This document shows, one piece after another, positions 1 to 64,000 of a stretch of 64,000 nt of DNA. Positions within the stretch are counted from its first letter, which is position 1. The number at the start of each line of letters is the position of its first letter. Where the stretch lies: contig CP139918.1 of the NCBI GenBank assembly GCA_034423775.1, positions 2,480,001 to 2,544,000 of the forward strand, given 5' to 3'. This DNA is from Alphaproteobacteria bacterium US3C007. GTDB taxonomy: Bacteria; Pseudomonadota; Alphaproteobacteria; Rhodobacterales; Rhodobacteraceae. Both the position numbers and the translations under genes were made by a program. The notes under the pieces were generated by a model. That model was given only the letters and a program-made list of their open reading frames with translations, made no database searches and was not told the DNA's origin.

Positions 1-362
1 ATGCGGGGTCATCCTTGCGGCGCTTGGGGCGCGAGGTTGAGCTTATGCTAAAAGATGCCTTGGATGCTTATATTCAACGTGATCCGAACTTGGCAGAGCA
101 GGTGATTTTAAAAGACCGTGATGTTGACCAGCTTTATAACGGGATGTTCCGGCAATTCTTAACGTTTATGATGGAAGATCCGCGCAATATCACAGCCTGC
201 ATGCATTTACATTTCATCGCCAAGAATATCGAACGCATGGGCGATCATGTGACCTCAATTTGCGAGCAAGTTGTCTTTTTGGCAACCGGTGAGCTTCCCA
301 GTGACCCGCGCCCCAAAGGCGATCTTACATCGCTGGATCCTGATATCAGCTTAAGAAAGTAA
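1..362 (+). CDS. phoU: Phosphate transport regulator PhoU, C-terminal part
   Basis: The reading frame is open at the left edge of the window, so only about the last 120 residues of a protein normally near 230 residues are present. PhoU is a cytoplasmic helical-bundle protein that links the PstSCAB phosphate importer to the PhoR/PhoB two-component system and represses the Pho regulon when phosphate is plentiful. The visible part carries the second PhoU repeat, with the conserved stretch around IERMGDHVTSICE that holds the metal-cluster acidic residues. It lies 13 nt ahead of phoB on the same strand, the usual alphaproteobacterial order pst-phoU-phoB, so the pst genes are expected to the left. 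Confidence 0.93.
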   Translation, partial: AGSSLRRLGREVELMLKDALDAYIQRDPNLAEQVILKDRDVDQLYNGMFRQFLTFMMEDPRNITACMHLHFIAKNIERMGDHVTSICEQVVFLATGELPSDPRPKGDLTSLDPDISLRK

Positions 363-375
363 TTGGACGCGCCGC

Positions 376-1059
376 ATGGTAAAACCAGCGATCTTGATTG
401 TGGAAGATGAGCCGTCACAGCGCGAGATATTGTGCTATAATCTAGAAGCCGAAGGTTATGAGGTGTTGATCGCCGAGAACGGTGAAGAAGCGCTTCTGGT
501 CGTGGATGAAGCGTCACCCGACATAATTTTATTGGATTGGATGATGCCATTGGTCTCTGGTATCGAAGTATGCCGCCGTTTGAAACTGAATCGGGAAACG
601 CGGGAAATCCCAATCATTATGCTCTCTGCGCGCTCAGAAGAAGTTGATAAGGTACGTGGTTTGGAAACCGGCGCAGATGATTACATGATCAAACCTTATT
701 CGGTGATTGAATTATTGGCGCGGGTGCGCGGCCAGTTGCGCCGAACGCGGGCCGCCGCGATGGGGCAAAAATTGCGATTTGAGGATATTGTTTTGGACGC
801 TGAAACCTTTGAAGTGTTTCGCGATAACCAGCCGCTGAAACTTGGCCCGACTGAATTTAGATTGCTCAGCGTTTTTATGGAAAAGCCGCGCCGCGTTTGG
901 AGCCGGGATCAGCTGCTTGATCGGGTTTGGTCGCGTGAAACCGATGTCGAAACCCGCACGGTAGATGTTCACATAGGACGTCTTCGCAAAGCCTTATGCC
1001 AGAATGGCGGTACAGATCTTCTACGCACAGTGCGCGGTGCCGGCTACGCCTTGGGGTGA
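376..1059 (+). CDS. phoB: Phosphate regulon response regulator PhoB
   Basis: DNA-binding response regulator of 227 residues, the usual PhoB length. The receiver domain (about 1-120) has the acidic pair E10/D11, the phosphoacceptor D54 in ILLDWMMP and K106 in IKPYS. An OmpR-type winged helix occupies about 130-227 and ends with TVRGAGYAL. PhoB activates phosphate-scavenging genes when phosphorylated by PhoR under phosphate limitation. It follows phoU by 13 nt, so the two are almost certainly co-transcribed. PhoB rather than another OmpR-family member is called because of the phoU neighbour and the DWMMPL receiver signature. Confidence 0.93.
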   Translation: MVKPAILIVEDEPSQREILCYNLEAEGYEVLIAENGEEALLVVDEASPDIILLDWMMPLVSGIEVCRRLKLNRETREIPIIMLSARSEEVDKVRGLETGADDYMIKPYSVIELLARVRGQLRRTRAAAMGQKLRFEDIVLDAETFEVFRDNQPLKLGPTEFRLLSVFMEKPRRVWSRDQLLDRVWSRETDVETRTVDVHIGRLRKALCQNGGTDLLRTVRGAGYALG

Positions 1060-1235
1060 AACTGTTTCAATTTTGACCGGGGGCGACAGAGGGTTTGAAC
1101 CGGATATAAAAGCTGCGGTCTCGCCTGAATGATAGCGGATTTAATGAAAAAAATAAATTCGCGATCGCGCTGTAACTTTTCGGATATTCAGGTCATAATG
1201 GCGCCAATTCGAAAAACAGCCCTGGGGATATCGAT

Positions 1236-2459
1236 ATGAAAGATGCAACTGACATGATCAGCGCGAAAGACCGACCAAATCTAAGCAGCTTCGATTGGCA
1301 AGATCCATTCAATTTTTCAGATCAGTTGACTGAGGAAGAACGCATGTTGCAAGAATCTGTGCGCGGCTTTGCGCAAAATGAATTGCAGCCTCGAATTCTG
1401 AACGCCTACCGGAATGCGACTATTGAGCCAGAGATTTTTCGGGAAATGGGGGCGCTGGGCTTGCTGGGCGTGACGGTACCTGAAGAATATGGCGGGTTGG
1501 GCGCAGGCTATGTGGCTTATGGGGTTGTGGCCCGCGAGGTGGAGCGCGTTGACAGTGGCTACCGTTCGATGATGTCGGTGCAGTCAAGCCTCGTGATGTA
1601 TCCGATTTACGCCTATGGTTCGGAAGAGCAGCGCAATAAATACCTGCCTGGTTTGGCAGAAGGGCGCCTTATTGGCTGCTTTGGACTGACCGAAGCAGAT
1701 GCGGGATCGGATCCGGCGGGCATGAAAACGCGGGCAATTAAAACTGCGGATGGATATCGCCTGACAGGATCTAAAATGTGGATTTCGAATGCACCGATCG
1801 CGGATGTCTTCGTGGTTTGGGCCAAATCAGATGCGCATGATGGTGCCATCAGAGGGTTCATTTTGGAAAAAGGGATGGCGGGTCTGACTGCCCCTAAAAT
1901 CGATGGCAAGCTGTCGTTGCGGGCCTCGGTTACCGGCGAGATTGTGTTGGATAATGTCGAAGTCTCAGAAGATGCGTTGCTGCCCAATGTTTCAGGGTTG
2001 AAAGGGCCTTTTGGCTGCTTAAACAGAGCGCGTTATGGCATCAGCTGGGGCGTTATGGGCGCGGCCGAGTTCTGTTGGCATGCCGCCCGTCAATATGGTC
2101 TAGATCGCAAACAATTTGACCGGCCGATTGCGCAGACGCAATTGTTTCAGAAAAAGCTGGCCGATATGCAAACGGAAATCGCTTTAGGATTGCAAGCTTC
2201 ACTGCGAGTGGGGCGTTTGTTGGATCAGGCCGAAGCCGCGCCTGAGATGATCAGCCTGATCAAACGTAACAATTGCGGTAAAGCGCTGGATATTGCACGC
2301 CTTGCGCGTGATATGCATGGCGGCAATGGTATTTCGGATGAATATCACGTGATGCGTCACATGAATAATCTGGAAACGGTGAACACCTATGAGGGAACGC
2401 ATGATGTGCATGCGTTGATCCTGGGTCGCGCCCAAACCGGCTTGCAAGCGTTTTTCTAG
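1236..2459 (+). CDS. gcdH: Glutaryl-CoA dehydrogenase
   Basis: FAD-dependent acyl-CoA dehydrogenase of 407 residues. It matches the glutaryl-CoA branch, which oxidises and decarboxylates glutaryl-CoA to crotonyl-CoA in lysine, tryptophan and benzoate breakdown. Visible family features are the FAD/substrate stretch [13 protein letters not shown], the WISNAP loop, and the catalytic base near E386 in the motif [13 protein letters not shown]-type markers are the N-terminal DPF segment and the internal RARYGISWG stretch. An in-frame ATG at 1236 follows a GGGGAT stretch; a second ATG lies seven codons in. It stands alone, 176 nt after phoB, with a hairpin downstream. It passes electrons to ETF. Confidence 0.9.
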
Positions 2460-2556
2460 TGGCCTGAGGGCATCAAATGCTTGGCCGCAAGCGCAGGCTC
2501 AAAAACCGGTCGAAGGCCCTTTTATATTCCCATGCGGTTGAAGCACCGCGTGGCCT

Positions 2557-2576
2557 AAAAAGGCTGGCCTTTTTCC
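2557..2576. terminator. Intrinsic terminator-like hairpin after gcdH
   Basis: A 7-bp perfect stem AAAAAGG/CCTTTTT with a CTGG loop (2557-2574) is followed by a pyrimidine-rich run. With its 5' A-run and 3' T-run it could end transcripts from both sides. It lies about 100 nt after the gcdH stop and about 100 nt beyond the stop of the minus-strand DapA-family gene. Confidence 0.6.
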
Positions 2577-2630
2577 TTTTGGCTGGGGTTCTGATCGGCA
2601 CCGACTAGCGCAGAGTCTTCGGCGTATGAA

Positions 2631-2664
2631 CATCTTCATCAATGAGATGTCATTGATGAAGATG
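2631..2664. repeat. 14-bp perfect inverted repeat
   Basis: CATCTTCATCAATG (2631-2644) is repeated exactly in inverted form at 2651-2664 with a 6-nt spacer. It lies between the convergent gcdH and DapA-family genes. Neither side has a T-run, so it is not a classic intrinsic terminator. It could be a 3'-end stabilising hairpin or a protein-binding palindrome. Confidence 0.6.
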
Positions 2665-2677
2665 CCAATCACGCAGG

Positions 2678-3586
2678 TCACACAGCTTGACGTGTGATTT
2701 GTGAAATTGATTTGTTCATTTTGTGTATCATCGCCTCTATAGGGTCTTTTTCTTTTTGTTCTAAGGGATGAAGCGGCTTGCGCGGGGGGCCGGCATCGAT
2801 ACCGCGCGTGCTCAGGCCATGTTTGACAGATTGCACGAACCTTCCTTGCGTTTCAAAAGCCTGCATCAAAGGCAGCATGGCTGACATGATCGCCCGACCT
2901 TTGACAAAATCGCCTTCGATCACGCAGGCCTGATAAAGCGCGACATGGGCCTCTGGTGCAAAATTGGAACCCGCGCAAACCCAGCTGCGCGCACCCCAAG
3001 CAAAAAATTCAAGCGCGTGAGAATTGCTTCCGCAGGACAGGTCGATTTGAGGATGCGCGCGCGCGAGCATATGCAAATGCTCCGGATTGCCGCTGTTATA
3101 GATCAACGCAGATGGAGGATTGGATGCAACAATTTGAGCAAGACAGCTTTCATCCAAATTAACCGATAATCGCTGCGGGTCATTGTGCAATATAAGGGGT
3201 AGCTTGGCTGCGCGCTCAATGGCCAATACATGCGCCGCGATTTCAGGGCCCGTTGGAAGAGCCACCGGCGGCGCCGTGACCAGAACTGCATCTGCTGCGT
3301 GCACCTTGGCTTGACGGGCATATTCGATGCACTCTTCGGTGCGTATGGCGCTGGTCCCGATGATCATGGGCACGCGCCCTGCAATCATTTCTTTTGCCAC
3401 TCGCATCAAATAGACGCGCTCTTTCATCGACATTGCATAATATTCACCTTCCGTACCCGCCACAATTAACCCATCAATGCCGGCGTCGATCAAAAGGTCG
3501 ATGCTGGCTTGCATGGCCTGTTTGTTTAAAGTGAAATCCTTGTGGAAAGGGGTAACAAGCGGGGTATAAACACCCTCAAATTTCAT
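2678..3586 (-). CDS. DapA/NanA-family (DHDPS-like) protein with altered active site
   Basis: Predicted TIM-barrel protein of 302 residues from the dihydrodipicolinate synthase/N-acetylneuraminate lyase family. The N-terminal VYTPLVTPF and the phosphate/carboxylate loop GTEGE (44-48) are typical. The usual catalytic pair is not: the position aligned by eye to the Schiff-base lysine (normally IKE.TG) reads IYNSG, with Tyr163. The position of the conserved YN.P tyrosine reads HNDP, with His134. Classical lysine-dependent aldolase chemistry is therefore doubtful. The start at 3586 is chosen because GGAG lies 6 nt upstream, while the longer frame to 3649 adds a non-family N-terminus. It has no operon partner. 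It should not be called lysine-biosynthetic dapA. Confidence 0.72.
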   Translation of the reverse strand: MKFEGVYTPLVTPFHKDFTLNKQAMQASIDLLIDAGIDGLIVAGTEGEYYAMSMKERVYLMRVAKEMIAGRVPMIIGTSAIRTEECIEYARQAKVHAADAVLVTAPPVALPTGPEIAAHVLAIERAAKLPLILHNDPQRLSVNLDESCLAQIVASNPPSALIYNSGNPEHLHMLARAHPQIDLSCGSNSHALEFFAWGARSWVCAGSNFAPEAHVALYQACVIEGDFVKGRAIMSAMLPLMQAFETQGRFVQSVKHGLSTRGIDAGPPRKPLHPLEQKEKDPIEAMIHKMNKSISQITRQAV

Positions 3587-3973
3587 GTTTTGCTCCATCT
3601 GCAAGGGTACAAGCGGCTTATCGCTTGACCGCATAGCCGGGCGTCTCACCCCGATCTTTGCTTTGAATTATTGGGCCCCGTGCCTTTTGGGCGATTACGC
3701 AAAGATGTTTTATTTTTGAACTAGTCATCGCACCATGTCAGAACGCTCTCTATCGACTAAGCTAGCGTAATGCGTGAAGAGATCCATCTTAAAGGCTTAA
3801 AGATGTTTAAGATGGCTGCAGAAGCGTTTTTCAAAAGCTCGCAGGCAGTTTGTTTTAGGATCGCACGCTGCCCCGTTTAAGCTGCTGTTAAACTGCACTT
3901 TTAAGATCGTACGCGCCAATATCTTAGCAATTGGAACAGGTTCACTTCTATCAGATCTGCCTTCTTGACCGCG
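3587..3973. other. Intergenic region with one hairpin
   Basis: It lies between the 5' end of the DapA-family gene and the 3' end of the DUF2938 gene, both on the minus strand, so it should hold the promoter of the former. The only structure seen is a 10-bp perfect inverted repeat, CCATCTTAAA (3784-3793) with TTTAAGATGG (3806-3815), and a 12-nt loop. No credible coding region, RNA gene or repeat was seen. Confidence 0.5.
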
Positions 3974-4447
3974 CTATAACAAAAGCGCTGTGCACCACAT
4001 TCCGAGCCCAAAAACGGTATGGCCAAGCAATCCCATAGCGCGCCCAAAGTGCGGGTTTGGGGTTTTTGATAAGGCGATGCCAAGTCCCAAGCCGGGATGC
4101 AATAAAAACCATCCTGCAGCGATTGTCGCAATAGAAAATACCCAAACAGGCAGGAAGCTTGGCTCCCTTAGCCAGTCTGCTCCTATTAACGCGATGAAAA
4201 GAACGCCGTAGATTATACCCACGCCATAATGGAAGGCCCAGCCGATGCGGGTTTCACCAGCCGTTTCTTGCGCGATTTGAATATCTGAATGAAAAACCAC
4301 GCCATGTTTTAAATGGAATACCCATCTGCCAACCAATCCCCAATTGGGGGGCGCAATCGCAAAGACGCGATTTAACAGAACCGACCATAGATCCATGAAC
4401 ACGGTTCCCCCAATTCCAACCGCGGTTGCTAAAAGAAGATTGCTCAT
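3974..4447 (-). CDS. DUF2938 family membrane protein
   Basis: Integral membrane protein of 157 residues whose sequence matches my memory of the DUF2938 family. It has an N-terminal segment with GIGGTVFMDLW, a central hydrophobic stretch around GIIYGVLFIALIG, a PGLGLGIALSKTPNPHFGR motif near residue 120, and a final hydrophobic helix ending ALLL. Four transmembrane segments can be counted. The function of the family is unknown. Flanking gaps of more than 370 nt on both sides suggest a single-gene transcript. Confidence 0.8.
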   Translation of the reverse strand: MSNLLLATAVGIGGTVFMDLWSVLLNRVFAIAPPNWGLVGRWVFHLKHGVVFHSDIQIAQETAGETRIGWAFHYGVGIIYGVLFIALIGADWLREPSFLPVWVFSIATIAAGWFLLHPGLGLGIALSKTPNPHFGRAMGLLGHTVFGLGMWCTALLL

Positions 4448-4817
4448 ATTCGCCCCTGATCAAATTTGAATTCCGTCAGTATAAACATCGCTATCATATT
4501 GAACTAGACAAAAAACGTTACCATCAGCTTGTAAAACACCCAAAGCAGACAGACCCATCAATTTGACGCGATACCGCGGCTTGCAGGGCGTATTGCGGGG
4601 CTGTTTTTTACCGGCCTGTGATCATCCGCCGTTCGGTGAAGCAGCCGTTTTCCATTTGCAATTTCTATTTTCCAGGCTGGGCTTTTGTAAATTTACAGAA
4701 TTTTTGATCGAGGTTGGCAAAGAAGTCGCTGCGCGGGCGCTTCCCCAAGTCAGCTTACATTACGTATAGGATGTGCTAAAGTTGTTGTGCTTATTGGCAA
4801 TTTTTAGGAACTAAGGC
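4448..4817. other. Divergent intergenic region
   Basis: It separates the DUF2938 gene (minus) from the cupin gene (plus), so it should hold promoters for both. A short open frame at 4563-4769 has no recognisable start signal or family features and is not called. No RNA gene or repeat was seen. Confidence 0.4.
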
Positions 4818-5189
4818 ATGCAGATTTATACGCCAGGTAGCGAGATTGGGGTTTTGCAGCCTTGGCCTTTTGATAACCCCGAAAGCAATTATAAAATTCT
4901 GTCCGGGGCGCCCGCCGCATCGGGCCGTATTGATACGGGGGGGGCGGGCTATACAACCCGCTCGGGCATCTGGCGCTGCAGCACCGGTGCCTTTGAATGC
5001 ACAGAGCAGGGTGATGAATTGATGACCTTTTTATCTGGGCGTTGCCATCTGACAGATCAATCAACGGGCAAAAGCCACGTGTTGGGCGCGGGTGACAGCC
5101 TTTTTATGCCCGATGGACACCGTGTCACATGGGATATTATTCAAGAGGTTACGAAAGTATTTTTTGGGAATAAATCCAGCGGATTTTAA
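4818..5189 (+). CDS. Cupin domain protein (ureidoglycine-aminohydrolase-like, Cupin_3)
   Basis: Single cupin barrel of 123 residues resembling the Cupin_3/DUF861 group. The signature runs from GIWRCSTGAFEC through DELMTFLSGRCHLTD to LGAGDSLFMPDGHRVTW. Members are small cytoplasmic proteins with mostly unknown substrates; one branch is (S)-ureidoglycine aminohydrolase. The usual metal histidines of larger cupins are reduced here, so enzymatic activity cannot be claimed. It sits 112 nt upstream of the histidine phosphatase gene on the same strand and may share its transcript. Confidence 0.78.
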   Translation: MQIYTPGSEIGVLQPWPFDNPESNYKILSGAPAASGRIDTGGAGYTTRSGIWRCSTGAFECTEQGDELMTFLSGRCHLTDQSTGKSHVLGAGDSLFMPDGHRVTWDIIQEVTKVFFGNKSSGF

Positions 5190-5301
5190 CGTTAGGTGTG
5201 TTTGTTGAAACGGTTTTTGGGAAGCGTTTCTGCGCCTTTCAAAACTGTGATCCGCAGCATATGCATCTGTCTGTATGATTTTATTAAGATAGGTTTCGAG
5301 C

Positions 5302-5865
5302 ATGTACCCTTATCCCGAGCTTTATATTCTAAGACATGGTGAAACGCTCTGGAACCAGCAGGGGCGTCTTCAGGGGCAAAAAGACTCGCCTCTGACAGAT
5401 AAGGGGCGGCAGCAGGCCTTGGCCCAAGGCGAAGTATTGCGATCTGTTAAAAGCTTGCCGCATATTGTGTTCGTTAGCCCTTTGGGAAGAACTTTAACAA
5501 CGGCAAATCTTGCAGCCCCCTTCATCAAAACTCACGTAAAAGATCCGCGTTTGCTTGAAATCAATTTTGGCGCGTGGGAAGGGGCCACGCGCGATGCCAT
5601 AAGTCAAAAATTCAAAGCGCCAGTGCAAGGATCTGAATGGTTTTTTAAGAGTCCAGGCGGTGAAACCTTTCAGATGATCTCAACGCGGGTCATGTCCTTT
5701 TTACAAGAACTTGAAGATCCGGCTATTATCGTTACGCATGCTGTGACCTCTAAAGTCTTGCGCGGCCTTTATCTGGGCCTTGATCAGGCTGACTTATTAA
5801 AGCTTCCCGCAGAACAAGGATGTATCTATCATTTATACAAGGGTACTGAGGCGGTGTTACGTTAG
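5302..5865 (+). CDS. Histidine phosphatase family protein (phosphoglycerate-mutase-like)
   Basis: Protein of 187 residues with the RHGE signature at 11-14 (LRHGETLWN); His12 is the phosphorylated residue. The second catalytic histidine is in IIVTHAVTSKVLRG at about 150. The spacing matches the small branch of the superfamily (GpmB/CobC/PhoE-like), which removes phosphate from small metabolites. cobS and cobT are about 48 kb away, so alpha-ribazole phosphatase (CobC) is possible but unsupported locally. The ATG at 5302 has only a weak ribosome-binding site. A run of eight T lies at 5906-5913, but no clear stem precedes it. Confidence 0.83.
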   Translation: MYPYPELYILRHGETLWNQQGRLQGQKDSPLTDKGRQQALAQGEVLRSVKSLPHIVFVSPLGRTLTTANLAAPFIKTHVKDPRLLEINFGAWEGATRDAISQKFKAPVQGSEWFFKSPGGETFQMISTRVMSFLQELEDPAIIVTHAVTSKVLRGLYLGLDQADLLKLPAEQGCIYHLYKGTEAVLR

Positions 5866-5978
5866 GCCTTGGTGGGACCTGCGATGCAGATTTAGCGCGG
5901 GGCTTTTTTTTATAGGTGCGGAGAAATGGTATTAAAATCGCGTTTTCACCCAAGACAGTTGCCGCGATTGTTCAAAGC

Positions 5979-7598
5979 TTATTCGGCGCCAGTATAGCTG
6001 AAGCGGGAAAATTGTGCTTCGGCGGCCAAACCTGACGTATCAAAGGCAATCATACCAACGAAGTTGCCCGTAAAAGATTTGCCTTCGCCTTTTCCTGCCT
6101 CATCCGACAAGCAGGCTGCATCTAAAACCGGGCCAATTGGATGCCAATCCTTGGCCTGTTTCCAGAAAAACTGTTGCTCAGCATGATCGGTCTGAAGACG
6201 CAACTCTACAGCGCCCTCAGCGATTGGCACGGGCGCGGCCAGTGGATAATCCATATCCGTATTCGGATAACGACCTGGGCAGGAAAATAGGGTTAATATC
6301 CGGCCAATTTCAGGATCATGCGAAAGCAGCAACGCATGAAATTTATGGCCGTTATAATAGGTGATCAAACCGGCGGCTTGCTGATAGGTTTGCGGTGCAA
6401 ATTGCAGCTGGCATTCGGCGGAATAGATGAGATGTTGCTGGCGGCGCGCGAGCAATGCTTGTTCAAAGCAACTGCCGATGCTTTCCCGCCCTATTAAAAT
6501 TAAGCTATTATTTTCTAACCGAAATAACCTTTCGGGAAACGGCGTTCTAAGCCATTGGAAATCAGAATGAAGGCAATTAAACTGATAATCTATTGTTTTG
6601 GTTTTGGCTTTTTGAACGCTGTGCTGGCCTTTGTCAGGATTGGGCAGGTTTGCCCGAACGGTTTGTCCAGAGCCTTCAAGATAAAGCCAGTTATCGGCTT
6701 TCCAAACGCAGCGCTCTAATCCTGTTTCACGGCCCAAGGGACAAAAGCGTCCAACCCCATCTGGACCGGGTATTGGCCGCCCCATCAAAAATGAGTGATA
6801 GGCCTCGCCGTCTTGGGTCTCAACATACTGACCGTGCCCGATGCGTTGAAACGCGTGGTCAGGCGTGTCGCTATGCGTCATCAGATGTTGTTCTGGATGG
6901 GCCTCATAGGGCCCCTGTAGATTGCGCGCGCGCGCCATGCTCACTGCGTGCCCATAGCCGGTTCCCCCCTCCGCAGTGGTGAGGTAATAATAGCCATTTC
7001 TTTTGAAAATATGGGGTGCTTCTGTCAGCCCTCTTTGGCTTCCGGACCAGATGTTTTTAATGGGTCCGAACAACCCTTTATCGGGGGCCCATTCCTGTAG
7101 AGCTATGCCATCAAAGCGGTGATGGGTCGGGTTAGAGCCTGTATCATGCGCGCCATGATTCCAAACCATATTCAAGAGCCATTTGCGGCCATCGTCATCG
7201 TGAAAAAGCGAGGGATCAAATCCAGACGAGTTTAGGTAAATTGGATCAGACCATTCGCCATCGATGCGCGAGCAGGTTGTGATATAATTATGGGTGTCCT
7301 TAAAGGCGCCGTCCAAGCGCTTCACATCTGTGTAAACCAACCAAAATAAACCGTCTGCATAAGAGAGGCATGGGGCCCAAACACCGCCTGAATCTGGGTT
7401 TCCACGCATGTCTAAAAGCGCGGGTCTGTTCAAAGGGGTTGCCACCAAGCGCCACGCGCTAAGGTTGGTTGAATGATAAATGCGCACCCCAGGGTACCAT
7501 TCAAAGGTCGAGGTCGCTAGATAGTAATCGGAACCGACCCGAAGAAAAGACGGATCCGGGTGAAAACCTGGTAAGACCGGATTATCGATCACCCTCAT
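5979..7598 (-). CDS. xynB: GH43 beta-xylosidase / alpha-L-arabinofuranosidase
   Basis: Glycoside hydrolase of 539 residues without a signal peptide, hence cytoplasmic. The five-bladed propeller shows the GH43 acids in order: D15 in FHPDPS, D128 in GFDPSLF and E193 in LTEAPHIF. The C-terminal 190 residues look like the lectin-like (beta-xylosidase C2) domain of the GH43 xylosidase branch. It should cleave imported short xylo- or arabino-oligosaccharides. It is the last gene of the minus-strand locus, 1 nt after the Gfo/Idh/MocA gene, so its substrate is probably brought in by the ABC importer at 9.6-13.7 kb. Xylosidase versus arabinofuranosidase cannot be settled from sequence alone. Confidence 0.88.
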   Translation of the reverse strand: MRVIDNPVLPGFHPDPSFLRVGSDYYLATSTFEWYPGVRIYHSTNLSAWRLVATPLNRPALLDMRGNPDSGGVWAPCLSYADGLFWLVYTDVKRLDGAFKDTHNYITTCSRIDGEWSDPIYLNSSGFDPSLFHDDDGRKWLLNMVWNHGAHDTGSNPTHHRFDGIALQEWAPDKGLFGPIKNIWSGSQRGLTEAPHIFKRNGYYYLTTAEGGTGYGHAVSMARARNLQGPYEAHPEQHLMTHSDTPDHAFQRIGHGQYVETQDGEAYHSFLMGRPIPGPDGVGRFCPLGRETGLERCVWKADNWLYLEGSGQTVRANLPNPDKGQHSVQKAKTKTIDYQFNCLHSDFQWLRTPFPERLFRLENNSLILIGRESIGSCFEQALLARRQQHLIYSAECQLQFAPQTYQQAAGLITYYNGHKFHALLLSHDPEIGRILTLFSCPGRYPNTDMDYPLAAPVPIAEGAVELRLQTDHAEQQFFWKQAKDWHPIGPVLDAACLSDEAGKGEGKSFTGNFVGMIAFDTSGLAAEAQFSRFSYTGAE

Positions 7599-7599
7599 A

Positions 7600-8745
7600 T
7601 TACCCCGCTGTTTGATTAAGCAGTTTTAACGCTTCTGTTTTACCTAGTGCAGCGGGCCTCGCACAACTGGTTGACAGCTCAATCCACTGTTTTTTCTCGC
7701 CAGACTCCAGAATACCCGTCATCACGTCCACGACATGCGCTGCCAAATCCAAAGAGCAGCGATGCGGGCGGTTTTCAAGAATTGCCTTCGCCATATCAGC
7801 AAGCCCAGCGCAGCGGTAATTTGCCCGCTTTTCGCCCTGTCCATCGGTGGTATTGGTGATGCCGAAAGGATGATCATCTTGCTTGGTCTGCGCGGTGCCC
7901 CCGCTTGCGTCGGCGTGTAGTACGCTGCCCCCGAAGAAATTGGGATCAGGCACGTAGAGCGAGCCTTCACTGCCATAAAGCTCCATATTTTCATGCCGAT
8001 GTGCGGAAACATCCCAGCTTGCACCCAGCGTTATAATCGCGCCGGATTGAAATGCGAGTAAGGCATGAAGTGTAGTGGGGGTATCTACGGGTACGCTCTC
8101 TCCCGTGCGCGGGCCCGTGCCAATGGTGCGGGTTTTCAGGCCGGTTGATGCCATCGCGCTTACAGCCTTGACCGGTCCGATCAATTGCACCAAATTCGTT
8201 ATGTAATAAGGGCCTAAATCGAGTACGGGCCCACCACCAGGTTGAAAGAAAAAATCAGGGTTCGGATGCCATGCTTCCATCCCTCGCGACATGACATGGC
8301 AGGTGCCGCTTAAAACCTCTCCTATCGCTCCTTGATCAATCAAAGATCGCGCCAATTGATGGGCCCCGCCCAAAAACGTGTCGGGTGCCGAACCGATGCG
8401 CAAGCCCGTTTCATCGGCCAATTTGCGCAACGCCTCACCTTCTTCTAAGCTGAGCACAAACGGTTTTTCCGAAAAGGCATGTTTGCCCGCCTGTAGGATT
8501 TGTTTCGTGACCTCAAAATGCGCCGCTGGTATGGTCAGGTTCACGACTATATCGATATCGCTGCTTGCGAGTAGATCTGGTACGCTTAGCGCGCGCAGGT
8601 TAAATTTCTCTGCCTGAGTTTTGGCTATGGCCATATCAAGGTCTGCAACAGCGCGCATTTCTAGGGATGAAAACTGTGTTGCCAACTGCAGATAAGCCGT
8701 TGAGATATTACCACATCCAATAAGGCCAATGCCCATTTTCTTCAT
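7600..8745 (-). CDS. Gfo/Idh/MocA family oxidoreductase
   Basis: NAD(P)-dependent dehydrogenase of 381 residues. The Rossmann motif GLIGCGNIS lies at about 7-15 and the family-defining EKP at 93-95. The substrate domain contains GGGPVLDLGPYYI, where an aspartate and tyrosine replace the usual GG...D..H pattern. Members oxidise or epimerise sugars, inositols and sugar acids. It sits between GH43 (1 nt away) and the isomerase/epimerase gene (33 nt), so it probably handles the monosaccharide released by GH43. A second, clearly different member is encoded at 16134-17252. Confidence 0.85.
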   Translation of the reverse strand: MKKMGIGLIGCGNISTAYLQLATQFSSLEMRAVADLDMAIAKTQAEKFNLRALSVPDLLASSDIDIVVNLTIPAAHFEVTKQILQAGKHAFSEKPFVLSLEEGEALRKLADETGLRIGSAPDTFLGGAHQLARSLIDQGAIGEVLSGTCHVMSRGMEAWHPNPDFFFQPGGGPVLDLGPYYITNLVQLIGPVKAVSAMASTGLKTRTIGTGPRTGESVPVDTPTTLHALLAFQSGAIITLGASWDVSAHRHENMELYGSEGSLYVPDPNFFGGSVLHADASGGTAQTKQDDHPFGITNTTDGQGEKRANYRCAGLADMAKAILENRPHRCSLDLAAHVVDVMTGILESGEKKQWIELSTSCARPAALGKTEALKLLNQTAG

Positions 8746-8778
8746 AGTTTTAGCGCCTTTCTTGCAGCGGCCTTTAGT

Positions 8779-9522
8779 TTAAAAGGTTATCAGTTTTTCG
8801 TAGGATCTTGTTGCAAAGCGCACACCATCTTTTGGATTGTCATGTTCCAGAACATAACGGCCAATGCCCGATGCACGTAAACATGCGCTGATTTCATCCC
8901 AATTCATCACCCCATGCCCGACATCAGCCCAACCGCCTTCATCACGATTTTCACCCTCTGGGGCGTGATCTTTTATATGGGCAGATATGATACGATTTTT
9001 GTAACGCTCTATCCATTCTACGGGCGATTCCCCTGCAACCGCCACCCAAGCCAGATCAAGTTCCAGAACCAGCGAGGGCGCGGCCTCTAACATAGCTTCG
9101 ATGGGATATGTTCCATCCTCTAAAGGAATAAATTCGAAATCATGATTATGCCAGCCAAACTGCAATCCCGCCGCACGAATAGGCGCCCCGATCGTTTCAA
9201 GATGCGCGCCAAACTCAGCCCAGCCTGCGCGATCTGTTGGTCGCCGTTCGGGCTTTAAGAAGGCGATGATCACGGCTTCCATGCCAAATTCACGCGCAAT
9301 ATTTAAGGCATTTTCTGGTTCATTCTCAACCAGATCTATATCAAAATGGCCGGTGGTCATTGACAGACCATATGTGTCCAACAGCGCTTTGGTTTTGCTT
9401 GGATTTTCGTATAATGCCCCAAACCCCTCGACCTCGCGCAATCCTAGATCAGCCAGAGTTTGCAGCGTATCCGCCAAGTCAAAATTTCGAAACGAGTAAA
9501 GTTGCATGGAATGTGCGGGCAT
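8779..9522 (-). CDS. Sugar phosphate isomerase/epimerase (xylose-isomerase-like TIM barrel)
   Basis: AP-endonuclease-2/xylose-isomerase-like TIM barrel of 247 residues. Metal-site motifs are visible: GWHNHDFEF with paired histidines, the LELDLAWV acidic strand, HIKDH, and the final YVLEHDNP. Family members isomerise or epimerise keto-sugars, inositols or sugar acids using a divalent metal. It is located between the transporter ATPase gene and the Gfo/Idh/MocA gene on one strand, pointing to catabolism of the imported sugar. The exact substrate is not readable from the sequence. Confidence 0.83.
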   Translation of the reverse strand: MPAHSMQLYSFRNFDLADTLQTLADLGLREVEGFGALYENPSKTKALLDTYGLSMTTGHFDIDLVENEPENALNIAREFGMEAVIIAFLKPERRPTDRAGWAEFGAHLETIGAPIRAAGLQFGWHNHDFEFIPLEDGTYPIEAMLEAAPSLVLELDLAWVAVAGESPVEWIERYKNRIISAHIKDHAPEGENRDEGGWADVGHGVMNWDEISACLRASGIGRYVLEHDNPKDGVRFATRSYEKLITF

Positions 9523-9560
9523 GAGTAATCTTCTTTTAATGTAGGGGCTAAGGGGGGGGG

Positions 9561-10637
9561 TTAAAGGCGTAATTCGGAAGCAGGATCAAACAGAGAGGCT
9601 TGTTTCGGGTCAAACCCGATGCTGACAAGGTCTCCTGGTTTCACGCGGGCTTGGCCATCCATCCGAAATCTGAAATAGGCCCCGCTTACGGTGCAATCAA
9701 CGATCGTGTCCGAGCCCATCGGTTCGACCAAATCAACGGTGACTTGCGTGTGATAGGGGGCTTTGGCGCTTAAATCCCCCACGATCACATGCTCTGGACG
9801 GATTCCGATGGTTGCGGCGCAATTATTGGCTGGCTGTTCAGAGAATTCATAGCGATCGAGCGGTAATTTGACGTCTTCAAAGATAAAATGGTTATCTTGG
9901 ATCTGACCCTCCAGAAAGTTCATTGATGGCGAACCAATGAAATTGGCCACATATTTATTGCGCGGGCGGTTGTAGATCTCATTTGGTGAGGCAAGTTGCA
10001 TGATTTTGCCATTGCGCATCACCGCGATACGGTCGGCCAATGTCATGGCCTCGATCTGATCATGCGTGACATAAATCATCGTATTGCCCAATTGCTGGTG
10101 CAGACGTTTGATTTCAACGCGCAAATCAGCGCGCAGCTTAGCATCCAGATTTGACAGGGGTTCATCGAATAAAAAGACATCGACATCGCGCACCAGAGCA
10201 CGCCCGATAGCTACACGTTGGCGCTGCCCTCCAGAAAGAGCGGCGGGTTTGCGGGAGAGCAAAGGCTCGATCTGCAAAATCTCAGCGGCCCGCGCCACGC
10301 GCGCTTTGATCTCCTCTTTGGGCATTTTCGTGTTTTTCAGGCCAAAGGATAAATTCCCCTCAACGCTCATTTGCGGATAAAGCGCGTAGGATTGAAAAAC
10401 CATCCCGATGCCACGCTCTGACGGCTCGGCCCACGTGACGTTGGTGCCATTGATCAGGATTTGTCCATCGGTTATGTCGAGCAATCCGGCAATACAGTTC
10501 AGCAGGGTTGACTTGCCGCATCCTGACGATCCCAAAAGCACCAGAAATTCGCCCTTATGAACATTAAGGTCCAAATTGTGCAGAACACTTACAGATCCAA
10601 AATTCAGGTCTAATTTTTTTATTTCTACCGAATGCAT
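9561..10637 (-). CDS. Sugar ABC transporter ATP-binding protein (UgpC/MalK type)
   Basis: ATPase of 358 residues. Walker A GSSGCGKST is at 36-44, the Q-loop in MVFQSYALYP, the signature LSGGQ at about 134-138, Walker B FLFDEP at about 155-160, and the switch histidine in YVTHD. The C-terminal 120 residues form the OB-fold regulatory domain of CUT1 carbohydrate importers, with IGIRPEHV. It energises the two permeases encoded just upstream. It is paralogous to the ATPase at 22735-23835. Confidence 0.93.
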   Translation of the reverse strand: MHSVEIKKLDLNFGSVSVLHNLDLNVHKGEFLVLLGSSGCGKSTLLNCIAGLLDITDGQILINGTNVTWAEPSERGIGMVFQSYALYPQMSVEGNLSFGLKNTKMPKEEIKARVARAAEILQIEPLLSRKPAALSGGQRQRVAIGRALVRDVDVFLFDEPLSNLDAKLRADLRVEIKRLHQQLGNTMIYVTHDQIEAMTLADRIAVMRNGKIMQLASPNEIYNRPRNKYVANFIGSPSMNFLEGQIQDNHFIFEDVKLPLDRYEFSEQPANNCAATIGIRPEHVIVGDLSAKAPYHTQVTVDLVEPMGSDTIVDCTVSGAYFRFRMDGQARVKPGDLVSIGFDPKQASLFDPASELRL

Positions 10638-10645
10638 AATGCAGC

Positions 10646-11545
10646 TTATCCTTTAACTGCGCCGGCTGCGATGCCGCGCACGAACAGTTTTCCTGAGATG
10701 AAATAGATGGTCAGGGGAACCAGCCCCGTGATGATTGTGGCGGCCATATTCACGTTATATTCCTGCACGCCCTGCGTTGAATTCACAATGTTATTCAATT
10801 GTACGGTCATGGGGTAATTTTCCGGCCCCGTATACACAATACCAAACAGAAAGTCATTCCAGATGCCGGTCACCTGAAGAATCACGGCAACCGTAAAAAT
10901 TGGCAAAGACATGGGCACCATAATGCGGAAATAAATACCCCAAAACCCGGCACCATCCACGCGCGCCGCTTTGAACAACTCTTCGGGTAACGAGGTGAAA
11001 TAGTTGCGAAATAACAGCGTCAAAATGGGCATACCAAAAATCGTATGAACGATAACCAGCCCACCCAGTGATCCATATATGCCAATTTCCCGCAGCATGA
11101 TCACCAATGGGTAAAGCATCACCTGATAGGGGATGAACGCTCCAAATATCAAAATCGTAAAAAACACATTGGCGCCTTTAAAACGCCAGTTTGCCAAAGC
11201 ATATCCATTGATAGAGGCGACGATTATCGAGGCAATGACTGAGGGGACCGTGATTTGAACCGAGTTCCAAAACCCGCGGCTTAAGCCTTCACATGTCAAT
11301 CCTGTACAGGCCTGCGACCAGGCTTTCACCCAAGGCGCAAAGGTCACCTCAAGGGGCGGAGAAAAAATATTTCCCAGCCGAATTTCAGGCATGCCTTTTA
11401 AAGAGGTGACCGTCATCACATAAAGCGGGATGGCGTAATACACCGCGATAAACGCCAGCGTGCCATAGAGAAAGATATTTCTGCGCGAAAAGGTTTTGCG
11501 AGGTTTAGGGCCCCGAGGGCCAATCATGATCTCTTGCTCAGCCAT
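10646..11545 (-). CDS. Sugar ABC transporter permease (MalG type)
   Basis: Inner-membrane permease of 299 residues with six predicted helices. The EAA loop that contacts the ATPase reads EELFKAARVDGAGFWGIYFRIMVP. The end VRGIAAGAVKG is typical of CUT1 MalG-type subunits. The start at 11545 is chosen because its ATG overlaps the stop of the upstream permease by 8 nt (ATGGCTGA) and GGAGG lies 11 nt upstream; the longer frame would extend far into that gene. The same 8-nt overlap is found in the second ABC operon. Confidence 0.92.
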   Translation of the reverse strand: MAEQEIMIGPRGPKPRKTFSRRNIFLYGTLAFIAVYYAIPLYVMTVTSLKGMPEIRLGNIFSPPLEVTFAPWVKAWSQACTGLTCEGLSRGFWNSVQITVPSVIASIIVASINGYALANWRFKGANVFFTILIFGAFIPYQVMLYPLVIMLREIGIYGSLGGLVIVHTIFGMPILTLLFRNYFTSLPEELFKAARVDGAGFWGIYFRIMVPMSLPIFTVAVILQVTGIWNDFLFGIVYTGPENYPMTVQLNNIVNSTQGVQEYNVNMAATIITGLVPLTIYFISGKLFVRGIAAGAVKG

Positions 11546-12431
11546 GTTTTTTAGAACCTCCAAATTCAAGCATTGCCCAAGGTATAACAACCAACATAAC
11601 GGTGAGCAGCATCATGGTTGAGGCTGCGAAGCCTTGCCCCAGGTTTTGCGCTTGAAACATAAGATCATATACATATTTTGCAGGCACTTCGGTGGCGATG
11701 CCGGGGCCGCCGCCGGTCTGCGCGACGATCAGATCGAACACTTTGACAATGCCCGTGGTTACGATCACCAAAGTTGTGATAAACACGGGTCGCATCATTG
11801 GAATAATAACGACCACATAGGTTTTCCATGTCGGAATACCATCAACGCGCGTGGCCTTCCAAACATCTTCATCAATACCGCGCAAGCCCGCGAGCATCAG
11901 CACCATCACCAAGCCGCTGCCCTGCCATAAGCCGGCAATGAGCACGCCGAAAATCGCGATGTCGGGGTTGTAGAGCGGATCGAAGGTAAAGCTCGCCCAG
12001 CCGAGATCCCTTACAATGCCTTGCACGCCAAAACTTGGGTTCAAAATCCACTGCCAGATCAAACCTGTCACAACGAAGCTTAAAGCATAAGGGTATAAGA
12101 TTACGGTGCGAAAAACGCTTTCGAACCGCACTTTTTGATCAATTAAAGCCGCGAGTATAAAGCCAATCACGAACATCAAAATCAACATACACAGGCCATA
12201 GATGAATAGGTTTTCGATTGAAACCAGCCATTTCTTCGTGTCCCAAAGCCGCTCATACTGTTGAAAGCCAACCCATTTTAAGCGTGGCAGCAGTCCAGAT
12301 TTGGTAAAACTATAGACAATAGTCCAAGCCGTACCGCCCACGAAAACAAACAGGGCCGTCACAATCATCGGGATTGCGGCGATCTTAGCTGATTTGTTTC
12401 TGAAAAGCTGATTAGGGCGCTTGTGTGACAT
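11538..12431 (-). CDS. Sugar ABC transporter permease (MalF type)
   Basis: Inner-membrane permease of 297 residues with six predicted helices. Its EAA loop is around DEDVWKATRVDGIPTWKTYVVVIIP. The short periplasmic segment after the first helix (SFTKSGLLPRLKWVG) is typical of glucose/mannose-type CUT1 MalF proteins. The start at 12431 has GAGG 6 nt upstream; the extension to 12497 would run through the strong hairpin that follows the binding-protein gene. It pairs with the MalG-type subunit downstream. Confidence 0.92.
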   Translation of the reverse strand: MSHKRPNQLFRNKSAKIAAIPMIVTALFVFVGGTAWTIVYSFTKSGLLPRLKWVGFQQYERLWDTKKWLVSIENLFIYGLCMLILMFVIGFILAALIDQKVRFESVFRTVILYPYALSFVVTGLIWQWILNPSFGVQGIVRDLGWASFTFDPLYNPDIAIFGVLIAGLWQGSGLVMVLMLAGLRGIDEDVWKATRVDGIPTWKTYVVVIIPMMRPVFITTLVIVTTGIVKVFDLIVAQTGGGPGIATEVPAKYVYDLMFQAQNLGQGFAASTMMLLTVMLVVIPWAMLEFGGSKKHG

Positions 12432-12470
12432 TTGCGGCCTCAATATCCAATGCTTTGATATAAAAAAGGG

Positions 12471-12496
12471 TGTCAGCCCGCGCGGGCGGGCTGACA
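12471..12496 (-). terminator. Hairpin between binding-protein and permease genes
   Basis: A perfect 11-bp stem, TGTCAGCCCGC (12471-12481) with its complement at 12486-12496, has a 4-nt loop. Read on the minus strand it is followed by CCC and a T6 run. It lies 13 nt after the binding-protein stop. In ABC operons such hairpins usually stop part of the transcripts and protect the 3' end of the binding-protein mRNA, so this protein is made in excess over the permeases. Confidence 0.75.
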
Positions 12497-12509
12497 TTTT
12501 GTTTTGGGT

Positions 12510-13736
12510 TTAGTCCGCGTTTGCGATCATTTTCACAAAGTCAGCTTGTGCATCCGCCGCTGAGATGGATGTGTCGGCAAAGAACTCGGTGAACAATGTG
12601 TTCATTTGGTTTGCCGTGTCAGGCGTTAGAAGCATATTGGTATCTGGCAACAACGCGCCTTGGTCAAGCAAGGCTAAACCTTTTTGCATGCAATCATTTG
12701 CCGCTGACAGATCAACATCGCCGCGTACTGGAAGCGATCCTTTTTTCAGGTTGAAGGCAACTTGAGTTGTTGGCTTAAGCAACAATGCTGCCAATTCACC
12801 TTGCGCTGCAACCTTAGCATCATCCTTCAGAACTGGGAAATAGAACGCATCGCCGCCTGTTCCCAATCTTGGGTTCATCCCCAAACCGGGCAAGCAACTA
12901 TAATCTTCGCCCGCCACTGCGTTCGCAACCGCAAATTCACCCTGCGCCCAATCGCCCATGATTTGACCACCGGCTTGACCTGTGATGACCAAGTTGGTTG
13001 CGTCATTCCAGTTTTGAACGGTCGATTTTGCCGCCATGGAGCGCGCATTTTCAGCCGCTTCGAACAGTGAAGTTACTTCGGGGCCCGCTGCAACAGAGGC
13101 GTCTTTATCGCCATAAACGGCCATAAAAATATCGTTTGGCAGAAGCGAGGCCATCATCACGTTGAACGCGCCAGACTGTTGCCAGCCTTGCTGGCCCATC
13201 GCCAATGGTACTTTACCAGCAGCTTCCAGAGCAGCCGCACCAGCTACAAATTCGGTCCAATTGGTTGGAACCGAAACGCCAGAGTCTTCAAAGGCTTTGT
13301 GGCTGACCCACAGCCACTGCCATGAGTGGATATTGACAGGCGCGCAGTAAATACGGCCATCGACGGTGCAGGCGTCAAGCAGCGAAGAGGGGTTGACCAT
13401 GTCTTTCCAGCCTTCGGCTTCGGCGATATCAGTGATATCACGCAAAAGACCAGATTCGATAAGTTCTTCTGCCTGACGGCCATGGTTGAATTGGAATGCT
13501 CCCATCGGCTCTCCGCCAATGATCCGGCTTACCATGGCCGCGCGCGCGGCTTCGCCGCCCACAATTGCGGCATCAACCCAGGTATTGCCCGTCGCGTCAA
13601 AGGCTTTTGCAAATTCGGCAACCGCAGCGGCTTCGCCGCCGGATGTCCACCAATGCATGACGTCCAGTTCAGTTGCTGCTGCATTTCCGGCTGCAACAAA
13701 TGCCGTCGCTGTTATAAATTTTGATAGTAGTTTCAC
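12510..13736 (-). CDS. Sugar ABC transporter substrate-binding protein
   Basis: Periplasmic binding protein of 408 residues. It has a Sec signal peptide (about 1-21, cleavage after the AAATE region) followed by ELDVMHWWTSGGEAAAV. This N-terminus is typical of the COG1653 glucose/mannose group (GtsA/GlcE-like). Internal segments APVNIHSWQWLW and GQIMGDWAQGEF are conserved with the paralogue at 19667-20914, which reads APVNVHRIDWIW and FQIMGDWAKGEF. It is the first gene of the minus-strand importer operon and faces the LacI regulator. The GH43 enzyme and isomerase nearby suggest a pentose or pentose-oligomer ligand, which is an inference only. Confidence 0.9.
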   Translation of the reverse strand: MKLLSKFITATAFVAAGNAAATELDVMHWWTSGGEAAAVAEFAKAFDATGNTWVDAAIVGGEAARAAMVSRIIGGEPMGAFQFNHGRQAEELIESGLLRDITDIAEAEGWKDMVNPSSLLDACTVDGRIYCAPVNIHSWQWLWVSHKAFEDSGVSVPTNWTEFVAGAAALEAAGKVPLAMGQQGWQQSGAFNVMMASLLPNDIFMAVYGDKDASVAAGPEVTSLFEAAENARSMAAKSTVQNWNDATNLVITGQAGGQIMGDWAQGEFAVANAVAGEDYSCLPGLGMNPRLGTGGDAFYFPVLKDDAKVAAQGELAALLLKPTTQVAFNLKKGSLPVRGDVDLSAANDCMQKGLALLDQGALLPDTNMLLTPDTANQMNTLFTEFFADTSISAADAQADFVKMIANAD

Positions 13737-13772
13737 GATTGACCTCCCATGTCTGAATCGATTCCCTGCAAT

Positions 13773-13786
13773 CTATAACGTTTTAG
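13773..13786. promoter_or_regulatory. Candidate LacI-family operator
   Basis: CTATAACGTTTTAG is palindromic except at one symmetric pair of positions and is centred on CG, the hallmark of LacI-family operators. It lies in the divergent region, 37 nt before the binding-protein start and about 180 nt from the LacI gene start. Binding by the 13970-15025 regulator is inferred from position. Confidence 0.5.
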
Positions 13787-13969
13787 TTTTTGCTTGCAAC
13801 AAATTAATAATATTCTAAACTCTCCCCATCTTGCGCGAGTGATAGCCCAGATTTTAAATCCGATCACCGGAAAAGGCTTGAAAAAATATATGTTAATATT
13901 GAAACTATCCTTGCTTATGCAGAAGGAAATCTGGGGTATGGCCCTCCAGGAAGGATAAAGTGACAAAAG

Positions 13970-15025
13970 ATGGCGCGTAAACGTGAAACGGTTGATCAAG
14001 ACTTTGCGGCGCGCCTATTGCCTGGGGAAAAACCGACTTTAAGAACTTTAGCCCGCCTCAGCGGGTTTGCCGTGGCCACCGTGTCGCGGGCTTTATCTGA
14101 TGCGCCAGATATTGGCGATAATACAAAAAATCTTGTCAAACATATTGCGGAGGCCGTTGGGTATGTTCCCAATCGTGCCGGCGTCAGGCTGAGAACCGGC
14201 AAAACCAATGTCATCTCACTTTTATTGCCAATGACAGATGAAGAAACGAATATCTTTTATTCGATTATCATCCGATCTATCAGCGCAGAGTTTCTGGGCA
14301 CCCCATATCATTTGAACGTCACACCGTTTTTTGCAGCTGGGGATTCGTTGTTGCCTGTGCAACGTATCGTCGAGAATGGGTTGGCAGATGGCATCATTAT
14401 GAATCAGATTGAACCCGAAGATCCGCGGGTTGCTTATTTGTTAGAGCGTCAATTTCCGTTTGCGACGCATGGGCGCAGTAAGTGGCGCAAGCAGCATGCT
14501 TATTTCGACTTTGATAACCATGCTTACGTTTGGGATGCGATGCGCAAGCTTAAGGATCGAGGGAGATCTTCAGTACTTTTGCTTGCGCCACCGTTGACGC
14601 AAACCTACGCGCAAGAGATGCTTCGGGCGTTAACTGAAGCTGGTAAAGACCTGTCGATGACGGTGCGCTTTATTGAACGGCCTATCGAAAAAATACAGGG
14701 CGCCGAAAGCCCTGCGGCTTTTGCTGCTGCGATTGCCCAAGAGCTCAAGCGCGCGCCTCATATTGATGCGGTGATTGCAGCGTCTATCGATGCAGGTCTC
14801 ACCGCCGCGCAAGCTGTCGAAAAGATTAAGGGTGTGGTGGGCGATACGATCGATGTCTGGACAAAAGAATTACAGCCGTTTTTGGCCAATTTTCGACCAG
14901 ATATCTTGACGACGTTCGAAAATGCATCTCCGGCAGGAACATTTTTGGCGCGCGCGGTTCAAAACGCCATTGCCCAGCCAAGCAGACCGCCATTGCAAAA
15001 GCTGGTTGGCCCAGAAGATATATAA
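13970..15025 (+). CDS. LacI family transcriptional regulator
   Basis: Regulator of 351 residues. A 20-residue N-terminal extension precedes the LacI helix-turn-helix: PTLRTLARLSGFAVATVSRALSDA followed by the hinge YVPNRAGVRLRTGKTN. The remainder is a periplasmic-binding-protein-like sensor for a sugar or sugar derivative. It is divergent from the ABC/GH43 operon and the first of three plus-strand genes with the isomerase and dehydrogenase downstream, so it most likely controls both arms of the locus. The ATG at 13970 is preferred; a GTG ten bases upstream is out of frame and soon hits a stop. Confidence 0.9.
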   Translation: MARKRETVDQDFAARLLPGEKPTLRTLARLSGFAVATVSRALSDAPDIGDNTKNLVKHIAEAVGYVPNRAGVRLRTGKTNVISLLLPMTDEETNIFYSIIIRSISAEFLGTPYHLNVTPFFAAGDSLLPVQRIVENGLADGIIMNQIEPEDPRVAYLLERQFPFATHGRSKWRKQHAYFDFDNHAYVWDAMRKLKDRGRSSVLLLAPPLTQTYAQEMLRALTEAGKDLSMTVRFIERPIEKIQGAESPAAFAAAIAQELKRAPHIDAVIAASIDAGLTAAQAVEKIKGVVGDTIDVWTKELQPFLANFRPDILTTFENASPAGTFLARAVQNAIAQPSRPPLQKLVGPEDI

Positions 15026-15081
15026 GGGCTGGTTCTGAGCCCGATTTTAAAATTTTACCAAGGTGAGAATAGGAAAAACAG

Positions 15082-16137
15082 ATGAAATCGCAGATCAAAG
15101 GACCAGGAATTTTTCTGGCGCAATTCGCCGGAGATGAAGCTCCGTTTAACTCTTTAGAGGGCATTACGAAATGGGCGGCCAGTCTCGGCTACAAAGGCGT
15201 GCAGATTCCAACCTTCGATACGCGCCTTTTTGATTTGGATCGCGCGGCTGAAAGCGCGACTTATTGCGATGAAGTCCAAGGCATTTGCGCCGATGCCGGT
15301 GTGGAAATCACCGAGTTATCAACGCATCTTCAGGGCCAATTGGTGGCGGTCAACCCGGCCTATGATATCGCCTTTGACGCCTTCGCTCCGGCAGCGTGCC
15401 AAAAAAATCCCGCAAAGCGTCAGGCTTGGGCCGTTGATCAAATGAAAAAAGCTGCCATCGCCTCAAAGCGGTTGAACCTGACGACCTCTGTTTCCTTCAC
15501 AGGAGCGCTTGCCTTTCCCTATCTGTATCCTTGGCCGCAACGTCCAGAAGGCCTGATTGAAGAAGCCTTTGCAGAGCTGGGCCGGCGCTGGAAGCCGATT
15601 TTGAACCATTACAAAGAGCATGGCGTGTCAATCGGTTACGAAATTCATCCTGGAGAAGATGTGTTTGATGGCGCGACCTATGAGATGTTTGTGGATGCAA
15701 CAGGCGGGCATGATTGTGCCCTAATCAATTACGACCCCAGTCATTTTTTGCTTCAACAGATGGATTATCTGGCTTTCATTGACCTATATCATGATCGGAT
15801 CAATGCGTTTCATGTTAAAGATGCCGAATTTAACCCAGATGGGCGCCAAGGCGTATATTCAGGCTATCAACCTTGGGTCAACCGGGCAGGCCGGTTTCGC
15901 AGTTTGGGTGATGGTCAAGTTGATTTCGCGGCGATTTTTTCCAAGCTGACACAATATGGCTATAACAGCTGGGCGGTATTGGAATGGGAATGTTGTTTGA
16001 AATCCGCCGAACAAGGGGCGGCTGAAAGCGCGCCGTTTATTGCAAAACATTTGATCGAAACGCCGTTAAAAGCGTTCGACGATTTCGCTGGTGCAGAGCG
16101 TGACGAGGCGCAAATCAAAAGGATGTTGGGGCTGTGA
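15082..16137 (+). CDS. Sugar phosphate isomerase/epimerase (IolE/xylose-isomerase-like)
   Basis: TIM-barrel protein of 351 residues, about 100 longer than the paralogue at 8779-9522. Metal and substrate motifs are visible as IGYEIHPGED, CALINYDPSHF, INAFHVKDAEF and AVLEWECCLK. Similar proteins occur next to Gfo/Idh/MocA dehydrogenases in inositol- and sugar-utilisation loci. The final GTGA overlap with the next gene implies translational coupling to that dehydrogenase, suggesting consecutive steps on one substrate. The substrate itself is not known. Confidence 0.83.
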   Translation: MKSQIKGPGIFLAQFAGDEAPFNSLEGITKWAASLGYKGVQIPTFDTRLFDLDRAAESATYCDEVQGICADAGVEITELSTHLQGQLVAVNPAYDIAFDAFAPAACQKNPAKRQAWAVDQMKKAAIASKRLNLTTSVSFTGALAFPYLYPWPQRPEGLIEEAFAELGRRWKPILNHYKEHGVSIGYEIHPGEDVFDGATYEMFVDATGGHDCALINYDPSHFLLQQMDYLAFIDLYHDRINAFHVKDAEFNPDGRQGVYSGYQPWVNRAGRFRSLGDGQVDFAAIFSKLTQYGYNSWAVLEWECCLKSAEQGAAESAPFIAKHLIETPLKAFDDFAGAERDEAQIKRMLGL

Positions 16138-17252
16138 AAACTTTAAAATTAGGCATGGTCGGAGGTGGCCAAGGCGCGTTTATTGGCGGCGTCCACCGAA
16201 TGGCTTCGCGGCTTGATGGGCGTTGGGAATTGGTGGCCGGAGCTTTGTCATCCCACCCCGCGCGTGCAGAGGCTTCGGCCAAAGAATTGGGATTGGATCC
16301 AAAGCGATCTTACCAAAGCTATGCTGAGATGGCCGTGCAAGAAGCCGCCCGAGCGGATGGGATTGATGCGGTTGCCATCGTTACGCCCAATCATATGCAT
16401 GCGGGGCCAGCCATAGCTTTTTTAGAAGCGGGTATTCACGTGATTTGTGATAAACCCTTGGCGGCCACGTCTGAACAGGCTCAGCTCATCGATGCCGCGG
16501 TAAGGGCTTCGAAGGCGCATTTTATTCTCACGCATAATTACACCGGTTATCCGGTGATCCGGCAGGCGCGCAAATTGGTCGAAAACGGCGAATTGGGCGA
16601 AATTCGAGTGATTCAGGCGGAATATGCGCAAGATTGGTTGAGCGAAGCTGCGGATAACAAACAAGCAGATTGGCGGGTGAACCCCGAAAAATCTGGGGCG
16701 GGCGCCATTGGTGATATCGGAACACATGCTTTAAACTTGGCCAGTTTTGTATCGGGCTTGCAGCCTCAAGCGCTTTGTGCGGATTTGCACAGTTTTGTGG
16801 ATGGCCGTCGTGTGGATGACAATGCCCATATTATGCTGCGGTTTGAGAAGGGTGCGAAAGGTATGCTTTGGGCCAGTCAAGTTGCGGTTGGGTGCGAAAA
16901 TACGCTTACATTACGGATTTATGGCGAGAAAGCCGGTTTGGAATGGCAGCAAGAAAACCCAAACCAATTGAGCTTTACGCGCTTTGGGCAGGCCAAACAG
17001 CTGCTTACCAGAGGCGGGGCAGGGTTTGGAGAAACTGCTGGCGATTGGACCCGCATTCCCCCTGGTCATCCCGAAGGCTATCTAGAGGGATTTGCAACGC
17101 TCTATAGCGAGGCGGCCGATTTAATCTCAGGCATAGGCGCGGGTGAGCTTTTGCCCAATTTAGACGCGGGTCTGGCGGGAATGTGGTTTATTCAAGCCTG
17201 TCAAAAAAGCTCTGAACTGGGGGCTGTTTGGGTGTCTCGAGCGGGGGATTAA
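16134..17252 (+). CDS. Gfo/Idh/MocA family oxidoreductase
   Basis: NAD(P)-dependent dehydrogenase of 372 residues. It has the Rossmann motif MVGGGQGAFIGGVHR near the start, the family motif CDKP instead of EKP, and the classical GAIGDIGTHALNL helix that supplies the catalytic Asp/His. It resembles the inositol/sugar dehydrogenase branch found with IolE-like isomerases. The GTG start overlaps the upstream stop by 4 nt (GTGA). Its stop overlaps that of the convergent histidine kinase gene within TTAA. Confidence 0.87.
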   Translation: MKTLKLGMVGGGQGAFIGGVHRMASRLDGRWELVAGALSSHPARAEASAKELGLDPKRSYQSYAEMAVQEAARADGIDAVAIVTPNHMHAGPAIAFLEAGIHVICDKPLAATSEQAQLIDAAVRASKAHFILTHNYTGYPVIRQARKLVENGELGEIRVIQAEYAQDWLSEAADNKQADWRVNPEKSGAGAIGDIGTHALNLASFVSGLQPQALCADLHSFVDGRRVDDNAHIMLRFEKGAKGMLWASQVAVGCENTLTLRIYGEKAGLEWQQENPNQLSFTRFGQAKQLLTRGGAGFGETAGDWTRIPPGHPEGYLEGFATLYSEAADLISGIGAGELLPNLDAGLAGMWFIQACQKSSELGAVWVSRAGD

Positions 17253-18712
17253 CGCTGAATTGTAAAGCGTACTTCTAAGCCTTGCGCCCCCTGCTCGAAG
17301 GTGACTGCGCCTTCATGCTGCGCTGCAATCGTGTCTACAATCGTGAGGCCCAAGCCAAAGCCAGGGTTGGCTTTGCTGTTCTCACCGCGTGAAAAAGGCG
17401 TTGTTAGCTTTGCGATTAACTCAGGGTCAATGCGTCCGCCCTGGTCAGCGATGGTCAGATGTGCCTGGGTGGCGTTCGCCTCAAGCGTCACATGCGCGCG
17501 GCGGCCATATTTAAGCGCATTTTCGATTAAATTCGTGGCAGCACGGCGCAGCGCCAGTGGCCGTGCGGTCACGATCACCTGATGCAGCCCGTCCATGTTA
17601 AAAGCGCGGCTGCGCGGGTTACGATCAAACACACTATGCTGCATTTTGATTTTCACCGGGGGTTCCCCTGCCAGCGTGACCGGGTGGCCAAGATCTTGAT
17701 AATCATCCACGATGGCCGATATCAAGGCGCGTAGAGACAGCCGTCTTGGCCGCTCTGCGCTTAGCTCTGAGCGCGTATAATTTAATATGCTGTCGATCAT
17801 ATGCGTCATTTGATCAATATCCCGCTCAAGCTTTTCTCGCAGCTCTTCATCTTCAATAAGCGCGATGCGAAGCCGGGCCCGAGTGGCTGGTGTGCCCAGA
17901 TCATGGCTCACGGCTGAAAGAACCATCGCGCGCTTTTCCAGCGCATCTCGTTCTCGCTCTCGATAGGCTTCCACTTGCGTTGCGATTTCCAGCAGCTCAA
18001 GGGGGCCTTCCACCGGCGAGGTTTCATTTATATCGCTGCGCCTTTGCGCGCCGAGCCGCGCGGCATAGGCGCTAAAATTGGCCGCCACATCTTGCAGGCG
18101 CAAAACCAAAAACCCAAGTCCGAGCAAAACCAAAAGCACCGCATGCGGGCGCCGGTCTGTGGGGGCGGCGTCACAACCCCAAACGTTCGACCCGTCGATT
18201 TTATACCAATACCCGTCTTGATAACGGGCAAAAAGGATCGGGTCCGAGCAGTATGAGGCCAATAAGCGAGTCACATCGCCAAGCGCAACTGCCGCTGATC
18301 CGTCTTTTGTTTTAGCGATTTCTCTTACTGGATATTGCAGATCTGAGGACACAATTGCGAGCGATAAGGTTTCTTGGGTTCGCAGCTTCGGACCGCTGGC
18401 TTTCAGCGAAAATACCGTAACATAAGGCGTTGCGGATTGATCGGTCAAAAGCCCAAATTTTCCCTTATTTGCGATCAGAATATCATTTGGTTTGAGTTGT
18501 GTGATCACCAGATCAGAGGGTGGGCTTGCCTGTTGTCGCAGCATGTCTGACAGCCTAAGGCCGCTGTTGAAGGCCCGCTGCAAATGGTTTTGCCAGACGA
18601 ATTGGCTGTGCATCCAAATCCAAACCGACCCAGCCCCGATTGTGGCGGCGAGCATAATCAAAACAATTCCTGTAATACGCAGGGAATTCAAGTTTCGCGG
18701 CCACATCCTCAT
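17249..18712 (-). CDS. Sensor histidine kinase (GtrS-like)
   Basis: Membrane histidine kinase of 487 residues. Two transmembrane segments (about 12-33 and 190-206) flank a periplasmic sensor of about 155 residues. A HAMP-like linker, the phosphoacceptor H270 in SAVSHDLGTP, and an ATPase domain with N-box NLIENALKYG (394-403) and GFGLGL (451-456) follow. The H-box has Gly where Arg is usual, and the G1 box reads DQGGRID rather than D.GPGI. It starts within the regulator's stop (ATGA overlap). Placement opposite a glucose-type ABC operon recalls GtrS/GltR of pseudomonads, so it probably senses a sugar or sugar acid. Confidence 0.88.
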   Translation of the reverse strand: MRMWPRNLNSLRITGIVLIMLAATIGAGSVWIWMHSQFVWQNHLQRAFNSGLRLSDMLRQQASPPSDLVITQLKPNDILIANKGKFGLLTDQSATPYVTVFSLKASGPKLRTQETLSLAIVSSDLQYPVREIAKTKDGSAAVALGDVTRLLASYCSDPILFARYQDGYWYKIDGSNVWGCDAAPTDRRPHAVLLVLLGLGFLVLRLQDVAANFSAYAARLGAQRRSDINETSPVEGPLELLEIATQVEAYRERERDALEKRAMVLSAVSHDLGTPATRARLRIALIEDEELREKLERDIDQMTHMIDSILNYTRSELSAERPRRLSLRALISAIVDDYQDLGHPVTLAGEPPVKIKMQHSVFDRNPRSRAFNMDGLHQVIVTARPLALRRAATNLIENALKYGRRAHVTLEANATQAHLTIADQGGRIDPELIAKLTTPFSRGENSKANPGFGLGLTIVDTIAAQHEGAVTFEQGAQGLEVRFTIQR

Positions 18713-19449
18713 GCGCTGGTGCGATCCACATCCGTGGCGAAAATATATCCAACGCCGCGTTCTGTTTTCAGAAGTTGTGGTTCTTTTGGATTATTTTCGA
18801 TCTTCTGCCGAAGCCGTCCGACCAAAACATCCAAAGCCCGCCCCGACACATCGCTCGGTTCATTTTCAATATCTTTTGTAACATCCATTGCCGATAAGAT
18901 TTCGTCGCGGGTCAGGGGAATATGTGGGTTGGCAAGCAACACTTTTAAAAGCGCGGTTTCGCGGCGCGAAAGCACCACTTGAAATCCAGACGGAGATTGG
19001 ACTTCGTCGCGTTTTCCATCATATTGCCAACCTGAAAAAAAATACTGCGATGTGTTGCGGCGATAATTCAAAGAGGCAGAGCGTTGGCCACGCCGCAGTA
19101 CCGCGCGAATGCGCGCGAGCAGTAAATCGGGGTTGAACGGCTTGGCGATATAATCATCGGCACCAACCTCATAGCCTTGCATTCGCTGGTGATCAGCCGA
19201 AAGTGCAGATACAAGAATAATCGGCACATCATGCGTATTGCGCAGGTTAGCGCAGATCTGAACCCCGTTTTCATCGCCAAGCATCACGTCTAAAAGCACC
19301 AGATCAACGCGGCCTTTTTCCAGATGGGCTTTGACATCCCGGCCGGTGGCCGCGGCCATTACCATGTAACCGGATTTGCGCAGATATTGTGTCATCATGC
19401 TGCGCATATCATCATCATCATCCACCACCAAAAGCCGTTGTATTGCCAT
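18709..19449 (-). CDS. OmpR-family response regulator (GltR-like)
   Basis: Response regulator of 246 residues. The receiver has acidic residues D10-D14, the phosphoacceptor D54 in LVLLDVMLGDENG and K103 in IAKPF. The winged-helix effector ends in LLKTERGVGYIFATDV. It overlaps the kinase gene by 4 nt, so the pair is an operon. Its promoter faces the second sugar ABC operon across a 217-nt gap that contains paired GTAACA direct repeats, a plausible site for it. By analogy with GltR it would control that importer. Confidence 0.9.
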   Translation of the reverse strand: MAIQRLLVVDDDDDMRSMMTQYLRKSGYMVMAAATGRDVKAHLEKGRVDLVLLDVMLGDENGVQICANLRNTHDVPIILVSALSADHQRMQGYEVGADDYIAKPFNPDLLLARIRAVLRRGQRSASLNYRRNTSQYFFSGWQYDGKRDEVQSPSGFQVVLSRRETALLKVLLANPHIPLTRDEILSAMDVTKDIENEPSDVSGRALDVLVGRLRQKIENNPKEPQLLKTERGVGYIFATDVDRTSA

Positions 19450-19503
19450 TTCATGCCTTTATCTTGCTAAAAGAGTTATTTGTGCTTCTCGAGGTTATCG
19501 ATG

Positions 19504-19548
19504 TAACACTGTGCAACAAATTCCAGTCGAAGGTAACAGTTTGTAACA
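19504..19548. promoter_or_regulatory. Paired GTAACA direct repeats, candidate response-regulator site
   Basis: GTAACA occurs at 19504-19509, 19533-19538 and 19543-19548, with a variant GCAACA at 19513-19518. This gives two pairs of half-sites with starts 9 and 10 nt apart, and the pairs are about three helical turns from each other. Direct half-sites about one turn apart are the usual target of OmpR-family dimers. The block sits between the regulator gene and the second ABC operon. Confidence 0.5.
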
Positions 19549-19666
19549 AAAGAAACGAAAAACTAACGATCGGCTGCTGTAAACCAAATCTTGGCGGTTG
19601 AACTTCGTGATGGGGCGGGCAATGCAGCTGCATTCGTCGCGTTGGGCGACATTTTGGGAGGAAATT

Positions 19667-20914
19667 ATGACCTTAAAATCTGCTCTGGCAGCAACTGCTG
19701 CTGTAAGTATCATTTCTGCAACCGCTGGCTTTGCGGGACCGGAAGCCGAAGTTTTGCATTGGTGGACATCTGGCGGTGAAGCCAAGTCAGTTGCCGTTTT
19801 ACAAGAAGAATTTGCCTCAAAAGGCGGCACATGGACAGATATGCCCGTTGCGGGTGGCGGCGGTGATGCCGCAATGACAGCGTTGCGTGCGCGGGTTCTT
19901 TCCGGCAACGCGCCAACAGCGGTTCAGTTGAAAGGCCCCGCCATTCAAGAATGGTATGAAGAGGGTGTTTTGGCGGATATCTCATCCGTTGCACAAGCCA
20001 ATGGTTGGGCCGATGTTCTGCCAGCATCAATCGCGGGTCACATGAAATGCGAAGGCACATGGTGTGCGGCGCCGGTCAACGTGCATCGCATCGATTGGAT
20101 CTGGGCGAACGCCGCGATCTTGGAAGCCAATGGCATCGCGATGCCAAGCACATGGGCCGAGTTTAACGCAGCTGCCGAAAAACTTCAGGCCGCGGGCATC
20201 ACGCCTTTGGCGCATGGTGGACAAGCTTGGCAGGATGCAACCGTTTTTGAAGCTGTCGCATTGGGTGTAGGAGGAGCAGAGTTCTTCCAAAAAGCGTTCG
20301 TAGAGCTTGATGAGGCTACTTTAACCTCAGACACCATGAAAGCCGTGTTCGATCAAATGCGTACGATGCGCGGATTTGTAGACTCGAATTTCTCGGGTCG
20401 CGATTGGAACTTGGCAACAGCCATGGTGATGAATGGCGAAGCTGCTTTCCAAATCATGGGGGACTGGGCCAAAGGTGAATTCCTTGCCGCGGGCAAACAG
20501 CCTGGCAAAGATTTCCTCTGCGCCTCAACCCCTGGTGAGGGTTTCCTCTATAATGTAGACAGCTTCGCAATGTTCGATGTTGCGGGTGATGATAAAACGG
20601 CCGGTCAGCTGCTTTTGGCGGAATTGATCGTAGGCAAGAACTTCCAAAAGGTTTTCAACCTGAACAAAGGCTCAATTCCAGCCCGTACAGATGTTGCCTT
20701 GGATGAGTTTGACAGCTGCGCGCATACATCGGCAAAAGATATGGCCGACAGCAACGCCGGTGGATCATTATTGCCAAGCTATGCCCATGGTATGGCGTTG
20801 CGTGGGGCACAATCTGGCGCAATTACCGATGTTGTGACATCGCATTTCAACTCTGACATGTCCTCAGATGACGCTGTTCAGATGTTGCTGCAAGCTGTTC
20901 AAAACAGCATGTAA
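19667..20914 (+). CDS. Sugar ABC transporter substrate-binding protein (GtsA-like)
   Basis: Periplasmic binding protein of 415 residues with a Sec signal peptide (about 1-22, ending SATAGFA). It is followed by VLHWWTSGGEAKSVAVL, the N-terminus of glucose/mannose-type binding proteins (GtsA group). The start at 19667 is set by GGGAGGAAATT directly upstream; the frame extends 23 codons further but has no ribosome-binding site there. It is paralogous to the protein at 12510-13736. It is the first gene of a plus-strand operon, followed by a terminator-like hairpin and then the permeases. Glucose is the best guess from the neighbouring two-component system. Confidence 0.9.
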   Translation: MTLKSALAATAAVSIISATAGFAGPEAEVLHWWTSGGEAKSVAVLQEEFASKGGTWTDMPVAGGGGDAAMTALRARVLSGNAPTAVQLKGPAIQEWYEEGVLADISSVAQANGWADVLPASIAGHMKCEGTWCAAPVNVHRIDWIWANAAILEANGIAMPSTWAEFNAAAEKLQAAGITPLAHGGQAWQDATVFEAVALGVGGAEFFQKAFVELDEATLTSDTMKAVFDQMRTMRGFVDSNFSGRDWNLATAMVMNGEAAFQIMGDWAKGEFLAAGKQPGKDFLCASTPGEGFLYNVDSFAMFDVAGDDKTAGQLLLAELIVGKNFQKVFNLNKGSIPARTDVALDEFDSCAHTSAKDMADSNAGGSLLPSYAHGMALRGAQSGAITDVVTSHFNSDMSSDDAVQMLLQAVQNSM

Positions 20915-20923
20915 ATGCAAATC

Positions 20924-20958
20924 GCCTTGCCCGATAGCTTCGGGCAAGGCAGTTTTTT
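20924..20958 (+). terminator. Hairpin plus T-run between binding-protein and permease genes
   Basis: A perfect 11-bp stem, GCCTTGCCCGA (20924-20934) with TCGGGCAAGGC (20940-20950), has a 5-nt loop and is followed by AG and seven T. It starts 10 nt after the binding-protein stop and ends just before the permease ribosome-binding site. Read-through must occur for the permeases to be made, so it probably acts as a partial terminator. Confidence 0.8.
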
Positions 20959-20970
20959 TGGAGAAATATG

Positions 20971-21843
20971 ATGACTGAGTGGCTTGAACGCCATATGCCC
21001 AAATTCGTAATGGCGCCGTCTTTCGTGGCCATTTTGATTTTTGTGTATGGATTTATCGGGTGGACTGCTTGGGTGTCGTTCACCAAATCTCGCCTTTTGC
21101 CAAAATATGATATTGTAGGAACGATTCAATATGACAGGTTGTTTCAGTCGCCGCGCTGGGAAACTGCGATCAATAATCTGTATGTTTTTGGTATCTTATT
21201 CATCGTGATCTCTATGTGTCTTGGCCTGATATTGGCCATCTTTCTAGATCAAAAAATTCGCGTTGAAGGGGTTATTCGTACGATTTACCTTTACCCTATG
21301 GCGCTTTCAATGATCGTGACAGGCACGGCTTGGAAATGGATTTTAAACCCTGGCCTTGGTATCGAGGCAACGGTAAGAAAATGGGGGTATGAGAATTTTA
21401 CCTTCGACTGGTTGGTCAATCCTGACATGGCCATTTACACCGTTGTTCTTGCTGGGGTTTGGCAATCTTCGGGGTTTGTGATGGCGCTGTTTCTGGCTGG
21501 CCTCCGCTCCGTAGACGAAGAGATTATAAAAGCTGCGCAAGTGGATGGTATTCCAACATGGCGCATTTATTCGGCAATCATCATCCCCTCGATGGCCCCA
21601 ATCTTCTTATCAGCTTTCATCGTTCTATCGCATTTGGCGATTAAAAGCTTTGATTTGGTGATCGCGCTGACCGGCGGTGGGCCGGGTTATGCAACAGATC
21701 TGCCAGCGACCTACATGTATACAATGGCGTTTTCCCGCGGTGATATCGGGCAAGCTGCCAGCTCAGCCATGATCATGATGGCGGTGGTATTCACGATTGT
21801 GGTTCCTTATCTCTATTCCGAATTGAGGGCAAAAAATGACTGA
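20971..21843 (+). CDS. Sugar ABC transporter permease (MalF type, GtsB-like)
   Basis: Inner-membrane permease of 290 residues with six predicted helices. The EAA loop reads DEEIIKAAQVDGIPTWRIYSAIIIP. The segment AWVSFTKSRLLPKYDIVG after helix 1 matches its paralogue at 11538-12431. Two adjacent ATG codons (20968 and 20971) follow GGAG; the second has the better 7-nt spacing. The last 8 nt overlap the next permease (ATGACTGA), the same arrangement as in the first ABC operon. Confidence 0.92.
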   Translation: MTEWLERHMPKFVMAPSFVAILIFVYGFIGWTAWVSFTKSRLLPKYDIVGTIQYDRLFQSPRWETAINNLYVFGILFIVISMCLGLILAIFLDQKIRVEGVIRTIYLYPMALSMIVTGTAWKWILNPGLGIEATVRKWGYENFTFDWLVNPDMAIYTVVLAGVWQSSGFVMALFLAGLRSVDEEIIKAAQVDGIPTWRIYSAIIIPSMAPIFLSAFIVLSHLAIKSFDLVIALTGGGPGYATDLPATYMYTMAFSRGDIGQAASSAMIMMAVVFTIVVPYLYSELRAKND

Positions 21844-22729
21844 TCTTTCCAACCCTCTTGCGGCCAAAAAACAATCTTATGGTACAGTGGCGCTGCGATG
21901 GTTGCTTTATCTGTTTTTGGGTATCTTCGTCGTTTATTATCTGATGCCTTTGTTCGTGATGGTCACAACATCGCTAAAAAGCCTTGAAGAAATTCGCACG
22001 GGCTCGTTGGTGGCTTTGCCCAGAGTAATTACGTTTGAGGCCTGGAAAACGGCATGGTCCGGCGCTTGTACGGGCATTCAATGTGAAGGGCTTCAACCTT
22101 ATTTTTGGAACTCAGTTTTATTGGCTGTGCCCGCTGTGATTTTATCTACATTGATCGGCGCGTTGAACGGATATGTGGTTGCGCAATGGCAATTCCGCGG
22201 TGCCAACCTGATTTTCTCATTAATGCTTTTTGGCTGCTTCATTCCGTTTCAAGTGGTGCTGTTGCCGATGGCGCGGATGCTAGGGCTTATGGGGCTTGCA
22301 GGATCAATCCCTGGATTGATTTTCGTTCACGTTGTGTATGGGATCGGCTTTACAACGCTGTTTTTCAGAAACTATTACGTTTCAATTCCAGCAGAATTGG
22401 TGAAGGCGGCGAAAGTTGATGGGGCGGGGTTCTATCGCATATTTTGGTCTATCTTTCTGCCCTTATCGCTGCCCATCATTGTGGTCACCGTGATCTGGCA
22501 ATTCACCCAAATTTGGAACGATTTTTTATTCGGCGTTTCGTTCAGCCAAGCTGGCACGCAACCGATCACAGTTGCGCTAAACAATATCGTAAACTCAACC
22601 ACAGGCGTTAAAGAATATAATGTTGATATGGCCGCAGCGATTATTGCTGCCTTGCCAACATTGCTTGTCTACGTGGTTGCTGGAAAATATTTCATTCGCG
22701 GTTTGACCGCAGGCTCGGTCAAAGGATAA
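21836..22729 (+). CDS. Sugar ABC transporter permease (MalG type, GtsC-like)
   Basis: Inner-membrane permease of 297 residues with six predicted helices. The EAA loop reads AELVKAAKVDGAGFYRIFWSIFLP and the C-terminus is IRGLTAGSVKG. It resembles the MalG-type subunit of the first ABC operon throughout, including the CTGIQCEGLQPYFWNS periplasmic segment with two cysteines (CTGLTCEGLSRGFWNS there). It is 5 nt upstream of the ATPase gene. It forms the translocation pore together with the preceding subunit. Confidence 0.92.
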   Translation: MTDLSNPLAAKKQSYGTVALRWLLYLFLGIFVVYYLMPLFVMVTTSLKSLEEIRTGSLVALPRVITFEAWKTAWSGACTGIQCEGLQPYFWNSVLLAVPAVILSTLIGALNGYVVAQWQFRGANLIFSLMLFGCFIPFQVVLLPMARMLGLMGLAGSIPGLIFVHVVYGIGFTTLFFRNYYVSIPAELVKAAKVDGAGFYRIFWSIFLPLSLPIIVVTVIWQFTQIWNDFLFGVSFSQAGTQPITVALNNIVNSTTGVKEYNVDMAAAIIAALPTLLVYVVAGKYFIRGLTAGSVKG

Positions 22730-22734
22730 CGGCT

Positions 22735-23835
22735 ATGTCACCTGTTTTGGATATCAAAAATCTATCTAAGAATTTCGGCTCAATCGAAATTTTGAAAAAT
22801 ATCAACATTTCTATCGATGAGGGTGATTTTCTGGTTCTCGTTGGACCCTCTGGATGCGGGAAATCGACCTTGCTCAATTGCATTGCTGGGCTCGAGCCGA
22901 TCAGCGATGGTGGGATCGCGATCAGTGGGCAAGATATGACCCATGTAAGCCCTAAGGATCGTAATATCGCAATGGTGTTTCAATCCTATGCGCTCTACCC
23001 CACCATGACGGTTGCGAAAAATATCACGTTTGGCATGAAAGTGCGCGGCGTTGAAAAAGAGGTTCAGGCGCAAAAATTGCAGGAAGTGTCACGACAGCTG
23101 CAAATTGAGCCATTGTTGAACCGGCGGCCGGGGCAACTTTCTGGGGGACAACGCCAAAGGGTGGCCATGGGGCGGGCGTTGGTGCGCGATCCAAAGCTGT
23201 TTTTATTTGATGAACCCCTGTCAAACCTCGATGCCAAACTGCGCGTTGAAATGCGCACCGAGATTAAGAAGCTACACCAATCCTTAGGGGCCTCGATGGT
23301 TTATGTGACGCATGATCAGATCGAAGCGATGACCTTGGCGACCAAGATCGTTGTTATGAAAAGTGGTGTTATCCAGCAGATCGGCACGCCTGCAGAAATT
23401 TACAATCGGCCCGCAAATTTATTTGTAGCAGATTTTATGGGCTCGCCAGCGATGAATTTGGTGCCCGCTTCAACGTCAAAAACATCTTCTGGCTTTGATA
23501 TTATTATCCGCCGTGTTGGAGAAGATCCGCTGGTTTTGTCAGATACCAAAGCGCGCGATCTTCCCAGCGAAGTGATGCTTGGCCTGCGACCAGAAGATAT
23601 CACTGATGGTCAATTCCGCAATGGATCGGCAAAACCAATGGCGCCCTGCAAAGTGAGCGTTGTTGAGCCAGCAGGGGCCGATACATTTGTTGTTCTCAGC
23701 CTTGGCGGCAAAGAAGTTACGGCGCGGCTTCAGGCGGAAACCTCGGCCGAAGCGGGGAAGTCGATGGAGTTTTGTTTTGATCTGAATAAGGCATCTTATT
23801 TTGATCGCGATACGGGCCATCGCTTGTCTGTTTAA
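22735..23835 (+). CDS. Sugar ABC transporter ATP-binding protein (GtsD/UgpC type)
   Basis: CUT1-type ATPase of 366 residues. Walker A GPSGCGKST is at about 37-45, the Q-loop in MVFQSYALYP, the signature LSGGQRQR and Walker B FLFDEP follow, and YVTHD holds the switch histidine. The C-terminal regulatory domain has LGLRPEDI. It completes the four-gene operon that starts with the binding protein at 19667. Such ATPases can serve several importers, so exchange with the subunit encoded at 9561-10637 is possible. Confidence 0.93.
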   Translation: MSPVLDIKNLSKNFGSIEILKNINISIDEGDFLVLVGPSGCGKSTLLNCIAGLEPISDGGIAISGQDMTHVSPKDRNIAMVFQSYALYPTMTVAKNITFGMKVRGVEKEVQAQKLQEVSRQLQIEPLLNRRPGQLSGGQRQRVAMGRALVRDPKLFLFDEPLSNLDAKLRVEMRTEIKKLHQSLGASMVYVTHDQIEAMTLATKIVVMKSGVIQQIGTPAEIYNRPANLFVADFMGSPAMNLVPASTSKTSSGFDIIIRRVGEDPLVLSDTKARDLPSEVMLGLRPEDITDGQFRNGSAKPMAPCKVSVVEPAGADTFVVLSLGGKEVTARLQAETSAEAGKSMEFCFDLNKASYFDRDTGHRLSV

Positions 23836-24118
23836 GGCCTTTTTGGTTTTATGCATGCACCGGTGCTTCAGCGCGCTGCTTTCTGGTTCAGGTTTCAAGG
23901 CCCAAAAGCGCTGCGCGCTATGGTTTTCTTAAAGAAAGGGTTTTCGCGGGCCCTTTGCAGGGCTGCTGTCAAAGGCGTGATTTTGGCACTATGAAGTTTC
24001 TTGGCCTCTGATAGTCTTCGCTCTATCACAGAGCGAGGCCGGTTATGAAAACGCAGACTATGAAAAATGGGTGCAATCCCACCCACTTTTACCACCATAA
24101 TTTGGTTGGGTGTTGATA

Positions 24119-25246
24119 ATGGGCAGTCGGCTTTTCTCGCCCATTTCTTTGGCAGATGTTGAACTGCGCAATCGCATCATTGTGTCACCAATGTGCCAAT
24201 ATAGCGCAGATGCAGGATGCGCCACGGATTGGCATTTAATGCATTTGGGGCAGTTTGCGGTGTCTGGCGTGGGGCTGATCTTGACCGAAGCGGTTGGCGT
24301 GGAGATGGCGGGCCGGATTACTCCGGGATGCCTAAGCTTGTGCTCGGATGCGCAGGAGAGCAGCTTGAAACGCGTGTTTGATTTTTGTCAAAAGTTTGGT
24401 CATGCCAAAATGGGTATACAACTTGCCCATGCTGGGCGCAAAGGATCAACGGATTTGCCCTGGAATGGTGGAAAGCCCATTTCACCAAATGAGCCGCGCG
24501 GATGGCAAACGGATAGCCCGTCGGCAGTGCCGTATGCGCCTAAAGGGTGGGACGCGCCAGCCGCGTTGGATCAAGCTGGGCTGCTGCGGATCAAGAATGC
24601 CTTTGTAAGCGCCGCGCAGCGCGCTGACCGCATCGGGTTTGATGTTGCTGAACTGCATGCCGCGCATGGGTATTTGTTGCATCAATTTCTTTCGCCCTTA
24701 AGCAACCTGCGTGCGGATGAGTTTGGAGGAAGTTTGCAAGGCCGAATGCGGTTTCCTTTGGCGGTGTTCGAGGCTGTGCGCGAAATCTGGCCAAAACATA
24801 AGGCTTTGGGCGTTCGGCTTTCGGCTACTGATTGGGTCGCCCGCTCAAGCTGGACGCTCGCCGAGTCGCAGATCTTTGCCGGAGAATTGAAAACCCGTGG
24901 CTGCGATTTCATCGATGTGTCAAGCGCGGGGAATTCGCCAGAGCAAGAGATAGATGCCGGCCCAGGCTATCAAACCGGGTTTGCCGCGGAAATTAAGCGG
25001 ATAACCGGTATGCCGACAATGGCGGTTGGTCATATCACGGATCCAAAACAGGCCGAGGCGGTGCTGCGTTCGGAGCAGGCTGATATGGTTGCGCTTGGAC
25101 GCGCGATGTTAAACAATCCGCGTTGGGCATGGCAGGCGGCAGAAAGCCTGAATGCGAAAGCAGCATATCCCCCTCAATATAGGCGCTCGAACAAAGCCTT
25201 TTTAGCTTTGCCGGTGCCGGGAAACCCGCCGGTTGCCACAAAATGA
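24119..25246 (+). CDS. NADH:flavin oxidoreductase, old yellow enzyme family (YqjM-like)
   Basis: FMN-dependent TIM-barrel oxidoreductase of 375 residues. Motifs in order are LRNRIIVSPMCQYSADAG, IQLAHAGRKG, the active-site pair in ELHAAHGYLLHQFLSP, and the FMN-phosphate site MVALGRAMLNNPRW. These mark the thermophilic-like/YqjM branch, which reduces activated C=C bonds of enones and similar electrophiles using NAD(P)H. The ATG at 24119 is chosen; a GTG three codons earlier is also in frame. It lies alone between the second ABC operon and a convergent operon, so no pathway can be inferred. Confidence 0.88.
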   Translation: MGSRLFSPISLADVELRNRIIVSPMCQYSADAGCATDWHLMHLGQFAVSGVGLILTEAVGVEMAGRITPGCLSLCSDAQESSLKRVFDFCQKFGHAKMGIQLAHAGRKGSTDLPWNGGKPISPNEPRGWQTDSPSAVPYAPKGWDAPAALDQAGLLRIKNAFVSAAQRADRIGFDVAELHAAHGYLLHQFLSPLSNLRADEFGGSLQGRMRFPLAVFEAVREIWPKHKALGVRLSATDWVARSSWTLAESQIFAGELKTRGCDFIDVSSAGNSPEQEIDAGPGYQTGFAAEIKRITGMPTMAVGHITDPKQAEAVLRSEQADMVALGRAMLNNPRWAWQAAESLNAKAAYPPQYRRSNKAFLALPVPGNPPVATK

Positions 25247-25409
25247 AACTGCATTATCTGCCCCGGGCGTTGTTTTGAAATAAAACGTTTCGATCTGCTC
25301 AAACCATTAAAACGTAAAGCGCCTTTAAAACGCTGCGCCGGGCAGGGCGACGCGCCGGTAGGCTGTTTTCAACCGCAACTGGGGCTGTAAAGCACAGCAA
25401 TACCACCTG

Positions 25410-25429
25410 AAAAAAAGGCGCCGCGCCTT
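25410..25429 (-). terminator. Intrinsic terminator after the SDR gene
   Basis: On the minus strand AAGGCG-CGG-CGCCTT is followed by a T-run (seven A at 25410-25416 on the plus strand, two of them inside the stem). It begins 16 nt past the stop of the minus-strand SDR gene and would end the three-gene operon. Confidence 0.7.
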
Positions 25430-25444
25430 GACAGGATTGGGTGA

Positions 25445-26227
25445 TCACAATGTTTCTACATTGCCACAAATACTGATCGCTTGTCCGGATATGTTGCGCC
25501 CAAGAGGCGAGGCAAGAAAGATGGCTTGCTCGGCAACATCTTGCGCGCTGACCATGCGTCGGAGCGATATTTTATTCAGGTAGTCTTGCTCCATATCTTG
25601 ATACGAAAGCTCTAGCGCAGCGGCGCGATCAGCAATCACTTTTTGCATTCTTGGGCCCTCGACGATGCCCGGCAATAATGCGTTGGCGCGTATTCCGCTT
25701 GGGCCCAATTCGATTGCCAAACTTTTCACCAAACCAATGATGGCCCATTTGGTGGCAGAATAGGGCGTTCGATAGCCATAGCCTAAGCGCCCTGCAACCG
25801 ATGATATGCAGATAATCGAGGCGTTCTGAGACCGCTTCAGCAACGGCATCGCGTATTTTGTGCAGTAAAATTGACCATTAAGATTTACATCCACGGTGTC
25901 GCGCCATTTGCTGCTTTCAATATCTTCTATGGCGCCGGTTGGGCCTGCAATGCCGGCGTTGTTCACCAAAACGTCAAGGCCGCCCATTTCAGTGGTTGCC
26001 TCTTCAAATAATCGCGCCACCTGCTTTTCATAGGCGATATCGCAATGGCTGCGGCCCCACTCGGGTTGGCTGGCTTTCACATCAGCCAAGGCTGCGTTAT
26101 CTGCGTCGCAGATATGGATCTTAGCACCATAAGAGGCAAAACTTTCCGCAATCACCCGCCCAATCCCGTTGCCACCCGCCGTGACCAAGACTTTTAAATC
26201 TTTACATAAATTCGTCTGAAAGCCCAT
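25445..26227 (-). CDS. SDR family oxidoreductase
   Basis: Classical short-chain dehydrogenase of 260 residues. The cofactor motif TAGGNGIG is at 16-23, NNAG at 89-92, and the catalytic set is Ser142/143, Tyr156 and Lys160 in YSATK. The C-terminus shows the NISGQAISICGN segment of the FabG-like group. Asp in the HICDADN stretch after beta-2 suggests NAD rather than NADP. It is third in the minus-strand operon after the L-gulonate-dehydrogenase-like and beta-keto-acid-cleavage genes. It may supply or remove a hydroxy/keto acid of that pathway. Confidence 0.88.
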   Translation of the reverse strand: MGFQTNLCKDLKVLVTAGGNGIGRVIAESFASYGAKIHICDADNAALADVKASQPEWGRSHCDIAYEKQVARLFEEATTEMGGLDVLVNNAGIAGPTGAIEDIESSKWRDTVDVNLNGQFYCTKYAMPLLKRSQNASIICISSVAGRLGYGYRTPYSATKWAIIGLVKSLAIELGPSGIRANALLPGIVEGPRMQKVIADRAAALELSYQDMEQDYLNKISLRRMVSAQDVAEQAIFLASPLGRNISGQAISICGNVETL

Positions 26228-26248
26228 AATCTTGTCCTTAGTGGCGAT

Positions 26249-27184
26249 TTAAAAATTTACCCGGTCAGCGCCTTTTAAAGCCAGCATCTCTCTTGTCTGC
26301 GCAGGAGTGGCGATATTCAAAGAAAGGCCTTCGAGAATTTGCCGCATTTTGGTAACTTGATCTGCGTTGGATTTTGCCAATTCTTTAGGCGCGATCCATA
26401 AGGAATCTTCTAACCCGACGCGCACATTTGCCCCCTGTGCAGCGCCCATGGCCGCCAATGGCATTTGATGGCGCCCGGCCCCGAGGATTGACCATTGATA
26501 CTCTGATCCAAATAAGCGATCCGCGGTGCGCTTCATATGCATCAGATCTTCAGGATGCGCGCCAATACCGCCAAGCAGGCCAAAAACAGATTGAATAAAT
26601 AAAGGCGTTTTGGCCAAACCGCGATCAACGAAATGCGCCAGATTATACAGATGCGAAATATCGTAGCATTCAAATTCAAAGCGCGTGCCATTTTCATTGC
26701 CGATACGCAGGATTGTTTCGATGTCTTGGAAGGTGTTTTTGAAGACAAGGTCGCGAGAGTTTTCTAGATTTTCGCGTTCCCATGTATGGGTGAAGTGATC
26801 AAAGCGGTCTAGCATAGGATAAAGCCCAAAATTCATTGATCCCATATTCAAAGACGCCACTTCTGGCTGAAAGGTTGTGGCCGGTTGCATCCGCTCCGCC
26901 ACGCTCATATGCGGACTGCCTCCGGTGGTGATGTTGATGACGGCATCTGTTGCTTGTTTTATCCGCGGCAGAAATTGTTCAAAAACGTAGGGGTCTTGGC
27001 TAGGTTTACCGGTATCAGGATCCCGCGCATGCAGATGTAAAATTGACGCTCCCGCTTCAGCGGCTGCAATCGCAGCGGCTGTGATTTCATCTGGCGTCAC
27101 CGGTAAATAAGGTGACATGCTGGGTGTGTGGATCGCACCAGTCACGGCGCAGGTTATAATTACATTACGGTTTGGTTTGCTCAT
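26249..27184 (-). CDS. Beta-keto acid cleavage enzyme (BKACE, Kce family)
   Basis: TIM-barrel protein of 311 residues in the BKACE (formerly DUF849) family, which condenses a beta-keto acid with acetyl-CoA to give acetoacetate and a new CoA ester. Signatures are IITCAVTGA, the zinc ligands H50 and H52 in ILHLHARDP, NITTGGSPHMSVAER, and GLEDSLWIAP with the acidic zinc ligand. The start at 27184 has AGGA 8 nt upstream and lies 1 nt past the stop of the preceding dehydrogenase gene. The coupled dehydrogenase should make a 3-keto acid, the substrate type BKACE needs. Known members act on aminohexanoate, dehydrocarnitine and several others. Confidence 0.88.
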   Translation of the reverse strand: MSKPNRNVIITCAVTGAIHTPSMSPYLPVTPDEITAAAIAAAEAGASILHLHARDPDTGKPSQDPYVFEQFLPRIKQATDAVINITTGGSPHMSVAERMQPATTFQPEVASLNMGSMNFGLYPMLDRFDHFTHTWERENLENSRDLVFKNTFQDIETILRIGNENGTRFEFECYDISHLYNLAHFVDRGLAKTPLFIQSVFGLLGGIGAHPEDLMHMKRTADRLFGSEYQWSILGAGRHQMPLAAMGAAQGANVRVGLEDSLWIAPKELAKSNADQVTKMRQILEGLSLNIATPAQTREMLALKGADRVNF

Positions 27185-27185
27185 T

Positions 27186-28157
27186 TTAGCGATCCTGTTT
27201 TTGTTTATGCGCGGCAAGCGCGGCCAAACGCGCATCACGCCAGTACTGGCGCAGGTTCAGATCCTTTATATCCAGCGCAGCGCGTCTTTCCTGCGCTATT
27301 TTATCAATAGCCGCTTTGCTCCAATCAGGGCTTGCCAGAGGGGGCTCTGCCATTGCGCGATACATCGCGCCGTAACGGGCCGCATAATCGGCCAACCCGC
27401 CGGGTGCGTTTAAATCGATGGTTTCAAATGGCCCCATAAAGGACCAGCGCATGCCCAACCCATCGCGGATTGTTTTATCGATATCCTCAGCTGAGGCGAT
27501 CCCGGCTTGCGAGAGGCGCAACGCTTCATTGAGCAGCGCGCCTTGCAGACGGTTGAGCACAAAGCCGGGTATTTCTTTATGCAATGTAATGGGGGTTTGG
27601 CCGATAGATGTCATAATTTGATGGACGGTTTTAATGGTATTCTGATCGTTCCATTCGGCAGAGGAAATTTCGACAAGTGGCACCAGATGGGGTGGATTTA
27701 CCGGATGCGCAACCAAAGCGCGATGTCGTCCGGAAAGATCTGCCGTAAATTGTGAGGTCATCAGGCCTGAGCTTGAGCTGGCCAATATGGCCTCTGGAGG
27801 AGTGATTTCATCCAGCTCTCTAAATATCTTGCATTTTTCATCTAAATTTTCAGGTCCGCATTCCTGAATGTAATCAGCGCCTTGAACGGCAGCTTGGAGC
27901 TTGGTTACGCAGTGAATATGCGATTGAATTTCGCTTGTCTCTGAGCATAGATGATGGGCTTTAAGCAAATTAAGCTGCGCTGCAATGGTGTCTTGCGCTG
28001 CAACAAGCGCGTGCTGGTGAAGATCGTATAAATTTACGCGCCACCCAGCGCGGGCAAATACAATTGCCCATCCGCAGCCAATCAGCCCCGCCCCGATAAT
28101 CGCTACTGTTTTACACTGATTTTCTAGGTTTCTTGAGACGGGCTCGGAGTTTTGCAT
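27186..28157 (-). CDS. L-gulonate 3-dehydrogenase-like (lambda-crystallin type) 3-hydroxy acid dehydrogenase
   Basis: NAD-dependent dehydrogenase of 323 residues from the 3-hydroxyacyl-CoA dehydrogenase superfamily. The dinucleotide motif IIGAGLIGCGWA starts at about residue 20. The catalytic His151 in VAHPVNPPHLVPLVE pairs with Glu163. GFVLNRLQGALLNEALRL and GLGMRWSFMGPFETIDLNAPGG then follow, and together these closely resemble lambda-crystallin (CRYL1). CRYL1 oxidises L-gulonate to 3-dehydro-L-gulonate; carnitine 3-dehydrogenases are a related alternative. It is the first gene of the operon and 1 nt before the BKACE gene, implying oxidation to a beta-keto acid followed by cleavage. Confidence 0.85.
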   Translation of the reverse strand: MQNSEPVSRNLENQCKTVAIIGAGLIGCGWAIVFARAGWRVNLYDLHQHALVAAQDTIAAQLNLLKAHHLCSETSEIQSHIHCVTKLQAAVQGADYIQECGPENLDEKCKIFRELDEITPPEAILASSSSGLMTSQFTADLSGRHRALVAHPVNPPHLVPLVEISSAEWNDQNTIKTVHQIMTSIGQTPITLHKEIPGFVLNRLQGALLNEALRLSQAGIASAEDIDKTIRDGLGMRWSFMGPFETIDLNAPGGLADYAARYGAMYRAMAEPPLASPDWSKAAIDKIAQERRAALDIKDLNLRQYWRDARLAALAAHKQKQDR

Positions 28158-28521
28158 GCAACGTGATCCCGCTGGGGTTAAAGGAAGGTACCATCATGTA
28201 CCCGCGTTTCAGCCCCAGACGTGGGGCCAAGTTCAAGCGAATATGTCTTTGATCAGCGCTTTTGGCAATCTTGTTTTCTATATGGCCTTGTAGATTCAGT
28301 TTTCGCCGTCACTGTCAGTCGCGTTGGATGACAAATGGCTGAAAGCAAAGCTTGTTTTGTCGATCAACTGGGTAACGCGCGGGCAGGGGGGCCATGAAAC
28401 CTCGATAAGCACTACCATTTTAAAGCGCAGGGTCATTGAAACTTTTAGATATTCTGCGTAAGCCACGCCGCAAGATATTTGGTATGTTTCCGGATCTTGT
28501 TCACAAAATGGGCTTTTAGAG
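28158..28521. other. Divergent intergenic region
   Basis: It separates the gulonate-dehydrogenase-like gene (minus) from the AEC transporter gene (plus), and promoters for both should lie here. A small hairpin, GCCCC (28212-28216) with GGGGC (28223-28227), is visible. An open frame at 28296-28733 on the minus strand is mostly antisense to the transporter and is not called. No RNA gene was seen. Confidence 0.4.
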
Positions 28522-29406
28522 ATGTCTCTTCTTTTCTCTGTTTCAGAAGTTGTGGCGCCGGTTTTTATTCTGGCGGCTATAGGGTTTTTATGGGTGAAGC
28601 TGGGGTTTGAGTATCGGGTGCAGTTTGTTACCCGCCTGTCTATGAGTTTGGGTGTGCCTTGTTTAATTTTTACCGCGCTGATGCAAACGAAAATCGACGC
28701 TGGGTTTTTACAGATCACCGTATTTGCAAGCATTCTGGCCTACGCATTGGTAACAGTGGCGGGATTTGCTTTGGTCAAGTTGGCGGGCTTGGATCTGCGT
28801 ACCTATTTGGGACCATTAATTTTTGGAAATACCGGGAATGTGGGCCTTCCGTTGGCATTTTTCGCTTTCGGCGATGAAGGTTTTGGCTATGCAGTTGTGA
28901 TCTTTGCAATTATGGGCATGTATTCTTTCACGGCAGGAATTTGGATCGTGTCTGGGGGCGGTTCACTCTTTAAAATCGTAAAAGAGCCGCTGGTCTCGGC
29001 CACGTTTTTAGGTGCGCTGTTTCTGTGGCAGGGCTGGGAGACGCCGCCGTTTTTGACCAATACCCTTGAATTGATCGGGCAAATGGCGATTCCGTTAATG
29101 CTGATTACGCTTGGGGTAGCGGTGGCGCGTTTAACGCCAGGGCGTGTTTCAAAAGTGGCGTGGTTGGCGCTTATCAAATATGCCGGATGTTTGATCTGCG
29201 CTTGTGCGGCGGGATGGTGGTTTAATTTACCCGATATTGCCTTTGCCGTTTTGGTGCTGCAAGTCACAACGCCGGTCGCTGTGACATCGTATATGTTGGC
29301 AGAGAAATACGGTGCCGATTCACAAGCGGTTGCCGGGTTGGTGGTTATCTCAACGCTGTTCTCGGTAGCTTTGATTCCGATTACTTTGGCCGTTTTGATC
29401 GCTTAA
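28522..29406 (+). CDS. AEC family transporter (auxin efflux carrier-like)
   Basis: Integral membrane protein of 294 residues with 8-10 hydrophobic helices and the AEC-family mid-protein motif GPLIFGNTGNVGLPLAFF. The C-terminal half has the family's LQVTTPVAVTSYMLAEKYG stretch before the last helix. Bacterial members export or exchange organic acids such as malate or malonate. The gene is divergent from the beta-keto-acid operon and 172 nt upstream of the SAF-domain dehydrogenase on the same strand, so a carboxylate substrate is plausible. Confidence 0.87.
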   Translation: MSLLFSVSEVVAPVFILAAIGFLWVKLGFEYRVQFVTRLSMSLGVPCLIFTALMQTKIDAGFLQITVFASILAYALVTVAGFALVKLAGLDLRTYLGPLIFGNTGNVGLPLAFFAFGDEGFGYAVVIFAIMGMYSFTAGIWIVSGGGSLFKIVKEPLVSATFLGALFLWQGWETPPFLTNTLELIGQMAIPLMLITLGVAVARLTPGRVSKVAWLALIKYAGCLICACAAGWWFNLPDIAFAVLVLQVTTPVAVTSYMLAEKYGADSQAVAGLVVISTLFSVALIPITLAVLIA

Positions 29407-29578
29407 GCGCGCAGGGTAGTTTTCCTGCCTGCCAAACAATGAAGGTCTGCCGTTTCAGGAAATTTGACCTACAGCGCGGCCGCCATCCTCAAAGAACGCA
29501 GGAGCTTCGTTTTTACTGGACAAAATTGGAACTTCGACGCGATAGTTTGCACAACTTGGTCAAAAAAAGGAGCAACAT

Positions 29579-30901
29579 ATGTTTATGTATGAGGCGTTGC
29601 TGCGCCGCGCAAAAAGCCAATCTCCTATTCGCGTTGGTCTTATTGGGGCGGGAAAATTTGGCTCAATGTTTTTGGCGCAAGTGCCCAATACACCAGGCCT
29701 TGAGGTGGTGGCAATTGCGGACCTATTCCCAGATCAAGCAAAGGCGACTTGTGCGTCAATTGGCTGGTCGAAGGAGTTAATCGCCCAAACAAGTTTCTCA
29801 GACGATGCGGTTGAAATGATGCAAAGCGTCGAGCTTGATGTGATCGTTGAAGCCACTGGAGATCCAATTGTGGGGATCACGCATGCGCGCCAAGCGATTG
29901 CCAACCGTCGTCATATTGTGATGGTAAATGTGGAAGCCGATGTGCTTGCGGGAAGTTTTCTAGCGCAAGAAGCCGAAGCGGCGGGGGTTGTTTATTCGAT
30001 GGCCTATGGCGATCAGCCTGCGCTGACATGCGAATTGGTGGATTGGGCCAGATCTAGCGGGTTTCGTGTGATCGCTGCGGGCAAAGGAACCAAGTATTTA
30101 CCCTCTTATCATATGTCTACACCAGACACTGTGTGGGACCATTATGGGTTAACGTCCAGCCAGGCGGAAGCGGCAGGTATGAACAGTAAGATGTTCAATT
30201 CCTTTTTAGATGGAACCAAATCCGCATTAGAAATGGCGGCGATTTCAAATGCCACCGGATTGGCGGCGCCCAGTCAGGGCTTGGCCTTCCCACCTGCGGG
30301 TATGGATGATTTGGCGCATGTGCTGCGACCGCGGGCTGAAGGCGGGCAATTGGAGTTGAGCGGACAGGTTGAAGTGGTGTCCTCTGTTGAACGGGATGGC
30401 AGGCCCGTGTTCCGTGATTTGCGCTGGGGTGTCTACGTTGTTCTGGAAGCCCCGACCGAGTATGCCGCCGCTTGTTTTCGCCAATATGGTATGAATACAG
30501 ACGAGTCAGGCCGCTATTCGGCGATGTATAAGCCCTTTCATTTAATTGGATTAGAGTTAAATATTTCGATTCTGTCCGCGGCTCTGCTCAATAGCCCAAC
30601 GGGCAGAACCAAGGGGTTTCATGCCGACGTGGTGGCGGTAGCGAAGCGTGACCTCAGCGCCGGAGAGAGGCTGGATGGCGAGGGCGGTTATACCGTTTGG
30701 GGTAAGTTATTGCCCGCGCGCACATCGCTGGAGATGGGTGCGCTTCCAATTGGTTTGGCGCATAATGTAACGCTCAAAACCAATATTGCCGCCGGCGCGT
30801 GCCTTCGGTGGGACGATATCGATATTGACGCCCGCCTTGAGGCTGTGCAAATCCGCAAGAAAATGCAACCAATCCGCGCGGATCATGTAAGCGAGGTTTA
30901 A
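29579..30901 (+). CDS. Rossmann-fold dehydrogenase with C-terminal SAF domain
   Basis: Protein of 440 residues. The N-terminal NAD(P)-binding domain has VGLIGAGKFGSMFL at about 19-32 and a homoserine-dehydrogenase-like VEATGDP motif. The middle is a catalytic region with GKGTKYLPSYHMSTPDTVWDHYG. The last 80 residues resemble an SAF domain (AKRDLSAGERLDG, LKTNIAAGACLRWDDI), as in sialate synthases and altronate dehydratases. The combination is recurrent in Rhodobacterales and is often annotated only as oxidoreductase; the substrate is probably a sugar or polyol acid. AGGAG lies 6 nt ahead of the ATG. Its TAA overlaps the stop of the convergent nuclease gene. Confidence 0.75.
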   Translation: MFMYEALLRRAKSQSPIRVGLIGAGKFGSMFLAQVPNTPGLEVVAIADLFPDQAKATCASIGWSKELIAQTSFSDDAVEMMQSVELDVIVEATGDPIVGITHARQAIANRRHIVMVNVEADVLAGSFLAQEAEAAGVVYSMAYGDQPALTCELVDWARSSGFRVIAAGKGTKYLPSYHMSTPDTVWDHYGLTSSQAEAAGMNSKMFNSFLDGTKSALEMAAISNATGLAAPSQGLAFPPAGMDDLAHVLRPRAEGGQLELSGQVEVVSSVERDGRPVFRDLRWGVYVVLEAPTEYAAACFRQYGMNTDESGRYSAMYKPFHLIGLELNISILSAALLNSPTGRTKGFHADVVAVAKRDLSAGERLDGEGGYTVWGKLLPARTSLEMGALPIGLAHNVTLKTNIAAGACLRWDDIDIDARLEAVQIRKKMQPIRADHVSEV

Positions 30902-31584
30902 AGGATTGTCAGCTCACCCTGCAGCAAACCAACCCGTTTTAAAAAGCCTTTGCTGCCAAGACGGGAGACTGCTTTTTGATATAAAAAATCTTCGCTTGCC
31001 TTGTTAAAGCGATCATTACTTAACACCATATAATCATTGCGATCGGCAAATCGGATCAGCAACGCGTCTGCCTTATAGCCTTTTTTCGAGACGGTAAGCA
31101 TATGGCGGTCCACATCCAGCACGCGGCTGACGGCCATTGGAACGGTTTCATTGGGTTGTAGTAAGTCGTTTTCTTTCAAAGTGCGATAAACGCTGTGATC
31201 AAAGAAAAGATGCAGGGTGAAGCCGTCGTGGCGCAGTTCATCGGTAAAGCGTTTCAACGCGATCAAATCCCATTTAGCGAGGCCCAAAAGGTTATTCCCA
31301 TCTATCGCAAGATTGGTGACAGGGCTAGGAGGCGCTACAGGGGCGGATGGCGGCTCGACCTCTAAACCTTGGCGGATTTTTCGATAGCCCCGATGCATGA
31401 GAAAAAAGGAAAATGCATAGACCACTAAGACCACAATTTTATCCGGATCGGTATATAAAAGCAGACATAAAGAAATGGTTACGGTGCCCCAAAGCGCATT
31501 TTCACCAAAGTAGAACCCAAATCCAATCAGAGCCAAGCTGATGATAAGAGGGTAATTATAAATCACAACGTCCAGCCAGCTCAT
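30898..31584 (-). CDS. Membrane-anchored NYN/PIN-domain ribonuclease-like protein
   Basis: Protein of 228 residues. Two or three hydrophobic helices at about 8-66 are followed by a proline-rich linker (78-90) and a nuclease domain. The domain shows the acidic signatures of the Zc3h12a/NYN type of PIN nuclease: DGNN (95-98), D129 in LFFDHSVY, D173 in KADALLIRFAD and D191 in MVLSNDRF. Such domains cut single-stranded RNA with a metal. The ATG at 31584 is preferred over a TTG eight codons upstream. The function of a membrane-tethered version is unknown, and the call rests on motifs only. Confidence 0.65.
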   Translation of the reverse strand: MSWLDVVIYNYPLIISLALIGFGFYFGENALWGTVTISLCLLLYTDPDKIVVLVVYAFSFFLMHRGYRKIRQGLEVEPPSAPVAPPSPVTNLAIDGNNLLGLAKWDLIALKRFTDELRHDGFTLHLFFDHSVYRTLKENDLLQPNETVPMAVSRVLDVDRHMLTVSKKGYKADALLIRFADRNDYMVLSNDRFNKASEDFLYQKAVSRLGSKGFLKRVGLLQGELTIL

Positions 31585-31901
31585 GGGGTGACCAAGTTTC
31601 CTTTTCAATACCTACGCTTACCATTTCAGCCGTGCCCAAGGTTGTAAATTGGCAAATTGCTTTTTACCTCTTCAATCGTTTTGAAAGTGGGTTTTAATCG
31701 CCTGTAGCGAAAGCCACTGGCCCTGTTCAGCGATAACCGAGAGACTGTTTTGTGTAGGCTGTAGCTTGCCAAAGCGAGGTTTAGCTTTTTGCAGGCTGCG
31801 GGCTTTGAAAAAGAGGGAGAGGCCATCAGCCTACCACCGCATAGCAAAGCTTTTTTGAAGGCGCGCCTAGGATAGAGGCACGATCACGCCTAGCTTGCCT
31901 T
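31585..31901. other. Intergenic region with a start-less coding-like frame
   Basis: On the minus strand an open frame of 52 codons ends at 31672 and lacks any ATG, GTG or TTG. It continues, past its stop, into a second in-frame stretch ending at 31618. The deduced peptide has normal composition (for example SVIAEQGQWLSLQAIKTHF) and could be a decayed gene, but I recognise no family. Otherwise only the promoter of the nuclease gene is expected here. Confidence 0.25.
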
Positions 31902-32771
31902 TCAGGCGACCGCTTTGAGAGAGGGTTTTGCCGTCAGGCCCAGGGCAAGGCAAATATCGCGCGTCAGTTCTGGTCGATTAAGCGTGTAGAAATGCAAAGT
32001 ATCGACGCCTTCCGAGCGCAAAGTATCGCAAAGCTCGGTACCGATCGCGGTGGATAATAAATCATGCCGGCCATCGCGCGTGGCGCGCTCAAAAGCTTCT
32101 TCTAGCCATAACGGCACGCTGACGCCGCATTTCTTTGCGAAGTTGCGGGTTTTTATCCAGTTTTCGATGGGTAAAATGCCCGGAATTATAGGGGCGTCGA
32201 TCCCAGATTTCACGCAAGCATCGCGAAAGCGCAGAAAGTCATCCGCTTCAAAGAAGAATTGCGTGATCGCTTCATTAGCGCCTGCTTCAAATTTGCGCTT
32301 CAACCAATCAAGATCGGCAGCTTGGCTTCTGCTTTCGGGGTGCCCTTGAGGATAGGCCGCGGCTCTTATTTTGAAACCGCCCAGATTTTTCAGAGCAGCG
32401 ATCATCTCGCAACTTGTCTGATAGCCCAAAGGGTGGGGGCGAAACGCGCCGCCATGATCAGGCGCCGGATCGCCTCGCAGAGCAACGATATCTTTCAACC
32501 CCTTTGCCGCAAGACTCCTTACCAAATTCAAGGTGCTTTCAGCGCTCATATCCACGCAGGTTAAATGCGCGGCCACTGTCAGATCTTTATGTTCTAAAAG
32601 CGTTTCCACCAAATCTTGCGTCAGGGCGCGCGGTTTATTTCCGGTTCCATAAGTGATTGAGATAAATTTCGGTTGAAACCCTTCCAGCGCGTTGATCGTG
32701 TTCCAAAGGCGAAACGAGTCTTTCAAAGAGGCTGGAGGAAAAAATTCAAATGATATTTCAGGCGTGCTCAT
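31902..32771 (-). CDS. metF: 5,10-methylenetetrahydrofolate reductase
   Basis: FAD-dependent TIM-barrel enzyme of 289 residues that reduces methylene-THF to methyl-THF for methionine synthesis. Motifs are ISFEFFPP with the catalytic Glu9, AAHLTCVDMSAE, the folate/FAD segment DIVALRGDPAPD, and EAITQFFFEADDFLRF. The length and lack of a C-terminal regulatory domain fit bacterial MetF. It is divergent from a MetR-type regulator, with a MetR box in the 86-nt gap, the classic arrangement in proteobacteria. Confidence 0.95.
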   Translation of the reverse strand: MSTPEISFEFFPPASLKDSFRLWNTINALEGFQPKFISITYGTGNKPRALTQDLVETLLEHKDLTVAAHLTCVDMSAESTLNLVRSLAAKGLKDIVALRGDPAPDHGGAFRPHPLGYQTSCEMIAALKNLGGFKIRAAAYPQGHPESRSQAADLDWLKRKFEAGANEAITQFFFEADDFLRFRDACVKSGIDAPIIPGILPIENWIKTRNFAKKCGVSVPLWLEEAFERATRDGRHDLLSTAIGTELCDTLRSEGVDTLHFYTLNRPELTRDICLALGLTAKPSLKAVA

Positions 32772-32812
32772 GCGGGTTCCTTCTTGCTTGCATCCCTCAT
32801 CAACGATCCTTA

Positions 32813-32829
32813 AACTTGAATCAAGTTCA
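32813..32829. promoter_or_regulatory. MetR binding box between metF and metR
   Basis: TGAA-TCAAG-TTCA (32817-32829) fits the MetR consensus TGAA-N5-TTCA exactly. It overlaps a wider palindrome AACTTGA-A-TCAAGTT (32813-32827). It lies 46 nt from the metF start and 29 nt from the regulator start, in position to control both. Confidence 0.75.
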
Positions 32830-32857
32830 TAAAATTCACTAATATTATGAGTTCCAT

Positions 32858-33769
32858 ATGAAGATGCACATTGAGTTTCGCCATTTAAGAACGATAAAGG
32901 CGATAGAAGAGGCCGGTGGTTTGGCCAAAGCCGCGGATATGCTGCATATAACCCAATCCGCTCTAAGCCATCAGATCAAGGGTTTAGAAGATCAGGCCGG
33001 GGTTGAATTATTCGTGCGGCGTTCAAAACCGATGCGTTTATCCGCAGCGGGTCAACGCTTGTTGCGCACGGCCAACAAGATTTTGCCCGAGATCGACGCC
33101 TTGCAGGCAGAATTTGCCAGTTTGCGGGGCGGGCGCGCAGGGCGGTTGCATATTGCGATTGAATGCCATGCCTGTTTTGAATGGCTGTTTCCGGTCTTAG
33201 AGTCTTTTCGGAAAAACTGGGGCGATGTTGATGTTGATATTCGGCCTGGCTTGGCATTTGATGCCTTGCCGGCGCTGCAAAAAGAAGATGTTGATCTTGT
33301 TGTGTCTTCCGATCCCGATGACCTTCCGGGAATTGAATTTGTGCCATTATTTGATTACGCGCCCGTCTTTGTGGCGGCGCGATCGCATCCTTTGGCAAAA
33401 AAACCTTTTATTGAGGCGAAGGATTTTGCAGAGCAAACCTTGATCACCTATCCTGTTGAACGCAGCCGCTTGGACCTGTTCAGTCAATTATTAATCCCTG
33501 CGAAAGTCGAACCCAAAGCCATTCGACAGGCAGAGCTGACAGCGGTTATTCTTTTGTTGGTTGTTTCAAATCGTGGGGTTGCGGTTTTGCCAGATTGGGT
33601 GGTGCGCGAGGTCCAGTATAATTCGGATTATGTCACGCGGCCGCTGACCGAAAGTGGGATAACCCGCCGCCTTTACGCAGCCGTGCGCACGCCCGATTTG
33701 CAAAAGCCTTTCTTCGCCGACCTTATCGATTTGGCCGGAAAAGAAGCGCGGCGGCTTCAAAGCGCCTAA
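32858..33769 (+). CDS. metR: LysR family regulator MetR
   Basis: LysR-type activator of 303 residues. The winged helix-turn-helix is at the N-terminus (FRHLRTIKAIEEAGGLAKAA, then LHITQSALSHQIKGLE) and a co-inducer domain begins at about residue 90. The segment AIECHACFEWLFPVLESFR and the start HIEFRHLRTIKAI are typical of MetR, which senses homocysteine and activates methionine-synthesis genes. Divergence from metF and the intervening MetR box support the name. An alternative ATG lies two codons in. Confidence 0.9.
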   Translation: MKMHIEFRHLRTIKAIEEAGGLAKAADMLHITQSALSHQIKGLEDQAGVELFVRRSKPMRLSAAGQRLLRTANKILPEIDALQAEFASLRGGRAGRLHIAIECHACFEWLFPVLESFRKNWGDVDVDIRPGLAFDALPALQKEDVDLVVSSDPDDLPGIEFVPLFDYAPVFVAARSHPLAKKPFIEAKDFAEQTLITYPVERSRLDLFSQLLIPAKVEPKAIRQAELTAVILLLVVSNRGVAVLPDWVVREVQYNSDYVTRPLTESGITRRLYAAVRTPDLQKPFFADLIDLAGKEARRLQSA

Positions 33770-33800
33770 TCCCGCATAGGAACGGGGCTTGGCGTTTCGT

Positions 33801-34007
33801 TTATAAAGGCTTCAACTCTGACGCCATTTGGCGTCCGTCACGTCCTTCTTGCAGTTCAAAGCTGATCTTTTGATTATCAGCCAATCCGGTTAAGCCCGAT
33901 TGCTCCAATGCAGAAATATGAACGAAAACGTCTTTTCCGCCATCGTCAGGTGCAATGAAGCCGTAGCCTTTTGTGGTATTAAACCATTTCACGGTACCAT
34001 TCGGCAT
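33801..34007 (-). CDS. cspA: Cold-shock protein (CspA family)
   Basis: Single cold-shock domain of 68 residues with RNP1 KGYGFI (13-18) and RNP2 VFVHIS (27-32). It binds single-stranded nucleic acid and acts as an RNA chaperone. AAGGAG lies 10 nt upstream of the ATG. The leader upstream of it (34020-34107) can fold into three successive perfect hairpins, suggesting structure-based control as known for cspA mRNAs. Its 3' end faces the end of the metR gene. Confidence 0.94.
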   Translation of the reverse strand: MPNGTVKWFNTTKGYGFIAPDDGGKDVFVHISALEQSGLTGLADNQKISFELQEGRDGRQMASELKPL

Positions 34008-34032
34008 GCCCCGTGTCTCCTTCTAAAGTTTG

Positions 34033-34100
34033 CCCCTATGCGGGGGTGTTCGTTCCGCCAGTTTGGCGGCTTCTCAAGCGACAACGGTTTCTGTGTCGCT
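34033..34100 (-). promoter_or_regulatory. Structured cspA leader with three hairpins
   Basis: Three perfect inverted repeats lie in tandem. They are AGCGACA/TGTCGCT (34077-34083 with 34094-34100), CCGCCA/TGGCGG (34055-34060 with 34064-34069), and CCCC/GGGG (34033-34036 with 34042-34045). All precede the cspA ribosome-binding site on the minus strand. A cold-responsive leader is inferred; the stems themselves are seen directly. Confidence 0.5.
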
Positions 34101-34199
34101 TTAAGACATGATAAATTGGAACGGAGCTGCTTTAAAAATCAAGAAAAACCTGTTCATTTACGAAAACTTCTGCAAAATTTCGCTGAAAAAGGCGTTGAA

Positions 34200-34514
34200 A
34201 TGAGAATATTCGGTTTAAAAAACTGCGATACTTGCCGAAAAGCAGTTAAGTTATTGGATGGCTATCGGTTTTTTGATGTGCGTGTCGATTTGATTCCTGA
34301 CGAAATTCTAGACGCTGCTTTGCAAGAATTTGGCGATGATTTGGTCAATAAAAAATCTACAACCTGGCGTAATTTATCGTCGGACGAGCGGGCAATGCCA
34401 CCGCGCGATTTGTTACGCCTTCACCCCGCAGTGATGAAGCGCCCCCTAATTGAGACACACGAGCAGAAACTTTACCTCAGTTGGAGCGCGAAAACGCAAG
34501 CTGCGTTGCTTTAA
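34200..34514 (+). CDS. ArsC/Spx-family arsenate-reductase-like protein
   Basis: Thioredoxin-fold protein of 104 residues with a redox pair C9 and C12 in KNCDTCRKA, resembling the YffB/ArsC-like group. Typical ArsC catalytic arginines are not obvious, so arsenate reduction is not claimed; glutathione- or thiol-dependent redox activity is the family expectation. The start at 34200 is chosen because the family begins directly with the MRIFGLKNC strand, whereas a longer frame from 33900 is antisense to cspA. Its TAA overlaps that of the convergent DoxX gene. Confidence 0.82.
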   Translation: MRIFGLKNCDTCRKAVKLLDGYRFFDVRVDLIPDEILDAALQEFGDDLVNKKSTTWRNLSSDERAMPPRDLLRLHPAVMKRPLIETHEQKLYLSWSAKTQAALL

Positions 34515-35062
34515 ACCTTGCGTGAGCTTAGCCACTGGTCAAGCGAAAGAACTCCGCCTCCGTGTCTGACGAGATAGAACAACACAAACAGCCAAAGCAG
34601 CCTTTGGTCCATAATCACAGAAGAAGAACTGCGGTCAAACCATTTGCCCAAAGTGGTGGGATCCTCAAGCACCCCGTGACCAAATAGATCAGTTGCGGTT
34701 TGTACGGCTATGAAGGCAATCATGCCCAACGCGGCATATCGGGTGAGCAGGCCGATTGTAATCATCAGTGGAATGAGGAATTCTGACAGAACACCTATTA
34801 AAACGACCAGGTCGTGAAATAGGCCAAACTGGCTAGGATCATAGCCAAAGGCTTCCATTTGTTTTGGGAAGATTTGAACATATGCGCCAGCTGATGGGTG
34901 GAACAGCCCCAGTAACCCCGCACCGAGTTTGCTGAGGCCTGATGCCCAAAAATAAACCAAAAGCACCGCCGCAAATACAAATCTTGCCAATAAGCACAGA
35001 TTGGGTACTTTCGCTGCCAGCCTGCCTGCAAAAGAGTTCATAATTTGAATAAGTTGGATCAT
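34511..35062 (-). CDS. DoxX family membrane protein of the bufferin operon
   Basis: Integral membrane protein of 183 residues with four or five helices in the DoxX/DoxD pattern (FVFAAVLLVYFWASGLSKL, then FLIPLMITIGLLTRYAALGMI). DoxX proteins frequently close the operons that contain DUF2282, DUF692 and DUF2063 genes (GigD/HvfD position), where they are thought to assist redox or export steps of the modified peptide. It is the last of four minus-strand genes, 9 nt after the DUF2063 gene. Its exact role is unknown. Confidence 0.85.
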   Translation of the reverse strand: MIQLIQIMNSFAGRLAAKVPNLCLLARFVFAAVLLVYFWASGLSKLGAGLLGLFHPSAGAYVQIFPKQMEAFGYDPSQFGLFHDLVVLIGVLSEFLIPLMITIGLLTRYAALGMIAFIAVQTATDLFGHGVLEDPTTLGKWFDRSSSSVIMDQRLLWLFVLFYLVRHGGGVLSLDQWLSSRKV

Positions 35063-35071
35063 GATGCTGCC

Positions 35072-35824
35072 CTAAAATGTGATGTCGTGAACGGAGTTTG
35101 CGTTTACAAGAAACTGCAGTCCCGCCTTGAGCGTAAATGCTGGGCCGCTGGTTTTTCCGATATTGCATGCGGTTCGAAATGTATGACCTGCAGCCAACGC
35201 GTCTAAAAACTTTATGAGTTCTTCTGGAACCGTTGTGATCTGGGGATCAAACTCAGGGCGCGTAACAAGGATCGCGCTTGCGCTGCTAAGCCGCTTTGGA
35301 TGCCGCGTTGGTGCGCCTGACTGGGCTTTGCGGTAAATGGTGCCTAGCGGCCAATATGTCGGGATGATGAAACAGGCTGCGTCAAACTGACAGCATGCCG
35401 TTAAAAGATCTGTATCTTGGTGCTTAAGAAGGTTTTCCCAATTATATAGGGCGCAGTCGCGCGCATGATAAGATAACCTTATATGTTGTTCGAGCCTGGC
35501 CAAATCAGGTAGGTATCCCAACTCAGAAAGGGCAGGTATTTTTTGTAAAAATTTCGAAAACCCCACGCCATATTTATACAAAAGAGATGAGGTTGGTTTT
35601 TCTTTACTGGCGTATAAGCGCGCCAATGAATAAAAATTCTTCGGGCCAAGAACGGCTCTTGTTTTCGGGAAGTTGCTTTCCAAAGTGGTAATTAAGCCGT
35701 GGGCTATGGTGTTTCGGTAGATGTTCAACCCGCTGGTAGCAGGGAGGTGCTTGCCGGTTTTCAAATTCGCTGGGCAAGGCTGACCGGGGTTGGAAAAAGC
35801 GATGAAAAGCTCTTTTTGTGTCAT
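35072..35824 (-). CDS. bufC: DUF2063 (HvfC/BufC-type) partner protein of the MNIO enzyme
   Basis: Protein of 250 residues. Its N-terminal half fits DUF2063: an FSNPG opening, the IYRNTIAHGLITTLESNFP motif and LGYLPDLARLEQHIRLSYHARD. In studied bufferin-type operons this protein delivers the precursor peptide to the DUF692 enzyme. The ATG at 35824 overlaps the stop of that enzyme's gene by 4 nt (ATGA); an in-frame ATG four codons earlier is also possible. It is 9 nt before the DoxX gene. The C-terminal half is divergent and looks like a degenerate winged-helix or peptide-binding region. Confidence 0.85.
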   Translation of the reverse strand: MTQKELFIAFSNPGQPCPANLKTGKHLPATSGLNIYRNTIAHGLITTLESNFPKTRAVLGPKNFYSLARLYASKEKPTSSLLYKYGVGFSKFLQKIPALSELGYLPDLARLEQHIRLSYHARDCALYNWENLLKHQDTDLLTACCQFDAACFIIPTYWPLGTIYRKAQSGAPTRHPKRLSSASAILVTRPEFDPQITTVPEELIKFLDALAAGHTFRTACNIGKTSGPAFTLKAGLQFLVNANSVHDITF

Positions 35825-36699
35825 TGAGACTGGCATCTTTGCTGTTCCAAAAGACAGGCAGCTTGCATCACTTCACTGTTTAGAACGGACCAATCAGGCA
35901 CATCTGTATCCCATTCGATCAAGCTTGCCTTTGGACCTGTACGTTTCAAAACATCTTTATAAAGCGTCCAAACTGTATCTGCTACTGGCGCAGCATGAGA
36001 ATCGATCAACAAAAGTTCGCCCTGTTCCAAAACATCTGTTGAATGTCCGCCCAAATGAATTTCACCAATGGCGGTGCAATTCAGCTCATCGATATAGGCT
36101 TCAGCTGACATGTTTAGATTGTGGCATGAGATAAATATATTATTGACGTCTAACAAAAGTCCGCATCCAGTCTGCGCCACCACCGCGTTTAAAAATGCAG
36201 GTTCCGAATAACAGCTTTCCGAAAATTGAAAGTAACTAGATGGGTTTTCAAGCAACATCTGCCGCCCCAATATAGTTTGAACATGATCCACGTGTCGGAT
36301 GACGTGTTTTAAGGTTTTCTCGGTATAAGGCAGCGGCAAAAGATCGTTTAGAAAATTGCCTGCATGCGTTGACCATGCCAAATGTTCGGAAAAACTTGCA
36401 GGATCTAGCCAGTCGCATAAACGCTTTATGCGCGCCAAATGTTCTTTATCCAGCGGCGCCTCACCTCCTATTGATAAACCAATTGCATGCACCGAGATTG
36501 GCAGCTCAGCCCGTAAATGTTGCAATTGAGAGATTGGGCGCCCGCCTTCGCCCAAATAATTTTCAGCGTGAATTTCCAGCCATCCAACGGGATGCGGGCT
36601 AGATAAAATATCGTTGAAATGTTGAGATTTAAACCCGACGCCAATGCTGGCGGGAAGTGAATTTGCGATAAGATCTGGCATCGGCGTTCCTTGGTTCAT
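35821..36699 (-). CDS. bufB: DUF692 multinuclear non-heme iron enzyme (MNIO, BufB-type)
   Basis: TIM-barrel enzyme of 292 residues in the DUF692/MNIO family. Metal-binding motifs typical of the family are visible: WLEIHAENYLG, VHAIGLSIGG, FSEHLAWS, LENPSSYF, LLLDVNNIFIS, GEIHLGGHS and LIEWDTDVPDW. Family members use two or three irons and oxygen to modify cysteine residues of ribosomal peptides; BufB-type enzymes convert Cys into thiooxazole-type groups. The likely substrate is the DUF2282 peptide encoded 33 nt upstream. It is coupled to the DUF2063 gene by a 4-nt overlap. Confidence 0.92.
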   Translation of the reverse strand: MNQGTPMPDLIANSLPASIGVGFKSQHFNDILSSPHPVGWLEIHAENYLGEGGRPISQLQHLRAELPISVHAIGLSIGGEAPLDKEHLARIKRLCDWLDPASFSEHLAWSTHAGNFLNDLLPLPYTEKTLKHVIRHVDHVQTILGRQMLLENPSSYFQFSESCYSEPAFLNAVVAQTGCGLLLDVNNIFISCHNLNMSAEAYIDELNCTAIGEIHLGGHSTDVLEQGELLLIDSHAAPVADTVWTLYKDVLKRTGPKASLIEWDTDVPDWSVLNSEVMQAACLLEQQRCQSQ

Positions 36700-36732
36700 C
36701 TTTGGATATTCCTCGAAAGATGATCGAGCCCG

Positions 36733-37035
36733 TTAAGAGGGCAGATCGCGCTCTAAGGCTGTAAGGGATCCCATACGGGCTTGATCGCCTGCGTCATTTG
36801 GCAGCTCGATTTCCAGACAGCTGCCTGCATCCACCAACGACCAGGCATTGCCTTGGTAATCCACGGTTGAAGTGCCTGCGCAGGTAGTGCCTGCGCCTGC
36901 AGCGCAATCATTTTGGCCGGCCAGAGATACGCCATAGCATTTTTCTTTGGCACCAGAGGCGGTAGCAACCATGGGTGCGCTCAAGGCAACGGCTACGGCC
37001 CCGATCAAGACTTTTGTTTTTAAATCTTCTGACAT
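36733..37035 (-). CDS. bufA: DUF2282 bufferin-type RiPP precursor (BufA1/GigA/HvfA)
   Basis: Small secreted precursor of 100 residues. A Sec signal peptide covers about 1-27 and ends in ATASG. The core has four cysteines at C33, C44, C52 and C73 in the family pattern EKCYGV...[13 protein letters not shown]...GSCLEI. In characterised relatives the cysteines are modified by the DUF692 enzyme and the exported peptide binds copper in the periplasm. GGAG lies 7 nt before the ATG. The order precursor, MNIO, partner, DoxX is the canonical bufferin operon. The C-terminus after residue 80 looks dispensable. Confidence 0.92.
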
Positions 37036-37155
37036 ACTGAAACTCCTTTTTATCTATTAACGCCCTCAATATAGGCAGCGTTTAAATAAAAAGGCACATC
37101 ACGTCTGATCACATTATTGTGGTAAGACCGCGCCCCTTTCGGAACAGAGCGCCGG

Positions 37156-37181
37156 CTTGGCTGAAACAGTTTTCAGCCAAG
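37156..37181. repeat. 11-bp perfect inverted repeat between thrS and the bufferin operon
   Basis: CTTGGCTGAAA (37156-37166) and its exact complement (37171-37181) are separated by CAGT. It lies about 40 nt after the thrS stop and about 120 nt upstream of the bufferin precursor. No T-run follows on the minus strand, so a Rho-independent stop is weakly supported. It could help separate thrS transcription from the bufferin promoter. Confidence 0.5.
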
Positions 37182-37217
37182 GTCTGTGTAATTTTTACGC
37201 GTTGTGAAATGAAATCG

Positions 37218-39164
37218 TTATCTTAAATCAGGTGCTGCAGACTCTGCTTTCAACGATTGTGCAATCTCATCTAGCGGCGCAACGCTTGTTTGCGTTTCGC
37301 CAAGACGGCGAATTGAGACGGTTTGGTTTTCCACTTCTCGTTTGCCGCAGGCCAAAATAACAGGCACTTTTGCCAATGAATGTTCGCGCACTTTATAATT
37401 GATTTTTTCATTGCGCAGGTCGAGCTCGGCCCGAATTCCCAAGCGAGACAGCAAATCAACCACCTCGCGGCAATATTCATCTGCATCCGAGACGATTGCC
37501 GCCACCACAACTTGCCGCGGGGCCAACCAAAATGGCAGCTTTCCAGCAAAGTTTTCGATCAAAATACCGATAAAGCGTTCAAAAGAGCCCAAGCACGCGC
37601 GGTGCAGCATCACGGGGCGATGTTTATCCCCATCTTCGCCAATATAATTGGCATCAAGCCGTTCGGGTAAAACGAAATCCACCTGCAAAGTCCCGCATTG
37701 CCAATCACGCCCGATGGCATCGGTTAGCACGAATTCTAATTTTGGGCCGTAAAATGCGCCTTCGCCTGGGTTAAGTTCAAACTCACAACCGGCCGCTTCC
37801 GTGGCCGATTTTAAAGCGGCCTCGGCGCGATCCCATACCGCATCACTGCCCGATCGTTGCTCGGGCCGATCCGAGAATTTAATGGCGAATTTCTCAAAAC
37901 CCAAATCTTCATATACATTTGAAAGAAAATTGATAAATTTCTTTGTTTCATATTCGATCTGATCTTCGCGGCAGAAAATATGGGCATCATCTTGGGTAAA
38001 GCCGCGCACGCGCATGATGCCATGCAACGCGCCAGACGGCTCATAGCGGTTGCAGCTGCCAAATTCAGCCATCCGCAATGGCAAATCGCGGTAAGACTTT
38101 AAGCCCTGATTATATACTTGTACGTGGCAGGGGCAGTTCATCGGTTTCAACGCATTGACAGCTTTTTCGCGCGCATGGTCTTCATCGACCTCAACAATAA
38201 ACATATGTTCTTGGTATTTTTCCCAATGGCCAGAGGCTTCCCATAATTTGCGATCCACCACTTGGGGAGTATTGACCTCGACATAGCCGTCCCGTGTTTG
38301 TTGACGGCGCATATAATCTTGGATCGTGGTGTATATTTTCCAGCCATTTGGATGCCAAAAAATTTGCCCGGGGGCCTCTTCTTGCATGTGAAACAGAGCC
38401 ATTTCACGGCCTAATTTCCGATGGTCGCGCTTTGCGGCTTCCTCAAGCATATGCAGGTGGGCTTTTAGCTGCTCTTTATTTAAAAACGCGACGCCGTAAA
38501 TACGCTGCAACATGGCGCGATTGCTATCGCCGCGCCAATAAGCACCGGCCACCGACATCAGCTTAAACGCGTCGGCGGGAACTTGTCCTGTATGTTGTAA
38601 ATGTGGTCCACGGCACAGATCCTGCCAATCGCCATGCCAATACATGCGCAGAGGTTCCGCGCCGGGTATCGCCTCAATCAGTTCAACCTTATAGGGTTCA
38701 TTTGACTGGGTATAATGCTGCACGGCTTCGTCACGCGACCAGATTTCTGTGCGAACTGCCTCGCGTTTATTGATGATGGCTTTCATAGTTTTTTCAATCA
38801 AACCAAGATCTTCTGGGGTAAATGGCTCGGTGCGGTCAAAATCGTAATACCAACCGTTTTCAATCACTGGGCCGATTGTCACCTTTACGTCGGGCCAAAT
38901 CTCTTGCACGGCGCGGGCCATGATATGCGCCAGATCATGGCGCACCAACTCCAGCGCAGGTGCCACGTCTTTCATCGTGTTGATAGCGATTGCGGCGTCG
39001 TTTTCGATGGGCCATTGTAGATCCCAATGGGCTTCGTCTAGCGTTGCGCTAATAGCTTTTTTGCCCAGCGATGTCGCAATATCATTGGCCACTTCGGCTG
39101 CGGTTATCCCGGCCGCATAGCTGCGCTTGCTGTTATCTGGAAGGGTGAGCGTAATTTGGGACAT
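37218..39164 (-). CDS. thrS: Threonyl-tRNA synthetase
   Basis: Class II aminoacyl-tRNA synthetase of 648 residues, standard length, charging tRNA-Thr. Domains in order are TGS (1-60, [18 protein letters not shown]), the editing domain with its metal site ([11 protein letters not shown], then [13 protein letters not shown]), the class II catalytic core with motif 2 ([19 protein letters not shown]) and the zinc-binding NCPCH, and the anticodon domain. The start at 39164 has AGGAGG 6 nt upstream; a longer frame to 39197 lacks this. It is monocistronic on the minus strand, opposite the hydrolase pair. Confidence 0.97.
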
Positions 39165-39338
39165 CAGATGCCTCCTCGTCATTTTGGCGCCGACCATGCG
39201 CCCGGTTGCGGGTTTAACCTCTTTTGGCGCGTCTTGCGTTCATCGTCAAGCAAGCTTTTGCTAATTTTAAAAGCGCTGGCTTGACCAAGCAGGGGATGCC
39301 CTGTCACAACGAAAGCCAACCTTAAACGATAAGGATTT

Positions 39339-40106
39339 ATGATGCCCGCTTTTTACACCACGCCGCAGGCGCGCCGGCTTGCCTATCACAAAACCGCAGG
39401 CGCTTCGCCCAATTTGGTGTTTTTGGGGGGATTTAAATCCGATATGCAGGGTTCAAAAGCGCTTTTCCTAGAAAGTTGGGCGCAGCAGCGCGGCTTTTCT
39501 TATCTGCGTTTTGATTATTCTGGTCATGGCGAGTCTTCAGGCGTGTTTACCGATGGATCTATTGGGAACTGGGCGCAGGATGCAGAGGCTATCATTAGCG
39601 AAAAAACGCAGGGACCTATCATGCTTGTCGGATCCTCGATGGGCGGGTGGATTGCGTTGCTTTTGGCGCAACGGTTGGCAGGTCGTGTTGCAGGTTTGAT
39701 GACAATCGCGGCTGCACCTGATTTTACCGAAGACAGCATGTGGCCGAGTTTTTCGGCTGAACAAAAAGCCGAAGTTTTGGAAAAAGGTCTTACCTTATTG
39801 CCCTCTGAATATGGCGAGGCTTATCCGATCACTCGACAGTTGATCGAAGAGGCCCGTGACCATCTGGTGATGCGGGCAAGTCTGTCCTTGCCGTTTCCGG
39901 TGATCTGCTTGCAAGGCACACAAGATCGTAGCGTAACGCGCCAAACCGCCCTTAATTTGCTAGATCATATTGAAAGCCCGGATGTGTCATTAACTTTTTT
40001 GGCGGGGCAAGATCATTCCTTTTCAACTGCCGAATGTTTGGCTGTAATTGATCAGAATTTGAGGGTCTTATTTGAAAAATCAACCAAACATATGGGGCAG
40101 CCATAA
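39339..40106 (+). CDS. Alpha/beta hydrolase (ABHD10-like)
   Basis: Serine hydrolase of 255 residues. The nucleophile elbow is GSSMGG with Ser100. The oxyanion region is FLGGFKSDM and the acid is in GTQDRSV. The catalytic His lies in AGQDHSF. The N-terminal pattern FDYSGHGESSG is typical of the ABHD10/prolyl-oligopeptidase-like group of thioesterases and carboxylesterases. Tandem ATG codons (39339 and 39342) follow AAGGA; the second has better spacing. It abuts the second hydrolase gene without a gap, so the two are co-transcribed. The substrate is unknown. Confidence 0.85.
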   Translation: MMPAFYTTPQARRLAYHKTAGASPNLVFLGGFKSDMQGSKALFLESWAQQRGFSYLRFDYSGHGESSGVFTDGSIGNWAQDAEAIISEKTQGPIMLVGSSMGGWIALLLAQRLAGRVAGLMTIAAAPDFTEDSMWPSFSAEQKAEVLEKGLTLLPSEYGEAYPITRQLIEEARDHLVMRASLSLPFPVICLQGTQDRSVTRQTALNLLDHIESPDVSLTFLAGQDHSFSTAECLAVIDQNLRVLFEKSTKHMGQP

Positions 40107-41075
40107 ATGACATTTTTTTTCATTTTGATAATAGGAATTCTGTGCCTCTTGGTGTTGGGTTTGGTGTATTGGGCCCCTCGTGAACCCGCAGATTTAAGCT
40201 TGGCAGCGCCCAAACCGATTGGTGATGATCTTGATCATTATTTGCAAGATGCAGAGAGCGCGTATTCCGATATTAAACCCTCTTTAGAAAAACGCATCAT
40301 TTGGGCAAATGACGCCAAAGAAAAAACTCTGCTATCTGTGGTGTATTTGCACGGGTTTTCGGCAGCATCTGAAGAAATTAGGCCTGTACCCGATTTGGTC
40401 TCAAACGCTTTGGGCAGCAATTTGTTTTTTACCCGCCTGCAAGGGCATGGGCGCGAAGATAAAGCCCTAGCAGAGGGGACGGTTGCGGGTTGGATGGCGG
40501 ATTTACAAGAGGCGATTTTAATTGGTGAGCGCTTGGGTGAGCGGGTTTTGCTTATCTCGACCTCAACAGGGGGCACCTTGGCGGCGGTGGCGGCGCTAAA
40601 TCCGAAGCTGTCCCAAAAGCTTGCAGGCTCGGTGTTTGTATCGCCAAATTTTGGCATCCTAGATTTTCGCGCGCGGTTCTTAACATGGCCGTTGGCGCGC
40701 TATTGGTTGCCGGTTTTTGCGGGCAAAACGCGCCGGTTTGACCCCCGCAGCGCGGCGCATGCCGCGACGTGCAGCCTTGTTTACCCATCCGTGGCGGTTC
40801 TGCCCGTCGGTGCCTTGGTCAAACAGGTCATGCAATTGGATTTTGCACGGGCAAAAATTCCCAGCTTATTTTTGTATTCGTCCAAAGATCAGGTGGTACA
40901 GGCTGATAAAATTTTACAGGTAATGCATGCTTGGGGCGGCCAGAGCACAGGGCAGGAAATTCACTTGGGGCAACAGGATGATGAGAGCTTCCACGTGCTT
41001 GCCGGGCATGTCTTGTCGCCTAGCCAAACCAAGCCCGTTGCGGATATCATCCTCAATTGGGCCCAACGCGTTTAA
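40107..41075 (+). CDS. Membrane-anchored alpha/beta hydrolase
   Basis: Protein of 322 residues with an uncleaved N-terminal helix (about 3-22) ahead of a hydrolase fold. The oxyanion strand is VVYLHGFSAAS (79-89), the nucleophile is Ser153 in ISTSTGG, the acid is in YSSKDQVV and the histidine in DESFHVLAGH. It probably faces the periplasm, attached to the inner membrane. The ATG directly follows the stop of the preceding hydrolase gene (TAAATG). A lipid or ester substrate is likely from the monoglyceride-lipase-like motifs but is not proven. Confidence 0.83.
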   Translation: MTFFFILIIGILCLLVLGLVYWAPREPADLSLAAPKPIGDDLDHYLQDAESAYSDIKPSLEKRIIWANDAKEKTLLSVVYLHGFSAASEEIRPVPDLVSNALGSNLFFTRLQGHGREDKALAEGTVAGWMADLQEAILIGERLGERVLLISTSTGGTLAAVAALNPKLSQKLAGSVFVSPNFGILDFRARFLTWPLARYWLPVFAGKTRRFDPRSAAHAATCSLVYPSVAVLPVGALVKQVMQLDFARAKIPSLFLYSSKDQVVQADKILQVMHAWGGQSTGQEIHLGQQDDESFHVLAGHVLSPSQTKPVADIILNWAQRV

Positions 41076-41152
41076 AACGGGACCGGTTACCCCTTTTCGT
41101 CTCTTAGAAAAGTAAATCGGTGGCGTCTGCTTAACAGAAAAAAGCGTGGCTT

Positions 41153-41665
41153 TTACTGAAGCAGTATTTCGATTTCAGACGTGATCTTTCGCCCGCTGGG
41201 ACGCGCAACTGATCCAAAACTCTTAACGATTTGGCCATTTTGATCGATCAACAATTTGTTAAAATTCCACGACGGAACGAAGCCAGCAGAGCGTTTCGCC
41301 CATTTGAAAAACGGATGTGCGTTTGGTCCTTTTACCTTGGTTATACCGGTCATGGGCATCGTGGTGCTATAACCAAGCTCGCAAAACTCTTTAACATCCG
41401 CGTTGCTCCCCAATTCTTGGTTGAAATCATTCGAAGGCACAGCCAGAACCACCAGACCTTGATCGTTATAGGTTTCATGAAGCTTTTGAAGCCCGCTCAA
41501 CTGACCTGTGAAACCGCATCTGCTGGCCGTATTCACAACCAAAATTGGCCGACCTTCGTAATTCGATAAAGACAGCGCGCCCCCATCAATATTTTCAAAG
41601 GTAAAGTCAAGGGCGGTGGCAGTGCTGGCGGTGATCATCATTGCAAATAAAATCCATAGGCGCAT
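41153..41665 (-). CDS. Glutathione peroxidase (secreted, Cys type)
   Basis: Peroxidase of 170 residues with a signal peptide (about 1-18, ending in a TATA-like Ala-rich site), hence periplasmic. The catalytic residue is Cys50 in NTASRCGFTGQ instead of selenocysteine. VPSNDFNQELGS supplies the next conserved segment and SWNFNKLLID the tryptophan. It reduces peroxides with thiol donors. Gpx family proteins of this type lack the tetramer loop. It is separated from the convergent hydrolase gene by 77 nt and probably forms a single-gene transcript. Confidence 0.9.
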   Translation of the reverse strand: MRLWILFAMMITASTATALDFTFENIDGGALSLSNYEGRPILVVNTASRCGFTGQLSGLQKLHETYNDQGLVVLAVPSNDFNQELGSNADVKEFCELGYSTTMPMTGITKVKGPNAHPFFKWAKRSAGFVPSWNFNKLLIDQNGQIVKSFGSVARPSGRKITSEIEILLQ

Positions 41666-41812
41666 GTGAGCTCTTTCAATCAGTCATTCAACTCGTAGAC
41701 TTAAAGGTAGATCGGTTGTCGAAAAAACAAGAGCAGCCTTGACGCAGGTTGCTGTTGCTGCGGGCTTGGGCTGGCCTGACCAACGGCTTTAGATCGCAAT
41801 CGGATATTCTTA

Positions 41813-43636
41813 TTAGGGAGTTTCCATCGCTTCAAGCTCATCGATCATCGATGAGATCATTGATAATCCTTGCTGCCAAAATGTTGGGTCACTGGCGTCT
41901 AAACCAAATGGGGCCAACAGATCTTTGTGATGTTGGGAGCCGCCGGCCTTTAACATATCGAAATATTTTTCCTGAAAGCCATCAGGAGCCGCTTCATAAA
42001 CGGCGTATAGCGCGTTGACCAAACCATCGCCGAATGCATAGGCGTAAACGTAAAATGGCGAATGCACGAAATGCGGGATATAGGCCCAAAAGGTTTCATA
42101 GCCATCCATAAACTCGAAGGCTGGCCCAAGGCTTTCGCCCTGAACACTCATCCAAAGCGCGTTGATATCATCGGGCGTGAGTTCGCCGGCTTTTCGTGCC
42201 TCATGCAATTTACACTCAAAATCGTAAAAGGCGATTTGCCGGATGACCGTGTTGATCATATCTTCCACTTTTCCGGCTAATAATACTTTGCGCTCATTTT
42301 GATCTTTGGCGTTTTCCAACATTTTTTTGAAGGTGAGCATTTCGCCAAACACGGATGCCGTTTCTGCAAGGGTTAGAGGTGTAGATGAAAGCATTTCGCC
42401 TTGCTTTGCCGCCAAAACCTGATGAACGCCATGCCCCAACTCATGCGCTAAAGTCATCACATCGCGCGGTTTTCCCAAGTAATTCAGCATCACATAGGGA
42501 TGCACATCGGTCACGGTGGGATGCGCGAAAGCACCGGGGGCTTTGCCGGGTTTAACCGGCGCGTCTATCCACCCTTTGGTGAAAAACGGTTCAGCCAAAT
42601 CTGCCAAACGCGGATCAAAGCTTGCATAGGCGCTCATCACGGTATCCCGGGCTTCGGGCCAATCCACCAATCGATCGCTTTCAAGCGGAAGAGGTGCGTT
42701 TCGATCCCACACTTGCATTTTATCCAGCCCCAGCCATTTGCGCTTGAGCTCATAATAGCGATGGCTGAGTTGCGGGTAGGCGCTTACCACAGCGTTTCGC
42801 AAAGCTTCAACGACTTCCGGTTCAACATGGTTGGATAAATGCCGACCGGTTTGTGGGCTGGGCATGCCGCGCCAGCGGTCCAAGATCTCTTTTTCTTTGG
42901 CTTGCGTGTTGTGCACGCGCGCGAAGGTTTTGATGTTGTCTTGAAACACGTCGGCCAAAGCATGCGCTGCGGCTTGACGGTTATCTCGGTTTTGATCGGT
43001 TAAGAAATTTAAAGTGCCCTCGATATTATGCGTTTCGCCCGCCACGTCGAAAGACAATCCTGCGATTGTTTCATCAAAGAGTTTTTCCCACGCATCCCCA
43101 ACAACACCAAGATCATGCAGAAAATTCTCCAACTCATCAGACAGCTGGTAGGGCTTCATCGCTCGGATCTTGTCAAATACTGGCTTGTATCGGGCAAGTT
43201 CCTTGTTCTGCGCAAACCGCGTGTCTAAATACCCATCTTCAAGCCGATTGATCTCGAGGGTGAAAAACACCAAAGGCGTGGTGAAATTGGTGATTTTCTC
43301 CTGCGCATCCGACATAAATTTGGCGCGGTTGCTATCTGTGGTCATTTGGTAATAGCGCAGCCCCGCGAAAGACATGATGCGCCCCGCGATGGCGCTGATT
43401 TTCTCATTTCGGTGGATACAGCTGAGTAGTTCATCGGCGTTTAACGTAGCCAGCTTATTTTGATAATCTTGTGCGAATTGTGCACATTCGCCTTCGAGCC
43501 ATTGCAAATCGCTGATCAATTGCGGCGCGTCTTCGCCCTCATAAAGGTCACTTAAATCCCATTCCGGTAGATCACCAAGGTTTTTATTTCCATGAGATGT
43601 GTTTGCATCGCGTGGGGCAATATTGGGAAAATACAT
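41813..43636 (-). CDS. pepF: Oligoendopeptidase F (M3B metallopeptidase)
   Basis: Cytoplasmic zinc peptidase of 607 residues, normal for PepF. The active-site motif is HELGH in MTLAHELGHGVHQVL, with the third zinc ligand in ETASVFGEML. The helical channel-forming N-terminal half is typical of M3B peptidases. It cleaves peptides of roughly 7-17 residues, for instance in peptide recycling. It has its own transcript, with a 109-nt gap to the amidohydrolase gene upstream. Confidence 0.93.
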   Translation of the reverse strand: MYFPNIAPRDANTSHGNKNLGDLPEWDLSDLYEGEDAPQLISDLQWLEGECAQFAQDYQNKLATLNADELLSCIHRNEKISAIAGRIMSFAGLRYYQMTTDSNRAKFMSDAQEKITNFTTPLVFFTLEINRLEDGYLDTRFAQNKELARYKPVFDKIRAMKPYQLSDELENFLHDLGVVGDAWEKLFDETIAGLSFDVAGETHNIEGTLNFLTDQNRDNRQAAAHALADVFQDNIKTFARVHNTQAKEKEILDRWRGMPSPQTGRHLSNHVEPEVVEALRNAVVSAYPQLSHRYYELKRKWLGLDKMQVWDRNAPLPLESDRLVDWPEARDTVMSAYASFDPRLADLAEPFFTKGWIDAPVKPGKAPGAFAHPTVTDVHPYVMLNYLGKPRDVMTLAHELGHGVHQVLAAKQGEMLSSTPLTLAETASVFGEMLTFKKMLENAKDQNERKVLLAGKVEDMINTVIRQIAFYDFECKLHEARKAGELTPDDINALWMSVQGESLGPAFEFMDGYETFWAYIPHFVHSPFYVYAYAFGDGLVNALYAVYEAAPDGFQEKYFDMLKAGGSQHHKDLLAPFGLDASDPTFWQQGLSMISSMIDELEAMETP

Positions 43637-43745
43637 GTAAAGACCTTTTGTTGTTCACCTAAAGAGATAGGCCGCTGGGTTTTGAGTTACAAGGGCATGT
43701 TGCGCGCTGGCGCTGACAGGCCGTTTTGGCTAGGTGATACGCAGA

Positions 43746-44633
43746 TCAATCGGCGAAGCCGTACAGTTTCTTGGGGTTCTCAATCAAAATTTGGTCGCGC
43801 GTTTTTTCATCGCTGACCACGCGATAAAATGCATCCATCAAAGACCCTGCATCGGGCATTTCAGCGCCGTTGAGCATGATATGGGGCCAATCTGACCCCC
43901 ATAGGCAGCGTTCTGGATTTGCGCGTACCAGCTTTGAAACAATTTCATCCGTATCAAAATAAGGCGCGTTTGCCAACCGGTAGAGGCCTGACAATTTGAT
44001 CCAAACCTTGCCGCTATCTAACATATGATACAGCGTCTCAAGCCCGGCATTGCCTGTCCCAAGCGTTAAGTCGGGCCATCCGATATGATCAAAACACACA
44101 GGCACGGATAGGCTTTGCAGGTCGGGTTGTAATTCGTTCATGTGCAGATGGGCGTGCATAAGCATTTGAATATGCAAGCCCCGATCGGCCAGTTTGGGCG
44201 CCATTGCTTTGGCGCCTTTCCAGCTTAAAACACCCCCGTGGACGTAATTCAGCCGCACGCCAGCCATGTTCCAGGCTACGAATTGGTCAAGATCGGCTTC
44301 TGAAGCCTGATCGGGAAGCAAGCCAATGCCACGAAAACCTGCGCCCATTTCGCGCAGGGCCGCCACGGTTACGCTATTATCGGTGCCGTAAAAAATTGAA
44401 TGCACGATAACCCCGCGGGTGCAGCCTAAATTTTCAAGATGGCGACGATACAGCCCGATCCATTCTTGAAATTTATAACCGCTTGGGGGGTCTTCCGCGC
44501 GGCCCTCATAAAGCGGGAATTCATTTGCGGCAGCTAAAAGGTGCACATGCGTGTCGCAACTGCCCGGCCGCGCCTTTTTATGGGGGGCGCGCGCCAAGGC
44601 TGGCGCGGGCGCGGTTGGCTTAGGGCTGGACAT
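43746..44633 (-). CDS. Amidohydrolase (2-pyrone-4,6-dicarboxylate lactonase-like)
   Basis: Metal-dependent hydrolase of 295 residues, amidohydrolase-2 group (COG3618). The beta-1 motif CDTHVHLL follows a Lys/Pro/Ala-rich N-terminus. GVRLNYVHGG, CFDHIGWPD, WIKLSGLYR and the final WGSDWPH aspartate complete the site. Closest in pattern are LigI-type lactonases and predicted dicarboxylate hydrolases of aromatic catabolism. Its ATG lies inside the DNA ligase gene, a 14-nt overlap with the ligase stop, indicating translational coupling to unrelated DNA-repair genes. No aromatic-pathway neighbours are present, so the substrate stays open. Confidence 0.84.
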   Translation of the reverse strand: MSSPKPTAPAPALARAPHKKARPGSCDTHVHLLAAANEFPLYEGRAEDPPSGYKFQEWIGLYRRHLENLGCTRGVIVHSIFYGTDNSVTVAALREMGAGFRGIGLLPDQASEADLDQFVAWNMAGVRLNYVHGGVLSWKGAKAMAPKLADRGLHIQMLMHAHLHMNELQPDLQSLSVPVCFDHIGWPDLTLGTGNAGLETLYHMLDSGKVWIKLSGLYRLANAPYFDTDEIVSKLVRANPERCLWGSDWPHIMLNGAEMPDAGSLMDAFYRVVSDEKTRDQILIENPKKLYGFAD

Positions 44634-46212
44634 GAAGCATTTCCTTTAAGTCGGCCAGGGTATTTGCATCCTCTGGTTTTTTATCACCGCGCCAGCGTGC
44701 CATACGCGGAAAGCGCAGTGCAATACCTGATTTATGACGCGTGCTTTCTTGGATGCCTTCAAAGGCTATTTCGAAAACGTGCTGCGGCGTGACCTGGCGT
44801 ACGGGGCCAAATCTTTGCAGCGTATTTTTGCGCACCCAGGCGGTAATTTTGCGAAATTCGGCATCGCTTAGGCCCGAATAGGCTTTGGTAAAGGGCACGA
44901 GCGCTGGACCATCCCATACAGCAAAGGTGAAATCAGTATACAGATTGGCGCGTCGCCCATGTCCGGCCTGAGCATAGATCATCACGCCATCAATGGTGCG
45001 CGGATCTAGCTTCCATTTCCACCAATGCCCCTTTTTGCGCCCCGCGATGTAGGGGCTCTGGCGTGATTTTATCATCAAACCTTCCGCAAGCGTAGATCGC
45101 GCGTCGTCCCGATATGTTGCCAAATCCCCCCAGCTCTTTGCTGGAAGTGAGCGTGAAGGGATGATCACATCCTGCGCATTGTGCGTTTGCAAAAGCGCCT
45201 CCAACGCAGACCGACGCTGCGCGAAGGGTTGCGCGCGTATATCGCTGCCTTTTTCCTCAAGCAGGTCATAGGCTAACAGCCGTATTGGCGCAGATTTGAG
45301 CAGGTTCGCCGGCACTGTTTTGCGCCCAAGTCGTTTTTGTAAAAGATGAAAGGGCAGGGGTTTATCATCTGCCCAAGCCAATAACTCTCCATCGATCACG
45401 GTGCCATGTGGCAGTTGTTCGGCCAAAGGGGCAAGCTCGGGAAACTGATTGTTCACCATCTCTTCACCGCGCGACCAGATGAAACAGTTTTTTTCGCGCA
45501 CCACCACTTGGGCGCGTATGCCGTCCCATTTCCATTCGGCGGACCACTCGCTTATGTCGCCCAGTTTTGTGGGCTCTGTGTCTAAGGCATGTGCAAGGCA
45601 AAACGGATAGGGGCGCGATAGATTGATACTGGCGTTTTGCGCAAGAATAAGATCTTCCCAGCTGGTCATTTGTGGATTCCACTGGCCCATTAATTTATGA
45701 GCGAGATCGGCGGCATCCTGTCCGGTTGCTTGGGCCAAAGCGCGCGTCATCAACTTTTGACTGACGCCGATGCGAAAGCCGCCCGTGATTAATTTATTGA
45801 ACACGAAACGCTCATACCCATCGCATTCTGTCCAAGCTGCAAGCATGAAGCCTTTGCGTGCAGCCAGATCCTGACCTTTCAAATTGAGAAGCGCTTGGAT
45901 CCATTGCTGAAGCGTTCGCGTTGATTTGTGCTGTGCAGGCGGCAGTAAAAGCGAAATAGTTTCGGCCAAATCACCCACAATATGATAGGTGTTTTCCAAC
46001 AGCCATAGCGGCAGCTCGGCGGCCTCGGCCGCCCAAATGCGCATCTCGGCGGTCGTGACGCTGCGCGCTGGCCTGCGGCCAGAAAATATAGCAATGCACC
46101 AGACGCGATCTTCTGGCGCGGCGCTTTTAAAATATTCAGATAGCGCTGCGAGCTTTGCGTTGGTTTGACTGGCTTCATCCAGTGTTTTGATCAGCTGCGC
46201 AAAGGCTTTCAT
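44620..46212 (-). CDS. ATP-dependent DNA ligase
   Basis: Ligase of 530 residues of the kind found with an MBL exonuclease in proteobacteria. A helical N-terminal DNA-binding domain (1-200) precedes the adenylation domain with motif I K228 in AEWKWDGIRAQ, IDGELLAW (motif III) and EGLMIKSRQSPY (motif IV). The OB domain carries the GHWWKWK motif V. It seals nicks with ATP, distinct from the housekeeping NAD ligase LigA. It overlaps the exonuclease gene by 4 nt. The ligase-associated helicase and phosphoesterase usually seen with it are not in this window. Confidence 0.92.
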   Translation of the reverse strand: MKAFAQLIKTLDEASQTNAKLAALSEYFKSAAPEDRVWCIAIFSGRRPARSVTTAEMRIWAAEAAELPLWLLENTYHIVGDLAETISLLLPPAQHKSTRTLQQWIQALLNLKGQDLAARKGFMLAAWTECDGYERFVFNKLITGGFRIGVSQKLMTRALAQATGQDAADLAHKLMGQWNPQMTSWEDLILAQNASINLSRPYPFCLAHALDTEPTKLGDISEWSAEWKWDGIRAQVVVREKNCFIWSRGEEMVNNQFPELAPLAEQLPHGTVIDGELLAWADDKPLPFHLLQKRLGRKTVPANLLKSAPIRLLAYDLLEEKGSDIRAQPFAQRRSALEALLQTHNAQDVIIPSRSLPAKSWGDLATYRDDARSTLAEGLMIKSRQSPYIAGRKKGHWWKWKLDPRTIDGVMIYAQAGHGRRANLYTDFTFAVWDGPALVPFTKAYSGLSDAEFRKITAWVRKNTLQRFGPVRQVTPQHVFEIAFEGIQESTRHKSGIALRFPRMARWRGDKKPEDANTLADLKEMLHVQP

Positions 46213-47231
46213 TCGGCGCTCTCTTCCTCAGGCAGCTCAGCCTCATCCCCCGTAAAATCGGTTTTTACGATGTTTGAATTATAGCCCTGTTCGTTCAGCC
46301 AATTGTTAAAGATGTCAGTGTAACCATGTGTAACATAGATGTTTTCTGCACCAGTTTCTTTGATTGCGGCGTTTAGGGCCGGCCAGTCCGCGTGATCGGA
46401 TAAAACAAAGCCCCGGTCAAAGCCACGCCGCCGCCGAATACCGCGCAGCGCCATCCAACCGCTTACAAACCCTGTTGACGTTTCGCCAAAACGTTTGGCC
46501 CAAGCGCTGCCAAATACCGAAGGGGGCGCCAAAATCAGCGCACCGCGCTGCGCTTTGCGATCCATATCGGGCATAATTTTCTGAGTTTTGGGAAGATCAA
46601 AGCCCTGATCGCGCAAGATCTGATTTGTGGCTTCTGTGGCGCTGTGCGTCAAGATTGGACCGATATTGGCATCCAAGCCGCATAGCAAGCGCTGCGCCTT
46701 GCCCAGACCGTAGGCACCCAGAATGCAGCATTTGCCGGCTTTGGCAGTTTCTGCCCACCAAGTGTTAATCTGATCAAAAATGGTGTTTTGAGGCTGCCAT
46801 TGAAACGCCGGAAGGCCAAAGGTACATTCGCTAATAAAACTATGACATTTCAGTGGCTCAAAAGGGGTTGTTAATCCATCATTTTCGATTTTATAATCGC
46901 CAGATACCACCCATATTTCACCTGCAACCTCAATACGAATTTGGGCAGAGCCAGGGATATGGCCGGCGGGGTGAAACGAAACCAGCGCATCTTTAATCTG
47001 TCTGGTTTCTCCATAGCGGACGGTTTCCAATACGGGATTGTTTAAGCGATGCGATATCACAGGGGCAGCAATATCCGTGCTGAGATATCTGCTATGCCCA
47101 GGGCGGGCGTGATCGGCATGACCATGCGTGAGAAGGGCGCGTTCCACGGGGCGCCACGGGTCAATGTAAAACTCTCCGGCAGGGCAATATATCCCGCGAC
47201 CTGTGAAACGAAGAAGTGCTGATTTGCTCAT
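46209..47231 (-). CDS. Ligase-associated MBL-fold DNA exonuclease
   Basis: Metallo-beta-lactamase-fold protein of 340 residues similar to SNM1/CPSF-type nucleases. The metal motif HGHADHARPG supplies H36, H38, D40 and H41. HPAGHIPGSAQI and VVSGDYK supply further ligands, and the C-terminal LSDHADWPAL is the beta-CASP histidine motif. These proteins are encoded with ATP-dependent DNA ligases and act in DNA repair as 5' exonucleases. It is the first gene of a three-gene minus-strand operon with the ligase and amidohydrolase. The gap to the divergent aldolase gene is 88 nt. Confidence 0.92.
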   Translation of the reverse strand: MSKSALLRFTGRGIYCPAGEFYIDPWRPVERALLTHGHADHARPGHSRYLSTDIAAPVISHRLNNPVLETVRYGETRQIKDALVSFHPAGHIPGSAQIRIEVAGEIWVVSGDYKIENDGLTTPFEPLKCHSFISECTFGLPAFQWQPQNTIFDQINTWWAETAKAGKCCILGAYGLGKAQRLLCGLDANIGPILTHSATEATNQILRDQGFDLPKTQKIMPDMDRKAQRGALILAPPSVFGSAWAKRFGETSTGFVSGWMALRGIRRRRGFDRGFVLSDHADWPALNAAIKETGAENIYVTHGYTDIFNNWLNEQGYNSNIVKTDFTGDEAELPEEESAE

Positions 47232-47319
47232 CGTTCAAACATAGATCAAAGCTGGGCTGCGGCCACCCTTGCATCTGCAAGATCGCCGCGTACACTGCGC
47301 GAAAAAAATGGGGTATAAA

Positions 47320-48090
47320 ATGTCACGCATATCGAATTTTCGACAAAAAATGTTATCGGGGGCGCCTTTAGCGGGAACCTTCTTGAAAACACCACATTAT
47401 ATTATGATTGAGGTTTTGGCGCAGTCTGGGTTAGATTTTTTATGTTTGGATGCCGAACACGCGCCGTTTGATCGGGGCGCCATGGATCAATGTATTGCCG
47501 TTGCAACCGCGCTTGATTTCCCAATTTTGATTCGGGTGGGTGATGGCAGCGAGCGCGAAATTTTACAGGCTTTAGATTATGGAGCCGTTGGCATTGTTGT
47601 GCCTCATGTTGACAGCGTTGAAAAAGCGCAGTCGATTGCCCGTATGGCGCGCTTCGGGCATCGCGGTCGGGGTTATGCCGGATCGACGCGCTGGGCCGGT
47701 TATGCCACGCAATCAATGCCTGACCTTTTACAAAAGTCGCGTGATGAAACTGTTGTGATCGCCCAGGTGGAAGAGCCAGAGGCGGTTCTAGTTGCGAAGG
47801 ATCTTGCGTCAATCGAGGGGATTGATGGTCTGTTTGTTGGGCCGGCTGATTTATCGGTTGGCTATGGTAAAACTGATCAAACCAGTGAGGAATTGCAAGC
47901 GGCATTGCGCAGTGTGGGCGAGGCGGCGCGCGCCTCGAACAAGGCGTATATGAGCTTTGTGGGCACTGTAGAGCAAGCCGCAGAATGGCGCGAGAAATAT
48001 GGCTTAACGGTGTTTTTTGTGGCCTCTGAGCATAATTGGCTGCGCGCTGGCGCTGCTGCGGTTGCCAAAGGCGTGCATAAGCTCACTTAA
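47320..48090 (+). CDS. HpcH/HpaI family aldolase
   Basis: Class II metal-dependent aldolase of 256 residues, the standard HpaI length. Motifs are GTFLKTPHYIMIEVLAQSGLDF, CLDAEHAPFD with the catalytic histidine, RVGDG, the metal ligand glutamate in QVEEPEAV, and VGPADLSVGYG. It cleaves 4-hydroxy-2-oxo acids to pyruvate (or an oxoacid) plus an aldehyde. The start at 47320 is chosen to match the family; upstream codons to 47269 give an unrelated N-terminus. It is single, divergent from the repair operon. A sugar-acid or aromatic meta-cleavage substrate is possible. Confidence 0.88.
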   Translation: MSRISNFRQKMLSGAPLAGTFLKTPHYIMIEVLAQSGLDFLCLDAEHAPFDRGAMDQCIAVATALDFPILIRVGDGSEREILQALDYGAVGIVVPHVDSVEKAQSIARMARFGHRGRGYAGSTRWAGYATQSMPDLLQKSRDETVVIAQVEEPEAVLVAKDLASIEGIDGLFVGPADLSVGYGKTDQTSEELQAALRSVGEAARASNKAYMSFVGTVEQAAEWREKYGLTVFFVASEHNWLRAGAAAVAKGVHKLT

Positions 48091-48177
48091 AAACTGTTAA
48101 AAAGATCGCTTAGATTAGGCCGCCCCGCACGCCAGTAAGGGCTGGCCGACGAGCTTTTTGTACGCGTTGGTATCCCT

Positions 48178-48468
48178 TTACCCAAGCGCGCTGCCCAGCT
48201 GCATGGCAACGCCCATGTCACCATCAATGGTCAAACGTCCGCTCATGAAGGCAGATGCAGGATCTAAATCGCCGGCTAAGATATCTTGGAACGTCTCTGT
48301 ATTTGCTCGAAGCGTTACCTCTGCCTCTTCATCGCCGGCACGCACGCCTGCGGCGTCAATCATAATGCACCCTTCGCCGTCGATATCGAATTTAGCAGAA
48401 CCACCAAAAGAGGCTTCGCCCATTTTCTTTGTCAGGGCTAGGACAGCCTGTTCCAAAATTTCACTCAT
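48178..48468 (-). CDS. SCP2 sterol-binding domain protein
   Basis: Small protein of 96 residues forming one SCP2 domain: hydrophobic helix LEQAVLALTKKM, the strand GCIMIDAAGV, ADVTL-like AEVTLRANTETFQDILAGDLDPASAFMSGRL, and the final DGDMGVAMQL. Such stand-alone SCP2 proteins bind lipids or acyl-CoA; one GTG codon precedes the ATG at 48468. It lies convergent to the aldolase gene, divergent from the TPR gene 60 nt away. No partner genes indicate its ligand. Confidence 0.88.
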   Translation of the reverse strand: MSEILEQAVLALTKKMGEASFGGSAKFDIDGEGCIMIDAAGVRAGDEEAEVTLRANTETFQDILAGDLDPASAFMSGRLTIDGDMGVAMQLGSALG

Positions 48469-48528
48469 CACGAATTCCTTTTTGCCATTTTAACTAGAAT
48501 AAAGTGACCCATCCACTATCTTATCCCT

Positions 48529-49089
48529 ATGGAGAGTTTTCGAACAACAATCAAATGCCTTGTTGCCTCAGGCTTCATTTCTGTTTGTGCAACGCTTTGC
48601 TCAGCGGATAGCTCGGATCAAATCAGGCTTTTGTACAATGAGTTGGCGGCGTCTGACCAAGAAAAGTTTGCCGCGATAGAGCGAGAAATAAAGCAGCTTT
48701 GGTCTTTGTCGGGCTCGCCTGGCGTTGATTTGCTCTACAAGCGCGGCGAAAACAGTTTTAAAGCGCAGCGGTTCGATGTGGCGGCGCAGCATTTTGGTGC
48801 CGTGATTGAAATGGCGCCACAGTTTGCTTCAGGATGGTATGGGCGCGCCCGCGCCTATCATCACCTTGGCTATTTCGGCCCCGCTATAGAAGATTTGCAA
48901 GCCGCCCTGAGGCTTGATGCCTTGCATTATCCGTCTCTGGTGCTTCTGGGCCAAATTTTTGAGCATTTTGAACGTCCTGATCTTGCCTTTACCGCCTATT
49001 CCAAGGTTCTGACTATACATCCGTTTTTAGAAGACGTAGAAAGCGCCAGAGATCGCGTTGCATCGGCGACCGGCGAGAAAACGCTTTAA
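48529..49089 (+). CDS. Secreted TPR-repeat protein
   Basis: Protein of 186 residues with a signal peptide (about 1-25, cysteines in ATLCSAD) and at least two tetratricopeptide repeats at about 66-165, the clearest being FVAAQHFGAV-like and SGWYGRARAYHHLGYFGPAIEDL. Such proteins assemble periplasmic complexes. It is 14 nt upstream of the helicase gene, so the two share a transcript. The conserved combination with the helicase in Rhodobacterales is from memory and not tested. Confidence 0.78.
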   Translation: MESFRTTIKCLVASGFISVCATLCSADSSDQIRLLYNELAASDQEKFAAIEREIKQLWSLSGSPGVDLLYKRGENSFKAQRFDVAAQHFGAVIEMAPQFASGWYGRARAYHHLGYFGPAIEDLQAALRLDALHYPSLVLLGQIFEHFERPDLAFTAYSKVLTIHPFLEDVESARDRVASATGEKTL

Positions 49090-49103
49090 TCCTAGAGGGT
49101 AAG

Positions 49104-52013
49104 ATGCAGCAATCTGCGCGGGTGGTCGCCGTTCTAGGGCCCACAAATACCGGTAAAACCCATTACGCCATTGAACGCATGCTCGCCCATCGTACTGGAA
49201 TTATTGGCTTGCCATTGCGGCTTTTGGCACGTGAGGTCTACGATAAAATTGTTGCCCTGCGCGGTCCATCAGTTGTGGCACTGGTCACTGGCGAAGAGCG
49301 GATCGTACCTCCACGCACCAAATATTGGATCTGTACCGTCGAATCCATGCCGCAGGCGATGGGGGTGGATTTTGTGGCGATTGATGAAGTGCAGCTCTGT
49401 GCAGATCCTGAACGCGGTCACGTGTTTACCGATCGCATAATTAACATGCGCGGCTTGCATGAAACGCTGTTTCTGGGCGCCGGCACGATGCGAAAGGTGA
49501 TTTCAGAATTGGTGCCAGAGGCGCAATTTATGCGGCGGGACCGTCTGAGCACGCTCAGTTATACGGGCTCCAAAAAAATCAGCAGAATGCCCGCCCGCAG
49601 CGCAATTGTGTGCTTTTCAGTTGATAATCTGTATGCCATCGCCGAATTGATCCGGCGCCAGAAGGGCGGTGCAGCAGTGGTGATGGGGGCGTTGAGCCCG
49701 CGCACAAGAAACGCGCAGGTGGAGCTGTATCAAAACGGAGATGTTGATTATCTAGTGGCAACGGATGCGATTGGTATGGGGTTGAACTTGGATATCGACC
49801 ACGTGGCTTTTGCAGGCTTGTCAAAGTTTGATGGCCGCCGGATGCGTGATTTGGCGCCAAATGAATTGGGGCAAATCGCCGGCCGCGCGGGGCGCGGGAT
49901 GTCGGATGGCAGTTTTGGGGTGACGGGCGAGGCACCTCCGCTTGACGAGGGCATGGCGGCTGCAATTGTTGAAAATCGCTTCACACCGATTTCGAAATTG
50001 CAATGGCGCAATTCTGATTTGAATTTTTCTTCGATCGATGCGTTGATGCACAGCCTGTCTATATCATCTCAAGATGATCTTTTGGTAAAAGCTCGGGAAG
50101 CCGATGATTACCTTGCGCTGCAGGCCCTATGGCAAAGCGAAGATATTCGCCAACAAATGCAGCATCCAGAGCATGTGCGCCTGCTTTGGGATATTTGCCG
50201 AATTCCTGATTTTCGCGGGATAAGCTTGGCCGAACATGTCAGCTTACTCAGCAGTGTTTTCGGGCATTTACAGGGCAATAGGCATTTGCCGAATGATTGG
50301 CTTGCGGGGCATCTCAAACGCATTGATCGCGTGGAGGGTGATATTGATACATTGTCAATGCGATTGGCTTTTGTGCGCACTTGGACATATGTCAGCCAAA
50401 GAAGTGGTTGGGTAGATGACGAAAATCATTGGCGTGAGACGACGCGCGCTGTAGAAGATAGATTATCGGACGCGCTGCATATGCGTTTGACGCAGCGGTT
50501 TGTGGATCGAAGAACCTCGGTGCTGTTGCGCAGGTTGAACCAGAAGGAGGCCCTGTTGGCCGAAGTGAATGAAAATAGTGAGGTGACCGTCGAAGGAGAA
50601 TTCGTTGGTCGGCTTGAAGGGTTTCAGTTTCGTCAAGATAAAGACGCGACCGGGCAAGAAGCAAAGACCATCAAATCTGCGGCTTTACAGGCCCTGACGC
50701 CGCATTTTCATCTGCGGGCGGATCGATTTTACAACGCGCCGGATACAGAAATTGATTTTACTGAGCAAGGCGGCCTTTTGTGGGGAACGCAGGCGATCGG
50801 CAAATTGGTGTCCGGAGATGATATTTTAAAACCACGGATCACGGTGTTCGTGGATGATGAGGCCGGCGCCGATGTGACGCAAAAAGTACAGCGGCGGTTG
50901 CAGCATTTTATTGATCGCAAGATCGCTAGCCTGTTTGAGCCGCTGATAAATTTACAACGTGATGAAACCCTAACGGGTTTGGCGCGGGGCTTTGCCTATC
51001 GCATGGTTGAGGGGTTTGGAATTCTACCGCGCGCGCAAGTTGCCGAAGATGTGAAATCTTTGGATCAAGATGCGCGCGGGGCATTGCGCAAACATGGGGT
51101 GCGTTTCGGTCAATTTACCGTGTTTATGCCCTTGCTGCTGAAACCCGCCCCCACCCGCTTGCGGTTGGTCTTATGGTCGCTTTCCAAGGGGCTGCAAACC
51201 TTTTCCGAAGCGCCGCCCCCCGGTTTGGTGACGGTTCCCGTCGATGCCCATGCGGAAAGCGGGCATGATACGATTTGTGGCTATCGCAACGCGGGCACCC
51301 GCGCCATTCGCATCGATATGCTGGAGCGTTTGGCAGATATGCTGCGCGGCGAAAACAGCCGGACCGGGTTTGAAGCGAAAGCAGATATGCTATCGATTAC
51401 CGGAATGACCTTGGAGCAATTTGCCGATTTGATGCAAGGTCTTGGTTATCAGGCGGCGAAGGCGGAACGCGTAAAAACCAAGGCTGCCCAAGATCCAGTA
51501 GCCAGCGCAACGCCTGAGGTGGATAAACCCGAAATAGCCGCCGATTTGCCTGAGAAGGTGGCGTCCGAACCTGTGGATGCGGCGCAAGAGGCGGCATTGG
51601 ACGTCAACCCCGCGAAGGTCGAGCCGAGCGCTGCGGAAGCGCTTTCTTCGGGCTCAGAGCGGACGGAGACGCTGCACGAGGAAGAGCAGCCCGCAGCTTC
51701 GATAGCGCAGGCAGATAGCCAATCAGCGCCCGCGCAATCACAAAGCGCTGAGACCATAGAGCCAGAGTTGGAAGTGTTCTATACATTCACCTGGGGGCAT
51801 GTGGCTAAAAAACAAAGCCCGCCCAGGCATAATAAACCGAAACACCGCGCGGGTGATGAAAAGCAGACGCGCAAATCGAAGGGCAAGCAAAAACCATCGC
51901 GCGATAAAAAAGGCCCCAAAAATTTTGCAGCCAAGCCAGAAAAAACGCAGAAAATTGATCCAGATAACCCGTTTGCAGCTGCGTTGATGGGGTTAAAAAC
52001 GCAGGATCGCTAA
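49104..52013 (+). CDS. Suv3-like DEXH RNA helicase (MgpS type)
   Basis: Superfamily 2 helicase of 969 residues. Walker A GPTNTGKT is at 12-19, the DEVQ box at 94-97, and motif VI QIAGRAGRG at about 257. This pattern matches mitochondrial Suv3 and the alphaproteobacterial helicase-related family, acting on RNA. The middle (450-700) is family-specific. A low-complexity Ala/Glu/Pro-rich stretch (about 795-890) leads to a Lys/Arg-rich tail, probably for RNA or degradosome contacts. It is followed 2 nt later by the S4 protein gene, supporting a role in RNA or ribosome metabolism. Confidence 0.9.
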   Translation: MQQSARVVAVLGPTNTGKTHYAIERMLAHRTGIIGLPLRLLAREVYDKIVALRGPSVVALVTGEERIVPPRTKYWICTVESMPQAMGVDFVAIDEVQLCADPERGHVFTDRIINMRGLHETLFLGAGTMRKVISELVPEAQFMRRDRLSTLSYTGSKKISRMPARSAIVCFSVDNLYAIAELIRRQKGGAAVVMGALSPRTRNAQVELYQNGDVDYLVATDAIGMGLNLDIDHVAFAGLSKFDGRRMRDLAPNELGQIAGRAGRGMSDGSFGVTGEAPPLDEGMAAAIVENRFTPISKLQWRNSDLNFSSIDALMHSLSISSQDDLLVKAREADDYLALQALWQSEDIRQQMQHPEHVRLLWDICRIPDFRGISLAEHVSLLSSVFGHLQGNRHLPNDWLAGHLKRIDRVEGDIDTLSMRLAFVRTWTYVSQRSGWVDDENHWRETTRAVEDRLSDALHMRLTQRFVDRRTSVLLRRLNQKEALLAEVNENSEVTVEGEFVGRLEGFQFRQDKDATGQEAKTIKSAALQALTPHFHLRADRFYNAPDTEIDFTEQGGLLWGTQAIGKLVSGDDILKPRITVFVDDEAGADVTQKVQRRLQHFIDRKIASLFEPLINLQRDETLTGLARGFAYRMVEGFGILPRAQVAEDVKSLDQDARGALRKHGVRFGQFTVFMPLLLKPAPTRLRLVLWSLSKGLQTFSEAPPPGLVTVPVDAHAESGHDTICGYRNAGTRAIRIDMLERLADMLRGENSRTGFEAKADMLSITGMTLEQFADLMQGLGYQAAKAERVKTKAAQDPVASATPEVDKPEIAADLPEKVASEPVDAAQEAALDVNPAKVEPSAAEALSSGSERTETLHEEEQPAASIAQADSQSAPAQSQSAETIEPELEVFYTFTWGHVAKKQSPPRHNKPKHRAGDEKQTRKSKGKQKPSRDKKGPKNFAAKPEKTQKIDPDNPFAAALMGLKTQDR

Positions 52014-52015
52014 GT

Positions 52016-52387
52016 GTGGCAGAGGCGGATCGAATACGGTTGGATAAATGGCTGTTTTTTGCGCGTTTTTTCAAGACACGCAGCCTCAGCAGTAAACAGA
52101 TTGAAGCGGGCCATATACGCGTGAACGCTGCAAAAGTTCTGAAGCCGGCAACCAGTATTTCGGTCGGACAGGTTCTAACTGTTGTGCAAAGCCGTTCTGT
52201 GCGCGTTGTCGAAGTTTTAGCCTTGGGGCATCGTCGTGGACCGGCTAGCGAGGCTCAGTTGCTCTATCGCGATTTAACGCCAAAGCAAGACCCCGAAAAC
52301 CCAGCGCCGGGGCAGGATCGAAAAGGGCGCCCCACCAAACGAGAACGCCGCGCGCTGCGTAATTTTCGCAATGATTGGCTTGAATGA
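52016..52387 (+). CDS. S4-domain RNA-binding protein (Hsp15/HslR-like)
   Basis: Protein of 123 residues with an S4 RNA-binding domain at about 6-65 (IRLDKWLFFARFFKTRSLSSKQIEAG and GHIRVNAAKVLKPATSISVG) and a basic tail ending in KRERRALRNFRND. HslR relatives bind free 50S subunits carrying nascent chains. GTG at 52016 is the start, 2 nt after the helicase stop, so translation is probably coupled. It precedes the ferredoxin gene by 56 nt. Confidence 0.88.
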   Translation: MAEADRIRLDKWLFFARFFKTRSLSSKQIEAGHIRVNAAKVLKPATSISVGQVLTVVQSRSVRVVEVLALGHRRGPASEAQLLYRDLTPKQDPENPAPGQDRKGRPTKRERRALRNFRNDWLE

Positions 52388-52443
52388 TTCTTTCGACTGC
52401 TCTAGCTAAGGGTTTGGAAGATATGTGAAATGGACAGCGACGA

Positions 52444-52782
52444 ATGACCTATATTGTGAATGACAGTTGCATTGGCTGCAAATATACCGACTGCGTTGAA
52501 GTTTGCCCGGTGGATTGTTTTTACGAGGGTGAGAACATGTTGGTTATTCACCCTGATGAATGTATAGATTGCGGCGTTTGTGAGCCTGAATGCCCCGCAG
52601 ATGCCATCCGTCCTGACACCGAGCCTGATATGGAGAAATGGGTCGAATTTAATCGCAAATACTCGATCCTCTGGCCGGTGATTATAACCAAAAAAGATCC
52701 ACTTCCAGACGCTGAAGAGCGCGATGGTGAAACCGGAAAGCTTGAAAAATACTTTTCTGAGGCTGCTGGCGAAGGCGGATAA
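52444..52782 (+). CDS. fdxA: Seven-iron ferredoxin FdxA
   Basis: Ferredoxin of 112 residues with two cluster motifs. C9, C17 and C50 fit the 3Fe-4S site, and C21, C40, C43 and C46 the 4Fe-4S site, within [18 protein letters not shown] and [14 protein letters not shown]12 and C25 are extra. The C-terminal half ([20 protein letters not shown]) is typical of proteobacterial FdxA. It carries low-potential electrons in the cytoplasm, partner unknown. It lies between the S4 and CarD genes, a common alphaproteobacterial order. Confidence 0.94.
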
Positions 52783-52976
52783 ACGCCACCAAAACCCATC
52801 TCTGGTGCCAAGGTTGATTTTGTGCTATGAACACGATCGAAAGCATGTACGAGCAGCGAAAAGTGGTGTGATACCCTGCATCTAATCATCCTAGTTGAGA
52901 CTATGTTAAAAGAAGCCGAATGTTTTAGGCTTGTTGATCTGCTCGGCCAAAGAGAACCGCAAGAAAGGTAAACTGA

Positions 52977-53486
52977 ATGTCCAAATCAAAACGAAATGAT
53001 TTTCGTCCAAACGAATTTGTTGTTTATCCCGCGCATGGTGTGGGCCAAATCGTTTCTATTGAAGAGCAAGAAATCGCTGGAATAACGCTTGAATTATTCG
53101 TGGTGTCTTTCGAAAAAGACAAGATGACGCTGCGCGTGCCAACGCATAAGGCGACTGAGATTGGCATGCGCGCATTAAGCTCTCCTGATGTGGTTGGCCG
53201 CGCGATGACCACGCTCAAAGGCAAAGCAAAAGTGAAGCGGGCGATGTGGTCGCGGCGTGCACAGGAATATGAGCAAAAGATTAATTCTGGCGATTTGATT
53301 GCCATAGCGGAAGTTGTTCGGGATTTACATCGCAACGATGATCAGCGCGAGCAGAGCTATTCGGAACGGCAGCTTTACGAAGCGGCGCTGGAACGCCTGA
53401 CGCGCGAAGTTGCGGCTGTTGAAGATGGCGATGAGGTTGCTGCGGCAAAAAAAGTCGATGATGTATTGGTGTCTCGCGCCGCGTAA
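52977..53486 (+). CDS. carD: CarD family transcriptional regulator (CdnL)
   Basis: Protein of 169 residues. The N-terminal Tudor-like RNA-polymerase-interacting domain starts FRPNEFVVYPAHGVGQIVSIEEQEIAG, and the C-terminal helical domain has the conserved tryptophan in AMWSRRAQEYEQKINSGD. It stabilises the promoter-open complex by binding the RNA polymerase beta subunit and influences rRNA expression and growth. AAGGTAA is upstream of the ATG. It is transcribed in the same direction as fdxA after a 194-nt gap, so it probably has its own promoter. Confidence 0.95.
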   Translation: MSKSKRNDFRPNEFVVYPAHGVGQIVSIEEQEIAGITLELFVVSFEKDKMTLRVPTHKATEIGMRALSSPDVVGRAMTTLKGKAKVKRAMWSRRAQEYEQKINSGDLIAIAEVVRDLHRNDDQREQSYSERQLYEAALERLTREVAAVEDGDEVAAAKKVDDVLVSRAA

Positions 53487-53528
53487 AGCAGATGCAGTCT
53501 GATCAGGCTTCTCTCACTTGAGCTGCAG

Positions 53529-54293
53529 CTACGGTAACAGCGCGACGATTGCCATTAACACAAATATCTCTGAAACCTGTTCGGTTGCTCCCAAAATATC
53601 GCCGGTTTGCCCCGAGACTTTGCGCTGGGCAATCGCAGAACAGAGTAGGGCAGCGCAGCCTGTGCAGAGCAGAGCAGCAAAGCCTATCAGACCTGCAAAG
53701 GCCAGCGCGATTATGGCAGCTATGCCAACTCCTATCAGGGCGTGCTTGGGCTGAGGTCTGCCAACGCTATGCGATAAACCGCTGCTCCGGGCATGCGGTA
53801 GATAAACCATCAAAAGCGGCATGGCCGCGCGGGCAAGCACGGCGGTCACAATTAGCCCCACAAAGGCAAATTCTGCCTGCATCAGTTCTTTTATCAGCTG
53901 CCACCGCAAGAGCACGGACACAACCAAGGCTAGGGTTCCATAACTGCCAATTTGGCTGTCTTTCATGATCTCCAAGCGGCGCTGTTTCTCTTGGGCGCCC
54001 CACAAGCCGTCGGCGCAATCTGCCAGACCATCCTCATGCAGCGCGCCGGTGAAAATAAGACCAGTACCCAAGGCGATAAGCGCAGCTAGGCCATCTGGAA
54101 TATTTAAAGTTACTGCGCATAGACCCACAGCCCAAACCAAAGTGCCCCAAACTATCCCGACAAGCCCATAAGCCCACACGGCCTTTGCCGTGCGCTGATA
54201 GGCGCCATCCTCCACTGAGATAGGGGTGCGGCTGAGCAGGCTGAGCGCCAATTTCGCATCGTTAGAATAGGTGGTGAACTTATGCAGGGTCAT
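53529..54293 (-). CDS. cobS: Adenosylcobinamide-GDP ribazoletransferase
   Basis: Membrane enzyme of 254 residues that joins adenosylcobinamide-GDP and alpha-ribazole in the last cobalamin assembly steps. It shows several hydrophobic helices and the family signature ALHEDGLADCADGLWGAQEKQRRLEIMKDSQIGSYG (central Asp/Glu-rich motif). It is divergent from cobT with a 99-nt gap; the two act in sequence on the lower ligand. No cobalamin riboswitch pattern was recognised in that gap. Confidence 0.93.
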   Translation of the reverse strand: MTLHKFTTYSNDAKLALSLLSRTPISVEDGAYQRTAKAVWAYGLVGIVWGTLVWAVGLCAVTLNIPDGLAALIALGTGLIFTGALHEDGLADCADGLWGAQEKQRRLEIMKDSQIGSYGTLALVVSVLLRWQLIKELMQAEFAFVGLIVTAVLARAAMPLLMVYLPHARSSGLSHSVGRPQPKHALIGVGIAAIIALAFAGLIGFAALLCTGCAALLCSAIAQRKVSGQTGDILGATEQVSEIFVLMAIVALLP

Positions 54294-54392
54294 GTCGGTT
54301 AATACTCGTTGGATGCCTCTAAAACGCTTGTACTTCGATGGCAGCTGGGTAAATAGCTCAAAGAGTATATTGCGAACAAGGTAAAACTGATT

Positions 54393-55415
54393 ATGGACAC
54401 TTTTTCTTCTCTTTCACAATTCGTTGATCTGCTGCGTCAAGCACCGTCATTTGATCTTGAAAGCCAAGCAGCAGCCAAACAACGCAATATGCAATTGACC
54501 AAACCGGCCGGTGCTTTGGGGCGGATGGAAGAGCTTGCCATATGGTACGCCGCTTGGCGGGGGGATGCGCGCGCGTCTATTTCACAACCTGAAGTGCTGA
54601 TTTTTGCCGGCAATCATGGGGTGACCTCGCAAGGTATATCCGCTTTTCCAGCCGAGGTTACAGAACAGATGGTGTTTAATTTTCAAGCTGGGGGCGCCGC
54701 GATTAATCAGCTTTCTGCCTGTTTTGGCGCGAAATTACAGGTGCATGGCTTAGAGTTAGATCGCCCAACACGAGATTTCACGCAAGGGCCCGCGATGGAG
54801 GAAGATGAGTTTCTTCTGGCGTTGCAAACGGGTTGGAACGCGGTGTCCGAAGATTGTGATCTTTTGGTCACAGGTGAGATGGGCATTGGAAATACAACCT
54901 CTGCAGCCGCGATTGCCCACGCGCTTTTTGGCGCCCGCGCGGAAGATTGGGTTGGTAAGGGCACTGGTGTTGACGCGGCCGGTATCGCCAAAAAAGCCCG
55001 TGTTATTGCGGCGGGCTTGCAGATGAACCCTAAGGCCCAGCAGAACGGATTAAAAGCTTTGCAATGTCTGGGTGGGCGTGAATTGGCCGCCATGGCGGGC
55101 GCGATTGCACGCGCGCGCTGTCTGCGCATTCCGGTGATTTTGGATGGTTTTATTTGCTGCGCCGCGGCAGCCTGTCTGCAGCAAATTAGCCCGTCCGTGT
55201 TGGATCATACTGTTGCGGGGCATGAAAGTGCCGAGCAAGCGCATAAACGCGTGTTGGCGCAGCTTGATAAAGAGCCGCTTTTATCTTTGGGGATGCGACT
55301 CGGCGAAGGTTCAGGCGCGGCGGTTGCGATTGGAATTCTTCAGGCAGCGCTGGCCTGTCATTCTGGGATGTCGACCTTTGCGGAAGCAGGGGTGAGCGAT
55401 GAAAGCGACGCCTAA
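54393..55415 (+). CDS. cobT: Nicotinate-nucleotide-dimethylbenzimidazole phosphoribosyltransferase
   Basis: Enzyme of 340 residues that makes alpha-ribazole phosphate from dimethylbenzimidazole and nicotinate mononucleotide. Motifs are [57 protein letters not shown] and the catalytic glutamate near the end in [18 protein letters not shown]. It is divergent from cobS, a frequent arrangement in Rhodobacterales. The product needs a phosphatase before CobS can use it; the histidine phosphatase at 5302 is a distant candidate only. Confidence 0.95.
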
Positions 55416-55468
55416 CGTTGTTTTCGTATTTTACCGCCGTTGCAACGCATAAAACCCAGCAATGGAAC

Positions 55469-58279
55469 CTACCCACTTGGCATGGATAAAATGATATTGA
55501 GCCCTGACTTGATATAACGCAATTCTTCTTCGTCAATGGCGGCCACCTGTCCACCATCCAAGCGGTCTCCTACTTTTACCATCCGCTTCGACCCATTTGG
55601 CATAAGAATTAAGGCTTTCCGGCTGTTTCCAAACCGATACGTGCCGAGCAAATTCACTTTTCTGAGATTGAGCCCTTTTTCCAACGTGGCGCGCTCACTT
55701 ACCCGCGCGCTGCTTGGTTCGTCTGCTATTGGAGAATCCACATTGGCTTCATCTCCTTCATCCAAGGCGCTGAACAAGCGGCTTATCAAAGTGTCAGATT
55801 GAGCAATTTCCGTAAGCGCCGGCCGGATTTTGGGTCGGATAGAGGTGTTAAGCGCCTCTTCAAAGGCTTTCTCTTTTGCACGTAAAGCCGCGACAAGGGC
55901 CTGCGGGCGTATGAGAGGCCGGCTTTGGGCAAGCATATCTATTGCAGGCTCGGGTGCTTTTGGTGTTTGCGGATCGGTGCTGGCAATGGCGTCTTCTTCT
56001 GAGGAAACAGAAGGCGGTTTTGAGACGAGTTCAGAGGTCGGGTTAGTTTCTGAGCTTTGGTTTTCTGCGTTTTCGGTGGCCGCATTTTCAAAAATAGGGT
56101 TCGTTGCTTGATTTCCAAAGCCAGTCACGCTGGGAGGGTCAAGCCGCGTTAACGCATCAATCGAGGGTAGTGCATCCGGTTGTGATATTGCCGTTTTATT
56201 GCTGTCTTGTGTTATGATCGACGGGGTCAATTCTGCCAAAGGCTGCGGCGCCATTGAAGGCGGTCTCAGCGTCACATCTGGCAACACGCGCAATGCATTT
56301 ATGTTAGGCGAAACCAGCGTTTTTGCAGAAGGTTCGTTGGGCATTTCGATAGCCGGGTCACCCGTTGCAAGCCCAAGCGGTTTCGCTTTTTTAAGCAGAG
56401 GGATCGCAAGGTCTTTTGTACTATCGGTCAAAAACTCATCCGGGCTTTGCAAAATAACCGGATCATGGGCACGAATATCTGCATCAATTGATGCGATATA
56501 TAAATCTTCAAGAGCCTTCGTGCTTGCTTGATATGGAGCTTTTGGGGCCATTGGCCAAACCCCTGTTGATACATAAACGCGCCGAAGCTCTTCGGGGGTC
56601 ATTGGTCCATTCGGGATAAATTCAGGCGTATTAAGCTGGGAAGACCTAGCCGTTTGTGGAATCTCGATTTTAGCTTCCGGTGCAAGCTCTGTTCCATCGC
56701 GCGTGCGAGTTGAACTGGGTGTTGCTAGGCTGTCTAACCGCGACAGTGCCCGCTTCATTGGCAGCTTTTCTACAATAGAGAGGTCAAAACCGGCCGATGT
56801 TTGAAGCTCGGATAGGCCGAGCAATGGCGTTTCGCTGAACACCTCTGCCTTTGCCTGCGTATCGGTTGTGGTAAAACCTTCCAGCCCGGTTAAGCCCCGA
56901 CGCCGTTCTGCTTCCGGGGCTGGCGAGAGCTCTTGTATCGATCGCAAAACGTCGATTTTCTTATCTGCATCTGCATCTGCATCTGCATCTGCATCTGCAT
57001 CTGCATCTGCATCTGCGCTCACCGTTTCTACTTTCAACGCAAGATCAGTACTTGGATCGGCGCTGCGCGTTACAATGAAATATGTTGCTGTAAACCCAGC
57101 CAGAAGCACCGAAGCGCTAAGCAGCATGACGGGAAGCCCCCAATCCCGCGCCTTCAACACGTATTTGCGCAGAATTGGTTGCAATCTCTGCACCAGCGGT
57201 ACAACGCCTTCAACAAACAGCTTGTGTTTGCAGATTTTTATAAATTGCGTGGCGCCTACGCCGGCCATTTTGGTTTGGCGAAGAGCCGTTTGCAGCAGCG
57301 TTTTTAGAACGGCCCTTAGCGCGCTAACACCCGCGCTCAGGCGTTTTTTTGTATGACGCAGAACGTTCCGGATCTTCTCGGTTGTGACTTTGTGTTCAAA
57401 GCCGTGTCTTTTCAAGATTGGATCAGCAGAAGGGGACGCAGCGTTCGCAGTTATCCGAGTTTCATCTACATCGAAAACTGTAGGCTTATCAGCCTGCTCT
57501 TGCCCTTCTAACTTTCCTTCAATTTGAGAAAGAATGCGGGGGAAGGCAGTGCCGAGATCATTGAGACTGACGGGAACATTTTCGGCTTCTTCGTTGATTT
57601 GTTTGGTCAGCTGGGTTGAAAGGCGGGGCTGTTTAGGATCGGGGTTTGCCGCCTTTTTTTGCGCCGTTATACGACCTTTGTTGCGCGCAATGGGAGGTTC
57701 TGGTGGGAGCGGTTTGGGCGCGATTTTTAAAAGCGCTTCTGGGCTGGGAGATGGGGAAATATCAATTTCCTGATCATACCATTCCATTTGTTGTTGCCCG
57801 CCGAGAGCGGTTCCAAAAAACGCTTCGCCGATAAAACTGTCTTTGGGCGGAATTGCAACATTGCCCAAAGGTTTAAAGCTATGGGTCTCGGCAAAATTTT
57901 CTGCCTCTTGCAGCGTTTCGATCGCGACAGCCGCCACGTAAAGATCATTTTTTGACGCGATCCAATCAAAGCGCAATTCGGAGACATGATAGGGGGTTGC
58001 CCCTTGTAAATGGTCTAGTATGACCGCCTCAATATCGTTTGATTGCGCGCCGTGGGGGCGAAGCAATTTGATAAACTTAATTTGTTCATTCGGTATCACA
58101 AGTTTTACGTTATCGGCGCGCGAATCAAGGCTTAAAGCTTTGCGCCGGATATCGGCAACATCACTTTCTAACGCTGCAGAATCCAATTTCGCCGTGCCAA
58201 TAATATTCCAGCCCGGTTTTGTTCGATGCAGCAAAGTGATGCCATCGAAGGAAAGGGAAAGGGCAAAGTCTGGTTTCAT
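55469..58279 (-). CDS. Large single-pass protein with GspL/PilM-like and PilP/GspC-like ends
   Basis: Protein of 936 residues with unusual composition. Residues 1-160 resemble an actin-like cytoplasmic domain of the GspL/PilM kind (LVIPNEQIKFIKLLRPHG, HLQGATPYHVSELRFDWIA). A proline-rich linker and basic helices lead to a transmembrane helix at 381-403. The periplasmic part begins with an 18-residue Ala-Asp repeat at about 422-439, then a long Ser/Pro/Glu-rich region. It ends with a PilP/GspC-like unit (YRFGNSRKALILMPNGSKRMVKVGDRLDGG). No secretion or pilus genes are nearby. A role as an envelope-spanning scaffold is inferred; the function is unknown. Confidence 0.7.
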   Translation of the reverse strand: MKPDFALSLSFDGITLLHRTKPGWNIIGTAKLDSAALESDVADIRRKALSLDSRADNVKLVIPNEQIKFIKLLRPHGAQSNDIEAVILDHLQGATPYHVSELRFDWIASKNDLYVAAVAIETLQEAENFAETHSFKPLGNVAIPPKDSFIGEAFFGTALGGQQQMEWYDQEIDISPSPSPEALLKIAPKPLPPEPPIARNKGRITAQKKAANPDPKQPRLSTQLTKQINEEAENVPVSLNDLGTAFPRILSQIEGKLEGQEQADKPTVFDVDETRITANAASPSADPILKRHGFEHKVTTEKIRNVLRHTKKRLSAGVSALRAVLKTLLQTALRQTKMAGVGATQFIKICKHKLFVEGVVPLVQRLQPILRKYVLKARDWGLPVMLLSASVLLAGFTATYFIVTRSADPSTDLALKVETVSADADADADADADADADADKKIDVLRSIQELSPAPEAERRRGLTGLEGFTTTDTQAKAEVFSETPLLGLSELQTSAGFDLSIVEKLPMKRALSRLDSLATPSSTRTRDGTELAPEAKIEIPQTARSSQLNTPEFIPNGPMTPEELRRVYVSTGVWPMAPKAPYQASTKALEDLYIASIDADIRAHDPVILQSPDEFLTDSTKDLAIPLLKKAKPLGLATGDPAIEMPNEPSAKTLVSPNINALRVLPDVTLRPPSMAPQPLAELTPSIITQDSNKTAISQPDALPSIDALTRLDPPSVTGFGNQATNPIFENAATENAENQSSETNPTSELVSKPPSVSSEEDAIASTDPQTPKAPEPAIDMLAQSRPLIRPQALVAALRAKEKAFEEALNTSIRPKIRPALTEIAQSDTLISRLFSALDEGDEANVDSPIADEPSSARVSERATLEKGLNLRKVNLLGTYRFGNSRKALILMPNGSKRMVKVGDRLDGGQVAAIDEEELRYIKSGLNIILSMPSG
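56963..57016. repeat. Hexanucleotide microsatellite, nine perfect copies of ATCTGC
   Basis: Nine uninterrupted 6-nt units (54 nt) lie inside the 936-residue protein gene and encode Ala-Asp nine times on the minus strand, just after the membrane helix. Slippage would change the length by two residues per unit without shifting the frame. No other repeat of this kind was seen in the window. Confidence 0.9.
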
Positions 58280-58446
58280 TTGCTCGAGTTTATCTTTTAC
58301 AGCAAGGCTCGGTTTGACCGCGACTACGCCTTTCTAGACCAGGATAGCGTGAGGGAAAAGCAAAACTATCGCGGCAGGCAGAAAATTGCGCTACAGATAT
58401 TTCTGTCACGTGGTGTAAATCCCTTACTGGAAAGAAAGGAGCTATC

Positions 58447-59163
58447 ATGTATTTTAAACAATTTATATTCAGAAACACTATTTATCTCGCTGTCTGTTTT
58501 GTCATTATACCGCAGCTGGCATTCGCAACCCAGCCTGTCAGAATGCTGACGGTCACCGGTGCGGCAGCGGTAAAGGTAAAACCTAATCAGGCAAAGTTAA
58601 CCTGGACAATTGAAGCCCGCGCAGATGCACCGGCCTCAGCAATGGCCGCGCTCAGGTCAAAAACAGCTTCACTCTTGGCCGCACTTGAAGCTTTTGGCTT
58701 GCCCAAAGAGGATCTAGCAAGCTCGGTTTTATCACTGTCACCAAATTTTCAATATATTGACCGGCAACCACCTAAATTGCTGGATTATAGCGCCACCACG
58801 CGGCTGGAGGTCACAATTAACCATCTTCCTGTCTTTCCAGAAATCGTTCAAATCGGCCTCGACCTTGGGGTAACGGCATTGGGAAATCTGGTTTTTCTGA
58901 CCAAGGATGAGGCCCGATGGCAAAGCCTAGCTCGACAAAAGGCCATGAAAGACGCGCTGGTAAAGGCGCAGGATTACGCAGAGGCTGCTGAGGTGAAATT
59001 GGGCCAATTGATCAGCTTGTCTGATCGTCTCCCTGAGCGTGGTGGGCCTCCCGGTTTTTTGAGCGCGCAACGTAGCTTATCAGAGGCGGGAATTGTGCCA
59101 CAAGACGTTGCGTTCAGGCAGTCGGTGATTGCTCAGTACGAGATACTGGTCAAGCCGGAATAG
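58447..59163 (+). CDS. SIMPL domain protein (DUF541), secreted
   Basis: Protein of 238 residues with a signal peptide (about 1-26, ending in LAFATQ). The SIMPL/DUF541 domain follows: LTVTGAAAVKVKPNQAKLTW, then LSPNFQYIDRQ, LLDYSATTRLEVTI and an AEAAEVKLGQLISLSD region, ending EILVKPE. Members sit in the periplasm or outer envelope and are linked to oxidative stress, but no activity is established. It faces the large GspL/PilP-like gene divergently with 167 nt between. A 9-bp inverted repeat surrounds its stop codon. Confidence 0.88.
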   Translation: MYFKQFIFRNTIYLAVCFVIIPQLAFATQPVRMLTVTGAAAVKVKPNQAKLTWTIEARADAPASAMAALRSKTASLLAALEAFGLPKEDLASSVLSLSPNFQYIDRQPPKLLDYSATTRLEVTINHLPVFPEIVQIGLDLGVTALGNLVFLTKDEARWQSLARQKAMKDALVKAQDYAEAAEVKLGQLISLSDRLPERGGPPGFLSAQRSLSEAGIVPQDVAFRQSVIAQYEILVKPE

Positions 59164-59175
59164 CCAGCTTGACCA
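59147..59175. repeat. Inverted repeat spanning the SIMPL gene stop
   Basis: TGGTCAAGC (59147-59155) and its exact complement GCTTGACCA (59167-59175) flank an 11-nt loop containing the TAG stop. It lies between convergent genes (SIMPL and metY). No T-run follows on either strand, so terminator function is uncertain. Confidence 0.45.
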
Positions 59176-59182
59176 AAAGTGC

Positions 59183-60478
59183 TTAAACGAATTTTGCAAT
59201 CTCAAGCGCTTGATTCAGATCCGCGATCAAATCGTCACTATCTTCGATGCCGATTGAGAGGCGAACTACATTTGGCCCAGCGCCTGCGGCAATTTGCTGT
59301 TCTGGGCTTAGCTGACGGTGGGTGGTGGATGCAGAATGTATCACCAATGACCTACTGTCGCCCAAATTGGCCACATGGCTGAAAATTTCAAGACTATCCA
59401 CGAATTTCAGGCACGCTTTATAGCCGCCCTTAAGCGACACTGTAAACAAGCTGCCCGCGCCTTTGGGGCAAATTTTTGCGACACGGTGGTTGTAGGGTGA
59501 ACTGGGAAGCCCGGCATAGGTCACTGCTTCAACGGCCTCGTGGGTTTCAAGCCAAGCCGCAATTTTCTGGGCGTTTTCTACATGTCGCTGCATGCGCAGT
59601 GACAATGTTTCAATGCCCATTAACGTATAATGTGCGGATTGCGGGTTCAGCGTCATTCCAAGGTCGCGCAGCCCGATTGCAATGCCGTGAAACGTGAAGG
59701 CCAACGGCCCAAATGTTTCATGAAATTTAAGCCCGTGATATGCAGGTTCGGGCGCGCTGAGCGAGGGAAACTTATCCGAGGCCGACCAATCAAATTTTCC
59801 ACTATCCACCACACACCCACCCGTGACCGTACCATTGCCGGTCAAGAATTTGGTCGTGGAGTTCACCACAAGTGTTGCCCCATGCTCGATTGGGCGGCAT
59901 AGATATGCCGAAGCGCTGGTGTTATCGACGATCAAGGGAAGCCCTGCTTCATCAGACAGGGCGCTGATCGCCGGCAGATCGGTGATATAACCCCCAGGGT
60001 TTGCAATTGATTCACAAAATACCGCACGCGTGTCGTCATCGATTGCAGCTTTCACCGCGTCAAGATCATCAAAATCTACAAATTTTGCGCCCCAGCCAAA
60101 GCGTTTAATTGTTTGGCTGAACTGCGTGATTGAGCCGCCGTAAAGCCGCGTCGAAACAACAACATTGCGTCCGGGTTGCATCAGCGGAAACAGCGCCATA
60201 ATTTGCGCGGCATGTCCGGATGAACAACAAACGGCGCCCACGCCGCCCTCTAGAGTTGCAATGCGTTCCTGCAATACGGCCACGGTTGGGTTGGTCAATC
60301 GCGAGTAAATATAGCCAACTTCTTGCAGGTTAAACAAAGCGGCTGCGTGATCGGCATCTCGGAACACAAACGCTGTGGACTGATAGATCGGTGTTTGCCG
60401 AGAGCCAGTGGCCGGATCAGGCCGGGCGCCCGCGTGTATTTGTAATGTATCAAACCCGTAGGTTGTTTCGCTTGTCAT
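59183..60478 (-). CDS. metY: O-acetylhomoserine sulfhydrylase
   Basis: PLP enzyme of 431 residues that makes homocysteine from O-acetylhomoserine and sulfide (or cysteine synthase activity). Motifs are GFDTLQIHAGARPDPATGSRQ, RLTNPT, the PLP-lysine in VVNSTTKFLTGNG, and the C-terminal SLVIHSASTTHRQLSPEQ. The start at 60478 has AGGAG 8 nt upstream; a longer frame to 60535 adds unrelated residues. metF and metR are 26 kb away, so it is not in one operon with them. The 205-nt region upstream was checked for SAM-riboswitch patterns without a convincing match. Confidence 0.94.
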   Translation of the reverse strand: MTSETTYGFDTLQIHAGARPDPATGSRQTPIYQSTAFVFRDADHAAALFNLQEVGYIYSRLTNPTVAVLQERIATLEGGVGAVCCSSGHAAQIMALFPLMQPGRNVVVSTRLYGGSITQFSQTIKRFGWGAKFVDFDDLDAVKAAIDDDTRAVFCESIANPGGYITDLPAISALSDEAGLPLIVDNTSASAYLCRPIEHGATLVVNSTTKFLTGNGTVTGGCVVDSGKFDWSASDKFPSLSAPEPAYHGLKFHETFGPLAFTFHGIAIGLRDLGMTLNPQSAHYTLMGIETLSLRMQRHVENAQKIAAWLETHEAVEAVTYAGLPSSPYNHRVAKICPKGAGSLFTVSLKGGYKACLKFVDSLEIFSHVANLGDSRSLVIHSASTTHRQLSPEQQIAAGAGPNVVRLSIGIEDSDDLIADLNQALEIAKFV

Positions 60479-60683
60479 CAATCTATCTCCTAAATCAGTT
60501 CCAGTTGTGATAAGAAAGTCAGGCTGTTTAAACAATGCTACTATTCTATAATGAGCGCTTGCTCGCCCAAATTAGGAACATAATATCCTATTTTTTCGCA
60601 ATTATTGGGAAAGTATTTCCTTTTCGGCGGCTTTGTCCGAGATGGAACTTGCAAGGCTTTCCGGTGAAAACAGATTTTTCTGT

Positions 60684-61649
60684 TCAGCGGATCCAATACC
60701 CCAAAGCTTTTAATTTATTATAGAGCGCAACCTCAGAGGTTGGCTGATGGCTGCGATCAATCATTCCGCGCAATCTGCGCCCTTGTTTTTGATAAATCAT
60801 CCGTTGAAAAGCCGGGTGCTGCGACAGACGTGCGCGGATGTGGGCTTGGTTTGCAAGTTTTTCTAGTGTCGTGATGACTCGATCATCCTCTCGGGCGTAA
60901 AGAAGGGGTATCCTCCGATAATGACAGCTGGTCTTTGCGTCCAGCCATCCCCGGGCAAGTGTGTGTCTTCCCCCCCCAAAGCTGTGAATAACCATGGGCA
61001 AAACCACTTGGTCCAGCCAAGGGTCTAAAGATTGTCGGGTGATCCGAGGGCGCGTGCTGTTTTTGATCTTTTGGGCAAATTCTAGGAAGCGCGCGCCGAA
61101 TTTAGTTGGGCTTTCGTAAAAGAAAAAGCTGGCATTGAAGTATAAGTACCGCCGCCAATCCTGAGCGGAAAATTGTTCATCTAGCGAAGAAGTGTAGTCA
61201 ACGCCACAAATGTCATAACAATCTTTCCAGATATCCGCATAGTGATGCCCTGGCCCCAAAGGTTGCGGCCAAGTTGCTGTGCGGCGCAGCGAGGCAGTTG
61301 GGCGCGAAAAATCAAACGGCACATCGCATAGTTCATCCAATATCAGCGTGTCACTGTCAAAAAATAAAAACGGTTTATCGTTAGGGATGGCCTTCAAACA
61401 TTCTATTTTGTTTCCGTAGGGATAGCTTTCGCCGAAAATCTTATTGTCAAAGGCAATGAATTCCGCACCAAGCTCTGCAATCAAATCTCGCGTGTGCTGA
61501 GAGCGGATCATCGGGTTCATGGTCCATGCTTGGTTTGGCCGTGGTTCAGCAATAAACACCCGCCCTTCGAATTTTGGGCTATTGGCCCGCAGCGAAGCTA
61601 AAAAAAGGATCACTTCAAATTCCAGCCGCCCGTTTTGTCCGATTAGCAC
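60684..61649 (-). CDS. Glycosyltransferase-like protein
   Basis: Protein of 321 residues without a signal peptide. A Rossmann-like start (IGQNGRLEFEVILFLASLRAN) and a DXD-type motif in FLFFDSDTLILDEL at about residue 97 resemble GT-A fold glycosyltransferases, and the C-terminus is basic (GRRLRGMIDR). The open frame continues upstream to 61800 without any ATG, GTG or TTG; GTG at 61649 is the only normal start although its ribosome-binding site is weak. It is upstream of metY on the same strand with a 205-nt gap. The donor and acceptor cannot be named. Confidence 0.6.
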   Translation of the reverse strand: MLIGQNGRLEFEVILFLASLRANSPKFEGRVFIAEPRPNQAWTMNPMIRSQHTRDLIAELGAEFIAFDNKIFGESYPYGNKIECLKAIPNDKPFLFFDSDTLILDELCDVPFDFSRPTASLRRTATWPQPLGPGHHYADIWKDCYDICGVDYTSSLDEQFSAQDWRRYLYFNASFFFYESPTKFGARFLEFAQKIKNSTRPRITRQSLDPWLDQVVLPMVIHSFGGGRHTLARGWLDAKTSCHYRRIPLLYAREDDRVITTLEKLANQAHIRARLSQHPAFQRMIYQKQGRRLRGMIDRSHQPTSEVALYNKLKALGYWIR

Positions 61650-62243
61650 CAGATTGAAATGTGGCAGGGCTCTACCGGGACGTCTTCTAAAGGCGGGCCA
61701 TAAATTGGGTTTGCCATTTTGGAAAATAGGTGAAATCAGAGCAAGTCTTTCATTGTACAGGTATTGGCTGACAAGACCGAGTACAGAAGATTTTTGACAA
61801 TTTTATGGCACTATATCTGAGACTTGGTAGTCAGATTGATCCTCTGCTTGGCTAAAGTGGATGAGGTCGGGCCCTTTTCAATGGCTTACTCTTCAATCTA
61901 GTTTCAGTTCTCTTTGTCGGGTCGGGTTTATAAATTATGGCTTGTGAAGCCTGGTATGGATGGTGGCGGCCTCAGCTTCTTCACGCCTCAAGTATAAGAG
62001 TGGGTAGAGGTGGCCATAACCGCGCATTTATTTTGATATGTCGGGGCGGTACTGTGAATTGGAAGGCAAAATTGCAGCTAGAGCCTACGTTATTTTCCAA
62101 AACTCTAATTTGTGCCTGCCTTGATCGTGCGTGTCGTTTCGGCGTTCAACCCAGAAATCTAAAGAATTGGATCTTTTGATGAGGCCTCAGTATAGCATTG
62201 TCGCGTTACAGTGTGAAATAGGCTCAATCCAATCTCGGCTAAG
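61650..62243. other. Intergenic region, AT-rich on its right side
   Basis: It follows the 5' end of the glycosyltransferase-like gene. An open frame at 61937-62179 on the plus strand (81 codons) lacks a ribosome-binding site and a family match and is not called. No tRNA, repeat or terminator was recognised. Confidence 0.35.
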
Positions 62244-62492
62244 TTGATACTCAAATTAATTTTCCGTTCGGTTGCTTACTTTTTTCCAAAGTCGAAAATA
62301 GTATTTGGCTATATATTTATGGTGTTGATGCACCTCTTCGGAGCGTTTTTGATATTGGTTGCTTACGCGGATTACGGAACTGAGTCCAACTCAGTTGTGC
62401 AGTTTGAGATAATCCTTGGACTCACTTTTGTGCTGATTGGGTGGGTTCTGGGTTTTATCTTGATTAAACAGGGGCGCTCTGCACAAAAGTAA
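62244..62492 (+). CDS. Small two-helix membrane protein
   Basis: Candidate protein of 82 residues with two hydrophobic helices (about 19-41 and 53-75) and a basic end (KQGRSAQK). The frame begins with TTG at 62244; an internal ATG near 62319 would leave a 57-residue protein. The amino-acid pattern looks like a genuine inner-membrane protein but no family is recognised. It sits in an AT-rich pocket with a lipoprotein gene and is opposed by the overlapping minus-strand frame at 62464-62748. Confidence 0.4.
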   Translation: MILKLIFRSVAYFFPKSKIVFGYIFMVLMHLFGAFLILVAYADYGTESNSVVQFEIILGLTFVLIGWVLGFILIKQGRSAQK

Positions 62493-62748
62493 CGGAAGCC
62501 GCAGGCTCAATTTCCAGAGTTTTTGGTTCAATTTGCAATGATAGACAGTTCATGCCGCATCCAGCCTTTCGATCTTTATTCACGCAGGTGATCGAAATCG
62601 CATCAGTGAATGAAAATTTGCCTCTTAATATATCGAAAAGGCAATTTATCACCTCATCGGCGTATTGCGGTTCGCTGTTGAAAAGTATCATTTCTAGTTG
62701 CTTTTCGTATCGGCAGCATGCGACTATCTTCGCAAAGCTCTTTGTCAC
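62464..62748 (-). CDS. Uncertain small protein rich in cysteine
   Basis: Open frame of 94 residues from GTG at 62748 without a visible ribosome-binding site. Codon choice looks coding-like and six cysteines are present (CCRYEKQ, INCLF, ITCVN, GCGMNCL), but no family is recognised. Its last 29 nt overlap the end of the small membrane protein gene. Divergent placement from the lipoprotein gene is plausible. It may not be a gene. Confidence 0.3.
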   Translation of the reverse strand: MTKSFAKIVACCRYEKQLEMILFNSEPQYADEVINCLFDILRGKFSFTDAISITCVNKDRKAGCGMNCLSLQIEPKTLEIEPAASVTFVQSAPV

Positions 62749-62786
62749 TTATTAATTTATATTGCAGCAAAAAGGACGGAAAAGTC

Positions 62787-63167
62787 ATGTTTAAGAATTT
62801 AACAATTATACTAATGGGCAGTATTATGGTTTCTGGGTGCCTTTCTGGAGGAGCTCCAGAAAGACCAAGAGATGTAGCAGATGTGTCTTCTTCCGACACA
62901 TCAACGATTATTGATCCTAAAATCGTGAAGTCTTCGGAGGAGGGGATCGAAATTAAATATGCGCAATTATCCTTCGGCTTTGATGCAGGCTGTAACCCTT
63001 ACAAAACATATTCTTCTGACTTAAACGAATGTGCCAAGTTGCCAGAAAATGTGAAAGATATAGCAATAGAGCACTGTGCTGAGAGCGGTAAGAAAGCCGT
63101 ATTTTTAGGCAATAAAACCAGCCTGCTACAAATGACGATTTCTGAATTCAGTTGTGAAGAAACATAG
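62787..63167 (+). CDS. Small lipoprotein
   Basis: Protein of 126 residues with a lipoprotein signal: charged start MFKN, hydrophobic LTIILMGSIMV and lipobox VSGC at about 16-19. The mature part is acidic and soluble with a small cysteine set (DAGCNPYK, LNECAKL, EHCAES, EFSCEE) that could form disulfides. AAGGACGGAAAAG precedes the ATG at 62787. It lies in an AT-rich segment and has no recognised family. Confidence 0.65.
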   Translation: MFKNLTIILMGSIMVSGCLSGGAPERPRDVADVSSSDTSTIIDPKIVKSSEEGIEIKYAQLSFGFDAGCNPYKTYSSDLNECAKLPENVKDIAIEHCAESGKKAVFLGNKTSLLQMTISEFSCEET

Positions 63168-63439
63168 ACAAAACCTTTTTATGAAAGGGCTTTTTCCACG
63201 CATCGTGGATCAGTGATATTTGAGCCGCTGGGTGCGGTTGCGGGCGTGTTCGGGCAAATCTCAAAACTGTTCAATCACGTTCGCGCGCCACGAATTGTGG
63301 GCTTATCTCTTATCAGGTGATCAGTTTTCGGTTGCGCGGATGGGTAAAGTCCGGTCCGGTTGTCTGTAATCCACGGCTCTTGATTCAATTTCATGTCTTT
63401 CAGTTTTATCGCGAAACATGAATTTCTATGGCATCGGCC

Positions 63440-64000
63440 TCACCAGTTGATGCCTCGATCTGAAAGCCGGCGTTGAACCCGGCCCGGATAATCGGTGACA
63501 ATCGCGTCGACACCTAAATCGATCATCTGATCAATCTCGGTTGGCTCGTTGGCGGTCCAGGCTGCAACGCACAGACCCAACTCTTTGGCAAGTGCTGTCG
63601 TTTTGGGGGTTATGTCAGCAATATAGGGGCACCAAAGCGCGCCACCAGCAGCCTCTACCATTTTCGGGATATTATCCTCACATCCAGAAAAACCGGGGCT
63701 TATGGAATGCGCTGAATCTTCGCCCTGATGCGGCATATTTTTGGGCATTTGGGTAAGAAATGAAATTGGAATATCAGGCGCTTGTCGCGCGCATTCGGCA
63801 AGCAGATCCCAATCGAAGCTGTGCAAAAGCGTGCGCTGGGCAACCCCTGCAGCGCGGACTAGCCCGATAATGATTTCGATCAATTGCCTGCGATAATCGA
63901 TATCCTGCGCAAATTCGGGATCTGATTTGATTTCAAGCATGAATTTGGCATCGACAAATGGTGGTTGGCCTGCGGCTTTTAAAAGTTGGTAAAGGCTGGG
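63440..64000 (-). CDS. Glycerophosphodiester phosphodiesterase, C-terminal part
   Basis: The frame is open through the right edge; 186 C-terminal residues are present. GDPD hydrolyses glycerophosphodiesters to glycerol-3-phosphate plus an alcohol. Visible family features are the metal-ligand strand FMLEIK, the histidine-containing LLHSFDWD strand, and the closing AAWTANEPTEIDQMIDLGVDAIVTDYP. The catalytic N-terminal histidines lie outside the window. The stop at 63440 is 272 nt from the lipoprotein gene, a gap in which nothing clear was seen. Confidence 0.88.
   Translation of the reverse strand, partial: PSLYQLLKAAGQPPFVDAKFMLEIKSDPEFAQDIDYRRQLIEIIIGLVRAAGVAQRTLLHSFDWDLLAECARQAPDIPISFLTQMPKNMPHQGEDSAHSISPGFSGCEDNIPKMVEAAGGALWCPYIADITPKTTALAKELGLCVAAWTANEPTEIDQMIDLGVDAIVTDYPGRVQRRLSDRGINW

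What the first reader, a model, noticed from the sequence alone, without database searches (positions are those of the whole stretch)
34511..37035. Complete bufferin-type RiPP operon (DUF2282, DUF692, DUF2063, DoxX)
Four adjacent minus-strand genes with 33-nt, 4-nt overlap and 9-nt spacing encode a secreted four-cysteine precursor (C33, C44, C52, C73), an MNIO iron enzyme, its DUF2063 partner and a DoxX protein. This matches the Gig/Hvf/bufferin operon layout, in which cysteines are modified and the peptide buffers copper in the periplasm. The precursor core is short and all four Cys are in family positions, so a modified peptide is likely made. Whether copper is the inducer here is unknown, since no known metal-response site was seen.
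Basis: partly seen in the sequence, partly recalled or inferred. Interest (0 to 1): 0.85.

Follow-up and report, generated by a model that had tools for sequence, protein, structure and literature searches.

The report
Bufferin copper-peptide operon in marine bacterium
This is a complete copy of a known operon thought to make a small copper-binding peptide, found in an ocean bacterium; its lineage has lost the control element its relatives share, and sister strains carry damaged copies.

Summary
Confirmed: four minus-strand genes at 34511-37035 encode a DUF2282 precursor (Cys 33/44/52/73), an MNIO enzyme over NCBI's bufferin-maturase cut-off, a DUF2063 partner whose model resembles TglI and NGO1945, and a DoxX protein. 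It is a Buf1 bufferin operon, a new member of a known kind; DUF2282 occurs in 140 of 198 sampled family genomes. Genome length points to strain US3C007, a CHAB-I-5 roseobacter.

Correction: in Buf1 only the central Cys (here C44, C52) are modified; C33 and C73 should form a disulphide.

Two unexpected by-products. (1) In 87 of 127 family genomes the operon carries a 29-bp palindrome, almost mutually exclusive with SigF box and NrsF. All 27 exact matches in 120 genomes lie just upstream of bufA. The window's genus has neither element. The regulator is unidentified. (2) The operon seems to be wearing out in this genus: strain SB2 has lesions in three of four genes, one removing C52, and a congener MAG has a stop in bufC, while 11 flanking genes are clean in both. 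The window's copy and one further congener's are intact.

The parts
36733..37035 (-). bufA: Buf1/DUF2282 precursor, 100 aa. Signal-peptide-like residues 1-26 (VATA/SG site read by eye); disulphide pair C33/C73 and modifiable C44/C52 expected from the family
   Evidence: PF10048 82 bits; four Cys present in 130 of 130 precursors aligned (C33 was used as the anchor for collecting them, so only C44, C52 and C73 are tested); roles of the Cys from PMC12452194
35821..36699 (-). bufB: MNIO bufferin maturase, 292 aa (a second possible start is ATG 36681)
   Evidence: NF050167 365.8 bits, over the equivalog cut-off 310; PF05114 333.7 bits; matches 3BWW, MbnB and TglHI chains in the PDB; N186/D233/H235/D264 invariant in 81 of 81
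35072..35836 (-). bufC: DUF2063 partner with RRE-type fold, 250 aa from ATG 35824 (254 aa from ATG 35836)
   Evidence: PF09836 56.8 bits; AlphaFold2 model, mean pLDDT 93.1; Foldseek PDB matches at E below 0.001 are two TglHI chains and NGO1945/3DEE
34511..35062 (-). doxX: DoxX/HvfX-like membrane protein, 183 aa
   Evidence: PF07681 31.2 bits, cut-off 23.6; NCBIfam HvfX 30 bits, below its cut-off 80
37036..37217 (-). thrS-bufA intergenic region with a promoter block conserved in the genus; possible -10 TATATT at 37068-37073
   Evidence: alignment of window, SB2 and the G198 and G199 congeners; the -10 is read by eye only
37105..37122 (-). CCACAATAATGTGATCAG: best but weak match to the proximal half of the palindrome seen in relatives
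   Evidence: 0.32 matches this good expected on both strands of the region by chance
37218..39197 (-). thrS, conserved upstream neighbour (not part of the operon's function)
   Evidence: Pfam domains; upstream of buf in 92 of 100 loci
34200..34514 (+). ArsC-family gene, convergent neighbour whose stop overlaps that of doxX
   Evidence: PF03960 38.9 bits; downstream in 83 of 100 loci

Best explanation
It is an intact Buf1 bufferin operon. The 100-aa precursor (BufA) is made with a Sec-type signal peptide that also serves as leader. In the cytoplasm BufB, a multi-iron oxidase, with BufC, which helps bind the substrate and reach the active iron state, turns C44 and C52 into 5-thiooxazoles. The peptide is exported to the periplasm, C33 and C73 close a disulphide, and the thiooxazoles hold copper, lowering free copper. 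DoxX has an unknown accessory role. Shown here: the genes, their families, BufC's fold, conservation of key residues and the fixed chromosomal site. Inferred from family: modification, export, copper binding and role. Unknown: what turns it on in this genus. In the genus as a whole the operon looks under relaxed constraint.
For: BufB passes the bufferin-specific NCBIfam cut-off and stays below those for HvfB, ApyH, MbnB and ChrH. C44, C52 and C73 are kept in 130 of 130 precursors, besides the anchor C33. Proposed catalytic and metal-site residues are invariant in 81 BufB. BufC's best PDB fold matches are two TglHI chains (TM 0.58-0.65) and NGO1945/3DEE (TM 0.56/0.67), then a chain of the MbnABC complex at a weak E of 0.14; that the TglHI and MbnABC chains are the partner subunits I infer from chain lengths and names. 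Gene order equals the bufABC order reported as strictly conserved. One DUF2282 and one MNIO match in the genome. dN/dS against G198 and G199 is 0.13-0.32 for the four genes. Leader role of the signal peptide and the partner's role in the iron state are from PMC13419390.
Against: No modification, export or copper binding was measured. SB2, the same species, has a 15-nt deletion in bufA that removes C52, a 1-nt deletion in bufC and a stop at codon 39 of doxX; the G198 MAG has a stop at codon 66 of bufC; 11 flanking genes show none of this in either. The four buf genes are the least conserved of 15 genes compared with G198 and with G199, and their dN/dS is above that of thrS, 0.06. BufC and DoxX score below the NCBIfam HvfC and HvfX cut-offs. 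No copper-responsive site was found. A related MNIO operon in Microbulbifer was not expressed under copper (PMC12538549 passages).
Confidence: 0.8

Rival explanations
1. The operon is decaying in this genus: intact in the window, but no longer needed, perhaps unexpressed.
For: Lesions in three of four buf genes of SB2 and in bufC of the G198 MAG, none in 11 flanking genes of either (SB2 lesion places). A search of the 4 genus genomes held found bufC intact in 2 and interrupted in 2. In 78 named loci of other genera the reading frames of bufB, bufC and doxX are all full length (three were flagged only because the alignment ran past the stop). The family's promoter element is absent here.
Against: SB2 is a draft and G198 a MAG, so errors are possible; the 15-nt deletion lies between 11-nt direct repeats, which an assembler might collapse. 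The window's and G199's genes are intact. dN/dS is 0.13-0.32 against G198 and G199. The genus has its own conserved promoter block.
Confidence: 0.25
2. The same modified peptide is made, but its main job in this lineage is another metal or stress and not copper.
For: In Caulobacter two DUF2282 operons depend on SigF under dichromate, and CC3255 also rises with cadmium. MerC-Buf1 fusions point to mercury in some bacteria. No copper site was found upstream here.
Against: Characterised thiooxazole peptides bind copper.
Confidence: 0.18
3. It is a copper-acquiring chalkophore (methanobactin-like) and not a copper buffer.
For: BufB is related to MbnB (64 bits).
Against: The precursor is DUF2282 and not MbnA; MbnB scores far below its cut-off; none of the four genes is an importer.
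Confidence: 0.05
4. An Hvf/oxazolin-type operon, as the reader's phrase Gig/Hvf/bufferin allows.
For: The HvfB model aligns over residues 19-279 (217 bits); products are now thought chemically alike.
Against: Score below the HvfB cut-off of 360; BufA matches PF10048 and has no EGKCG repeat.
Confidence: 0.03

Closest known systems
Buf1 operon CC3254-CC3257 of Caulobacter (that this is the operon called bufferin 1 / gigABCD is recalled, not from a call)
   Same: Same four gene families in the same order: DUF2282, DUF692/MNIO, DUF2063, DoxX.
   Different: Caulobacter's operon has a SigF promoter (GTAACC-N16-CGAA) and follows sigF-nrsF in gene numbering. The window's genome has no NrsF match and no such box upstream, and the operon sits between thrS and arsC.
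Buf1 gene clusters surveyed in PMC12452194
   Same: Four conserved Cys, bufABC order, DoxX as part of the core.
   Different: Nothing found in the window's proteins; it is one more member.
Oxazolin (HvfABC), fontiphorin and gonophorin (captophorins)
   Same: MNIO plus DUF2063 partner making 5-thiooxazoles on Cys.
   Different: Those precursors carry EGKCG motifs; this one is DUF2282 with four Cys.
Methanobactin MbnBC and TglHI
   Same: Enzyme related in sequence, partner in fold (TglHI clearly, MbnABC weakly).
   Different: Other precursors and products; MbnB score far below cut-off.

Membership tests
Bufferin (Buf1) operon | DUF2282 precursor with four conserved Cys | tested here: met
   PF10048 82 bits; Cys 33/44/52/73
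Bufferin (Buf1) operon | MNIO enzyme of the bufferin maturase type | tested here: met
   NF050167 365.8 bits against a cut-off of 310
Bufferin (Buf1) operon | MNIO metal-site and proposed catalytic residues | tested here: met
   N186, D233, H235 and D264 invariant in 81 of 81; positions transferred by alignment. Only these four positions were checked against published ones
[quoted passage not shown]
   PF09836 56.8 bits; model matches TglHI chains and 3DEE over 223-283 alignment columns
Bufferin (Buf1) operon | bufA-bufB-bufC order, often with DoxX | tested here: met
Bufferin (Buf1) operon | N-terminal Sec signal peptide | tested here: inconclusive
   Basic start, hydrophobic stretch and VATA/SG site read by eye; no signal-peptide program was available
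Bufferin (Buf1) operon | Thiooxazoles on the two central Cys; copper binding | not testable with these tools
   needs mass spectrometry and metal titration
SigF-NrsF regulon (Caulobacter type) | NrsF gene in the genome | tested here: not met
   0 matches to PF06532 in the own genome, Caulobacter control positive
SigF-NrsF regulon (Caulobacter type) | GTAACC-N16-CGAA-like promoter upstream of bufA | tested here: not met
   none in the window; present without the palindrome in 17 relatives, all 17 with NrsF
Hvf/oxazolin | HvfB family score over cut-off | tested here: not met
   217.3 of 360 bits
Methanobactin | MbnB score over cut-off | tested here: not met
   64.2 of 325 bits

The most novel reading that the evidence does not exclude
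In the Rhodobacteraceae the bufferin operon left the SigF-NrsF stress circuit and came under an unidentified, near single-target regulator that binds a 29-bp palindrome, TNAC-N6-GTG-N3-CAC-N6-GTNA, just upstream of the promoter. The pelagic CHAB-I-5 lineage of this window then lost that control, and the operon is now being lost strain by strain, one step being deletion of a copper-ligand cysteine: bufferin decay caught in the act in an ocean lineage.
Probability: 0.45. Interest if true: 0.6.

Novelty: new member of a known kind. Interest (0 to 1): 0.38.

Why it matters
The operon shows that bufferins reach an abundant pelagic roseobacter lineage, at the same chromosomal site as in its relatives. 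The by-products matter more. A palindromic element near-exclusive to one operon per genome, and almost mutually exclusive with SigF/NrsF, suggests that the best-studied induction route for Buf1 operons does not apply to most of the marine roseobacters sampled here, and it gives an exact DNA bait for finding the regulator and its metal. If the lesions in sister strains are real, the genus is a natural experiment on when a bufferin can be dispensed with.

Tried and rejected
RpoE/ChrR (singlet oxygen) control: the window reads TGATC-N18-TATTTA at -76 and I suspected the ECF11 sigma factor (motif recalled; the review read in passages, did not give it). Of 30 relatives only one other had a TGATC-N17..19-TA match, at another place, so I dropped it.

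A second target of the palindrome: the 2-mismatch search (its match list was cut) is near chance level. Twelve sites picked from it were fetched; no downstream gene recurred, though three sites score above 20. A single-dimer pattern gave 25 matches in 19 of 100 genomes, two of them at buf operons; I saw no recurrent regulator (ORFs read by eye). Neighbour comparison found thrS, arsC and two other conserved neighbours but no recurrent regulator; neighbours were not scanned for domains. So the regulator is not identified.

Bufferin as core copper defence in CHAB-I-5, which I first wrote, was dropped after searches showed broken copies in two of four genus genomes. I lowered the best explanation from 0.88 to 0.8, the other-metal rival from 0.20 to 0.18 and the novel case from 0.5 to 0.45, raised the decay rival from 0.06 to 0.25, and moved interest from 0.36 to 0.38 for this.

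PDB searches by sequence gave nothing for BufA and only a weak TglHI hit for the BufC alignment; the fold comparison did better. Searching more congener proteins was not possible.

Papers: the PNAS 2024 bufferin paper is not held. Literature searches listed no title or abstract opening about this promoter element or about bufferin decay; only listed rows were seen, of open papers only.
Full report
OBSERVATION. Reading frames, 33-nt gap, 9-nt gap and Cys 33/44/52/73 are confirmed. The 4-nt overlap depends on taking ATG 35824 as the bufC start; the longest reading starts 12 nt earlier. Pfam hits are all over their cut-offs: DUF2282 82 bits, MbnB_TglH_ChrH 333.7, DUF2063 56.8, DoxX 31.2.

IDENTITY OF THE GENOME. 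The window lies at 2480001-2544000 of a single-contig genome of 3,622,411 bases. That is the length printed for strain US3C007 of the Roseobacter CHAB-I-5 lineage in Table 1 of PMC12075776 (passages read). A contig of strain SB2 of the same lineage encodes BufB with 99.66% identity, 291 of 292. The genome has one DUF2282 match and one MNIO match.

WHAT IT IS. BufB passes NCBI's bufferin-maturase model (365.8 bits, cut-off 310) and stays below the cut-offs for HvfB (217 of 360), ApyH, MbnB and ChrH. By alignment through 3BWW, N186, D233 and H235 correspond to HvfB N175, D242 and H244, whose Ala variants were inactive (PMC13419390, passages), and D264 to the proposed base FonB D249 (PMC12668002, part 1 of 6 and passages). 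All are invariant in the 81 BufB aligned, the window plus 80 close relatives. BufC has only a weak PDB match by sequence, but its model (44-sequence alignment, pLDDT 93.1) has three PDB matches at E below 0.001: two TglHI chains and NGO1945/3DEE; a chain of the MbnABC complex follows at E 0.14. 3DEE is named a type 1 MNIO partner in PMC12668002; that the other chains are partner subunits I infer from length and name.

HOW IT MOST LIKELY WORKS. PMC12452194 (parts 1-3 of 8 read) states that Buf1 precursors carry four conserved Cys, that the central two are the PTM targets, that the first and last form a disulphide, and that thiooxazoles sequester copper in the periplasm. So C44 and C52 should each lose 4 Da (value from HvfA) and C33 should pair with C73. 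Modification, export and copper binding are inferred from family, not shown here.

CONSERVATION IN THE FAMILY. C44, C52 and C73 are present in 130 of 130 precursors aligned; C33 too, but it was the anchor for collecting them. In 80 of 100 loci the order is thrS-bufA-bufB-bufC-doxX with arsC convergent; thrS is upstream in 92 and arsC downstream in 83 (80 named and 20 unnamed loci, a few genomes in both). DUF2282 occurs in 140 of 198 family genomes. In 78 named loci of other genera bufB, bufC and doxX are open over their full length; three were flagged because the alignment ran past the stop, but their frames are full length.

DECAY IN THE GENUS. Against the window, SB2 has a 15-nt deletion in bufA that removes residues 51-55, C52 among them, a 1-nt deletion at window position 35156 that shifts the frame near the end of bufC, and a stop at codon 39 of doxX. 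The deletion lies between two 11-nt direct repeats (read by eye). The G198 MAG has a stop at codon 66 of bufC. Eleven flanking genes (two seen in part in SB2) have no stop, shift or gap in SB2, G198 or G199. The four buf genes are the least conserved of the 15 genes compared with G198 (85-91% against 92% or more) and with G199 (85-90% against 93% or more). A search of the four genus genomes held finds bufC uninterrupted in the window's and G199, split in G487 (the window's species; by its two-piece pattern the SB2 genome) and with a stop in G198. Against decay: dN/dS of the four genes is 0.13-0.32 towards G198 and G199, though thrS has 0.06; both damaged records are draft assemblies, so error is not excluded. 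Broken in 2 of 4 is a small sample; a larger protein search could not be made.

REGULATION. Caulobacter's DUF2282 operons are SigF-dependent, with NrsF as negative regulator (PMC3511200, passages). The own genome has no NrsF match and no SigF-type box upstream of bufA. I took 130 non-redundant upstream regions from 162 loci (three gave no precursor match). A matrix trained on them finds a strong element (score over 17; best of 650 shuffled regions 6.9) in 87 of 130. It reads TNACG-N4-CGTGA-NN-CACG-N4-CGTGANTGG: a 29-bp palindrome, TNAC-N6-GTG-N3-CAC-N6-GTNA, or two tandem dimer sites 15 bp apart. By eye it lies about 20 bp upstream of a -10-like CTAGGGT; no transcript start is known. Matrix, threshold and count come from the same set, so this count is not blind.

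TESTS OF THE ELEMENT. (a) The exact pattern occurs in 27 of 120 family genomes, once each, and all 27 sites lie 155-190 nt upstream of the DUF2282 stretch; the pattern read backwards gives 0 in 120. (b) Of 289 class genomes, at least three of them in the family, one has it: a family member already counted. (c) Of 80 named loci, 79 had enough upstream DNA and 73 score over 17; of the 69 whose upstream was not in the training set, 65 do. No other hit occurs in 1,996,180 positions, both strands, of these loci. Many are Ruegeria, so they are not independent. (d) Of 127 family genomes with a readable upstream region (125 of the 140 plus two congeners), 87 carry the palindrome, 2 of them with an NrsF match (one weak and with stops); 17 carry only the SigF box and all 17 have NrsF; 23 have neither by these criteria, one with NrsF. 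Fisher p is 1e-17 for 17/17 against 2/87, ignoring phylogeny. Two palindrome genomes without NrsF also match the loose SigF pattern. Some of the 23 have the proximal half or a 16-nt spacing. With two mismatches the pattern is near chance, and three sites away from buf score over 20, so 'near-exclusive' is the most that can be said.

THE WINDOW'S OWN PROMOTER. The window, G198 and G199 have neither element (scores -15.6, -11, -11; shuffled mean -16.9), and SB2 scores -15.6. The region is conserved among them. The best proximal-half match in the window, CCACAATAATGTGATCAG at -87, is expected 0.32 times by chance on both strands; the form in G198 and G199 0.009 times on one strand. A worn single site is possible, not shown.

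COPPER CONTEXT. Of G000, G198 and G199, only G000 has a P-type ATPase over the TIGR01511 cut-off; G198 has no match and G199 two below the cut-off. That copA gene is followed by a CueR gene (161.8 bits, cut-off 147.4) and by IS66 TnpA and TnpB genes, so it may be acquired. PMC12075776 also calls copA spotty and limited to one subcluster. I see no simple exchange: G199 has intact buf genes and no such copA, G198 a broken bufC and no such copA.

VERDICT. A real, complete and ordinary bufferin operon in the window. The promoter element of its relatives, absent here, and the broken copies in sister strains are what a specialist would follow.

Noticed in passing
upstream of bufA in relatives, e.g. 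L065, L077, L132, L139 (not in the window): A 29-bp palindrome TNAC-N6-GTG-N3-CAC-N6-GTNA in 87 of 127 family genomes, almost mutually exclusive with the SigF box and NrsF. Regulator unknown.
   Followed up: partly
L175 (SB2) and L063 (G198 MAG) against window 34511-37035: SB2: 15-nt deletion in bufA removing C52, 1-nt deletion in bufC, stop in doxX. G198: stop in bufC. None in 11 flanking genes. Error or decay not settled.
   Followed up: partly
e.g. L081, L082: By coordinates NrsF lies within 5 kb of the DUF2282 gene in 16 of the 29 family genomes with an NrsF match.
   Followed up: no
L256 (own genome, about 875 kb on contig C1): copA and cueR next to IS66 TnpA and TnpB genes; no copA over cut-off in G198 and G199.
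   Followed up: partly
window 34511-34514: doxX and the convergent ArsC-family gene overlap at their stop codons.
   Followed up: no
G007 (L071, L029) and G100 (L122): Two DUF2282 matches a few hundred bases apart on one strand.
   Followed up: no
L163, L164, L167: Three sites scoring over 20 to the palindrome matrix away from a buf operon; two of these genomes (G112, G091) are not among the DUF2282 genomes.
   Followed up: partly
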